The translations under genes were made by a program, and so were the position numbers. Positions 1-35,272 of a DNA stretch of 35,272 bases are shown here, piece after piece. Origin of the DNA: a virus. The stretch covers positions 1 to 35,272 of IMG/VR virus record IMGVR_UViG_3300009155_000130, one strand, 5' to 3'. The notes below the pieces were generated by a model. It did no database searches. It was not told the DNA's origin and was given only the letters and a program-made list of their open reading frames with translations. How positions within the stretch are numbered: position 1 is the stretch's first letter; the number at the start of each line of letters is the position of its first letter.

Positions 1-1
1 C

Positions 2-202
2 ATGGTTTTAGAATTTGATTCCGAAGATGCAAATCATTTAGAGTTTGAAATATGGCTCAAGAGTGGTTATGATCGTGGTTGGATATCAGATGTGTTTTGT
101 GATACACATGATGGCCCACCAATGTCAGATGAAGAAATGGAAGAATGGGATGAAGGCGGAGACCCATGTTCGTTCCACGTAAAAATACATGAGTTACACT
201 AG
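2..202 (+). CDS. Hypothetical acidic protein, possibly 5'-truncated
   Basis: 66 codons open from the first ATG, which sits one base from the window edge, so the true start may lie upstream. The product is very rich in Asp and Glu and has no signal peptide or membrane segment. I do not recognise the family. It is followed by about 100 nt of non-coding DNA with a possible promoter, so it is the last gene of a transcript entering from the left. Confidence 0.55.
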   Translation: MVLEFDSEDANHLEFEIWLKSGYDRGWISDVFCDTHDGPPMSDEEMEEWDEGGDPCSFHVKIHELH

Positions 203-208
203 CGACAT

Positions 209-249
209 TTGATATAGAAAAGCGTCTTACATAGTGTGAACATGTCACA
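209..249 (+). promoter_or_regulatory. Possible sigma70-type promoter with CRP-like half-sites
   Basis: TTGATA (209-214), 17 nt, TAGTGT (232-237). The -10 overlaps TGTGA-N5-TCACA (235-249), one base shorter than the CRP/GlxR spacing seen repeatedly at 17-21 kb. It would drive the secreted-protein gene at 301. The -10 is weak. Confidence 0.35.
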
Positions 250-300
250 AACTTCTGAACTCGTAAAAGAGACAGATTAACATAAGGAGAAATAAATAGA

Positions 301-1311
301 ATGAACTCATTCAAGAAAGTATCGCTAATCATCGCTGCAGCCCTGACTAGCACAATGCTTGTAACGCCAGCAGCTAACGCTAACCCTGGAACTGTAACAT
401 TAACAGTGGCGGGATCTGCAGCAACGGGTGGAACAGTAGTAACAACTCCTGTATCACTACCAGTGCCAGCAGATAACAGTGTAGATGCAGCAGATGCATT
501 AAAGATTGCTGTAACATCAGTAGACACAGGAACAGTAGTAACGGCAGTTGCAGTAAATGCAACTCTTGTACCTGCTCTTGCAGCAACTGGTTCAGCAGTA
601 ACAGCATCATCTGGAACATCAACGCTATCAATTGCAACGGGAACTGGAACATCGGCAGACTTTTATGTATATACTAAAAGTACAGCAGTAGGATCAGTAT
701 CTATTACTCGTGCAGGAACAACAACAGTTTATTATGTACAAGGTACCGCAGGTGCTTTGAACTCAATTACTTTGTCTGCCCCAGCATCAGCAGCAGCAGG
801 TACGTCACAAGTTCTTAAGGTATCTGGATATGATGTATTTGGAAATCTAAAGAGTGGAGCCACAATTAATACTTTGGTTTCAACCTCTGGAACAGCACTT
901 TCAACAGCGCTAACAACTGACTCAGCAACAGCAACACTTGGAACAAAAGAGCAGACAGTAACAATTCCTGCCACTGGTTCAGTAACAGTAGTTGCATACG
1001 CAACAGTAGCAACAGCCGTAACAGGCTTAGCAGCACCAATAGGTTCTGTAAGCGCTACAATTGTAGTACGTGATGTTGTATCAGAACTAGCAGCAAAGAA
1101 TGCAGAGTTAGCAGTTGCTAATTCAGCACTTGCAGCAGAAAAAGCTGGTCGTGCAGCAGATAAAGCAGCAGCAGATTCATCTACTGCAACTTTAAAAGCA
1201 GAAAATGAGTCTTTAAAAGCAATTGTTGCATCTTTAAAGTCTCAATTCAATGCTTTGGCTAAAAAATGGAACGCAAAGTTCCCTAAGCTAAAGGTAAATT
1301 GGATTAAGTAA
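301..1311 (+). CDS. Secreted Ala/Thr/Val-rich protein with C-terminal coiled coil
   Basis: 336 aa. A clear Sec signal peptide occupies residues 1-27 (basic MNSFKK, hydrophobic core, cleavage after AANA). Residues about 28-260 are low-complexity Ala/Thr/Val/Ser beta-type sequence like bacterial surface or Ig-like proteins. Residues about 262-315 form a heptad-rich coiled coil (ELAAKNAELA, LKAENESLKA), and the tail is short and basic. AAGGAG lies about 10 nt before the ATG, and a strong terminator follows. A signal peptide on a phage gene implies export by the host, perhaps to the cell surface as an exclusion factor or surface decoration; that role is inference. Confidence 0.8.
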   Translation: MNSFKKVSLIIAAALTSTMLVTPAANANPGTVTLTVAGSAATGGTVVTTPVSLPVPADNSVDAADALKIAVTSVDTGTVVTAVAVNATLVPALAATGSAVTASSGTSTLSIATGTGTSADFYVYTKSTAVGSVSITRAGTTTVYYVQGTAGALNSITLSAPASAAAGTSQVLKVSGYDVFGNLKSGATINTLVSTSGTALSTALTTDSATATLGTKEQTVTIPATGSVTVVAYATVATAVTGLAAPIGSVSATIVVRDVVSELAAKNAELAVANSALAAEKAGRAADKAAADSSTATLKAENESLKAIVASLKSQFNALAKKWNAKFPKLKVNWIK

Positions 1312-1323
1312 TTAATTTAATTA

Positions 1324-1353
1324 AAAGGGGCAAGGCTTAGGCCTTGCCCCTTT
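1324..1353 (+). terminator. Rho-independent terminator after the secreted-protein gene
   Basis: A 13-bp perfect stem (AAAGGGGCAAGGC / GCCTTGCCCCTTT) with a TTAG loop, 12 nt after the stop. The 3' arm also holds the TTGCCC -35 box of the next promoter. Confidence 0.85.
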
Positions 1354-1372
1354 ATCATATAAATGATAGAAT
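1344..1372 (+). promoter_or_regulatory. Promoter of the DUF2061 gene; gives a leaderless mRNA
   Basis: TTGCCC (1344-1349), 17 nt, TAGAAT (1367-1372) with a TGA extension. Only 6 nt separate the -10 from the ATG at 1379, so transcription should start at or beside the start codon. No Shine-Dalgarno is present. Confidence 0.6.
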
Positions 1373-1378
1373 GAGATA

Positions 1379-1579
1379 ATGGATAGCAATAAAAAAACGT
1401 TATTGAAAACAGCAAGTTGGGAAACCTTTCATCTTGTAGGCGTGGCTGGCGTGATATATTTGTTTACTGGCGAATGGGAATATGCAAGTCTTGGGGCCCT
1501 TATATATATAGGATGGGAAGCCCTTGGATACTATTTACACGAAAGAGTGTGGTCTAAGTTTGGAAATAAAATAAAATAG
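1379..1579 (+). CDS. DUF2061 small membrane protein (copy 1)
   Basis: 66 aa with two hydrophobic helices (about 18-32 and 37-52) and the family ending YYLHERVWSKFG. The N-terminal KTASWETFH matches the DUF2061 pattern K(A/S)xxWRxxxT only loosely; copy 2 at 3278 is closer to the canonical form. In bacteria DUF2061 proteins often sit beside or are fused to adenylylsulfate kinase genes, and a kinase of that type lies between the two copies here. It is probably leaderless. The biochemical role of the family is unknown. Confidence 0.75.
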   Translation: MDSNKKTLLKTASWETFHLVGVAGVIYLFTGEWEYASLGALIYIGWEALGYYLHERVWSKFGNKIK

Positions 1580-1590
1580 TGTTTTCAAAT

Positions 1591-1698
1591 ATGTGTGAAA
1601 TAGAAGGTTGCCCAAATAAAGCAACCAGAATAGCAAATTCCCCCTCAAAAATAATATCTGTGTGCGTAGATTGCTATAATATACAGTATAAATCTTAA
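1591..1698 (+). CDS. Tiny Cys-rich protein, zinc-knuckle-like
   Basis: 35 aa: MCEIEGCPNKAT at the N-terminus and CVDC near the C-terminus give a CxxxxC...CxxC arrangement able to bind zinc. There is no clear Shine-Dalgarno, and it starts 11 nt after the DUF2061 stop. Similar tiny Cys proteins recur through this window. Function not recognised. Confidence 0.5.
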   Translation: MCEIEGCPNKATRIANSPSKIISVCVDCYNIQYKS

Positions 1699-1716
1699 TC
1701 AACTAAATGCTATAAT
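1696..1716 (+). promoter_or_regulatory. Extended -10 promoter with TAGTYRACTA-like element
   Basis: TGCTATAAT (1708-1716) is a near-perfect extended -10. TAATCAACTAA just upstream (1696-1706) is a degenerate copy of the near-palindrome found before several other + strand genes. It should drive the operon from 1775. Confidence 0.55.
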
Positions 1717-1774
1717 AGAGGCATAGATGGACCTCTAGACCCATCTAAATAAAACAACCTATAGGAGAAATAAA

Positions 1775-1993
1775 ATGTCAGACGGATTAAATTTAGACGG
1801 TTTTGCAACAGTAAAGCCAGCAGTACAACACAATATTGATGCACACTATTCAGATAATGAAGGCTCAGCTTTTGCCTCATCAGATATGTCATCACAAGGC
1901 AATGCAGGATTGAATCAAGAAGGATCATCAGATTCACTTCCAATTTCAGGAGCAGATGAGTCAGACAACGCAGCAACATATAGAGGCATGTAA
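1775..1993 (+). CDS. Hypothetical protein, Ser/Asp/Asn-rich
   Basis: 72 aa, acidic, low-complexity and probably disordered, with no membrane segment or known motif. It is preceded by AGGAG (AUAGGAGAAAUAAA-ATG) and is first in a tightly packed run 1775-3215 that ends with the kinase/nucleotidyltransferase fusion. Confidence 0.6.
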   Translation: MSDGLNLDGFATVKPAVQHNIDAHYSDNEGSAFASSDMSSQGNAGLNQEGSSDSLPISGADESDNAATYRGM

Positions 1994-1995
1994 TT

Positions 1996-2145
1996 ATGTG
2001 TTTTGAATGCGGATGTGAATCAGTAGGAAGCGAAACAGGTATTGTTTCAGCACCAATAACAGATGTTTCAAGAGATGGAGAAGCTGGTTTAACATTAAAC
2101 ATGACTTCAACACCTGAGCAGACAAGACAATTTATCAATGAGTGA
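1996..2145 (+). CDS. Small Cys-rich protein (MCFECGC N-terminus)
   Basis: 49 aa. CFECGC at residues 2-7 holds three cysteines; the rest is acidic and Thr-rich. It starts 2 nt after the previous stop and overlaps the next gene by 8 nt, which supports translation. Not recognised. Confidence 0.55.
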   Translation: MCFECGCESVGSETGIVSAPITDVSRDGEAGLTLNMTSTPEQTRQFINE

Positions 2146-2356
2146 AAATGGCACAGGTATGGCGACACCGCCAAACAATGAACCAGCAGGAGCAGTAACT
2201 TCTCAAGAAGTTGGTCGTAAAAAACCAAATCAAGGAAAGTTTAGATCAGGAATTAATGGTCCAAGGCCAGCAACAAAAGTAGATACTAATAAACATGGTA
2301 TCCGCAGAGAAACAAATCTTGGTCCTAAAAAAACTGGTAGACCAAAGAAAGTTTAA
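2138..2356 (+). CDS. Small basic protein with AT-hook-like tail
   Basis: 72 aa, Pro/Asn/Lys-rich, ending KKTGRPKKV, which contains the GRP core of an AT hook. A second basic patch (GRKKPNQGKFR) lies near residue 26. It overlaps the upstream gene by 8 nt. A minor-groove DNA-binding role is plausible but rests on composition only. Confidence 0.55.
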   Translation: MSENGTGMATPPNNEPAGAVTSQEVGRKKPNQGKFRSGINGPRPATKVDTNKHGIRRETNLGPKKTGRPKKV

Positions 2357-2358
2357 TT

Positions 2359-2460
2359 ATGTGCATAAGATCATTATCTAGTTCTTCGGAGCTAGATATT
2401 GATATTTTAAGAACAATAGATGATCAGATAGATGACGCAGAGGAAACAGGAATTATTTAA
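2359..2460 (+). CDS. Tiny acidic protein
   Basis: 33 aa: a Ser-rich start (MCIRSLSSSSE) and an acidic helix (DDQIDDAEE). It lies 2 nt after the previous stop, and its stop overlaps the ATG of the kinase gene (TAATG), so the two are translationally coupled. It may serve mainly to couple translation. Confidence 0.45.
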   Translation: MCIRSLSSSSELDIDILRTIDDQIDDAEETGII

Positions 2461-3215
2461 TGATTATTCAAGTAATTGGATTGCCAGGAGCTGGCAAGTC
2501 TACATTTTCAAAAGAGTTAGCGGATAGAATTAATGGCATACATTTAAATGCAGATGAAGTAAGAGCAGAATTAAATAAAGATTTAGGATTTACACCAGAA
2601 GATAGAATTGAACAGGCCCGTAGAATGGGTGCATTATCACGCTTACTGTCTAAACAAGGTTATCATGTGGTTGCAGATTTTGTAAACCCAACAGAAGAAA
2701 CCAGAAAAGCATTTGGCAAACCAGATAAAATTGTTTGGATGAATCGTAAACCAATTAGAGATTTTTCTGATACCACAGCAATGTGGGAAACTCCACACAA
2801 TGTAGATTTAATGTTTGATGATTTATATGAATACAATGATGCTGCAAGAATTGCTTGCATAGACTTTCAAATACATGACTGGAGACTTCCTACAACATTA
2901 ATGTTGGGCAGGTATCAACCATGGCACGAAGGTCATCATGCTTTATATAAAGAAGCAGGGCAAAGAACAGATCAAGTAATGCTTGGGGTTAGAAATACAT
3001 ACAAGACTAGCGAAAAAGATCCGCTTACATTTGATCAGGTAAAAGAGTATATTGCCAAAGATGAATTTATGGACGGATCAATGGTAGTAAGGCTACCTAA
3101 TATAACTAACATTGTTTATGGTCGTGATGTGGGATATAAGATTGAACAGGTAGATTTGGGGGCAGACATTCATGCTATATCAGCTACTGAAAAGCGTAGG
3201 CAGATGGGTATCTGA
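2460..3215 (+). CDS. APS-kinase-like / nucleotidyltransferase fusion
   Basis: 251 aa, two domains. Residues 1 to about 140 are a P-loop kinase like CysC: Walker A GLPGAGKST (7-15), then LNADEVRAELNKDLGF (29-44) and EDRIEQARRMG (47-57), which follow the adenylylsulfate kinase signature. Residues about 145-251 are an HxGH nucleotidyltransferase: GRYQPWHEGH (150-159) and a C-terminal ISATEKR (240-246), nearer to NMN adenylyltransferases or cytidylyltransferases than to ATP sulfurylase. The kinase could make PAPS for the two sulfotransferases in this window; the substrate of the second domain is unknown. DUF2061 genes lie on both sides. Fold assignments are firm, substrates are not. Confidence 0.8.
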   Translation: MIIQVIGLPGAGKSTFSKELADRINGIHLNADEVRAELNKDLGFTPEDRIEQARRMGALSRLLSKQGYHVVADFVNPTEETRKAFGKPDKIVWMNRKPIRDFSDTTAMWETPHNVDLMFDDLYEYNDAARIACIDFQIHDWRLPTTLMLGRYQPWHEGHHALYKEAGQRTDQVMLGVRNTYKTSEKDPLTFDQVKEYIAKDEFMDGSMVVRLPNITNIVYGRDVGYKIEQVDLGADIHAISATEKRRQMGI

Positions 3216-3277
3216 TTTATTTTTTACCAGCAGTTGGTCAGATAAAGAAGCAATGATTTATTTTGAACAGGACGAAA

Positions 3278-3484
3278 ATGAAAGTAACTAGGTCTAGATC
3301 ATTTGTTAAAGCGTTAAGTTATCGAATATGGGGAACTCTTTCTTCTGTTGCCGTGGCTTATGCTATAACAAGAAACGCTACTCTTTCTGTGACAATTGCG
3401 TTTTGGGAAACTGTTGTTAAAGTATTTATCTATTACGCACATGAACGTGGATGGAACAAAATAGGATGGGGAAGAATTAAATGA
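3278..3484 (+). CDS. DUF2061 small membrane protein (copy 2)
   Basis: 68 aa from the ATG at 3278; a TTG 15 nt upstream is in frame but has no ribosome binding site. It has the canonical DUF2061 layout: RSFVKALSYRIWGT, two membrane helices, WETVVKVFIYYAHERGWNKI. Its ATGA overlap with the catalase gene means the two are translated together. Its position right after the CysC-like gene matches the common bacterial pairing of DUF2061 with APS kinase. Confidence 0.8.
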   Translation: MKVTRSRSFVKALSYRIWGTLSSVAVAYAITRNATLSVTIAFWETVVKVFIYYAHERGWNKIGWGRIK

Positions 3485-4749
3485 AAAAGTATATTAAAAC
3501 CACTGGTAATATGCCTGCAATAATAGGTTTTTCTTTGTCAAAATTTAATGAATTAAAAACAAAAGATAGATTTTTTCATGCTAACGGTAGCGGATATTAT
3601 GGTGATTTTACATCAACCAACGATTTATCTGAGTATACAACTGCACAGTTTTTAACTGGAAATAACAAAAAGTTTAAAATAGCTGTAAGATTTTCAAATA
3701 CTGTTGCAGATCACGGTACATCGGAGATGTTAAGAGATAACAGGGGATTCAGCGTAAGATTTTTTGGAGATAATGAATTATTAGACATTGTGGGTTTAAG
3801 CACTCCTATCCAATGGGTAGATAAAGCTGAAAGCACTAATGTATTTCATCAAGCATTCAATAGAGACGAAAGAACAAATACAATAAATTTTAATAACAAA
3901 TGGGCTTTTGTAGAATCAAATCCGTCTGGACTTCATGTTTTGACAATGATTTATTCTGATACTGGTATACCTAGGGGCTGGGAGAATATGAATGGGTATG
4001 GTTGTCAAACATATTCTTTGGTTAATAAAAATGGTAAAAGGGTATGGATAAAATTTCATTTTAAAACACAACAAGGTAGGGCTTTTTATACAGATGAAGA
4101 AGCTACATTAATTTCTTTTAACGAACCCGATAAGATGTCTAGGAATATGCATGATTTAATATCTGGTAAAAATTTTCCAAAATGGAAAGTGTATATTCAG
4201 ATTGCTGAAGAAAACTCTTGGGAAAACGTAGAATACAACATGTTTTCTACAACAAACATTTGGCCACATAAAGACTTTCCTTTAATTGAAGTTGGTGAAA
4301 TTGAATTAAATGAATTGGCAGAAAATCAAATAAAAGAGTTTGACCAAATTGGTTTTGGTCCAGGCAATTTGCCAGTAGGAATTGGGCTCTCTCCAGATTT
4401 TGCATTATTGTCAAGAGCAAAAGCATATCCCATGGTTCAAGAGTTAAGGTTGGGCAAAAAGTTAAATCCATTACCAGATCATGTAAAAAAAGATTTTGAG
4501 CTATATAAGGCATCTCAGGTTTATGTGGATTCTCAAAATAAACAAGCGGAAGAGCATTATTATTTACAGCCAAGAAATTTATGGAACATGTTTAATGATG
4601 ATCAAAAAAATAGATTGTATAAGAATATTGCAGTATCTTTATCTCAAGCCAATCAAGACATAATAGATGGAGTAATTGTTCAGTTTAGTAGGATACATCC
4701 AGATTATGCAGATGGCGTACTGAAAGCGATAAAAAATATTGCTGAATAA
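3481..4749 (+). CDS. Monofunctional haem catalase
   Basis: 422 aa. Expected activity: dismutation of H2O2 to water and oxygen in the cytoplasm. Catalase signatures run the whole length: DRFFHANGSGYYG with distal His33, RDNRGFSVRFF, IPRGWENMNGYG, WIKFHFKTQQG, WPHKDFPLIEVG, FGPGNLPVGIG, and the proximal haem ligand region SRAKAYPMVQ with Arg312 and Tyr316. The distal Asn, normally in VGNNTP, is Ser107 here (VGLSTP), and the following Phe pair is Gln-Trp. It is somewhat shorter than typical small-subunit catalases (about 480-500). It overlaps DUF2061 by 4 nt. A catalase is rare on phage genomes. Activity with Ser in place of Asn may be lowered, because Asn helps position peroxide. Confidence 0.88.
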   Translation: MKKYIKTTGNMPAIIGFSLSKFNELKTKDRFFHANGSGYYGDFTSTNDLSEYTTAQFLTGNNKKFKIAVRFSNTVADHGTSEMLRDNRGFSVRFFGDNELLDIVGLSTPIQWVDKAESTNVFHQAFNRDERTNTINFNNKWAFVESNPSGLHVLTMIYSDTGIPRGWENMNGYGCQTYSLVNKNGKRVWIKFHFKTQQGRAFYTDEEATLISFNEPDKMSRNMHDLISGKNFPKWKVYIQIAEENSWENVEYNMFSTTNIWPHKDFPLIEVGEIELNELAENQIKEFDQIGFGPGNLPVGIGLSPDFALLSRAKAYPMVQELRLGKKLNPLPDHVKKDFELYKASQVYVDSQNKQAEEHYYLQPRNLWNMFNDDQKNRLYKNIAVSLSQANQDIIDGVIVQFSRIHPDYADGVLKAIKNIAE

Positions 4750-4844
4750 AATTAAATGCAAAATATTTAAACATTATTACCTTCAGGCATCATGTCCATT
4801 TACTGGGCTTACCTACAGCTCGTGTGAAAGGTGTGGATACACTT

Positions 4845-5072
4845 ATGTTGTTAATTAAAGCTTGGGTGACAGACCCAGCGTGGGTATTTATAAAGAATCT
4901 ATCCATTAACCTATACCTAACAATGTTTGTTTATTTAAACTTTCTAATGAGAAATCTTGGATTTAATGTATATAATAAAAGAAGAAAAAGGAACCCCAAA
5001 GTAATACTTATAGAAACTATTGTATTTATACTAGCCATTTCACCCCTATTTATGCTATACTTTCTGCTATGA
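4845..5072 (+). CDS. Small two-helix membrane protein
   Basis: 75 aa from the ATG at 4845, preceded by GAAAGGTG; an in-frame GTG at 4824 would add 7 residues. It has hydrophobic helices at about 25-40 and 55-75 around a very basic loop (KRRKRNPK). It overlaps the next gene by ATGA. Not recognised. Confidence 0.6.
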   Translation: MLLIKAWVTDPAWVFIKNLSINLYLTMFVYLNFLMRNLGFNVYNKRRKRNPKVILIETIVFILAISPLFMLYFLL

Positions 5073-5164
5073 AAAGCAATATTATAAATATATTAATGAT
5101 AGTTACTTTATTGGCCATTTTTGCCCACGGGATATATACAATAATTACTAAAAGCTTAGACTAA
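5069..5164 (+). CDS. Single-helix membrane micropeptide
   Basis: 31 aa: MKSN, then one hydrophobic helix (about 5-27), then a polar tail. Its start overlaps the previous stop (ATGA). Phages often carry such micropeptides; function unknown. Confidence 0.5.
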   Translation: MKSNIINILMIVTLLAIFAHGIYTIITKSLD

Positions 5165-5167
5165 CAG

Positions 5168-5359
5168 ATGCATGACCATGAGTTCAAATTAGACATGGAC
5201 GGTCAAGTAACATGCGCTATATGTGGGGCTATGGGAGACGATATGCCTAATCCAGAGCCAACAACAGGATATGGATACGATGAATTAAAAGATTTTGATA
5301 TGGGTTACAAAGAAAAAAGAAAAAGCAGAATAACACCATTTCTAGGAAGCTCTAGATGA
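5168..5359 (+). CDS. Small protein with one CxxC (CAIC)
   Basis: 63 aa, acidic N-terminal half with CAIC at 16-19, basic C-terminus. A single CxxC could bind metal as a dimer or with the N-terminal MHDHEF histidines. It overlaps the next gene by ATGA. Confidence 0.55.
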   Translation: MHDHEFKLDMDGQVTCAICGAMGDDMPNPEPTTGYGYDELKDFDMGYKEKRKSRITPFLGSSR

Positions 5360-5559
5360 AAGAAATAGATGCTTATTGTAGATATTGTAGCAAATTATCT
5401 AAAGGTAAAACAACTGCAGTAACAGAATTAGAATCTGGTAATTATCTATACATAGGTGAGTGTTCATTGTGCTTATATGAAATTAGAAGAATAGTTCCTA
5501 AAGTTAAAAGCAAGGCGTATCCAGACTCTTGGTATAGACAAACTCCAAAGGGAATGTAG
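5356..5559 (+). CDS. Zinc-ribbon-like small protein
   Basis: 67 aa. CRYC (8-11) and CSLC (36-39) form a classical CxxC-N24-CxxC zinc ribbon, followed by a basic tail. The start overlaps the previous stop (ATGA). Probably binds nucleic acid or protein; no family recognised. Confidence 0.6.
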   Translation: MKEIDAYCRYCSKLSKGKTTAVTELESGNYLYIGECSLCLYEIRRIVPKVKSKAYPDSWYRQTPKGM

Positions 5560-5589
5560 TTGACTAAAACTATACATATGTTATATAAT
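5560..5589 (+). promoter_or_regulatory. Promoter TTGACT-N18-TATAAT, leaderless start
   Basis: TTGACT (5560-5565) and TATAAT (5584-5589), 18 nt apart. The -35 lies in the near-palindrome TAGTTGACTAA (5557-5567). Transcription should begin near 5596, the ATG of the HTH gene. The TTG of the -35 box can be misread as a start codon. Confidence 0.75.
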
Positions 5590-5595
5590 ATACCA

Positions 5596-6003
5596 ATGAC
5601 TGAAAAAGAAATTATTTTTAATCTTTACCTAGAGGGTAAATCTTATAAAGAGATTGAGGAAGAAACAGGATTGACACAAGAAACTATTTCTGGCCACTTA
5701 AGTTTAGGTTTTCTGGCAAAAATGCAAGAAATTCAAATGCTTTCTTATAAATCAGAAACCAGTTGGCATCTGCCAGCAGGATCTCCTACAGCAATACTAT
5801 ATGCTGCTAGATCTATCTGGAAAGATCAGCCAGAAAAATTAGATTGGTATGAAAATGCATATAAAGAACATTTAGACAGACATAATAAAGAAAACCCTGG
5901 AACATGGTGGAAAGATGTATGGTATCCATGGGATTTTGAAAATGGCTACCCTTGGACAGACCCAGAAAAAACCTACAATTGGAGACCACGTGCCACTGCA
6001 TAA
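5596..6003 (+). CDS. Helix-turn-helix protein, leaderless
   Basis: 135 aa. Residues 8-34 form a HTH of the sigma-region-4/LuxR type: YLEGKSYKEIEEETGLTQET with the GL turn. The C-terminal half is Trp/Pro-rich (WWKDVWYPWDF) and unfamiliar. The start is placed at 5596, 6 nt after the -10, because the in-frame TTG at 5560 is the -35 box. The end overlaps the SpeD-like gene by 14 nt. Likely a DNA-binding regulator or small terminase-like HTH protein; the target is unknown. Confidence 0.65.
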   Translation: MTEKEIIFNLYLEGKSYKEIEEETGLTQETISGHLSLGFLAKMQEIQMLSYKSETSWHLPAGSPTAILYAARSIWKDQPEKLDWYENAYKEHLDRHNKENPGTWWKDVWYPWDFENGYPWTDPEKTYNWRPRATA

Positions 6004-6406
6004 TCAATTACTTGTAAACGGATACACTAATGCTCCGTTAAAAAATGAATTTGATGCAATAAAATGGATGCAGTCATTAGTCCACTCTATCGACATGAAG
6101 ATCATACAGGGTCCATATTCATCTTATGTGACTAAAGAAGGCAATATGGGCTTAACTTGCATAGTCATGATAGAGACCAGCCATATAGCATTGCATATAT
6201 GGGATGAGCCAAATCCAGCAGAGATTCAGTTTGATCTGTACACATGCGGAGATCTTCCAATTGATAAAATTTTAAAAAAACTTGAAGACGAATTAGGACT
6301 TATAGATTATCATTACATGGTGCTTGAAAGAGCAACTGGGTTTAATGTATTAGAAAGAAATAGGGGTGGGTACAATCCTAAACCTATCGATACGGGGAAA
6401 GAGTAA
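5990..6406 (+). CDS. SpeD-like S-adenosylmethionine decarboxylase homologue
   Basis: 138 aa from the GTG at 5990, which has GGAG 5 nt upstream inside the previous gene. The core SHIALHIW...FDLYTCGD matches the SpeD proenzyme: Ser64 at the self-cleavage site, His65, His69 and Cys86 correspond to the catalytic set. The residue before Ser is Thr (ETSH) where SpeD normally has Glu (ESH). SpeD makes decarboxylated SAM for spermidine synthesis through a pyruvoyl group formed by cleavage; cyanophages carry speD homologues. Cleavage here needs testing, so it could be inactive or repurposed. Confidence 0.7.
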   Translation: MPLHNQLLVNGYTNAPLKNEFDAIKWMQSLVHSIDMKIIQGPYSSYVTKEGNMGLTCIVMIETSHIALHIWDEPNPAEIQFDLYTCGDLPIDKILKKLEDELGLIDYHYMVLERATGFNVLERNRGGYNPKPIDTGKE

Positions 6407-6408
6407 AC

Positions 6409-6519
6409 ATGTTTGATCTACTACACTCATCAGCGATTGCCTTATTAATGCTGGCATCATACGGATGGGGATATAAGCAGGCCACAAAAAAAGAAAGACA
6501 AAAAGGATATCAAATTTGA
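6409..6519 (+). CDS. Single-helix membrane micropeptide
   Basis: 36 aa: one hydrophobic segment (residues 3-20), then a basic tail (KKERQKGYQ). GGGGAAAG lies upstream, and the stop overlaps the next start (TTGA). Function unknown. Confidence 0.5.
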   Translation: MFDLLHSSAIALLMLASYGWGYKQATKKERQKGYQI

Positions 6520-6788
6520 TATATGCATTAAAGTTATTACTGCGTCCAAGGCTACTTATGCAGGCAATAATGCAGGTAGAGTTGGAAAATGCAGAATTGT
6601 TAGATGCATTGGCTGAATATGAAAAAGAAGAAGTCCCAACCAATCTAACATGGTCTGAGGGAGACATGTGGTATGGGTGGACATTTAATCCAGAACAGAA
6701 TAGATACTACTTTGATGATATTGGCAATGAATCTATTTCAGGATTATGGGAAGATCAACGTTTAAGAGAGCTTAATCACTCTATTTAA
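6516..6788 (+). CDS. Hypothetical acidic protein, TTG start
   Basis: 90 aa. The TTG start overlaps the previous stop and has AAAGGAT upstream; ATGs at codons 15 and 19 are alternatives. A helical N-terminus (VELENAELLDALAEYEKEE) is followed by an aromatic stretch with WYGWTFNPEQNRYYFDD. Its last 27 nt overlap the 3' end of the opposite-strand sulfotransferase gene, an unusual convergent overlap. Confidence 0.5.
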   Translation: MIYALKLLLRPRLLMQAIMQVELENAELLDALAEYEKEEVPTNLTWSEGDMWYGWTFNPEQNRYYFDDIGNESISGLWEDQRLRELNHSI

Positions 6789-7328
6789 AGATCCCTTGTA
6801 CCATTTTACACATTCAAACATCTTGAAAAAATTATCTGGGAAATGTTCTTTATACGCTATAGTCTTGTAAAGATCTGAGGCGGCGCTAGAAACAAGATGA
6901 TCTTCAGAATTAAATAGGTAATTAACATACTCTTCTTTGTTTACGCATAATGACATTTCTTTTGCTAAATATTCAAGCACATCATTTGGGCGAGATACAA
7001 AATCCCTGTAATCTATAATTATAGCCTGATTTTTTAAAATGTATGAGTAAAAATCAATATATTCCTGTGCTGGAAATTTCCATTGGCCACCACCTTCTAC
7101 AGGATATTTTTCTGGAAAACTAGCAGCAAGGGTGGTATATGACCTCATTGTTTCGTAAGGGTCTCTAATAATAGTTATTATCCTCTTACCCTCTGCCTCA
7201 GAAGGCAAATGTGTTTTAGGAATTTCTATGTGGGTATCAATGTCATTTGGGTCACGAAGCTTTTGTTTAATTAGCTGTTGTAGGTAGTTAGACCCAGACC
7301 TGGGGAAAGTAAGAATAATGTAATCCAT
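6762..7328 (-). CDS. PAPS-dependent sulfotransferase-like protein
   Basis: 188 aa. Expected role: transfer of sulfate from PAPS to a hydroxyl or amine. The 5'-phosphosulfate loop is TFPRSGSNYL (7-16), and the 3'-phosphate site is ITIIRDPYETMRSY (51-64) with Arg55 and Ser63. The start is placed at MDYIIL because TATACT lies 6 nt upstream; a longer reading adds nine residues across that box. It is a lone - strand gene among + strand genes, with 52 nt separating it from the divergent oxidoreductase gene. Short for the family, so a minimal domain. Substrate unknown. Confidence 0.75.
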   Translation of the reverse strand: MDYIILTFPRSGSNYLQQLIKQKLRDPNDIDTHIEIPKTHLPSEAEGKRIITIIRDPYETMRSYTTLAASFPEKYPVEGGGQWKFPAQEYIDFYSYILKNQAIIIDYRDFVSRPNDVLEYLAKEMSLCVNKEEYVNYLFNSEDHLVSSAASDLYKTIAYKEHFPDNFFKMFECVKWYKGSLNRVIKLS

Positions 7329-7380
7329 ATTAAAAGTATACCATTTATGATACAATTAACTATACAATAGAAAGAGTGTA

Positions 7381-8289
7381 ATGAAAGCAATAATTATAAA
7401 AGAATTTGGTGGACCAGGCTCAATGCTATTTGAGGAAGTTCCAGATTTAAAGGAAATCCCAGGGCACACCTTAATTGATGTAAAGGAAACTGGGATAAAT
7501 TTTGCAGATACTCATCAAATAAAAAATACATACTTGACCACTTCAAGGCTCCCTTTTATTCCTGGCGCAGAATCTGCTGGCTTTGATAAAGATAAAAAAA
7601 GAGTAATAGGGATAGCCCCATCAGGAAGTTATGCAACCAAAGCCAATCTTTGGAAAGGCTTAACTCTGGAAATCCCAGACACAATTTCATTTTCTCAAGC
7701 CCTTCATGTTTTTATACAGGGGGCTTCTGCTTGGCATTTAGTAAATAGTGTAGGAAAAGTTAAGAGTGGAGAAAGAGTTTTAATATACTCTGGTGGTAGT
7801 GGTGTGGGGCTAATTGCGATACAGTTGGCAAAAATGCTTAACGCCGAAGTCTACTCAACATCTACAAAAGATTCCGTTATTGAAATTTTTAACAAAATTG
7901 GGGTTAAAACTGATATAAATAATAAAAAATTTGATGTAATTTTAAACATGTCTGGATCTGATATTGAAAGGGATTTGGCCTTATTAAAAAATTTTGGGAG
8001 GCTTGTGGTTTATGGCATGGCAGACGAAAATTCCACCAATATTAATTTAGTTAACCCGAAAACCTTAATGAATGGATCTAAGACTATTTCTGGGTTCTGG
8101 CTACAAAACTGCTTTGAGGACCCATCTAAATTTATTAATATTGTAAAATCCTTATTTGTTTTGGTTCAAGATGGTTTGCTGAATACATATACTGACTTCA
8201 AATACTCACTCAAGGATGCAGATAAAGCTCATTACGATATCCTTAGTAGAAAGACATATGGTAAGGTAATTTTAGATTCTTCTATTTAA
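7381..8289 (+). CDS. Quinone-oxidoreductase-like MDR protein
   Basis: 302 aa. Zinc-free medium-chain dehydrogenase/reductase: N-terminal GroES-like fold (GINFADTHQIKNTY, FIPGAESAG) and an NAD(P)-binding Rossmann fold with YSGGSGVGLIAIQLAK (136-151). The family reduces quinones or activated alkenes with NADPH. No structural-zinc Cys cluster is present. It is slightly shorter than the usual 320-330 aa, mainly from a compact C-terminus. GAAAGAG precedes the ATG. It may act with the catalase in redox protection, or act on a metabolite of the sulfation genes; both are inference. Confidence 0.85.
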   Translation: MKAIIIKEFGGPGSMLFEEVPDLKEIPGHTLIDVKETGINFADTHQIKNTYLTTSRLPFIPGAESAGFDKDKKRVIGIAPSGSYATKANLWKGLTLEIPDTISFSQALHVFIQGASAWHLVNSVGKVKSGERVLIYSGGSGVGLIAIQLAKMLNAEVYSTSTKDSVIEIFNKIGVKTDINNKKFDVILNMSGSDIERDLALLKNFGRLVVYGMADENSTNINLVNPKTLMNGSKTISGFWLQNCFEDPSKFINIVKSLFVLVQDGLLNTYTDFKYSLKDADKAHYDILSRKTYGKVILDSSI

Positions 8290-8344
8290 TAAATTTAGTT
8301 TAATATAAGGGCGCAAAAAGTGAAGCGGAAAATAGAAGCTCATC

Positions 8345-8374
8345 TTGCCAGTACCTGGCACAATATAGTATAAT
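8345..8374 (+). promoter_or_regulatory. Promoter TTGCCA-N18-TATAAT with palindromic -35
   Basis: TTGCCA (8345-8350) and TATAAT (8369-8374), 18 nt apart. The -35 is inside the perfect inverted repeat TGCCAGTACCTGGCA (8346-8360), a likely operator. The ATG at 8383 is 8 nt after the -10, so the mRNA should be leaderless. Confidence 0.75.
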
Positions 8375-8382
8375 TGATAAAT

Positions 8383-8577
8383 ATGGCACATAGAAAATTA
8401 ATTGATGGCGGATCAGCATGGGAGCTACAGGCTCCAATAGACCTAGTAATTCATACCAAGGCTCCAGGTAAATGGAAGCTAGTTGATATGGAGACTGGAC
8501 AAGAATATATAGGGTCGGCAGAGCCAAATAAATATGGATGCTGGATACGAATTAAGGATATAGATGTCAAGGACTAA
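8383..8577 (+). CDS. Hypothetical small protein, leaderless
   Basis: 64 aa beginning MAHRKLIDGG; a compact soluble beta-type sequence (WKLVDMETGQEYIGSAE). The in-frame TTG at 8374 is the last base of the -10 box, so it is not the start. Overlaps the next gene by 14 nt. Confidence 0.6.
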   Translation: MAHRKLIDGGSAWELQAPIDLVIHTKAPGKWKLVDMETGQEYIGSAEPNKYGCWIRIKDIDVKD

Positions 8578-8704
8578 TACAGTTACTCTAAATAGACCAA
8601 TAGGATTAATATCTAAGTTTATCTGTTTATACATTCATATATCTATACTTATTACAGGCACAGCTATATTTACTCATATCATGCAATTAGATCCACATAG
8701 ATAA
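8564..8704 (+). CDS. Small membrane protein
   Basis: 46 aa: a short polar N-terminus, one long hydrophobic helix (about 13-40) and a charged end. It overlaps the previous gene by 14 nt and ends 2 nt before the next promoter element. Function unknown. Confidence 0.5.
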   Translation: MSRTNTVTLNRPIGLISKFICLYIHISILITGTAIFTHIMQLDPHR

Positions 8705-8709
8705 AGTAG

Positions 8710-8739
8710 TTGACTAGAATAATATAGATATAGTATAAT
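8710..8739 (+). promoter_or_regulatory. Promoter TTGACT-N18-TATAAT, leaderless start
   Basis: TTGACT (8710-8715) in TAGTTGACTAG (8707-8717), TATAAT (8734-8739), 18 nt spacing, then 7 nt to the ATG at 8747. The architecture is the same as at 5560. Confidence 0.8.
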
Positions 8740-8746
8740 ATATTAT

Positions 8747-8860
8747 ATGACTGAAGAAAAAATACCAGGATATAAGCAAAATCCACCAGACTGGTGCGAT
8801 GATTGTAATGCTGCTCCAGGTGGAGAGTGTCCAGATTGTGGATGCACTCATAATTGTTGA
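8747..8860 (+). CDS. Leaderless Cys-rich zinc-finger micropeptide
   Basis: 37 aa. Cysteines at WCDDC, GECPDCGC and HNC (six in total) form a compact CxxC/CxxCxC zinc-binding pattern. The ATG lies exactly at the expected transcription start of the promoter just upstream, which strongly supports the gene despite its size. Confidence 0.65.
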   Translation: MTEEKIPGYKQNPPDWCDDCNAAPGGECPDCGCTHNC

Positions 8861-8873
8861 AAGGCGGGAACTA

Positions 8874-9065
8874 ATGATAGAACTACTACTAATAGCCATT
8901 ACATGGTATGCAACCAAGGTATTTTACACAAGAAATTTAGAAATAAAATGGGTAGACTTTGGAGATCCTAGCATAGTTAAAGCTACATGCTATAAATGTG
9001 CTAAGTCAGGATATGTTGGTATAGATCAACTACGTGCTCCATATTACTGCATAAATTGTAAATAA
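8874..9065 (+). CDS. Membrane-anchored zinc-ribbon protein
   Basis: 63 aa from the ATG at 8874. An N-terminal hydrophobic helix (1-17) is followed by a zinc ribbon, CYKC and CINC, near the C-terminus. An in-frame ATG at 8799 falls inside the preceding gene and is unlikely. Predicted topology: one membrane anchor with a cytoplasmic ribbon. Confidence 0.55.
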   Translation: MIELLLIAITWYATKVFYTRNLEIKWVDFGDPSIVKATCYKCAKSGYVGIDQLRAPYYCINCK

Positions 9066-9080
9066 AGCGGGGAGTTTAAA

Positions 9081-9254
9081 ATTACCTGTAATGTATGTTA
9101 TATAGAGAAAGAACTCTTCCTATATACTAAAGGTGATCTCGTATATTCACTATGTCAGATGTGCTTATATACCCAGAATCAGATAGACATATTCCATGCA
9201 TGGGGTAGAGAGCAATTACGTATAGCCAAAGATACTGGAGAAGCTCCATTCTAA
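9081..9254 (+). CDS. Zinc-ribbon protein with apparent ATT start
   Basis: 57 aa if ATT at 9081 initiates. GGGGAG (9069-9074) stands 6 nt upstream, an ideal Shine-Dalgarno position, and no ATG, GTG or TTG exists in frame near it. CNVC and CQMC make a zinc ribbon (TCNVCYIEKELFLY). The stop overlaps the next ATG (TAATG), which supports translation. The frame is also continuous with the upstream zinc-ribbon gene across its TAA stop, so readthrough is the alternative. Confidence 0.55.
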   Translation: MTCNVCYIEKELFLYTKGDLVYSLCQMCLYTQNQIDIFHAWGREQLRIAKDTGEAPF

Positions 9255-9466
9255 TGGAAATAACTATTAAGGAGTATATCCCCTATATAACCAAGAAAGA
9301 AAAAAATAACAAAAGTAGATTTACTTTGCCTAGTTTAAATTGGACATGGACCCTAAGCTCAAAGGGCAAGATACTTACCTATGGCTATGCATATAGCCAA
9401 GATATAGCAATAGATATAGCCAAGAATGAGCTAAAAAATAGGTCAAGATTTATCTGCAACTCCTAG
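9254..9466 (+). CDS. Hypothetical basic protein
   Basis: 70 aa, Lys-rich, with TLPSLNWTWTLSSKGKI in the middle and a helical C-terminus. Coupled to the previous gene by TAATG. Last + strand gene before the convergent junction. Not recognised. Confidence 0.55.
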   Translation: MEITIKEYIPYITKKEKNNKSRFTLPSLNWTWTLSSKGKILTYGYAYSQDIAIDIAKNELKNRSRFICNS

Positions 9467-9963
9467 TATCCCCCCGAACTTTACACCCTCTCTAATAGCC
9501 TTATATGACCTTTTAGAGCCATATCTACATCATATCAGTCAAAGTAAATACTATTAATTATAACGTAAATGTTATCGATATATAATTAGATAGATATACA
9601 TGTAATTGAGCGATTCCCCACAACTCCCCGTAATGCTCCACTTTGACCCACATGGCATATAATAGCCATATTGTCAAGAGCTTTGAGCCAAATGTTATCC
9701 AAATGTGATCATATAATGTATTCCAGGATATATAAACATGTCTTGTAAATAGGAAAATTTGCCCACATTTTATATATATTTTAATAGATTCTATATATGT
9801 TTAATAAGATTAATATACATTTATATTATATTCTTCTAGAATTTCAGGGATTTTTTATAGCTTGTCGTAAAGGAGATATTCTGCCCCTACTCAGATATAA
9901 CAAATGGGACAATGTATATCAAAATGTACATACATGTACAAATCGATCACATGTCCCAAATGT
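9467..9963 (+). other. AT-rich convergent intergenic region without a gene
   Basis: About 500 nt between + strand and - strand blocks. I find no convincing coding frame. It contains ATGGC-N8-GCCAT (near 9651-9668) and a nested inverted repeat at 9905-9958. It probably holds transcription stops for both directions. Confidence 0.6.
9905..9958. repeat. Nested inverted repeat at the convergent junction
   Basis: Outer arms TGGGACA (9905-9911) and TGTCCCA (9952-9958); inner hairpin TGTACA-TACA-TGTACA (9925-9940). It is placed just beyond the stop of the last - strand gene (9964), so a bidirectional stop or a processing structure is plausible. No U-run follows. Confidence 0.5.
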
Positions 9964-10164
9964 TTACTTATTTAAATTTACTTCTTTATATGTTATAGTT
10001 ACTGGACCACACATTGAATCATAGTACTCTTGGAATTGGGACTTCTTTCTTTTCTCTGCCCGCTTTACTTTTCTAAAAGCTGCAAGGGCATGATTCCTGT
10101 CCCGTCCATTAGCAGTCTCCCAGTTTTTGGGCTTCCGCTGCTTAGATCCTACAGGCTTGGTCAT
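9964..10164 (-). CDS. Small basic protein
   Basis: 66 aa, strongly Lys/Arg-rich (KVKRAEKRKKSQ), with an N-terminal MTKPVGSKQRKPKNW. Overlaps the stop of the upstream gene (TAATG). Likely nucleic-acid-associated on charge alone. Confidence 0.6.
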   Translation of the reverse strand: MTKPVGSKQRKPKNWETANGRDRNHALAAFRKVKRAEKRKKSQFQEYYDSMCGPVTITYKEVNLNK

Positions 10165-10439
10165 TAGATGTCCAGACCTCGTTGATGAGCCTCTATTACT
10201 TCAGCCAAATGACTTGATAGCATTAAGCCGTCAGATGTATAGCCATGCTCCCACTCAGTTTCAAACCTCAAGGCTTGTTGCCTTATGACCTCTGATATTA
10301 AAATCATTAGTCGGTCTTGAGTATATAGCGGCATGTGATTAACAATTAGGTCAGCGCACAATGTAGGATTAAACCAATTGTTATCTACTGCCTCTGCTAA
10401 TGCTTCTGCTATCTTTTCTTCTTGTATTCTTTTTGCCAT
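10164..10439 (-). CDS. Hypothetical alpha-helical protein
   Basis: 91 aa, predicted mostly helical (EEKIAEALAEAVDNN, LMILISEVIRQQALRF). A good AAGGCGGA ribosome binding site precedes the ATG. Two-gene operon with the basic protein downstream. Not recognised. Confidence 0.65.
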   Translation of the reverse strand: MAKRIQEEKIAEALAEAVDNNWFNPTLCADLIVNHMPLYTQDRLMILISEVIRQQALRFETEWEHGYTSDGLMLSSHLAEVIEAHQRGLDI

Positions 10440-10462
10440 ATCCGCCTTTTCTAATCTCAGTC

Positions 10463-10492
10463 ATTGTATCATGCTAGGTTGGGTAAGGTCAA
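10463..10492 (-). promoter_or_regulatory. Sigma70-type promoter for the 10439 operon
   Basis: On the - strand TTGACC (10492-10487), 18 nt, TACAAT (10468-10463) with a TGA extension. The -35 is inside one arm of the hairpin at 10479-10519. One of two operons in this block without an NDp-type promoter. Confidence 0.65.
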
Positions 10493-10519
10493 TAACGCCA
10501 AGCCATCGACCCTACCCAA
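10479..10519 (-). terminator. Hairpin between the Lsr2-like gene and the 10439 operon
   Basis: Arms TTGGGTAAGGTC (10479-10490) and GACCCTACCCAA (10508-10519) pair at 11 of 12 positions. It follows the stop of 10531-10671 and overlaps the next promoter. There is no clear U-tract, so it may be a weak terminator or a switch. Confidence 0.5.
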
Positions 10520-10530
10520 TGTTAGTTAGT

Positions 10531-10671
10531 TTACTTAGTCTTTACCTCAGCTGTAAACTTTACGCCGTTCTTCTCTGCCTCTGACAGAGCTTGCTTAGCG
10601 GCACCTGAGAAACGTCCACGGACGCCCACTGTAATGCCTTTTGACTTTAGATATTCACGCTTTGTTGCCAT
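10531..10671 (-). CDS. Small Lsr2-like DNA-binding protein
   Basis: 46 aa. REYLKSKGITVGVRGRFSGAAKQALSEA resembles the C-terminal DNA-binding domain of actinobacterial Lsr2, including the RGR that inserts in the AT-rich minor groove. GAGGA lies 6 nt before the ATG. It lacks the Lsr2 oligomerisation domain, so it might compete with or modulate the host silencer on this AT-rich phage. The family match is by eye. Confidence 0.6.
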   Translation of the reverse strand: MATKREYLKSKGITVGVRGRFSGAAKQALSEAEKNGVKFTAEVKTK

Positions 10672-10722
10672 TGTAGATCCTCTTTCTAATTGACCTGAGC
10701 TCCGCCTTGAAGCCTAGTCCTT

Positions 10723-11109
10723 TCATTCCATATTAAGTTGTACATCATCTGACTCCACGTCAGAACTATCGTTTAGCCAATCATCATCATCTAGGAGGGT
10801 AAGGAAGTTGTTATCAATCATCCAATCCATTACAGCCTCGTCCATTTGATCTGCCCCGAACTCCAGGGTAAAATCGGAGGGCGGGTTTTCCCAAAGTTTA
10901 TCCCATATAACATCTAAGGTAACTCCAGTACTAACTACATACTCAGAGCCCTCAGTAATAAATTCATGAGACTGATACTTGTCTCTAATTAAATCCCATG
11001 CCCATACCCATATTAATGACATGGCTACATCAACGCTATTTAAGGTATTGACAATTTGGTCCAATTGCATTTTAACTTTTTGGCCTCTGTCATATTGTAT
11101 ATCATCCAC
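10723..11109 (-). CDS. Hypothetical acidic protein
   Basis: 128 aa, N-terminal half helical with a Trp-rich stretch (LIWVWAWDLI), C-terminus very acidic (LDDDDWLNDSSDVESDD), like DNA mimics or proteins that bind basic partners. Overlaps the upstream gene by 8 nt. Leader contains AACGAAAGGA (within the upstream gene's 3' end). Confidence 0.65.
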   Translation of the reverse strand: MDDIQYDRGQKVKMQLDQIVNTLNSVDVAMSLIWVWAWDLIRDKYQSHEFITEGSEYVVSTGVTLDVIWDKLWENPPSDFTLEFGADQMDEAVMDWMIDNNFLTLLDDDDWLNDSSDVESDDVQLNME

Positions 11110-11362
11110 GAGATACAGTCCTTTCGTTTATGGCGAAGGCTAAATTATACGTCATAATATAGATTTCTGTCAAGGTATCCATACGTCCTGAAAGATATTT
11201 ATATTCAGGATTATCTTGTAATTGACCTACAAATTGAGATGTGTCTAATAGTTTAGTTTCACATTCATACATTAGATTCTTCATATGTCCATGCATGATG
11301 TCAGTACCTGATTCTCCCAGGTCAACTAATTTTTGTAGGTGGGGTTCCAAGATGTTATTCAT
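11102..11362 (-). CDS. Hypothetical helical protein
   Basis: 86 aa from the ATG at 11362, 7 nt after AACGAAAGG; an in-frame ATG at 11368 is too close to that site. Mostly helical. First gene of a short operon under the NDp-type promoter at 11389-11411. Confidence 0.65.
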   Translation of the reverse strand: MNNILEPHLQKLVDLGESGTDIMHGHMKNLMYECETKLLDTSQFVGQLQDNPEYKYLSGRMDTLTEIYIMTYNLAFAINERTVSRG

Positions 11363-11388
11363 TATCATACCTTTCGTTAGAGTTATTC

Positions 11389-11411
11389 ATTATATCAGTC
11401 GCTACTGACAT
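11389..11411 (-). promoter_or_regulatory. RecA-NDp/PafBC-type promoter
   Basis: ATGTCAGTA-N8-TATAAT on the - strand. It fits the actinobacterial consensus tTGTCRGTG-N8-TAnnnT except for the last base of the box. It overlaps the 3' end of the upstream gene and drives 11362. Confidence 0.7.
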
Positions 11412-11655
11412 TTCCTGCTAATACTGGATTTTCTATATTAAACTTATCATACTTAAATGTCATATACAGGTGTGCATGACACTTCTTATGATAAAGCTTT
11501 TTGTGTTTCTTCATATCTCCCGCTTTTATGGCGGTGGAACAAAAGGCACAGAAAGCAATCCTACCTAATCTATCCAATGACCATATACCTAATTGACCAT
11601 TCTCTTCTAACATTTTAAGATTATAGGCTTTACGCCTTTGATCATATTTATTCAT
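11395..11655 (-). CDS. Zinc-finger-like protein
   Basis: 86 aa with CAFC, then HKKLYHKKCHAH, a Cys/His set compatible with a CxxC...HxxxxH/C finger. Basic N-terminus. Overlaps the upstream gene by 8 nt. Putative nucleic-acid binder. Confidence 0.6.
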   Translation of the reverse strand: MNKYDQRRKAYNLKMLEENGQLGIWSLDRLGRIAFCAFCSTAIKAGDMKKHKKLYHKKCHAHLYMTFKYDKFNIENPVLAGNVSSD

Positions 11656-11854
11656 TTGCTACCTCCAGGATATGGTTTAATGCAGCAATTTCTCCCTGTA
11701 TATATTCTTTTGGATATCCTCCAGCAAACTCTTCTCCCATTTGAGGAAACCTTAAAATTACTTCATGACCTTCAATTTGTTCCAGGTCTTGTTCAAGACT
11801 AATTAAATGAATCTTCATATATTCAATTAACTTATCCGTAGTATGTGTTCTCAT
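11648..11854 (-). CDS. Hypothetical small protein
   Basis: 68 aa; helix LIEYMKIHLISLEQDLEQIEG, then FAGGYPKEYIQGEIAALNHIL. GAAGGG precedes the ATG. It overlaps the upstream gene by 23 nt; a later in-frame ATG (11818) would remove the overlap but lacks a better ribosome binding site. Confidence 0.6.
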   Translation of the reverse strand: MRTHTTDKLIEYMKIHLISLEQDLEQIEGHEVILRFPQMGEEFAGGYPKEYIQGEIAALNHILEVANE

Positions 11855-11999
11855 CTATATACCCTTCTGCTAGTAGGCCTTCGAAGAAGTCCCATATGGT
11901 TAATAGACCTTGCTTAACATCAGGGTCGGAAGCGGAATCAATAGCAACAGTTAAACTATTACCAAAGTTTTGTATATCCTTATATGTATAACCTAACAT
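11832..11999 (-). CDS. Hypothetical small acidic protein
   Basis: 55 aa (MLGYTYKDIQNFGNSL...). The ATG overlaps the previous stop (TAATG) and has AGGAGAA upstream. Predicted helical. Not recognised. Confidence 0.6.
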   Translation of the reverse strand: MLGYTYKDIQNFGNSLTVAIDSASDPDVKQGLLTIWDFFEGLLAEGYIDENTYYG

Positions 12000-12238
12000 T
12001 ATTTCTCCTCATCATATTCAATATAATGTTCATCTGTAGATGTTAAATTATAATGTTTATTAAATCTACCTTTCAGGTAATTACTATCTACCCTATCAGC
12101 AATACACCAATCAGCATAGAATGTACCTTCATTTAGATTTTCATTCATCCAGTCATCTAGTAATTGTTCTGCAATTGCTTGCAGTTCTGCGTCAATTACC
12201 ATTTGATTCTCATTTTCAAGAAATGATACTTCTGCCAT
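11999..12238 (-). CDS. Hypothetical acidic protein
   Basis: 79 aa, acidic, predicted helix-rich N-terminal half (LQAIAEQLLDDWMNENL). AACGAAAGGA precedes the ATG. First gene of a four-gene overlapping operon under the NDp-type promoter at 12265. Confidence 0.65.
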   Translation of the reverse strand: MAEVSFLENENQMVIDAELQAIAEQLLDDWMNENLNEGTFYADWCIADRVDSNYLKGRFNKHYNLTSTDEHYIEYDEEK

Positions 12239-12261
12239 TTTAATCCTTTCGTTAGTATGGC

Positions 12262-12372
12262 TTAATTATATAACATGCCACTGACATTGTATATAGGATA
12301 TAGGTGTGTTCTACACCACATGATCAAAGCTTCAAAATCCTGGGAAATATATTTGACTTCCGTAAACAACAT
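12262..12372 (-). CDS. 36-aa ORF behind a structured leader
   Basis: MLFTEVKYISQDFEAL... is 36 aa with GGAGGG 6 nt before the ATG, the best Shine-Dalgarno in this stretch. Its 3' end overlaps the NDp-type promoter of the next operon. It follows the structured leader at 12373-12526, which may control it. Confidence 0.5.
   Translation of the reverse strand: MLFTEVKYISQDFEALIMWCRTHLYPIYNVSGMLYN
12265..12287 (-). promoter_or_regulatory. RecA-NDp/PafBC-type promoter
   Basis: ATGTCAGTG-N8-TATAAT on the - strand; matches the TGTCRGTG core and N8 spacing exactly. Drives the 12238 operon. Confidence 0.8.
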
Positions 12373-12526
12373 ATGCTACCCTCCGCTTTTGGGGGCAAAG
12401 CTAAACCCCCATGCTTAGAGTCACGGGGGTTAAGAGAAGGGCTGCTAGGACCTCAACGAAAGGAAAAACCTGCTTTACTTAGCATCTAGAGTAGATGCAC
12501 CATTCGTTTTAATAGGCACACGGCCT
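12373..12526 (-). ncRNA. Structured leader or sRNA carrying an anti-leader sequence
   Basis: About 150 nt downstream of an extended -10. In order along the RNA: a 5' hairpin (12529-12511, arms AATAGGC/GCCTATT), a second hairpin (12498-12482, GCATCTA/TAGATGC), TTTTTCCTTTCGTT (12468-12455), a 10-bp stem with CCCCC/GGGGG (12431-12404), and a competing GGGGG/CCCCC pair using 12391-12395. TTTTTCCTTTCGTT is the exact complement of the AACGAAAGGA leader that precedes most - strand genes in this block. This suggests an antisense RNA or a switchable leader for the 36-aa ORF. Transcription is inferred, not shown. Confidence 0.5.
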
Positions 12527-12532
12527 ATTAAT

Positions 12533-12541
12533 ATTATATCA
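12533..12541 (-). promoter_or_regulatory. Extended -10 (TGATATAAT) before the structured leader
   Basis: TGATATAAT on the - strand, 6-7 nt before the first hairpin, so the RNA would begin almost at the hairpin base. No convincing -35. Confidence 0.5.
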
Positions 12542-12543
12542 TA

Positions 12544-12951
12544 TTAAACGACTAGAATATTCTCCATTGCATACTTCTCACAGAATACTGAGAGGTCCAT
12601 AGTAAAGATTGCGTCATTGTTCATTCCTCGGACTTTATTATCCAAGTCATTGTGTGGGGCTTCCTCGTGAAGACTAAATGTCTGTTGCTTAAAATCAACG
12701 ATAGCAATCTTGTGCTCATTATCGCCAATTTCGTTTATATATAGTCCCCATCCAGTTTCCATATTCCATTCATCTGCAACCATTTGACTGATTGCGATAC
12801 GTGTTGCATATGAACCATCATTCCAACGAGGACGTGCCTTAATGACAGCGTCTGCTAGTTTGCCAAGCATATTGTGCCCAGCCCAGTGACCGTATAGCAC
12901 AATTGTGTTTCCATTAGGTTGGACGAATCCAAAGTTTGCTCTGTCTCCCAT
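12544..12951 (-). CDS. Hypothetical protein of the MGDRAN... type
   Basis: 135 aa starting MGDRANFGF, with LYGHWAGHNM, RWNDGSYATRI and ETGWGLYINEIGDNEH. I recognise this pattern as a recurrent uncharacterised phage protein: a small beta-rich protein with conserved HWxGH and GDNEH. No catalytic role is known to me. Last gene of a six-gene operon; the ATG overlaps the previous stop. Confidence 0.7.
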   Translation of the reverse strand: MGDRANFGFVQPNGNTIVLYGHWAGHNMLGKLADAVIKARPRWNDGSYATRIAISQMVADEWNMETGWGLYINEIGDNEHKIAIVDFKQQTFSLHEEAPHNDLDNKVRGMNNDAIFTMDLSVFCEKYAMENILVV

Positions 12952-13142
12952 TATATTCCCGCCTTTTCTAGTTGAGGTGTTACTTCCTTTTTATTTAATT
13001 CTACCATTTCATAGCCCCATTTGTCTAGAGCCTCTTTGTATTTATTGTAATGGTGGCCACAAAATGTCAGCTCGCCAGTCGTTCCTCTAACAAGGTGCAT
13101 TGCCTGAGCTGGACAAACATCACATTTAATCCATTCGCTCAT
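12951..13142 (-). CDS. Zinc-ribbon-like small protein
   Basis: 63 aa. CDVC (8-11) plus FCGHHY give a CxxC...CxHH metal site; the C-terminus is basic. ATGA overlap with the upstream gene and TAATG overlap with the downstream one. Confidence 0.65.
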   Translation of the reverse strand: MSEWIKCDVCPAQAMHLVRGTTGELTFCGHHYNKYKEALDKWGYEMVELNKKEVTPQLEKAGI

Positions 13143-13285
13143 ATCTTGTTACCTTCAATCATGTCAGATAGTTTATCTAATAAGAACCCGTCAATGTCAG
13201 AAATGTCAATTTCTCTTAGTTTATCAATGATCTCTTCACGAGCAAAATTATACCCGTCTTGAAATCCATCTCTGTAGTCTGACAT
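13139..13285 (-). CDS. Hypothetical small protein
   Basis: 48 aa (MSDYRDGFQDGYNFAREEI...), an acidic helical sequence. GGAGAAAATA precedes the ATG, which overlaps the preceding stop (TAATG). Not recognised. Confidence 0.6.
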   Translation of the reverse strand: MSDYRDGFQDGYNFAREEIIDKLREIDISDIDGFLLDKLSDMIEGNKI

Positions 13286-13500
13286 TATTTTCTCCTTGAG
13301 TATCCAGTTGGCTCGAATTGAGATAAATAAGTTTCTTTTAAATTATATTTATCACGAATGCGACTTACCTTCTCAATACTACCAGTTCCAATGTTGAAAG
13401 TCAATGAATCCATTTCTTGTGGATCCAATCCAGTTATGTCCGCTTCCCAGATAGCCCGCTTAAAGGCTACCTGGTTCGGAGCAGTAAGTTCAAAGTACAT
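13285..13500 (-). CDS. Hypothetical small protein
   Basis: 71 aa from the ATG at 13500, which overlaps the upstream stop (TAATG); an earlier in-frame ATG would lie within the upstream gene. N-terminus MYFELTAPNQVAFKRAIWEA, C-terminus basic (YSRRK). Not recognised. Confidence 0.6.
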   Translation of the reverse strand: MYFELTAPNQVAFKRAIWEADITGLDPQEMDSLTFNIGTGSIEKVSRIRDKYNLKETYLSQFEPTGYSRRK

Positions 13501-13979
13501 TAGTCCCAATCCACATTTGTATCTTCGATTGACCAATCATTTACTTCAACTTCGCTGCCATACGATGTTAATGAAAGTTCATCTCCGAGTTTGTAATGAG
13601 CATCAAAGTTATCAATCTCATCAAGTGGTACTTGAACTGTTACTTCAAAGGCAATGGTTCCAGTTACGGTAACTGTCTTTGATAATTCAAATCCAAACAG
13701 TTCTGCTATTTGTTGAAGCGCTTCTTCTTTTGTATAATTAGGATTATACAATTCAACTAGAAGTTCCTCTAACTCATTAACCTTAAGTTTAAGGCCATTG
13801 TATAAATCATCAGCACGGCGACCTTGTTCAAGGGCCCACTCTAAGTCAACTACTTTCTGAGTAATATATTCAGGTGCTTCAGGTGCTGCATAAGTTCCTG
13901 CAATCTTCTTGTAGGTTACAAGTAGATTAGAGTTATACTCGTGAGGTACTGACATTGATGTTTCTAGGTTGTCTAACAT
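13500..13979 (-). CDS. Hypothetical protein with coiled-coil centre
   Basis: 159 aa. Residues about 44-78 form a likely coiled coil (LEWALEQGRRADDLYNGLKL); the C-terminal half is beta-type and acidic (VPLDEIDNFDAHYKLGDEL). Coupled to the previous gene by TAATG, with AACGAAAGGA inside that gene's last codons. Not recognised. Confidence 0.65.
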   Translation of the reverse strand: MLDNLETSMSVPHEYNSNLLVTYKKIAGTYAAPEAPEYITQKVVDLEWALEQGRRADDLYNGLKLKVNELEELLVELYNPNYTKEEALQQIAELFGFELSKTVTVTGTIAFEVTVQVPLDEIDNFDAHYKLGDELSLTSYGSEVEVNDWSIEDTNVDWD

Positions 13980-14737
13980 TATATTCCTTTCGTTGTGGTA
14001 GTGGTTAAGTATACCTTATGGGTCTGACATTGCGCCATAGCCTCTTCGTCTCTCCAAGAGCCTTCTTTGCAAGATGAACAGAATTCCCCACATCCCTCTT
14101 CACAATAATCTATTGTGTCATAGGATTGGCAGGCATAGCACATATTGGTATATTCTAGATTCTCTTTAACTTCACCACGGACAATCTCATATTCGCCACC
14201 CCAACCTGTCTCTTCCTCAAATTCAAGGGTTAGTAGAGAGTTAGGAACAAGATTACTTAGTTTAGTTAAGATAGTTACAGCAGGTGACCAAGCAGTATTA
14301 TATTTATATACTAGCCAGTTATCATCACCTTTTGATTCATATTCAAGCAACTCAGTATCAGGATACTCATCACCGTCTGATACGGCGACATCCCATTTAG
14401 TTCCCCAGTTAGTTGTATTCCATGAATACCAATCTTTCTGAGTCATAGCATGCGCTACCTCTTTAGCAAACCAATCAGGTGCACTCGTGTCTGTTCCTAG
14501 TCGTGTAGGTTGCTGAATATACTCTTGCATTGTAATACCGTCTTGTAATGGAGAATGTATATTCCAAAATGCAAATATAGGATTAGAATATGTAGATTCA
14601 GTTACTTCCATTTTATTAGTTTCCATGTTCCAACTATCGTGCCATACCATGAATGGCTCGTTAAGTTTATCTTTGATAAAATCTATCTCAGACTTTGGAC
14701 CTTGTATCGTTAATGTGTTATACACCCAGTTAGGCAT
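13979..14737 (-). CDS. YubB/Api92-like ferredoxin-fold protein with zinc ribbon
   Basis: 252 aa. MPNWVYNTLTIQGPKSEI is the typical start of the phage/plasmid YubB or Api92 family (ferredoxin-like fold, no known activity). A C-terminal Cys cluster follows: CYAC, CEEGCGEFCSSC and a final C/H. The start is set at 14737, 5 nt after AAAGGA; an in-frame ATG at 14785 lies in the promoter. First gene of the six-gene operon down to 12544. Confidence 0.7.
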   Translation of the reverse strand: MPNWVYNTLTIQGPKSEIDFIKDKLNEPFMVWHDSWNMETNKMEVTESTYSNPIFAFWNIHSPLQDGITMQEYIQQPTRLGTDTSAPDWFAKEVAHAMTQKDWYSWNTTNWGTKWDVAVSDGDEYPDTELLEYESKGDDNWLVYKYNTAWSPAVTILTKLSNLVPNSLLTLEFEEETGWGGEYEIVRGEVKENLEYTNMCYACQSYDTIDYCEEGCGEFCSSCKEGSWRDEEAMAQCQTHKVYLTTTTTKGI

Positions 14738-14762
14738 ATTATTCCTTTCGTTGAATAGCGCA

Positions 14763-14785
14763 ATTGTATCAGTGCCAACTGACAA
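14763..14785 (-). promoter_or_regulatory. RecA-NDp/PafBC-type promoter
   Basis: TTGTCAGTT-N8-TACAAT on the - strand, with TTGTAA directly upstream at the -35 position. Drives the 14737 operon. Confidence 0.75.
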
Positions 14786-14857
14786 TTACAAGGATTTTGG
14801 GGAAAATATTATGCGTGTCGTAAGAAAAAAATCCTGCCTTTAGCTTTGGGGGCGTTG

Positions 14858-14931
14858 CGACCCATAACGGACTTGAACCGTCGACCTCTACCGTGACAGG
14901 GTAGCGCTCTAACCAACTGAGCTAATGGGCC
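14858..14931 (-). tRNA. tRNA-Asp (GTC)
   Basis: 74 nt without CCA. Acceptor GGCCCAT/ATGGGTC with one G-U pair, discriminator G, D-arm with AGCTCAGTTGGTTAGAGC, anticodon loop CTGTCAC (GTC) on a CTACC/GGTAG stem, T-arm GTTCAAGTC. The 3' genomic sequence is CAA, so the CCA must be added or repaired. It is 30 nt downstream of the DUF932 gene and probably processed from its transcript. Confidence 0.9.
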
Positions 14932-14936
14932 AATGG

Positions 14937-14956
14937 TGGGGCCCTTTCGGGCCCCA
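14937..14956 (-). terminator. Strong hairpin between DUF932 gene and tRNA-Asp
   Basis: Perfect TGGGGCCC/GGGCCCCA stem with a 4-nt loop. There is no U-run in the - strand direction, so it may be a processing or 3'-end-protecting structure rather than a terminator. Confidence 0.55.
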
Positions 14957-14961
14957 TTTAT

Positions 14962-15969
14962 TTAGGCTAACGCTTTAACTGCTTTAAGAATTTTATTCTT
15001 CTCTGCAGTTAGTATTGGATCAAATCCACTTGCACCAGCATTTAGCGATTCAGTATTACCAGTACGGGCGGTACGGTAATAATCTAAACGCTCAGTCAAT
15101 GCATTGAACGCACCCCAAGCAGTACCTTTAATTGTGTTATTAGTAGGTGAGTTATGATAAAGGTCATCAATTAGAACAACCTTATTCTCCCACTTCTTTA
15201 AAGCGCCCTTAACATCTGCTTCAGGCTTTGGATATAGATTGCGAATCAAATCCGAAAATTGCTTATCGGTAACTGATTGCTTGAATAATTCTTCCGCTTC
15301 CTTTTGGAATGCATCTGCATATGCAAATGTTAATCCCAATGCTTGACGGGCTTGCACAATTCTGCCTTCAGCAGTTTGTGTATGACGAATCTTGAATGAT
15401 TGCTTAGCGCCCTTCATTGCAAGATTAAGAGTGTTTTGGCATACAACACGAACGGGTGTGATTGCTGCTTGAACTGCAACTGAACCGTCGTGAGATGTCC
15501 ATACAATTAGATATAACTTAGTTCTATCGTTAATACCTTGTGGGTCTAATACGATTTCACGTGGAATATCTAATGAGCCAAATACAACTTTGCCCTTTTT
15601 AATTGAGCCAGCAGATTCCCATTTTGCAGCATCATTGTCCAGAACGTTATCAGCAAATGCAAATAACTCTTCATTCTGAACGGTTTTGTAACGCTTGCCA
15701 ACAACTGATAAAACATCAGTGCCTTGATCAAACGGGTTATCACGAATCACATAGAAATTATCTGATGTATTTCTCCATGTGCTTGGGATATGATCTGCAA
15801 CATCCGACAAGCGGACATTCCAGTTATTTAACTTTGCTTCTTCAAGCATTGTTGCGGTAGTTACATTTTCATCTTGAGCGAAAATGCGATTTGCAAGATT
15901 GTGCCAAGCAGGTGCACCACGCAATGCAAATGCTACTTGACCATCTTGCTCTTCGAGATTATGAGCCAT
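14962..15969 (-). CDS. DUF932 family protein
   Basis: 335 aa. Phage/plasmid DUF932 family (TIGR03299-like): AWHNLANRIFAQ near the N-terminus, NTSDNFYVIRDN, VVGKRYKTVQNEELFAFAD, TPVRVVCQNTLNLA, and a C-terminal NALTERLDYYRTAR. Family function is unknown; members are often early and abundant. Start at 15969 with AACGAAAGGA upstream; an in-frame ATG at 16020 is part of the promoter. Transcribed alone with tRNA-Asp from the promoter at 15998. Confidence 0.85.
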   Translation of the reverse strand: MAHNLEEQDGQVAFALRGAPAWHNLANRIFAQDENVTTATMLEEAKLNNWNVRLSDVADHIPSTWRNTSDNFYVIRDNPFDQGTDVLSVVGKRYKTVQNEELFAFADNVLDNDAAKWESAGSIKKGKVVFGSLDIPREIVLDPQGINDRTKLYLIVWTSHDGSVAVQAAITPVRVVCQNTLNLAMKGAKQSFKIRHTQTAEGRIVQARQALGLTFAYADAFQKEAEELFKQSVTDKQFSDLIRNLYPKPEADVKGALKKWENKVVLIDDLYHNSPTNNTIKGTAWGAFNALTERLDYYRTARTGNTESLNAGASGFDPILTAEKNKILKAVKALA

Positions 15970-15997
15970 TTTATCCTTTCGTTTGTTTGTTAGGTTT

Positions 15998-16020
15998 ATT
16001 ATAACAGGGGGCACTGACAT
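15998..16020 (-). promoter_or_regulatory. RecA-NDp/PafBC-type promoter
   Basis: ATGTCAGTG-N8-TATAAT on the - strand, with TAGACA directly upstream as a possible -35. Drives the DUF932 gene. Confidence 0.8.
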
Positions 16021-16052
16021 TGTCTATCTTATTTGACATAAATTTTCGGGGG

Positions 16053-16084
16053 TTTTCCACAGGATGCCGTAACGCTGTGGATAA
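16053..16084. other. Inverted pair of DnaA-box-like sites
   Basis: TTTTCCACA (16053-16061) and TGTGGATAA (16076-16084, inverse of the consensus box TTATCCACA), 14 nt apart. They can also form a CCACAG/CTGTGG hairpin. Situated upstream of the DUF932 promoter. Confidence 0.5.
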
Positions 16085-16111
16085 GCCTTCAAGCTTGGGC
16101 GCAGGGGAAGA

Positions 16112-16137
16112 TGGGGCAGGCAGTGGGTACCGCCCCA
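16112..16137 (-). terminator. Hairpin after the 16142-16354 gene
   Basis: TGGGGC/GCCCCA arms with a 14-nt loop, 4 nt after the stop. Only a weak pyrimidine tract follows. Confidence 0.4.
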
Positions 16138-16141
16138 AGAT

Positions 16142-16354
16142 TTAGATTGAGTTATGGATTTCTTCTGGAAAGAATGCAGCAAATACTTTTTTGTTGTCTT
16201 GTGTATCAACAACATATGCTTTAACATTGCCTTCAAATTTGTTTAAATTAGGTTTAACCAGTTTAGTTAATGCTTCACGATTGTAACTGTTTGCAGAATA
16301 AATTGTTAGATCATGAGCTTTATTAGCATCATAGATTTCTACACGATACCGCAT
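16142..16354 (-). CDS. Hypothetical small protein
   Basis: 70 aa, alternating beta strands and one helix (MRYRVEIYDANKAHDLTIYS, NREALTKLVKPNL). Monocistronic, between hairpins, with AACAAAGGAA before the ATG. Similar in architecture to the 19075 gene (a compact alpha/beta protein), but I see no sequence relation. Confidence 0.6.
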   Translation of the reverse strand: MRYRVEIYDANKAHDLTIYSANSYNREALTKLVKPNLNKFEGNVKAYVVDTQDNKKVFAAFFPEEIHNSI

Positions 16355-16381
16355 TGTGTTCCTTTGTTAGTAGGAATAAAA

Positions 16382-16410
16382 ATTATACCATAAGGGGTGG
16401 GTGTTGTCTA
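16382..16410 (-). promoter_or_regulatory. Sigma70-type promoter inside a hairpin
   Basis: On the - strand TAGACA (16410-16405), 17 nt, TATAAT (16387-16382) with a TGG extension. The -35 lies in the loop of the upstream hairpin. Confidence 0.7.
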
Positions 16411-16431
16411 TAACCCACGCACCCACCCTTA
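16391..16431 (-). terminator. Terminator-like hairpin after the 16443-16865 gene
   Basis: TAAGGGGTGGGTG (16391-16403) pairs with CACCCACCCTTA (16420-16431), 12 bp with one bulged G. The loop holds the -35 of the next promoter. Confidence 0.6.
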
Positions 16432-16442
16432 TGATTATCTAA

Positions 16443-16865
16443 TTAAAGATAACGAGCAATAGCGTTGTATGTGGAAGCATTTACAGTTTCCTCATCGGTC
16501 ATTTTAAGAATACGAATAGCATTTTCCATCTCATCTTTCATCTCACGATAAGAGTGCTGATGTAGTTGCTCGTAGTCCTTAGTTGGCTCGGCAGGAAAAT
16601 CTTTCTCATCAACGATTATATCAAAATCAACATTGAGAGTTTTGTTCCAGTTGCGATAGTTGGTGCGTAGGTTTTCTGATTTAGTAAAATTAGCAATAGC
16701 CCACTTGCCAATTTCTTTACGCCACTTCTCTAAAGCCTTTTGGTATTTGGCTTCGTTTTCGTCTTGCTTTGTGTAATCAGCCTCTAGTTTGGCTAATCTT
16801 GCTTCTAGGGCTTTGATAACCTTAGTTGTTGCGATTTTTACCTGTATTGCTTTGCCTCTTGCCAT
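16443..16865 (-). CDS. Coiled-coil protein
   Basis: 140 aa. Residues 12-58 are a charged coiled coil (VIKALEARLAKLEADYTKQD). The C-terminal part is helical. AACGAAAGG lies about 8 nt upstream. Second gene after 16898 under the 17062 promoter. Not recognised. Confidence 0.65.
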   Translation of the reverse strand: MARGKAIQVKIATTKVIKALEARLAKLEADYTKQDENEAKYQKALEKWRKEIGKWAIANFTKSENLRTNYRNWNKTLNVDFDIIVDEKDFPAEPTKDYEQLHQHSYREMKDEMENAIRILKMTDEETVNASTYNAIARYL

Positions 16866-16897
16866 TTGTATTGCCTTTCGTTAGGTGGGTTGGTTTG

Positions 16898-17038
16898 TTA
16901 TGCTTTAACGCTTGTCCAGCGTTCTGTTCCATTTACATCAAGCAGAATACGATTAACTCCGCTTGGGTGGTTATCTATTGCTTTGATAACTCCAGTAATA
17001 CCACTTGTAGTGGTTGTGTATGTTGTTCCGATTTCCAT
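16898..17038 (-). CDS. Hypothetical small beta-type protein
   Basis: 46 aa (MEIGTTYTTTTSGITGVI...), likely a small beta barrel or SH3-like: GTTYTTTTSGITGVIKAID and RILLDVNGTERWTSV. AACGAAAGGAAACAA precedes the ATG. Supported by the exact NDp-type promoter 24 nt upstream. Confidence 0.65.
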   Translation of the reverse strand: MEIGTTYTTTTSGITGVIKAIDNHPSGVNRILLDVNGTERWTSVKA

Positions 17039-17061
17039 TTGTTTCCTTTCGTTAGGGGTTT

Positions 17062-17084
17062 ATTATAGCACCAGCCACCGACAA
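17062..17084 (-). promoter_or_regulatory. RecA-NDp/PafBC-type promoter (exact consensus)
   Basis: TTGTCGGTG-N8-TATAAT on the - strand, full match to tTGTCRGTG-N8-TAnnnT. It abuts the stop of the upstream gene (17085). Drives 17038 and 16865. Confidence 0.85.
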
Positions 17085-17354
17085 TTAGAAGTCGGTTTCA
17101 GGTAAAAACGCTTGTAAATGATGAGCCTCTATAATCGCATAAGCGGGGGCTTCAGGCTTGCCTTTCCACAATATTCCTTCAGGCAGTTTAATTAACTGAT
17201 TAAGTTCATCAGCATAATAAGCATCAATAGCATCAATACATGGTGCTACCATAGATGATGGAACGGGAGGGTAATGATTACCCCGTAGATGAATTAGAAT
17301 TGCTTGGTCTAAGTCAAAACTTTCTGCTAGGTCTAGTGCTGTGTTATATCCCAT
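17085..17354 (-). CDS. Hypothetical protein
   Basis: 89 aa, with LIHLRGNHYPPVPSSMV and AYAIIEAHHLQAFL; conserved-looking His/Pro motifs, but I cannot name the family. AACGAAAGGAAAAC precedes the ATG and matches 13 nt of the anti-leader at 12455-12468. Monocistronic. Confidence 0.65.
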   Translation of the reverse strand: MGYNTALDLAESFDLDQAILIHLRGNHYPPVPSSMVAPCIDAIDAYYADELNQLIKLPEGILWKGKPEAPAYAIIEAHHLQAFLPETDF

Positions 17355-17377
17355 TGTTTTCCTTTCGTTAGATTGGA

Positions 17378-17400
17378 ATTATAGCAGACTTAACTGACAT
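17378..17400 (-). promoter_or_regulatory. RecA-NDp/PafBC-type promoter
   Basis: ATGTCAGTT-N8-TATAAT on the - strand. Drives 17354. Confidence 0.8.
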
Positions 17401-17428
17401 TTTTTAAGACACGCCCGTATTTTCCAGG

Positions 17429-17444
17429 GTGATTTGTATCACAC
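17429..17444. promoter_or_regulatory. CRP/GlxR-like site
   Basis: GGTGA-TTTGTA-TCACA, one mismatch from TGTGA-N6-TCACA, about 30 bp upstream of the 17378 promoter and flanked by GACACGCC copies (17409, 17453). Confidence 0.5.
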
Positions 17445-17485
17445 TCTTAACGACACGCCCGACCCCGCAGCTTTGTGGGCGCCTT

Positions 17486-17614
17486 TTAATAATCATTAGT
17501 CCCGTCTCCATCAACATCAAATCTTTTAAACGCAACATATGAAAAAATTATGAATGGGGCCACTAGTACCAACCCCAATAGGGCCCCAAAAACTTGTCCA
17601 AAGAATAACGCCAT
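17486..17614 (-). CDS. Small membrane protein with DxDxDG loop
   Basis: 42 aa: hydrophobic helix (about 3-28), then KRFDVDGDGTNDY. The DVDGDGTND stretch resembles an EF-hand/dockerin calcium loop. The ATG follows the GP88 gene stop directly (TAAATG). Confidence 0.55.
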   Translation of the reverse strand: MALFFGQVFGALLGLVLVAPFIIFSYVAFKRFDVDGDGTNDY

Positions 17615-18367
17615 TTATTTTTTACTCGCAGAAAATCTTATATCAGCTTTTCCATAAACACACAATCCACACGACACGCATGCGCTGCCACTAGTAGAAA
17701 TTAACGGAATGCTTTTATTATTTTCAGGACATTTAGCGCCAGGCTTACCAATTAATTCTTTCATAGTATTTTCGGTAACAGCAAAGGTTTTACCTAAATA
17801 AGCCAATCTAATTTTAGTACCAGTCTTGCGTAGATCATGCGCTATATCTTTATTCTCATCATCCGTTGAATAATAAAGAGATAAGTTTTCAATACCGTCT
17901 AGGATGAGCGCTGCAGACTTAACTCGTGTATACACCCAAAATTGAATATCGGTATTGTTTAAAATAACATATTGCCATGCACGTGCATAGGTATCATTAA
18001 AGAAATCTCCGTCCCAATGAATACGGAATAATAACTTAGCATTTTTCTTTTCACAATCTTTTCTAAAATCATTAATCATATTTTCTATTAGATCCACCAT
18101 AGTAGGCTCGTCGGCGTCCTTAAGTAAATTCCAATTGTGAATGAGCACGTCTCTAACGCCTTTATATACCTTTTCTAACTTACCCGCATAGCATACGCTT
18201 TCGCATATGCTAGTAGCGCCAGGGCATGAGAATGCCTTACCCGCAGGCAGGCCGAAAGTATTAGCAATGGCAGAAGTCTTGCCATTTTTAGATACAAGGT
18301 TAGTAACCTTGCGATCATTAGATCTTTTTAACATAAGTGGAATTGTATCAGCTACGTCTGACATCAT
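17615..18367 (-). CDS. GP88 family protein (mycobacteriophage gp88-like)
   Basis: 250 aa. The Cys motif CPGATSICESVCYAGKL (about 48-64) with the following RDVLIHNWNLLKD is typical of the phage GP88 family, with more Cys near the C-terminus (CPENN, CVSCGLC). A metal or Fe-S cluster is likely, but no function is established. The ATG overlaps the upstream stop (ATGA). A second possible start at 18334 lies 7 nt after a TACAAT of an NDp-like box, which would give 239 aa and a leaderless mRNA. Confidence 0.75.
   Translation of the reverse strand: MMSDVADTIPLMLKRSNDRKVTNLVSKNGKTSAIANTFGLPAGKAFSCPGATSICESVCYAGKLEKVYKGVRDVLIHNWNLLKDADEPTMVDLIENMINDFRKDCEKKNAKLLFRIHWDGDFFNDTYARAWQYVILNNTDIQFWVYTRVKSAALILDGIENLSLYYSTDDENKDIAHDLRKTGTKIRLAYLGKTFAVTENTMKELIGKPGAKCPENNKSIPLISTSGSACVSCGLCVYGKADIRFSASKK
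18342..18364 (-). promoter_or_regulatory. Possible internal NDp-type promoter of the GP88 gene
   Basis: ATGTCAGAC-N8-TACAAT on the - strand, inside the first codons of the longer GP88 reading; 7 nt lead to an in-frame ATG (18334). GTG of the consensus is GAC. Confidence 0.4.
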
Positions 18368-18519
18368 AGGTCCCCCATTTCTGCATCAGCCATTCTTGAC
18401 ATGGCCCAATCTTGCGCTAGATCACGATCATACACGGCCATGCCTTCGCTAGAATAGCCACGGGCACAAATTGTGCAAATAGAATAGTTAGTACAGTAGC
18501 ATGAGTTAATATCGTTCAT
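18364..18519 (-). CDS. Small Cys-rich protein
   Basis: 51 aa. CYC (7-9) and CTIC (15-18) form a compact CxC...CxxC zinc site; the C-terminus is acidic and helical. ACGAAAGG lies upstream. ATGA overlap with the GP88 gene. Confidence 0.6.
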   Translation of the reverse strand: MNDINSCYCTNYSICTICARGYSSEGMAVYDRDLAQDWAMSRMADAEMGDL

Positions 18520-18547
18520 GAGTTGACCTTTCGTTGGGTGGATAAGA

Positions 18548-18570
18548 ATTATAACAGAGGCCTACGACAT
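18548..18570 (-). promoter_or_regulatory. RecA-NDp/PafBC-type promoter
   Basis: ATGTCGTAG-N8-TATAAT on the - strand; core TGTCG kept, GTG changed to TAG. Drives 18519, the GP88 gene and 17614. Confidence 0.65.
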
Positions 18571-18611
18571 TACCTAATCGACACGCCACAAAATCCCCTG
18601 GATTTTGTGCA

Positions 18612-18627
18612 TGTGTCTTAAATCACA
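18612..18627. promoter_or_regulatory. CRP/GlxR-like site
   Basis: TGTGT-CTTAAA-TCACA, one mismatch from consensus. The identical 16-mer occurs at 19792. Confidence 0.5.
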
Positions 18628-18631
18628 AAAT

Positions 18632-18655
18632 GCCCCCACAAGAACCTGTGGGCGC
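18632..18655 (-). terminator. Terminator hairpin after the 18687 gene
   Basis: GCCCCCACA (18632-18640) pairs with TGTGGGCGC (18647-18655), 8 of 9 bp. On the - strand it is followed by ATTTTG. A near-identical hairpin lies at 19812-19834. Confidence 0.55.
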
Positions 18656-18686
18656 AGCTGGCGACTTTGTCAAGACGCCACGCCGT

Positions 18687-18878
18687 TTATTTAGAATTAA
18701 ATTGCGGAATACGATAACCGCTTGCGCTATAAAATTTGTTAGCGTCAAACTTAGGATTATCTTTCGCAAACATTAAAGCAAAATCCACAACTACTTTAGA
18801 AAATAAAGCAGGGTGAATTTTATCTGAAACATATTTCATAATTTCAGCAGTAGCAATATAATCTTTACGGGTCATCAT
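18687..18878 (-). CDS. Hypothetical small protein
   Basis: 63 aa, helical N-terminal two-thirds (MMTRKDYIATAEIMKYVSDK). The start overlaps the upstream stop; a second ATG directly follows the first. Last of a three-gene operon. Confidence 0.6.
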   Translation of the reverse strand: MMTRKDYIATAEIMKYVSDKIHPALFSKVVVDFALMFAKDNPKFDANKFYSASGYRIPQFNSK

Positions 18879-19075
18879 TTCTGCGACACCAATCCAATCC
18901 GATTAAAGTTTTTAGTATACATTTTGCCATTTGGCAAAGATAAATTATATGTTGCGAATTCATTAGCAAATCCAACATCATAACATTTTGCGAAAGCCTC
19001 AAAGGCTTGTAATGCGTCAGCGAATTTGTGTGTATATTCTAATTCGCCATCATAGTAAGTATCTAGTCTATACAT
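18875..19075 (-). CDS. Hypothetical small protein
   Basis: 66 aa from the ATG at 19075 (TAATG overlap with the previous stop). MYRLDTYYDGELEYTHKFADAL suggests beta strands then a helix, and the tail MYTKNFNRIG is basic. An upstream in-frame codon at 19108 lies within the previous gene and is rejected. Confidence 0.6.
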   Translation of the reverse strand: MYRLDTYYDGELEYTHKFADALQAFEAFAKCYDVGFANEFATYNLSLPNGKMYTKNFNRIGLVSQK

Positions 19076-19206
19076 TAGATACCCCACATTTCTAGAGCGC
19101 AATCGCAACTCTCTACATCATAATTATTTTCATCGCCCCAAAATATGAAGCCAGCACCGCCACACTCATCACAAGCGACCCCGATTATTTCTGCTAGATT
19201 TCCCAT
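19075..19206 (-). CDS. Small zinc-finger protein (CDECGGAG)
   Basis: 43 aa. CDECGGAG at 12-19 is a DnaJ-type CxxCxGxG repeat; CDC near the C-terminus supplies further ligands. AACTACGAAAGGAAAAC precedes the ATG. First gene of its operon under an exact NDp-type promoter. Confidence 0.6.
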   Translation of the reverse strand: MGNLAEIIGVACDECGGAGFIFWGDENNYDVESCDCALEMWGI

Positions 19207-19239
19207 TTATAGTTTTCCTTTCGTAGTTTGTTAATTGTA

Positions 19240-19262
19240 ATTATAGCCTAAGCCACCGACAA
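19240..19262 (-). promoter_or_regulatory. RecA-NDp/PafBC-type promoter (exact consensus)
   Basis: TTGTCGGTG-N8-TATAAT on the - strand. Drives the 19206-18687 operon. Confidence 0.85.
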
Positions 19263-19279
19263 AGTGGGGAGGACACGCC

Positions 19280-19402
19280 CTAAAGCGCACCCTCATTAAA
19301 TAACCCGATTTCTAAATTTAGTAATTCATCAGGGGTGGCTTCGGATAAATCTACCCACCCAGCACCTTGTTCATCAAGGCGAAATATCTCAATATATCCC
19401 AT
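19280..19402 (-). CDS. Hypothetical small protein
   Basis: 40 aa (MGYIEIFRLDEQGAGWVDLS...), acidic, with a beta then helix layout. It starts 2 nt after the previous stop. The stop touches a GACACGCC copy at 19272. Confidence 0.55.
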   Translation of the reverse strand: MGYIEIFRLDEQGAGWVDLSEATPDELLNLEIGLFNEGAL

Positions 19403-19404
19403 TA

Positions 19405-19599
19405 TTATTCACCTACCTTAACCGCAATTGTGCGATATTTATTTTTTAGAGTATGAGCAGAATAAATTTCTACCAAATACGCTTCGGCATTTTCATACCA
19501 AACATTAGATTTCTCTGCTGAGATAATTTCCCCAGTTAAAGAATTAGAGCGATAAGTTTTGCCGATTAGCAAATCTTGTATTGTGTATAAGTTAGCCAT
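19405..19599 (-). CDS. Hypothetical small protein
   Basis: 64 aa from the ATG at 19599; the upstream in-frame TTG at 19629 is part of the -10 region. MANLYTIQDLLIGKTYRS,  a beta-rich fold. AACGAAAGGA lies 11 nt before the ATG, longer than usual. Pairs with 19402 in a two-gene operon. Confidence 0.6.
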   Translation of the reverse strand: MANLYTIQDLLIGKTYRSNSLTGEIISAEKSNVWYENAEAYLVEIYSAHTLKNKYRTIAVKVGE

Positions 19600-19628
19600 T
19601 GTTAGCCACTTCCTTTCGTTATACCGCA

Positions 19629-19651
19629 ATTATAGCGGAAGCCACCGACAA
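19629..19651 (-). promoter_or_regulatory. RecA-NDp/PafBC-type promoter (exact consensus)
   Basis: TTGTCGGTG-N8-TATAAT on the - strand. Drives 19599 and 19402. Confidence 0.85.
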
Positions 19652-19698
19652 TTTCATATTACTTTCCAGTAATTCCACATTTTGAGACGCTCAAGTCG

Positions 19699-19714
19699 TG
19701 TGTTCTTAATCACA
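19699..19714. promoter_or_regulatory. CRP/GlxR-like site
   Basis: TGTGT-TCTTAA-TCACA, one mismatch from consensus, 48 bp upstream of the 19629 promoter. Confidence 0.5.
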
Positions 19715-19728
19715 TTTAGCCTGTGGAC

Positions 19729-19770
19729 GACACGCCCGACACGCCACGACACGCCCGAAAGTTATCCACA
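19729..19770. other. Origin-like cluster: three GACACGCC repeats and a DnaA box
   Basis: GACACGCC at 19729, 19738 and 19748, spaced 9-10 bp and all in one orientation, then the consensus DnaA box TTATCCACA (19762-19770) and a T-rich stretch. The arrangement resembles small iteron origins. No replication initiator gene is recognised nearby. Confidence 0.45.
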
Positions 19771-19791
19771 GATTTCAGGGCTTTTTTTAAA

Positions 19792-19807
19792 TGTGTCTTA
19801 AATCACA
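19792..19807. promoter_or_regulatory. CRP/GlxR-like site
   Basis: TGTGT-CTTAAA-TCACA, identical to the site at 18612, just beyond the origin-like cluster. Confidence 0.5.
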
Positions 19808-19811
19808 TTTT

Positions 19812-19834
19812 GCCCCCACAGCTTTTGTGGGCGC
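19812..19834. terminator. Hairpin after the 19867 gene
   Basis: GCCCCCACA (19812-19820) with TGTGGGCGC (19826-19834), the same arms as at 18632. On the - strand it is followed by AAAA, so its terminator activity in that direction is doubtful. Confidence 0.45.
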
Positions 19835-19866
19835 TTCCGCTTTTTGTCAAACCGACACGCCGTTAT

Positions 19867-19998
19867 TTATTTTATTTTTTTACCAAATTTATTTAGTAAA
19901 ATTTCTTCAACCATTTTTAATTGTATTTCGGTTAGGTGATCTAACTCAACCGAATTTTTAAATTGGTTAGCTAACTTTTCTGCGGGATTTTCCGTCAT
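19867..19998 (-). CDS. Hypothetical small helical protein
   Basis: 43 aa (MTENPAEKLANQFKNS...), one long amphipathic helix ending KKIK. ATGA overlap with the preceding gene. Last of a five-gene operon. Confidence 0.55.
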   Translation of the reverse strand: MTENPAEKLANQFKNSVELDHLTEIQLKMVEEILLNKFGKKIK

Positions 19999-20189
19999 TC
20001 GTTTTCCATTTCTGCTAAATAATCTTCATGCTCGATTAGTCCGATAGAAAATGCGATAGGGTCGCAACATTCTAAGATTTCGCTGGCGGTAAAAGTAGAA
20101 TAACCGATTTTGTAAGTAGGATAAGTGTCGTCTAGTAATTGGCAGAAACTCTCCTTTAATTCTATATCCTTTTCTAATTTAGATTTCAT
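19995..20189 (-). CDS. Hypothetical small acidic protein
   Basis: 64 aa with adjacent cysteines (LECCDP). ATGA overlaps at both ends, and AGGAGA precedes the ATG. Not recognised. Confidence 0.6.
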   Translation of the reverse strand: MKSKLEKDIELKESFCQLLDDTYPTYKIGYSTFTASEILECCDPIAFSIGLIEHEDYLAEMENE

Positions 20190-20338
20190 TTATCTCTCCT
20201 AATTAGTATAATGGAATAAACAAAAGCAATAGAGCCAACTAGTAGCCATGTCGGGATATCTATACCGACACCATTAGGCCATAGCCCGTTAATATATAGC
20301 GAAAAGTATTCGCTGTCTAATAATAATTCTAAGTTCAT
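20186..20338 (-). CDS. Small membrane protein
   Basis: 50 aa: a polar N-terminus (MNLELLLDSEYFS), one hydrophobic helix (about 28-45) and an RRDK end, so a single-pass protein with a cytoplasmic C-terminus. Coupled by TAATG and ATGA. Confidence 0.55.
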   Translation of the reverse strand: MNLELLLDSEYFSLYINGLWPNGVGIDIPTWLLVGSIAFVYSIILIRRDK

Positions 20339-20511
20339 TATTCGTATTCCTCCCAATCTAGTGTTAAGCCCTTTTCGATTACCTCGTCCATGCTAATCAT
20401 GTCCTCATCAAATAGGCTTTCCTCGTTATGCTTGTCTAACTTTTCTGCCTCATCTAAGTAGGCATAAGCGTCTGCTATGTCTGCTTGAATAGTGTCCCAT
20501 TTAGTCATCAT
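20338..20511 (-). CDS. Hypothetical acidic helical protein
   Basis: 57 aa (MMTKWDTIQADIADAY...), very acidic. The first ATG overlaps the upstream stop (TAATG). Not recognised. Confidence 0.6.
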   Translation of the reverse strand: MMTKWDTIQADIADAYAYLDEAEKLDKHNEESLFDEDMISMDEVIEKGLTLDWEEYE

Positions 20512-20672
20512 TACTTATTTACCTCTACCTCTCTAATGTTGTAAGTAAAACCTTTACCAAGTTTATTTAACTCAGCCATTACTGCTAATAAGTCATCAGC
20601 ACTTTCAGCCTTGTTTCCTACTGATAGCAAACTGCCACCTTGCCATAGTGAGTATGTTATTGTTATTTTCAT
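20511..20672 (-). CDS. Hypothetical small protein
   Basis: 53 aa from the ATG at 20672, preceded by AACGAAAGAAGGA. MKITITYSLWQGGSLLS with a following helix, a compact alpha/beta protein. An in-frame ATG at 20738 sits in the promoter and is rejected. First of five genes. Confidence 0.6.
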   Translation of the reverse strand: MKITITYSLWQGGSLLSVGNKAESADDLLAVMAELNKLGKGFTYNIREVEVNK

Positions 20673-20709
20673 TTTCTGTCCTTCTTTCGTTAGGTTGTTC
20701 ATTAAGGTA

Positions 20710-20732
20710 AGACTATCATTAGCGTCCGACAT
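20710..20732 (-). promoter_or_regulatory. RecA-NDp/PafBC-type promoter, degenerate -10
   Basis: ATGTCGGAC-N8-TAGTCT on the - strand with TTGATA directly upstream at -35. Drives the 20672-19867 operon. Confidence 0.6.
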
Positions 20733-20759
20733 TATCAAGCCGACACGCTAGGGGTAGAG

Positions 20760-20775
20760 TGTGAGTTGCCTCACA
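20760..20775. promoter_or_regulatory. CRP/GlxR-like site (exact)
   Basis: TGTGA-GTTGCC-TCACA matches the consensus fully. It overlaps the stop codon of 20771-20878 and lies 27 bp upstream of the 20710 promoter. Confidence 0.6.
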
Positions 20776-20878
20776 TCTCCTTTTCATTAGCGACATGGTA
20801 GGCAAGTGTTATGCCCTCACCATATTCAGACACTAGGTCATCATAGACCTCATCTAGATAGTTAAGGTAATCGTTCAT
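20771..20878 (-). CDS. Small acidic protein, first gene of the - strand block
   Basis: 35 aa (MNDYLNYLDEVYDDLVSEYG...), one acidic amphipathic helix. AACGAAAGGAAATAA precedes the ATG. Its own promoter at 20990 and a leader of about 100 nt with direct repeats suggest special control. Confidence 0.6.
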   Translation of the reverse strand: MNDYLNYLDEVYDDLVSEYGEGITLAYHVANEKEM

Positions 20879-20905
20879 TTTATTTCCTTTCGTTAGGTTG
20901 AGCGG

Positions 20906-20949
20906 TTATTTGCTAGGCTCACCCTTTCGGGATTATTTGCTAGGCTCAC
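20906..20949 (-). repeat. Direct repeat pair in the 20878 leader
   Basis: TTATTTGCTAGGCTCAC occurs at 20906-20922 and 20933-20949, separated by a CCC-TTTC-GGG mini-hairpin. It lies inside the predicted 5' leader, perhaps an RNA-binding site. Confidence 0.55.
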
Positions 20950-20989
20950 GCTCTAATTCTTTATTCTTTATTTAATTTGTTATACTATA

Positions 20990-21012
20990 ATCTTAACATG
21001 GGGGACTGACAT
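20990..21012 (-). promoter_or_regulatory. RecA-NDp/PafBC-type promoter, weak -10
   Basis: ATGTCAGTC-N8-TAAGAT on the - strand. It is the outermost promoter of the - strand block, upstream of 20878. Confidence 0.6.
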
Positions 21013-21068
21013 TTTAGGGGTTATGGCTCGGCGTGTCGCAAAAATCATGAAGATATTTTCAATAATTG

Positions 21069-21084
21069 TGTGATACTCCTCACA
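21069..21084. promoter_or_regulatory. CRP/GlxR-like site (exact) in the divergent region
   Basis: TGTGA-TACTCC-TCACA, in the 21013-21212 gap between the - strand block and the + strand genes, so it could affect either direction. Confidence 0.6.
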
Positions 21085-21176
21085 TATGGTCGCTCTATCT
21101 GGACAAATCGGACATTTCAAATGTGTGTATCATACATAATAAAATATTATTAACATTTTGGTAAATATGAATATAC

Positions 21177-21205
21177 TAGTCGACTAGGATTATATATAGT
21201 ATAAT
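21177..21205 (+). promoter_or_regulatory. Promoter with perfect TAGTCGACTA palindrome
   Basis: CTAGTCGACTAG (21176-21187) and TATAAT (21200-21205), then 7 nt to the ATG at 21213. No canonical -35 at 17-18 nt; the palindrome may serve as an activator or operator site. Confidence 0.6.
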
Positions 21206-21212
21206 TATAGAT

Positions 21213-21299
21213 ATGAATAAAATGACATTAAAAAATTGGATTACTTTACTAAGTATTACTGTAGCTGTTTTAGGAATTTGTTTTTACGTAGCAGGATAA
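21213..21299 (+). CDS. Leaderless membrane micropeptide
   Basis: 28 aa: MNKMTLKNW, then one hydrophobic helix to the end (ITVAVLGICFYVAG). The start coincides with the predicted transcription start. One base separates its stop from the next ATG. Confidence 0.55.
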   Translation: MNKMTLKNWITLLSITVAVLGICFYVAG

Positions 21300-21300
21300 A

Positions 21301-21876
21301 ATGGCGGGATTAAATAATATTATCCATGCTAGATCTCAGAACGTAGTTCTAGGTCAATCTGCATTTGGAGAAGAAGACCTTCAGCAGCTAGAGACTATTC
21401 AGAACGTAATTATAGGTTCATTAAAAACTCGACATCTCGGATATAATTTTACTTTTGACAAATCCGTGTATATGGATGACATGGCAAAACATTTTAGTGT
21501 TTTCGTAAGCACTAAAGCATTCACTATGAGGATAACAGAGCTTAATAGAAGTATCCCCCTGGAAATAGGAGACTATCTTGCCTTCCCCTCCGAACTTGGC
21601 TACTCAACTGAAGTTGCTGGTGATCACTATATGTATTTTGATGTTTACTATTGGCCTATTGTGGAATCTAAAGAATCCGATTCTACTTCCTACAAAATTG
21701 TCGCTACACTAACAGATAAATATGAGATATCGGTCTCCGCCAATTCTGAAAAAGAAGCATACGATAAAGCTTATAATACTCCGCTATCTGATTGGAAGCA
21801 TATGACTCCTGGCGGAATTGCAAAGCCTAGAAAAATAATTAGATGGGCTGAATGGGGAGATTTTAAGATTAACTAA
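21301..21876 (+). CDS. Hypothetical protein
   Basis: 191 aa, soluble, mixed alpha/beta, with aromatic-rich stretches (GDHYMYFDVYYWPIVE) and a C-terminal KIIRWAEWGDFKIN. AGGA lies 4 nt before the ATG. It is the main gene of a short operon with the micropeptide and is followed 4 nt later by tRNA-Glu. Not recognised. Confidence 0.7.
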   Translation: MAGLNNIIHARSQNVVLGQSAFGEEDLQQLETIQNVIIGSLKTRHLGYNFTFDKSVYMDDMAKHFSVFVSTKAFTMRITELNRSIPLEIGDYLAFPSELGYSTEVAGDHYMYFDVYYWPIVESKESDSTSYKIVATLTDKYEISVSANSEKEAYDKAYNTPLSDWKHMTPGGIAKPRKIIRWAEWGDFKIN

Positions 21877-21880
21877 GTAT

Positions 21881-21955
21881 GGCTTCATCGTCTATCGGTT
21901 AGGACATTGCCCTTTCACGGCAAAAGGACGGGTTCGATTCCCGTTGGAGCTACCA
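21881..21955 (+). tRNA. tRNA-Glu (TTC)
   Basis: 75 nt including an encoded CCA. Acceptor GGCTTCA/TGGAGCT with G1-U72, which is also usual in actinobacterial tRNA-Glu; anticodon loop CTTTCAC (TTC) on TTGCC/GGCAA; T-loop GTTCGATTC. It decodes GAA/GAG, frequent codons in this AT-rich phage. Confidence 0.92.
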
Positions 21956-21956
21956 T

Positions 21957-21986
21957 TTGACAGAAAAATTTTTATAATGTTATACT
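21957..21986 (+). promoter_or_regulatory. Near-consensus promoter TTGACA-N18-TATACT
   Basis: Begins 2 nt after the tRNA-Glu CCA. No gene starts within 150 nt downstream; the HNH gene has its own -10. It may make a small RNA (about 21993-22070) or a long HNH leader. Confidence 0.6.
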
Positions 21987-22138
21987 AGGCAAGGTTTTGG
22001 GGGGTTACACTAAGGAACTCAGATATACCAGATGTAATCGCCCTCCCTGTCTTTCTAAGAAGATTTTTTAAACTTAGGGGGGAGGGGGGGTTTGCTAAAA
22101 AATCTAAATACCCAGATATACATTAAAAGAACATAATA
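21987..22138 (+). other. Non-coding stretch with G- and C-tracts
   Basis: Contains TTTTGGGGGG (22000 region), CCCTCCC (22041 region) and a run of GGGGGGAGGGGGGG (22077-22090). CCCTCCC can pair with GGGAGGG across 30 nt. Possible small RNA and terminator; no open frame convinces me. Confidence 0.4.
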
Positions 22139-22150
22139 TATAATAAGATA
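22139..22150 (+). promoter_or_regulatory. -10 box of the HNH gene
   Basis: TATAAT (22139-22144) and 6 nt to the ATG at 22151; no -35 or Shine-Dalgarno, consistent with a leaderless start. Confidence 0.5.
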
Positions 22151-22432
22151 ATGAAGTCTGAAAAGACTAGCATAGCTAAACAAAAAGCTTATCTAGCCAG
22201 ATATATTCAGGACCTAAAATCTAATACTCCATGTATGGATTGTAAAGAAAGTTTTCCCTATTACGTAATGGATTTTGATCATGTGCGGGGGCGGAAACAA
22301 GCAAACGTATCAGAACTCATTACGACCCTATCTAAGAAAAGAATAGATCTAGAAATAGCTAAATGTGAGATAGTATGTTCTAATTGTCATAGGGTCAGAA
22401 CTCACCAGAGAAAAATTAATAAGTCTAAATAA
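22151..22432 (+). CDS. HNH-type nuclease-like zinc protein
   Basis: 93 aa. CMDC (28-31), DFDHVRGRKQANVSEL (41-56) and CSNCHRVRTHQR (76-87) give the two-CxxC HNH layout with the metal-binding His44 and His80. Resembles small free-standing phage HNH endonucleases that may home or process DNA. No intron or split gene is visible nearby. Confidence 0.75.
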   Translation: MKSEKTSIAKQKAYLARYIQDLKSNTPCMDCKESFPYYVMDFDHVRGRKQANVSELITTLSKKRIDLEIAKCEIVCSNCHRVRTHQRKINKSK

Positions 22433-22433
22433 T

Positions 22434-22580
22434 ATGAATAAATTTGATAAAGTACTTAATCTATCTATATATATACTTATTTTAATATACATTAGTAAAT
22501 ATAGCTTAGAGCATATTCAGTCAGATTTTTTTATTAATTACCCAGAACTTAATCCAGTAAATATTTATTTTAAAAATTGA
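22434..22580 (+). CDS. Small membrane-associated protein
   Basis: 48 aa: MNKFDKVLN, a hydrophobic helix (about 8-22), and a polar C-terminus (HIQSDFFINYPELN). It starts 1 nt after the HNH stop. Confidence 0.5.
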   Translation: MNKFDKVLNLSIYILILIYISKYSLEHIQSDFFINYPELNPVNIYFKN

Positions 22581-22590
22581 TATATAATCT

Positions 22591-22617
22591 TAGTCAACTA
22601 GAATAATAGGATATACT
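22591..22617 (+). promoter_or_regulatory. Promoter with TAGTCAACTAG element
   Basis: TAGTCAACTAG (22591-22601), TATACT (22612-22617), 6 nt to the ATG at 22624. Same element family as 5557, 8707 and 21177. Confidence 0.55.
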
Positions 22618-22623
22618 GTATAC

Positions 22624-22701
22624 ATGCATATAACACAATTCATACCAATATTTATCCCAGCTATAATTCTTATCATAGTTTTTTGGGATAATCCCTTATA
22701 G
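22624..22701 (+). CDS. Leaderless hydrophobic micropeptide
   Basis: 25 aa (MHITQFIPIFIPAIILIIVFW...), almost entirely one membrane helix. The start fits the promoter above. Confidence 0.45.
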   Translation: MHITQFIPIFIPAIILIIVFWDNPL

Positions 22702-22756
22702 AAATTGATTTAAAGCCTTTTTAAGACCCAATGCATGTATGGGTATGGGTAGATAT

Positions 22757-23057
22757 CTAAAACCTTCTTAGAAGCCCTATAGAGCAATTTAGAGGTATAT
22801 CTCTTACATTGGCTATATGGGTAAAAATTATATGTTCTTCTCTACCGCCGTCGATCACTTCAATTTTTGCACTATATTTTTTGCAATTGCACTTATTTAA
22901 GTCGAAATAATTTTTTTAATCTATATTTGAATATTTTATATTTTAAATACATTTTATATTCAGAGTCTCCTGGCTGAAAATGTTCGCCAGCAAAATGATA
23001 CCAATGGTTTTGAGCAGAAGGGCTGTTAGTAAATTTAGCAAAATATCTTGGGCTCAT
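22757..23057 (-). pseudogene. Hypothetical gene split by a +1 frameshift at a seven-A run
   Basis: The first part, 22893-23057, is 54 aa (MSPRYFAKFTNSPSAQNHWY... to FRLK) and stops early. Skipping one base in the A7 run (T7 on the + strand, 22911-22917) opens the other frame to 22757: KNYFDLNKCNCKKYSAKIEV, then IDGGREEHIIFTHIANV and RDIPLNC, about 99 aa in total. TATAAT (23069-23064) ends 6 nt before the ATG, so the gene is leaderless. Either an assembly indel, a true mutation, or slippage on the A run. Family not recognised. Confidence 0.6.
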
Positions 23058-23086
23058 GAATTAATTATACACCTATTTAAACAGAA

Positions 23087-23116
23087 AACCCAATCAGAGG
23101 CGGATCCGATTGGGTT
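23087..23116 (-). terminator. Terminator of the P450 operon
   Basis: AACCCAATC (23087-23095) and GATTGGGTT (23108-23116) with a 12-nt loop; on the - strand the stem is followed by TTCTGTTT. It lies 83 nt after the P450 stop. Confidence 0.7.
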
Positions 23117-23198
23117 CTGGCATCTAATGATGCAGTTGTGTGGGGAACATAAATGCTCAACCCATACAACACTAGTATAAAATAACTTATTTATAAAG

Positions 23199-24626
23199 TC
23201 AATGTTTAATTATTTTTGCTCGCAATGGCTTTTCAACACGATAGGTAATTCTATCTAAGCCCTTTGGCATTCTCCCATATGTTTTAATTCTAAATTGACT
23301 TGAAATATATAATAAAGCTATTTTTAATTCCATAAGAGCAAACTGGTCACCAATACACGATCTGCTTCCTTCTCCGAATGGGAAATAAGCACCTAGAGGA
23401 AGGCTTTTTTCAAAGTCATTATTCCATCGATCTGGATTCCATTTTTCTGGGTCTTCATATATATCTGTGTCTCTGTGTGTAACATATGGACTAACAACAA
23501 CAAATGTATTTTTTGGAATAAATTTACCATCAACAATAACATCTTCTATTGACATTCTAGCTAAATTCCAAATTGTAGGATATACCCTTAAAGTTTCTTT
23601 TATTATATTATTTGCCACAGGCGCTTTTATAATTTTTTCAAGAATCTCTTCATTGGAGTATTCAGGTTTAAATATATCTAAAGATTCATTTATTAATTTT
23701 TCATATTGTTCTGGATTTTTATTTAGATGAGCAAATGACCAAACTAATGTATTAGAAGTTGACTCGAACCCAGCAAGAATAATAACTAGCATTTCATCTA
23801 GTATTTGATGCTTAGGCATTTTGTTTCCATCTTTATCTGTAGTATTTATGTATACGGAAAGAAGGTCATCTGACCCTAAGCCAGATTTAATTTTCTCTTC
23901 ATAAATATCTTCAACAAATTTATAAAGAAATTCAGTAGAGTCTGCAAATCTTTTAAAATACGGCAAATTAAGGTTTTCGAATCTTGTTAATGATGGATCC
24001 TGAGTTCTATTTATAGCGTCCTGACTAATAGATGTATTATGCTTTATTGCCTCTGAATCTTGTTTAATATAAATTCCAAAAACACACCTCATTATAACGT
24101 CCAAGGTTAAAGAATTCATTTTAGATAAAACTTCAATTTCCTTATTTCCGTGTTTCATATCTTCAACACGTTCAGAAATGGCATTGAGCATTATGGACGA
24201 CATGTTTTTTAATTTATTGTGATCAAAACTTGACATGGTCATTCTTCTATAAACAAAATGATCTGGATCTTCACTAACCAGCAAACCATTTCCAACAAGT
24301 TTTCTTGCCCTTCCCCAAAGAGGACCTTTCATAAAAGACTTTTGCTTTAAAGCTAAAACATCCCACGCACCTTTAGGTGAAAAAACATATGTGACTACAT
24401 ATTTCCCATAGTAGCTATAAAAAATTTTGCCATGCTTTAGCATATTCTTGTGCATCATTTTTGCTCTATTTAAAAAGAAAGAATAGTAGTTGCTAGGAAG
24501 AAAAATAATGTCAATGTTATCAGTTATCTTTTGCTCTTTTGCTACTTTTTTTGTAAGAGGAATCCTTCTGTGATCAATCCATTTTATACTAGCCCTAAAA
24601 AATGGATACATCTTTTTTTCTAACAT
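23199..24626 (-). CDS. Cytochrome P450
   Basis: 475 aa. All P450 landmarks are present: I-helix AGFEST (285-290), ExxR as KETLR (Glu344, Arg347), the PERF-like WNPDRW with Arg400, and the haem-thiolate loop FPFGEGSRSCIG with Cys424. Soluble, with no membrane anchor. It would hydroxylate or oxidise a small molecule, drawing electrons from host ferredoxin; no redox partner is encoded here. It overlaps the upstream sulfotransferase by 7 nt, so the two are made together. P450s are very rare in phages. Substrate unknown; hydroxylation before sulfation is a natural hypothesis. Confidence 0.92.
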   Translation of the reverse strand: MLEKKMYPFFRASIKWIDHRRIPLTKKVAKEQKITDNIDIIFLPSNYYSFFLNRAKMMHKNMLKHGKIFYSYYGKYVVTYVFSPKGAWDVLALKQKSFMKGPLWGRARKLVGNGLLVSEDPDHFVYRRMTMSSFDHNKLKNMSSIMLNAISERVEDMKHGNKEIEVLSKMNSLTLDVIMRCVFGIYIKQDSEAIKHNTSISQDAINRTQDPSLTRFENLNLPYFKRFADSTEFLYKFVEDIYEEKIKSGLGSDDLLSVYINTTDKDGNKMPKHQILDEMLVIILAGFESTSNTLVWSFAHLNKNPEQYEKLINESLDIFKPEYSNEEILEKIIKAPVANNIIKETLRVYPTIWNLARMSIEDVIVDGKFIPKNTFVVVSPYVTHRDTDIYEDPEKWNPDRWNNDFEKSLPLGAYFPFGEGSRSCIGDQFALMELKIALLYISSQFRIKTYGRMPKGLDRITYRVEKPLRAKIIKH

Positions 24627-25597
24627 TGAAAAACTCCTTTGCTTGTCATTAAAAAATCATACAGCTCAAAATCATAATTATTTAATTCAATAACCTTATC
24701 AATTTGAGATTTTGTTAAAATCTTTTTAATTTCTTGTACTTCAAATCCAGAAGTATTTCTTTTAATATTTTTAAAAACTGAATGATATTTATTTTTTTCT
24801 AAAAGATTAGTTAGTTTATTTAAAAATAAATCTCTATGGTCTACTGTCCCAATTATATTAAATTTATGTAGATCATTTTTCCACAGGCTTCCATCAGAAT
24901 ATTCCATAAAATGACAGCTGCTAAACATTTTTTCAGTTAATTTATATCTATCTATTGACCCATTCATATAGTTATTACTTATTGGATTAAGTACTGCTAC
25001 ATTTAGGGTTGAAGATATTGACCTGGATTGGAAATTATTTATAAAGTCTAAATTTTTTTTATCATATAAAAATAAATCAAATTGCCGACTAGTTGGAAAC
25101 TCTGTTTTTCTACCCATTATGGCATTATAAAATTTAAATCTATAAATAAAAAAACTAATAGCTCTATCTATAGGGTTTCTTACTATTGTCACTGCATTAA
25201 TATTTTTATTATTTTTTTTAAATAAATCAATTGGGTACATAGCAAAATGCCCAGAAATTAATTTAGAATTTAGCATATCTACATCATTTAAATACTGAAC
25301 AGTATTTATAAACATTTGTTCTTCTTTAAAAACATCTTTTAGCTCCTCTTGAAGAGATATTCCAGAAGTTTTTGCCATATGCATAAAATAAAAAGGTTGT
25401 TTATTCGAATAGCTATCTTTAGTTATTTTTTTTACTATTGTTTTATCTTTTAATATCATTCCATGTTCTAAATTTTTAAATTCTACTTTTGCAACATTTG
25501 ATTTATTTGCAAACCCATACGTTATGTCATGAGTCATTGAAGTAACTTCAAAAATATGATTAGGGATGTATGCTATATCGTTAACAAAATTTGTCAT
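24620..25597 (-). CDS. Sulfotransferase (Sulfotransfer_2-like)
   Basis: 325 aa. The PAPS 5' loop is FYFMHMAKTSGISLQEEL (69-86); SGHFAM (115-120) is typical of carbohydrate sulfotransferases; the 3'-phosphate site is AVTIVRNPIDRAISFF with Arg140 and Ser148. It would transfer sulfate to a hydroxyl group. Starts immediately after the preceding stop and overlaps the P450 gene. Much longer than the 188-aa sulfotransferase at 6762 and not an obvious copy of it. Very AT-rich and Lys/Asn-rich like the P450, suggesting joint acquisition. Confidence 0.85.
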   Translation of the reverse strand: MTNFVNDIAYIPNHIFEVTSMTHDITYGFANKSNVAKVEFKNLEHGMILKDKTIVKKITKDSYSNKQPFYFMHMAKTSGISLQEELKDVFKEEQMFINTVQYLNDVDMLNSKLISGHFAMYPIDLFKKNNKNINAVTIVRNPIDRAISFFIYRFKFYNAIMGRKTEFPTSRQFDLFLYDKKNLDFINNFQSRSISSTLNVAVLNPISNNYMNGSIDRYKLTEKMFSSCHFMEYSDGSLWKNDLHKFNIIGTVDHRDLFLNKLTNLLEKNKYHSVFKNIKRNTSGFEVQEIKKILTKSQIDKVIELNNYDFELYDFLMTSKGVFQC

Positions 25598-25798
25598 TTA
25601 TTCCCCTTCAGGAGTATAAGAGGGAGCTGGCCCCAATAAGTATCCTTGCTCATGGTATTCAACCATTTTTGAAGTCTTTTCAGAACCAGCAACTTCATTT
25701 GCTATAAGAGTTAATAAATCGTATATCCTGTGTAGCATAATATAATCAACCATTGGAAGGTTATCTTCTAAATTTTGATTTACTGGCGTTTCAGACAT
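25598..25798 (-). CDS. Hypothetical small acidic protein
   Basis: 66 aa from the ATG at 25798, with GGAG 6 nt upstream (inside the previous gene). An in-frame ATG at 25810 lacks that spacing. Helix VDYIMLHRIYDLLTLIANEV, then a Pro-rich end. Reminiscent of small phage proteins encoded near structural genes. Not recognised. Confidence 0.6.
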   Translation of the reverse strand: MSETPVNQNLEDNLPMVDYIMLHRIYDLLTLIANEVAGSEKTSKMVEYHEQGYLLGPAPSYTPEGE

Positions 25799-26009
25799 TT
25801 TTAACTCCATCTACTAATAATACAATGTTATCATAAAAAGAGCTTCCTATAAAGTTTTTATAATCACAAGAAATACAATACAAGAATATGTTATCCTCTA
25901 AATCTAAATTGCAGAAAAGAGAGCCCTGATCCATTGGACATTCCAATTTTGGAACAAGGCTCTCCTCTGATAAAGCTATATACTGAGATACATATTGTAT
26001 CTGTCGCAA
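25791..26009 (-). CDS. Zinc-ribbon-like protein, TTG start
   Basis: 72 aa. AAGGAG stands 5 nt before TTG at 26009; no better ATG is in frame upstream. CPMDQGSLFC and CISC give a CxN8C...CxxC metal site. Overlaps the next gene by 8 nt. Confidence 0.55.
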   Translation of the reverse strand: MRQIQYVSQYIALSEESLVPKLECPMDQGSLFCNLDLEDNIFLYCISCDYKNFIGSSFYDNIVLLVDGVKNV

Positions 26010-26018
26010 AAATGCTCC

Positions 26019-26372
26019 TTAAGCTTTAGGGAATTGAGGAATCAACTCCTTGGCCTTTTCTATTGAGTTAGGCCACGATGACCAATCTTTTCCGCCTTTA
26101 GTCATATAATACGTTATCTCTGCGTTTGTTACTGGATCAAATAATTCCTTATTTGAAACTAAGTCGAATTTTTCTTTTCTATCTATGCCAAGTTCCCCAA
26201 GCATATTTATCTGGAAAATTCCGTAAGATTTGTCCCCAGTTGATTTGTTGTCGTTTAGAGCAAGCGGTCTCCCGTTAGACTCTACTTTAGCAACAGCCCA
26301 AGCTGTTTTCAAAGCTACCCCTTCAAAACCTACAGCCCATAATAGATCTTTTAGATCACTAGGCGCAAGCAT
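26019..26372 (-). CDS. Lytic transglycosylase-like protein
   Basis: 117 aa from the first available ATG. AVAKVESNGRP with Glu31 as the likely catalytic acid, KSYGIFQINMLG (GLFQIN motif of goose-type/SLT folds) and NAEITYYMTKGGKDWSSW follow the lysozyme-like transglycosylase pattern; it would cleave peptidoglycan. The open frame continues upstream for 66 codons with a signal anchor but is cut by a TAA two codons after a strong ribosome binding site, so this ATG may be a truncated form. Placed at the head of the P450 operon. Confidence 0.7.
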   Translation of the reverse strand: MLAPSDLKDLLWAVGFEGVALKTAWAVAKVESNGRPLALNDNKSTGDKSYGIFQINMLGELGIDRKEKFDLVSNKELFDPVTNAEITYYMTKGGKDWSSWPNSIEKAKELIPQFPKA

Positions 26373-26570
26373 TTCGGAGTGCTCATAAGTGTCATTGCTG
26401 AACTTATTTATTATTTCTCTTTTTAGTTGTAGTTCGGTTTTTTCTTCTTTTACTTCTAAAGCCTGAGTAATAGTTGGTCCAGGCTGGACGGAAAATAGGA
26501 ATAATGTTATTATTGCTATTGCGGCCCAGTTATGTACAACATCACTAAGTCTTTGTTTTACTTACTCCAT
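26373..26570 (-). other. In-frame upstream extension with signal anchor and early TAA
   Basis: AAAGGAGG and ATG at 26570 are perfectly spaced, but codon 3 is TAA (26564-26562). The same frame then runs open into the transglycosylase: VKQRLSDVVHNW, a hydrophobic helix AAIAIITLFLFSVQ, and a charged linker (EVKEEKTELQLKREI). Without that stop the protein would be 183 aa with a membrane anchor or signal peptide. Confidence 0.6.
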
Positions 26571-26602
26571 TGGCATTCCTCCTTTAGAGATAACGAACTA
26601 TA

Positions 26603-26632
26603 ATAGTACCATTGTGCTTTAAAGAGTGTCAA
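26603..26632 (-). promoter_or_regulatory. Consensus promoter of the P450 operon
   Basis: On the - strand TTGACA (26632-26627), 18 nt, TACTAT (26608-26603) with a TGG extension. Transcription should start near 26596, about 25 nt before the AAAGGAGG-ATG. Confidence 0.75.
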
Positions 26633-26654
26633 GCCAGTTGACCAGAAAGAATGT

Positions 26655-27644
26655 ATGAATATATCGTTTTCCACAGTAATTGCTAACCTAAAAAGCAAAA
26701 ACGGGTATGGCTACGCAGGAGAAAATATAGTTAAATCACTAAATAACCTGGGACACTTTGTTCCATTTCAAGACCCAAAATCTAAGGTACAGTTTAATTT
26801 TTCACAACCATCGTATTTTAAATTACATAAAAATCAATATCAAATTAGTTATACTCCGTGGGAGTCTACAGTAATACCAGAAGACTGGAAAGAATACATG
26901 GATGCTTGCGATGAAATTTGGACTACCTCAGATTGGTGTGCAAATGTTTTTGAAGATAACGGATACAGGGTGGATAAAGTTTATCCACATGGAATTGATC
27001 CAATATGGAAACCTTATAAAAGGCAAGATGACGGAATAATAAAATTTTTACATGTCGGAGAGCCAGCACCACGAAAAGCTGGTCAAATGGTTGTGGAATC
27101 CTTTATAAGTTTATTTGGAAACAACCCCGAATACTCTTTAACAATTAAAGCAGACCAAATTAATACAACAAGAGTTTATAATAACTTTATAGACAAAAAC
27201 ATAATTGGCGCACCAGAAAACCTTTACTCAAACATTCATTTAATAACAGAAGTTTTAACAAATGAAGAGCTAGTACAACTGTATAACTCACATGATGTTT
27301 TAATTTATCCAAGCTATGGAGAGGGTTTTGGCTTTATTCCATTTCAAGCTTTAGCAACTGGCATGCCAACTATTTGTACTAACGGATGGGCTCACTACGA
27401 AAAATATCTTGGTCCACTAAAATTAAAATCAAAAATTATAGATTCACCATGGCCATTTCCACACAAAGGAAAAGTTTTTGAGCCAAACCGTCAACATCTA
27501 CTTGAACTTATGAGAGATGTGTCTATTAATTTTAAAGCATATTCAAATTATTATTTTGCTCAGTCAACTAAAATACATAAAGATTATAATTGGGATCAGT
27601 TGACTGAAAACGCTTTTAAAGATATTTTTAAAAAATTTTCCTAG
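26655..27644 (+). CDS. Glycosyltransferase, GT4-type
   Basis: 329 aa. GT-B fold: FLHVGEPAPRKAGQMVVESF (131-150) is the linker-loop motif of family 4, and YGEGFGFIPFQALATGMP (221-238) is the nucleotide-binding motif. The first Glu (223) of the E-x7-E pair is present, but the second is Gln231. The SYTPWES...WTTSDWCANVF region is common in phage glycosyltransferases. It would add sugar to DNA, virion protein or host surface; the target is unknown. No strong promoter; weak AGAAAG site. Confidence 0.8.
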   Translation: MNISFSTVIANLKSKNGYGYAGENIVKSLNNLGHFVPFQDPKSKVQFNFSQPSYFKLHKNQYQISYTPWESTVIPEDWKEYMDACDEIWTTSDWCANVFEDNGYRVDKVYPHGIDPIWKPYKRQDDGIIKFLHVGEPAPRKAGQMVVESFISLFGNNPEYSLTIKADQINTTRVYNNFIDKNIIGAPENLYSNIHLITEVLTNEELVQLYNSHDVLIYPSYGEGFGFIPFQALATGMPTICTNGWAHYEKYLGPLKLKSKIIDSPWPFPHKGKVFEPNRQHLLELMRDVSINFKAYSNYYFAQSTKIHKDYNWDQLTENAFKDIFKKFS

Positions 27645-27727
27645 GGCTAGACCCGTTAATAAAAGTTTGATACACTTAGACTTCATCAAAAATTTTAATT
27701 AATCCGCAGGCGGAAGAAGAGGTCTAT

Positions 27728-29662
27728 ATGTCAACATCTATTGAAAACCCGTACGAAAACTTTATTGCATTGTCTCGGTATGCACGTTGGATGCCAGAAG
27801 AAAATCGTAGAGAAACTTGGAGCGAAACAGTAGATCGTTATTTTTCTTTTATGCTAGATCATTTATTTAAAGAGCATTCATATGAGCCTTCATCAAAACT
27901 AATAACAGAATTAAAACAAGCGGTGCTAGATAGAAACGTTATGCCATCAATGAGATCCGTAATGACCGCTGGCCCAGCGTTAGAGAGAGATCATGTTGCG
28001 GGATACAATTGTTCATTTGTACCAGTAGATAATCCCCGTTCATTTGACGAAACAATGTACATTTTAATGTGTGGAACTGGAGTTGGGTTTTCTGTCGAAT
28101 ATAAATACGTAAATAAACTTCCAATAATTCCAGAATCTTTTGAAAAATCTACAACGGTAATTGTTGTTGAAGATTCTAAGTCTGGTTGGGCAAAAGCATT
28201 TCGTGAATTACTTGCACTTCTTTGGACTGGACAGATTCCATCAATTGATGTAAGCAAACTTCGTCCCGCAGGCGCAAGGCTTAAAACTATGGGTGGAAGA
28301 TCTTCTGGCCCACAGCCTTTAGTTAATCTTTTTGATTTTACAATTGCTAAATTTAAAAATGCAGCAGGTAGACAATTCAAGCCAATTGAAGCACACGACA
28401 TTATGTGCAAAATAGGTGAAATTGTAGTGGTTGGCGGAGTACGCAGATCTGCATTGATTTCTCTTTCTAATATTAACGATATTGAAATGGCACAAGCAAA
28501 AACTGGAAATTGGTGGGAGCACAATTCACAACGTGCACTCTCTAACAACTCAGTGGCGTATTCTAGAAAACCACAAATGGAACAATTTATAGCAGAATGG
28601 AAATCTTTATATGACTCAAAGTCTGGAGAACGAGGTATATACAATGTGGCCGCAGCTCAAGCCCAAGCAGCCAAATATGGAAGAAGAGATCCAGATATAC
28701 ACTATGGAACTAACCCTTGCTCAGAGATTATTTTACGTCCTTACCAGTTTTGTAATCTTTCAGAAGTCGTATTACGTGAAAATGATACAAAGAAAGATAT
28801 TGAACGCAAAGTTGAGTTGGCAACTATTCTTGGAACATGGCAGTCAACTCTTACAGACTTTAAATACCTTCGTAAAATTTGGAAGGACAACACAGAAGAA
28901 GAGCGCCTATTAGGAGTATCTCTTACTGGACAATTTGGGCATAAGTTTATGTCTGGAAAAGAAAATTTGGAATCTTTGGAAGAATTTTTAAATTTACTTA
29001 GAGAATCAGCAAGAGCAAAAAATAAAGATGAGGCTGGGAAAATTGGGATTCCAGAGTCTGCCGCTATTACATGCGTAAAACCATCAGGAACAGTATCTCA
29101 ATTGGTCGGGGTGTCTTCAGGAATGCATGCATGGCATTCTCCATACTATATTCGAACAGTTCGTGGCTCCAAGGGAGATCCAATTTCTACTTTCTTAAAA
29201 GAAGTAGGTATTCCAGTAGAAGATGACGTAATGAAGCCAAATGAAACTTACGTATTTTCATTTCCAGTAAAAGCACCAGAAGGTGCAATTGTTAGAAATG
29301 ACCTAACCGCTATTGAACATTTAAATATTTGGTTAGTTTACCAACGTGCCTGGTGTGAGCACAAGCCATCAATTACCGTTTCAGTTAAAGAAGACGAATG
29401 GATGGAAGTAGGAGCTTGGGTATACAAAAATTTTAACGATGTTTCTGGAATCTCATTTTTACCGATGTCAGAGCACACATACAAGCAGGCTCCATATCAA
29501 GAGATATCTAAAGAAGAATATTTAGATCTTTTGGGCAAAATGCCTAAAGAAATTAGATGGGCTGATCTTTCTTTTTACGAGACGGAAGATGGAACATCTG
29601 GAAATCAAACCCTTGCATGCACATCTGACGGAAACTGTGAGATTGTAGATATAACCGCATAG
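27728..29662 (+). CDS. Class II (B12-dependent) ribonucleoside-triphosphate reductase
   Basis: 644 aa. Monomeric RTPR type. It makes dNTPs from NTPs using adenosylcobalamin, so it works without oxygen or an R2 partner. Cys95 (YNCSF) and Cys342 (FCNLSEVV) form the reducible pair; Cys331 in NPCSEI is the thiyl radical site with Asn329 and Glu333. The 331-342 spacing of 11 equals that of the Lactobacillus enzyme (408-419). C-terminal Cys631 and Cys637 fit the re-reducing tail. Shorter than the 739-aa prototype. Supplies nucleotides for phage replication. Confidence 0.93.
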   Translation: MSTSIENPYENFIALSRYARWMPEENRRETWSETVDRYFSFMLDHLFKEHSYEPSSKLITELKQAVLDRNVMPSMRSVMTAGPALERDHVAGYNCSFVPVDNPRSFDETMYILMCGTGVGFSVEYKYVNKLPIIPESFEKSTTVIVVEDSKSGWAKAFRELLALLWTGQIPSIDVSKLRPAGARLKTMGGRSSGPQPLVNLFDFTIAKFKNAAGRQFKPIEAHDIMCKIGEIVVVGGVRRSALISLSNINDIEMAQAKTGNWWEHNSQRALSNNSVAYSRKPQMEQFIAEWKSLYDSKSGERGIYNVAAAQAQAAKYGRRDPDIHYGTNPCSEIILRPYQFCNLSEVVLRENDTKKDIERKVELATILGTWQSTLTDFKYLRKIWKDNTEEERLLGVSLTGQFGHKFMSGKENLESLEEFLNLLRESARAKNKDEAGKIGIPESAAITCVKPSGTVSQLVGVSSGMHAWHSPYYIRTVRGSKGDPISTFLKEVGIPVEDDVMKPNETYVFSFPVKAPEGAIVRNDLTAIEHLNIWLVYQRAWCEHKPSITVSVKEDEWMEVGAWVYKNFNDVSGISFLPMSEHTYKQAPYQEISKEEYLDLLGKMPKEIRWADLSFYETEDGTSGNQTLACTSDGNCEIVDITA

Positions 29663-29701
29663 TGGTAGAATATATAATGGCGAAAGCCAAAAGGAGATAA
29701 T

Positions 29702-29896
29702 ATGAATACATATACAGAACAAATACTAGCAGCTCTAGGAACTTACGGAAGAGCATTCCTAGCAGCAGCTACAGCTCTATACATGACTGGAAATACAAAT
29801 CCAAAGGATTTAATTGCAGCAGGAGTCGCAGCAATTGCCCCAGTTATTCTCAAGGCGTTAAGCCCAAGCAATACAGAGTTTGGCTTTAAAAAGTAA
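29702..29896 (+). CDS. Holin-like small membrane protein
   Basis: 64 aa. Hydrophobic segments at about 15-28 (RAFLAAATALYMTG) and 37-52 (LIAAGVAAIAPVILKAL), a short loop with NPKD, and a charged end. AAGGAG stands 5 nt before the ATG. Small proteins of this form are often called holins; position next to tail genes fits, but the call is not certain. Confidence 0.55.
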   Translation: MNTYTEQILAALGTYGRAFLAAATALYMTGNTNPKDLIAAGVAAIAPVILKALSPSNTEFGFKK

Positions 29897-29922
29897 AATA
29901 AAATAGTAGTCGATTAGGATAG

Positions 29923-29952
29923 CTCCTGTGCTAAAATAAGCATAGGAGTTTT
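29923..29952 (+). terminator. Rho-independent terminator
   Basis: CTCCTGTGCT (29923-29932) and AGCATAGGAG (29939-29948), 10 bp with one G-U, followed by TTTT. The near-palindrome TAGTCGATTAG lies just upstream (29907-29917). Confidence 0.75.
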
Positions 29953-29974
29953 CCTATTTTAGGAGATTTTGAAA

Positions 29975-30325
29975 ATGGCAGTACAAAAGAATTTTGAAGT
30001 AGATCAAAATGCTACTTTTACCTTTGAGGTTCAATACACCTTAGAGGACGAAGTCACACCAATAAGTTTAGTAAATGCAACTGCAAAGATGCAAGTACGT
30101 GATACTAAAGGTGGACCTAAGCTAGCATTTACACTAACATCACCCTCTGGTGGTATAACAATTAATGGTGCAACTGGAACACTAACCATTAAAATGACAC
30201 CTACCCAGACAAATAAACTCTTTTATCCAAAATCTTCTTATGACGTTATGGTTGTCGATTCTAACGGGAATAAAATAAAACTCCTCGAAGGGTTTTTAAC
30301 TCTCAGCAGATCGGTAACTATATAA
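29975..30325 (+). CDS. Virion-associated protein, BppU N-terminal-like
   Basis: 116 aa from the ATG at 29975 (AGGAG 9 nt upstream; an in-frame TTG 6 nt earlier is less likely). Beta-sandwich pattern: NATFTFEVQYTLEDE, ATAKMQVRDTKGG, GTLTIKMTPTQT. Such Ig-like modules cap baseplate or fibre components in many phages. Coupled to the next gene (TAATG). Confidence 0.65.
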   Translation: MAVQKNFEVDQNATFTFEVQYTLEDEVTPISLVNATAKMQVRDTKGGPKLAFTLTSPSGGITINGATGTLTIKMTPTQTNKLFYPKSSYDVMVVDSNGNKIKLLEGFLTLSRSVTI

Positions 30326-30780
30326 TGTCAGCAGAAAAAGTAATAGTAAAAGAAGTAAAAAATAAAGTAATTGTAAAATCACCAGGACCACAAGGCCCTG
30401 CTGGAAGAACTATATTAAATGGAATCTCTGCACCATCAAATAACCTAGGGGTTATTGGAGATTTTTATTACAACACAGTTACAACAGATTTCTACGGACC
30501 TAAACTTACAGATTTAAGTTGGTCTGGCGCAACTGTTATTAAATTTATTCAAGAAGGTTCAGATTATGCATATTCATCTTCATGGGAAATTGCTCAAGTT
30601 GTTGGACCAACCAATGGAGTATATTCAGTAACACTAACACATAATCTTGGGTTTTTCCCAAACGTAACAACAAAAGATAGCTCTGGAGAAACAGTTGAAA
30701 CTGGACTAGACTATTTAAACACAAATAGAATAAGGCTGACAATGGCTCAACCATTTTCAGGGACAGCATACCTGTCATAA
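30325..30780 (+). CDS. Tail fibre protein with short collagen-like motif
   Basis: 151 aa. A basic N-terminus with repeated VIVK, then GPQGPAG (residues 20-26), then the fibre motif IGDFYYNTVTTDFYGPK shared with the two fibres downstream. C-terminal domain THNLGFFPNVTTKDSSGE is related to the C-terminus of the 30793 protein. Confidence 0.7.
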   Translation: MSAEKVIVKEVKNKVIVKSPGPQGPAGRTILNGISAPSNNLGVIGDFYYNTVTTDFYGPKLTDLSWSGATVIKFIQEGSDYAYSSSWEIAQVVGPTNGVYSVTLTHNLGFFPNVTTKDSSGETVETGLDYLNTNRIRLTMAQPFSGTAYLS

Positions 30781-30792
30781 AGGAGAAACAAA

Positions 30793-32160
30793 ATGGCAAG
30801 AAAATTTTTAGTTAGCTTAGACCTTAACAAAAATGAATTACAAAATGCTCGAATTCAAAACCTTAGCACTGCGCCCTCAAGCCCAGTAGAAGGTCAAATA
30901 TATTTTAACACAGTAGATAAAATTGTATACTTCTTTGACGGAACAACCTGGATCCCAACATCTGGCTCCCTAGAAGTAATTCAAGATGCTATTGGTGCAT
31001 ATGTTTCTGGTGGCACTGGCTTAACAGCAACGTATACAGATTCAACAGGAACAACAGTAATTGATCTAGATAACACAGCAGTAACACCTGGAGCATACGG
31101 ATCTACAACAGCAATTCCTACATTTACAGTAGACGCACAAGGTCGTTTGACTGCAGCAGGAACAGTAAACGTAGCAACTAATCTTTCAATTGCTGGAGAC
31201 ACTGGAACAGACACAGTTAATTTATTAACTGACACATTAACTGTTTCAGGTGGAGAAGGAATTGATGTTGCAGTAACAAACAACACAATTACAGTATCAG
31301 CAGAAGACGCAACTTCATCTAATAAAGGTGTTGCAAGTTTTGATGCCATAGACTTTACCGTAGCAGCAGGCGCAGTAACATTAAATGCTGAGCGTGTACA
31401 AGATATTGTTTCTTCACAAATTGTTGCTGGAGAAGGCATTGATGTATCATACGATGATACAGCAGGAACCCTAACAGTAGATGCAGAAATTGCAACAACT
31501 ACAAATCGTGGTGTTGCTTCATTTGCAGACGCAGACTTTACCGTAACAGATGGCGCAGTAAGTATTAAAAATGTTAATCTTGCAACACAAACAACTGGTA
31601 ACTATATTGCAACAATTGCTGGAACAGCAAATGAAATTACAGTTTCTGGTTCAGGATCAGAAAATTCAGCAGTAACAATTGGGCTTCCAGATGACGTAAC
31701 AATTACTGGCAATCTTCTTGTGGGTGGCAACTTAAATGTTACAGGAACAGTTAACTCTGTAAATACAACCCAGGTAAACATTGTTGATAACAAGATTAAT
31801 CTTAATACTAATTTTACTGGAGCACCAGTAGCAGACGCTGGAATTCGTGTAGAGCGAGGTAGCGAAACAGATGTTGAAATTCTATGGAACGAGTCCTCAG
31901 ATAAATGGACAGTTACAAATGATGGAACTAACTATCATGCAATAACTAGAAAGTATGTCGAGACGTTAAATTCAGTATCAACATCATACACGGTTACTCA
32001 TAACTTGGGTTCAACTGATGTTTTAGTACAGGTTTCGCAAGCAGCTTCTCCATATGCTAAAGTTGAGACAGACGTAGAATTAACATCTGCATCTGCCGTA
32101 ACTATTAAATTTGCAGTAGCACCTGCATCAGGAGAATACAAAGTAGTAGTAATAGGCTAA
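30793..32160 (+). CDS. Tail fibre protein
   Basis: 455 aa. N-terminus MARKFLVSLDLNKNELQNAR, then EGQIYFNTVDKIVYFFDGTTW; the middle holds repeated beta units (NKGVASFDAIDFTV, NRGVASFADADFTV); then a shaft unit LLVGGNLNVTGTVNSVN and a C-terminal domain VTHNLGSTDVLVQVSQ. AAAGGAG precedes the ATG. A trimeric fibre adhesin is the likely form. Confidence 0.8.
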   Translation: MARKFLVSLDLNKNELQNARIQNLSTAPSSPVEGQIYFNTVDKIVYFFDGTTWIPTSGSLEVIQDAIGAYVSGGTGLTATYTDSTGTTVIDLDNTAVTPGAYGSTTAIPTFTVDAQGRLTAAGTVNVATNLSIAGDTGTDTVNLLTDTLTVSGGEGIDVAVTNNTITVSAEDATSSNKGVASFDAIDFTVAAGAVTLNAERVQDIVSSQIVAGEGIDVSYDDTAGTLTVDAEIATTTNRGVASFADADFTVTDGAVSIKNVNLATQTTGNYIATIAGTANEITVSGSGSENSAVTIGLPDDVTITGNLLVGGNLNVTGTVNSVNTTQVNIVDNKINLNTNFTGAPVADAGIRVERGSETDVEILWNESSDKWTVTNDGTNYHAITRKYVETLNSVSTSYTVTHNLGSTDVLVQVSQAASPYAKVETDVELTSASAVTIKFAVAPASGEYKVVVIG

Positions 32161-32167
32161 ATAAAAA

Positions 32168-32524
32168 ATGAAACTTAAGTCTTTATTAAATTTAGCAACA
32201 TTATCATCCGACCCTGCGGGGTCGGAAGGCGATGTATTTTTTAATACAACAGAAAAGGCTTTAAAGATTCACAACGGATTAATATGGGTAACAATAGCAA
32301 GAAACACAGACCCAGCACCATTTTATCTACATACGCATGCATACGATGGAGAGGTACATACAATTGATATTGAAAATCCAATCACATTTAAAGAAATAAA
32401 CACTACAGCAAATGTTTTAGAAAGTATTCCCAAGGTAATAGGGTTTGACGGAGGAACTCCGTCAGACAACATTAATGATTCTAGCTTTTTAGAATTATCA
32501 TTATTAGATGGTGGCAAAATTTAA
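32168..32524 (+). CDS. Short tail-fibre-like protein
   Basis: 118 aa. LKSLLNLATLSSDPAGSEGDVFFNTTEKALKI carries the same EG(D/Q)xxFNT module as the two previous fibres, then an unrelated C-terminus with HTHAYDGEVHTIDIE. Begins 7 nt after the preceding stop without a clear Shine-Dalgarno. A perfect 7-bp GC hairpin lies at 32208-32225 within codons 14-20. Confidence 0.65.
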   Translation: MKLKSLLNLATLSSDPAGSEGDVFFNTTEKALKIHNGLIWVTIARNTDPAPFYLHTHAYDGEVHTIDIENPITFKEINTTANVLESIPKVIGFDGGTPSDNINDSSFLELSLLDGGKI

Positions 32525-32600
32525 CAAAAGAATAGTTTATTTTATAATAAAAAATAAGATATAATATACCTACAAGTCATAATTTTGGAGCAATAAAACA

Positions 32601-33158
32601 ATGGCAACAAATTTTCCAAGTTCGATAGACTCATTAACAAATCCTAATTCAACGGATCCATTATCTAGTCCATCGCACTCTGAACAGCATATAAATCTTA
32701 ATGATGCTGTTGAGGCAATAGAAACAAAAATTGGAGTAAATGGCTCTAATGATTCAAACTCTATTCAGTACAAGGTTGCAGCAATACAAACAACTTTAAC
32801 CAACATAGAAAACAGCACCTCAGCAGCAGAACTTTTGTTAGGTCTTGAAGGAAATAATGATTTAACAATAAGTGGAATAGAGAACAAAACAACAGTAGAC
32901 AGTTTTGCTAAATCTCTATATTCAACAATAAGATATACATTACAAATCAAAAAAGGCAACTTACTTGTTTCTGATCAACTAGATATAGTCAATGATGGAA
33001 CAGACTTACACATAAATAGATATGAAATATCATCAAATACAAATAATTCTCTTTATACTGTGCAATTAGAAGAAAATGCAGGTATAATTAGTTTGAAAGT
33101 AACACCGACAAGTGGATCTATAACCGCTAGATATTATAGAACCGCCTTAAAATTTTAA
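32601..33158 (+). CDS. Tail fibre protein
   Basis: 185 aa. N-terminus MATNFPSSIDSLTNPNSTDPL resembles many phage fibre or attachment proteins (SSxxxSHSEQHINLNDAVEA). C-terminal 70 residues match the end of the 33180 fibre in pattern: D-x2-D-x2-I-x2-Y...VTP. An upstream TATAAT (near 32554) and TGGAG suggest its own promoter. Confidence 0.75.
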   Translation: MATNFPSSIDSLTNPNSTDPLSSPSHSEQHINLNDAVEAIETKIGVNGSNDSNSIQYKVAAIQTTLTNIENSTSAAELLLGLEGNNDLTISGIENKTTVDSFAKSLYSTIRYTLQIKKGNLLVSDQLDIVNDGTDLHINRYEISSNTNNSLYTVQLEENAGIISLKVTPTSGSITARYYRTALKF

Positions 33159-33179
33159 GGCGTAAGGGGAAATAAAAAA

Positions 33180-35237
33180 ATGGCAACAGTAGATAAAAAC
33201 TTTAGAATTAAGAATGGTTTAGTTGTTGAGGGATCAACAGCTACAGTAAATGGATCTAATATCCTTACTGAAAACTCAGTAGAATTTCTTCAAGACACCG
33301 CAGCAGCACAACTCACAGGCGGAACACATACAAATATTTCAGTAAGTTATAATGACACTACTGGAACAATTAGTTTAACTGGCGGAGTAACATACACAGA
33401 CGAGCAAGCACAAGATGCCGTCGGTAATGCAGTCGGAACTGGACTTTCATACAACGATACAACAGGTGCAATATCTGTTGACACATCCACAATTCAGGCT
33501 CGTGTCGCAGATGTATCTGACACTGAAATTGGATACCTTAATGGCGTAACATCTTCAATTCAGACACAATTAAATGATAAAGCACCACTTGCTTCTCCAA
33601 CATTTACAGGTACAGTAACATTACCTAATAATACAATTACAAATGCAATGATGGCAGACAATTCTGTTGACACAGCAGAAATTGCTTCAAGCGCAGTAAC
33701 TACAGCAAAGATTGCAGATGCTAACGTAACCGCTGCTAAACTTGCTTCAGGCTCTATCGAAACAGCAAAGATTGCAGACGGTGCAGTAACCTCAGCAAAG
33801 ATTGCTAACGATACAATCGTAGATGCTGATATTAATTCAGCAGCAGCAATCGCACAATCTAAGATTTCAAATTTAACCACAGACCTTGACGCTAAACTTC
33901 CAAAAGCTGGCGGAACAATGTCTGGCGCAATTGCAATGGGTACAAACAAGATCACAGGTCTTGGAAATCCGACTTCTGCACAAGATGCAGCAACAAAGGC
34001 TTATGTAGACGGTGTTGCTCAAGGTTTAGATGTTAAGGCTTCTGTTGCACTTGCAACTACAGCAGACATATTGGCCAACGGCGGAACTTACGCTGCTCCT
34101 AATGATTATCAGGATGGACCCGATGACGAATTCTTAGATACCTTTACTTTTCCTATAGGGGAATTATATATTGATAGCACATTTGTCAGCCTTGGAGATA
34201 GAATTCTTGTAAAAGACCAAACCCTTTCTAAACAAAATGGTATATTTACATGTACAACAGTAGGGCAAAATGCAATACCAGGAAGATCAGCAGGATCGGG
34301 AGCAGTTTTAACTCGTTCATCAGATGCAAATAAGAAAAACTCTTTTACTCCTGGACTTTTCACTTTTGTAGACAGGGGCACCGTTAATGATGCTAAAGGA
34401 TTTGTACTTGTAGAAGGTGGAGGGAATAGTCTTGGAAACGCTGATCCAAAAGTATTCACACAATTCTCAGGTTCTGGCACATTTACTGCAGGTAATGGTT
34501 TAACACTAACTGGTAATTCATTTAGCATCAACACATCAACTACAGCAGATCTTTCTACCGCTCAAACTTTAACAAATAAGACTTTAACTTCACCAGTAAT
34601 TAATACACCTACTGGAATTACAAAGTCAGATGTTGGATTAGCAAACGTTGACAATACGTCAGATGCTAATAAGCCAGTATCATCAGCAACACAGACAGCT
34701 CTTGACCTTAAGGCTCCATTGGCCTCACCAGCACTTACTGGCACCCCAACAGCCCCTACAGCAGCAGCAGACACTAATACAACTCAGATTGCTACTACAG
34801 CATTTGCTAAGGCAGAAGCCGACGCAGCACAGTCAGCAGCAGAAGCCACAGCATCATCTGCTCTTTCTGGAGTAACTGCAGGAACCACAGCGTTTACAGC
34901 AGTAAATGTTAACTCAGTAGCTAAGCAAATTGCTGCAACCACAGGTAATATTGTTACTGCAGCGGCAACCACAGCTTATGCATGGGCAAAGGCTTCATAC
35001 CGAAGTGGAGAATTCCTTGTTAAGGCAAAGAATGGAAACCACACAGAAGTTGCAAAAATTATGGTAACTCTAGACTCTTCAGATAACGTATATATTACAG
35101 AGTATGGAATGTCATCAACAAGTGGAGTTTCACTTCAAACAGTTTCAGCAGATGTAAGCGGAACAGATGTAAGAATTCGTGTAACACCTGCAAATAACAA
35201 TACCGAAGTATTAATCACTGGTATACTGTTAGTATAA
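33180..35237 (+). CDS. Large tail fibre protein
   Basis: 685 aa. Order: an N-terminal adaptor (MATVDKNFRIKNGLVVEGS), shaft repeats of the type NSVDTAEIASSAVTTAKI about 150-215, the LPKAGGTMSGAIAMGTNKI motif, a central globular domain from about 285 to 420 (GDRILVKDQTLSKQNGIFTC, FVDRGTVNDAKGFVLVEGG), further repeats (KAPLASPALTGTPTAPT), and a C-terminal domain shared with the 32601 protein. Receptor binding is the likely role. Confidence 0.85.
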   Translation: MATVDKNFRIKNGLVVEGSTATVNGSNILTENSVEFLQDTAAAQLTGGTHTNISVSYNDTTGTISLTGGVTYTDEQAQDAVGNAVGTGLSYNDTTGAISVDTSTIQARVADVSDTEIGYLNGVTSSIQTQLNDKAPLASPTFTGTVTLPNNTITNAMMADNSVDTAEIASSAVTTAKIADANVTAAKLASGSIETAKIADGAVTSAKIANDTIVDADINSAAAIAQSKISNLTTDLDAKLPKAGGTMSGAIAMGTNKITGLGNPTSAQDAATKAYVDGVAQGLDVKASVALATTADILANGGTYAAPNDYQDGPDDEFLDTFTFPIGELYIDSTFVSLGDRILVKDQTLSKQNGIFTCTTVGQNAIPGRSAGSGAVLTRSSDANKKNSFTPGLFTFVDRGTVNDAKGFVLVEGGGNSLGNADPKVFTQFSGSGTFTAGNGLTLTGNSFSINTSTTADLSTAQTLTNKTLTSPVINTPTGITKSDVGLANVDNTSDANKPVSSATQTALDLKAPLASPALTGTPTAPTAAADTNTTQIATTAFAKAEADAAQSAAEATASSALSGVTAGTTAFTAVNVNSVAKQIAATTGNIVTAAATTAYAWAKASYRSGEFLVKAKNGNHTEVAKIMVTLDSSDNVYITEYGMSSTSGVSLQTVSADVSGTDVRIRVTPANNNTEVLITGILLV

Positions 35238-35253
35238 TTAAATAAAAGGCCAG

Positions 35254-35272
35254 GGGAGAGCCTGAATCTCCC
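35254..35272 (+). terminator. Possible terminator stem cut by window end
   Basis: GGGAGA (35254-35259), 7-nt loop, TCTCCC (35267-35272) directly after the last fibre gene. Any U-tract lies outside the window. Confidence 0.5.

Follow-up and report, generated by a model that had tools for sequence, protein, structure and literature searches.

The 6C RNA of actinobacteria, LhrC and RsaE are host sRNAs that use C/U-rich anti-Shine-Dalgarno loops against several mRNAs. Among phages, the C4 RNA of P1 and P7 reportedly acts on the ant mRNA, which comes from the same transcription unit. C4 has loops that are complementary to the region of a phage mRNA that governs its translation (PMC12197685). Other phage-encoded RNAs also work by pairing and control mRNAs of the phage or its host, examples being VpdS of VP882, PreS of lambda and the antisense RNAs OOP and sar (PMC12197685). 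These are Hfq-dependent or cis-antisense and mostly have one or a few targets, and no regulon with a shared leader is described in that paper.

The DNA analyzed here, referred to as the window, is the stretch of 35,272 nucleotides from position 1 to 35,272 of record IMGVR_UViG_3300009155_000130, and all coordinates refer to it. It contains a structured RNA gene with a loop, CUUUCGUU, that is complementary to a leader, AACGAAAG, shared by about a dozen of the phage's own genes. The nearest phage case is C4, likewise an antisense RNA with loops against a region of mRNA that governs translation. However, the RNA in the window has a separate promoter and terminator, forms a three-way junction, would be directed at about a dozen leaders and lacks an Rfam match; the C4 covariance model itself gave no match, either at the gathering threshold or at an E of 5. 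With 6C, LhrC and RsaE it has in common that the loop of a single RNA would pair with the Shine-Dalgarno sequences of several mRNAs, but those RNAs turn generic C-rich loops on unrelated host mRNAs, whereas here the loop is found together with a dedicated leader tag (AAC plus Shine-Dalgarno) in a block of phage genes. Regulatory RNAs usually find their targets through patchwork matches. A single RNA facing the same tag on some dozen mRNAs of its own phage would be the translational counterpart of a regulon, and would account for the AAC retained in the leaders, which is not required for ribosome binding. No earlier description of the RNA was found in the literature searched, which was largely outside subscription journals.

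Location and Organization of the RNA Gene

The RNA gene lies on the - strand, in the gap between the - strand genes at 12544-12951 and 11999-12238. A sequence-only reading of the window had placed a candidate antisense segment here, set among hairpins and preceded by TGATATAAT, and both the hairpins and this upstream element are present. The locus is organized as follows:

12544..12951 (- strand): neighbor gene PHROG_31860, directly upstream of the RNA; conserved, and used to find relatives
12533..12541 (- strand): extended -10 promoter of the RNA gene, TGATATAAT, with TATAAT at 12533-12538, predicted from the sequence and its relatives
12509..12531 (- strand): 5' hairpin TTAATAGGCC..GCCTATTAA at the predicted transcript start, found in many relatives, not all
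12434..12508 (- strand): conserved three-way-junction core with P1 (8 pairs), P2, linker UAAGUAAA and P3, from the match to model R1 and covariation
12482..12498 (- strand): P2 hairpin GCATCTA-CTC-TAGATGC, with 99% of cells paired across relatives
12474..12481 (- strand): junction linker UAAGUAAA, nearly invariant in this phage group
12444..12473 (- strand): P3 hairpin with the anti-leader loop, from fold prediction and covariation
12455..12462 (- strand): invariant loop CUUUCGUU, the complement of AACGAAAG, identical in 132 of 137 distinct RNAs
12397..12431 (- strand): terminator hairpin AACCCCC...GGGGGTT followed by TTTAGCTTT, the likely 3' end of the RNA

PHROG_31860 has relatives at 69 loci in IMG/VR, and the RNA follows the gene in 68 of them; the 69th contig ends at the gene. 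The RNA is now known from more than 100 viral contigs, and its carriers are a family of large phages, mostly from freshwater DNA. The order of elements is an extended -10, often an upstream hairpin, the core (GGUGC..CUA..AG..GCUAAGUAAAGCAG..CUUUCGUU..CUAGCAGCC) and usually an intrinsic terminator, which follows the junction in most relatives. Upstream of the RNA, TATAAT with at most one mismatch is found in 85 of 98 distinct relatives, preceded by TGn in 64 of those 85. The U tract of the terminator is weak in the window copy and reads TTTTT in many relatives. By these signals the element would be an independent transcription unit with its own promoter and terminator, producing a separate small RNA, some 130 nt long, that runs from 12531 to about 12397 on the - strand.

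The RNA is situated about 160 nt before the gene at 11999-12238, on the same strand, and might be thought to be a cis-acting structured 5' leader of that gene, for instance an attenuator. However, the terminator of the relatives comes right after the junction, a TGTCRG-TATAAT promoter of its own precedes the next gene, and the gene found downstream varies among relatives. The RNA thus does not appear to be continuous with a downstream mRNA in the manner of a cis-regulatory leader or riboswitch. It also lacks an Rfam match, and such a role is extremely improbable. Rfam searches at the gathering threshold and at a permissive E of 5 yielded no family for the RNA, only two tRNAs being matched. A tmRNA or tRNA-like RNA was considered because the neighbor-gene homologue in phage Karimac is followed by a tmRNA, and was rejected when neither ARAGORN nor Rfam gave a match. 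A scan of genome contigs gave nine scattered matches in unrelated bacteria, which were taken as chance, and no indication of a copy encoded by a host.

A Covarying Three-Way Junction

Covariance model R1, built from 16 sequences, matches the window at 12434-12508 (-) with 59.7 bits (E = 5e-11). The fold is a three-way junction made from P1, P2 with a small apical stem, a UAAnUAA linker and P3. In the seed alignment, 84.8% of cells pair, compared to 72.1% in shuffles, with 52 double changes versus 22.8. For 35 diverse sequences, in an alignment fitted to the model beforehand, 91.8% of cells pair versus 69.0% in shuffles and there are 170 double changes versus 58; slid controls fall to 29-50%. 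The covariation, which 0 of 500 shuffles reach, supports the predicted three-way-junction fold.

In the window copy, the P1 strands GAATGG and CCCTTC include a T-C mismatch not seen in close relatives. Its 5' strand is like that of contigs L095/L020 and its 3' strand like that of L002, as if recombined. Six contigs found with the first DNA pattern (L078, L079, L092, L094, L096, L101) are coding-like and fail the covariance model, and further chance matches were discarded (L193, L207, L210, L258; L334-L336, L339). Self-pairing of the loop with ACGAAU of P1 was also considered, but is not conserved.

The Anti-Leader Loop and Its Leaders

The + strand of the window reads exactly AACGAAAGGAAAAA at 12455-12468, as the sequence-only reading had it, and a - strand transcript would carry TTTTTCCTTTCGTT. 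With up to three mismatches, this 14-mer has 23 matches in the window compared to 7.3 +/- 2.7 expected, and 0 of 100 shuffles reach 23. The set of 137 distinct copies of the RNA, from IMG/VR and the window, was completed by scans that left the P3 loop free. Near-variants of the loop occur in none; the five that lack it have unrelated loops (CUGGGGGUGUU in L182, ACA in L173, UUAG in L260, CCUCGAAA in L211 and GUAAUU in L223). The chance of a given 8-mer in a 130-nt RNA is about 0.2%, and with invariance across 132 copies a chance occurrence of the loop is out of the question. Its UUCGUU bases are predicted to be mostly unpaired; the first loop bases, CC, pair inside P3 in many copies, leaving only UUCGUU freely open. 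Leader complementarity across the whole RNA peaks at the loop (13 of 21 upstream regions), which has the appearance of a conserved, accessible seed for putative target mRNAs.

The window has 13 exact copies of AACGAAAGG. One copy is on the + strand at 12455 and is the RNA itself, while the other 12 are on the - strand before - strand genes. Fourteen leaders had been claimed; the count that stands is these 12 plus one near match, TACGAAAGG:

11120..11128 (- strand): AACGAAAGG leader of gene 10723-11109
11370..11378 (- strand): AACGAAAGG leader of gene 11102-11368
12245..12253 (- strand): AACGAAAGG leader of gene 11999-12238
13986..13994 (- strand): AACGAAAGG leader of gene 13500-13979
14744..14752 (- strand): AACGAAAGG leader of the gene from 14737 (252 aa, weak DUF1281_C match)
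15975..15983 (- strand): AACGAAAGG leader of the DUF932 gene from near 15966
16874..16882 (- strand): AACGAAAGG leader of gene 16443-16865
17045..17053 (- strand): AACGAAAGG leader of gene 16898-17038
17361..17369 (- strand): AACGAAAGG leader of gene 17085-17354
18527..18535 (- strand): AACGAAAGG leader of gene 18364-18519
19212..19225 (- strand): near match TACGAAAGG, leader of gene 19075-19206
19612..19620 (- strand): AACGAAAGG leader of the gene from near 19602
20886..20894 (- strand): AACGAAAGG leader of the gene from 20878

The start codon mostly follows 7-9 nt after AACGAAAG, and in about a dozen genes the Shine-Dalgarno sequence lies partly within the leader, in agreement with the earlier proposal that the pairing covers it. 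The pairings of 12-13 nt proposed for some of the genes are real, for example at 17354 (AACGAAAGGAAAA) and 14737 (TCAACGAAAGGAA). Loop and leader are predicted to form duplexes of 8-13 bp with energies of up to about -17 to -20 kcal/mol, while the 16S tail reaches about -10 with the same leader. A comparison of duplex energies, called for at the outset, separates the leaders (-14.9 to -19.8 kcal/mol) from the + strand genes (-2.6 to -12.6); the 1% level for random 35-mers is -14.6 kcal/mol. Most of the CUUUCGUU-loop genomes searched have 5-14 copies of AACGAAAGG per record, with 2-4 in G014, G020 and G026. The copies are on the strand of the RNA, mostly within about 10 kb of it and nearly all in one block. 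A copy on the opposite strand is usually the loop itself, and a reversed-pattern control gives 0-3.

The sequence CCUUUC is common to the 3' end of actinobacterial 16S rRNA, and it is shared by the loop; GAAAGG, in turn, is a common Shine-Dalgarno sequence. The CUUUCGUU loop could accordingly be a mimic of the 16S tail that acts on ribosome binding sites generally, including those of host mRNAs, leading to host shut-off. However, the invariant part of the loop includes CGUU, which has no match to the 16S tail, and the AAC of the leader is outside the Shine-Dalgarno sequence and accompanies the loop, being missing where the loop is missing. Since most of these phages moreover have AACGAAAGG nowhere but in the block surrounding the RNA, general mimicry is considered highly improbable.

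Two Classes of Promoter

A TATAAT with at most one mismatch is found no more than 40 nt upstream of the leader in 637 of 686 cases, compared to 31% of random places. The distance between the two is mostly 14-22 nt and variable, which argues against a fixed promoter element. Because the leader sits just downstream of the -10, transcripts should begin shortly before AACG. A TGTCRG box is found 9-13 nt before the -10, with 528 and 599 instances on the strand of the RNA and 6 and 11 on the opposite strand, making 1,127 boxed promoters on one strand versus 17 on the other. No such box precedes the promoter of the RNA in any of 98 distinct relatives. The RNA is thus predicted to be transcribed from a plain extended -10 and the genes from boxed promoters, so that the two could be switched on at different times. 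The TGTCRG-TATAAT arrangement is reminiscent of the middle (MotA) promoters of T4 and suggests a phage activator or an altered RNA polymerase. In the window (10700-21000, -) and in relatives, the box is too close to TATAAT for a normal -35.

A duplex at the leader would be near the predicted start of the transcript and could shield the mRNA from 5' attack, and the promoters of the RNA and of the leader genes belong to different classes. Both points would suit a function of the opposite sense, in which the RNA binds the mRNA 5' end and stabilizes or activates it, or the leader mRNAs are a sponge, drawing the RNA away from some other target. However, a duplex over the Shine-Dalgarno sequence normally blocks initiation, and a second conserved complementary target was not found. 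A function of this kind is therefore unlikely.

Association of Loop and Leader

Three relatives (L182, L173 and L260) have the same RNA with another loop and the same class of promoter (41 cases), and AACGAAAG follows in 2 of these 41. In CUUUCGUU-loop phages it follows the boxed promoter in 645 of 1,127 cases, a difference with a Fisher p of 2.6e-12, calculated from cases that are not independent. The leaders of the other-loop phages look like plain Shine-Dalgarno sequences without AACG, for example AAGAAAGGA in L182. A changed leader facing an unchanged loop would have spoken against the sequence-only reading; in L182, L173 and L260, where the leader had changed, the loop had changed too. 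Since the new loops are not complementary to the new leaders, the pattern is one of joint loss or gain and not of compensatory swapping. The anticipated covariation of leader and antisense was found only in the sense that the two change together, not as a new loop that matches a new leader. The proposal of a phage small RNA with a loop meant for the shared leader is well supported by comparison, through the RNA's predicted promoter, its covarying fold, its invariant loop and the joint absence of loop and leader from sister phages.

The CUUUCGUU phages have several loop types, CCUUUCGUU (types A and B) versus ACUUUCGUU or UCUUUCGUU (types C and D). The second Shine-Dalgarno position is G in 94% of 302 cases in which the loop has C opposite, compared to 72% of 349 with A or U (p = 1.4e-14), and the next leader base is A in 69% versus 37% across the two loop-type groups. 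In control GAAAG leaders without AACG from the same phages, G is found in 38% versus 35% (p = 0.37). On a tree of two neighboring proteins, the loop class changed seven times; of 97 phages, 85 have a leader that agrees with the loop. This amounts to only five independent contrasts, of which on average 1.9 agree, 0.1 disagree and 3 are undecided, which is not significant and leaves the phylogenetic test powerless. The evidence that the leader may be kept for the sake of the loop is good but not final.

In other-loop phages, several boxed promoters (L282-L283, L284-L285 and L288) are followed by a hairpin leader, such as GTTGATAAAGGTTATCAAC, and then AAAGAAAGG, perhaps another control at the level of the leader.

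Related RNAs in Streptomyces Phages

Streptomyces phages of the Stanwilliamsviridae (Karimac, Peebs, Forrest and others) encode an RNA with a similar gene neighborhood and the same three-way junction, including P1, P2, P3 and a conserved linker, which is UUAAAUA or UUAAUUA in most of them. The scaffold is kept downstream of the same DUF932-type gene and is found in more than 80 isolated phages. Karimac, Peebs, Bmoc and EGole match with E from 6e-8 to 7e-4, their relatives being included in model R2, and Forrest matches from outside the model (E = 9.5e-5). In the most diverged blastn-matched phages, the match shrinks to the RNA alone. No description of the Stanwilliamsviridae RNA was found in the literature searched. 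Although absent from Rfam, the scaffold is open to experiment through these cultured phages.

The P3 loop of the Streptomyces RNA (AAGGUCGG, AUGGUCGG or AGUCGGC) is conserved. However, it is not complementary to the phages' own leaders, nor is any segment of the RNA enriched for such complements. Because this loop is conserved yet non-complementary, the scaffold serves another purpose as well, probably an older one. The anti-leader loop is thus particular to the mostly aquatic clade and seems to have been added to a scaffold that already existed. A broader possibility, put forward tentatively, is that of a widespread actinophage scaffold whose seed loop can be exchanged: within a single large clade, a lock-and-key match between loop and leader tag would place a gene block under one RNA, and related phages would use other loops for other targets.

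The Streptomyces homologue is located in the terminal repeat, close to the end of the genome and beside a repeated non-coding block, with a loop unrelated to the leaders. This location would be compatible with a structural RNA or one for replication or packaging, such as an origin transcript, whose complementarity to leaders is incidental; RNA-based origins do occur in mycobacterial prophages (PMC7157519). However, only phages that have the leader carry CUUUCGUU as the loop, and it is precisely the loop at which the complementarity of the RNA peaks, making such a role highly improbable.

The annotated Karimac tmRNA follows gene 191 (L152, Karimac 97336-98030), the homologue of the neighbor gene. 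The aquatic phages have the small RNA at this site, and Karimac's own copy of the RNA is near the genome ends. A pseudoknot between a Streptomyces loop AAGG and a CCUU tail is unsupported in Karimac, where the loop is AUGG. A match in Rhodococcus phage Weasels2 (E = 0.86) was not accepted, and none was found in the Nocardia, Gordonia, Mycobacterium, Microbacterium and Arthrobacter phages tested.

The lake actinophage DSL-LC01 has a relative of the neighbor gene and a shared leader of its own:

24000-43400 of OQ999401.1 (L151; one strand): DSL-LC01 leader block with 16 copies of CGACGAAAGG

Neither model found a copy of the RNA in DSL-LC01, and outside genes there is no site complementary to the leader. 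A seemingly compensatory antisense site, TTTCGTCGT at 114328, is inside a long gene. A shared leader thus need not imply this RNA, and DSL-LC01 is a useful natural comparison as a phage with a shared leader and no matching RNA.

A Model for Pairing in Trans

The RNA is probably a phage sRNA that acts in trans by pairing with a leader dedicated to it, and the likely outcome is repression of translation. The mRNAs of the leader genes probably begin a few nucleotides before the leader, near their own promoters. The CUUUCGUU loop would nucleate a duplex of 8-13 bp with the AACGAAAG leaders, which would cover the Shine-Dalgarno sequence and compete with 16S rRNA. Once the RNA accumulates, the whole gene set would be repressed as a unit or brought to one shared level, with the AAC before GAAAGG serving as the tag that marks phage mRNAs of this set. 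If so, a plain AAGAAAGG leader is expected to be less responsive than a AACGAAAGG leader.

The gene, fold, loop, leader set and co-occurrence come from comparison among phages, while expression of the RNA, its pairing in trans and the repression are inferred. That translation is silenced or timed, and that the block is early, was conjecture in the sequence-only reading, and pairing as such could also activate or protect. Nevertheless, the duplex is predicted to be stronger than the pairing with 16S rRNA and covers the Shine-Dalgarno sequence, making repression likelier than activation.

Adjoining Non-Coding Elements

Just after the RNA, at about 12330-12395 (-), is a second conserved non-coding block, GCCC..GAGGG..TTTACGGAnGTCAA..TTTCCnGGA. 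Streptomyces phages have repeated copies of similar units (CCCTTTACGAnnGGG..AATTCCCGGA) toward the end of the genome, and the block may be an origin or a packaging site. A conserved inverted repeat, TGTGGTGTnnAACACACC, lies at about 12290-12325 in the window, after the RNA and before the promoter that follows; it is present in many relatives and represents a possible operator.
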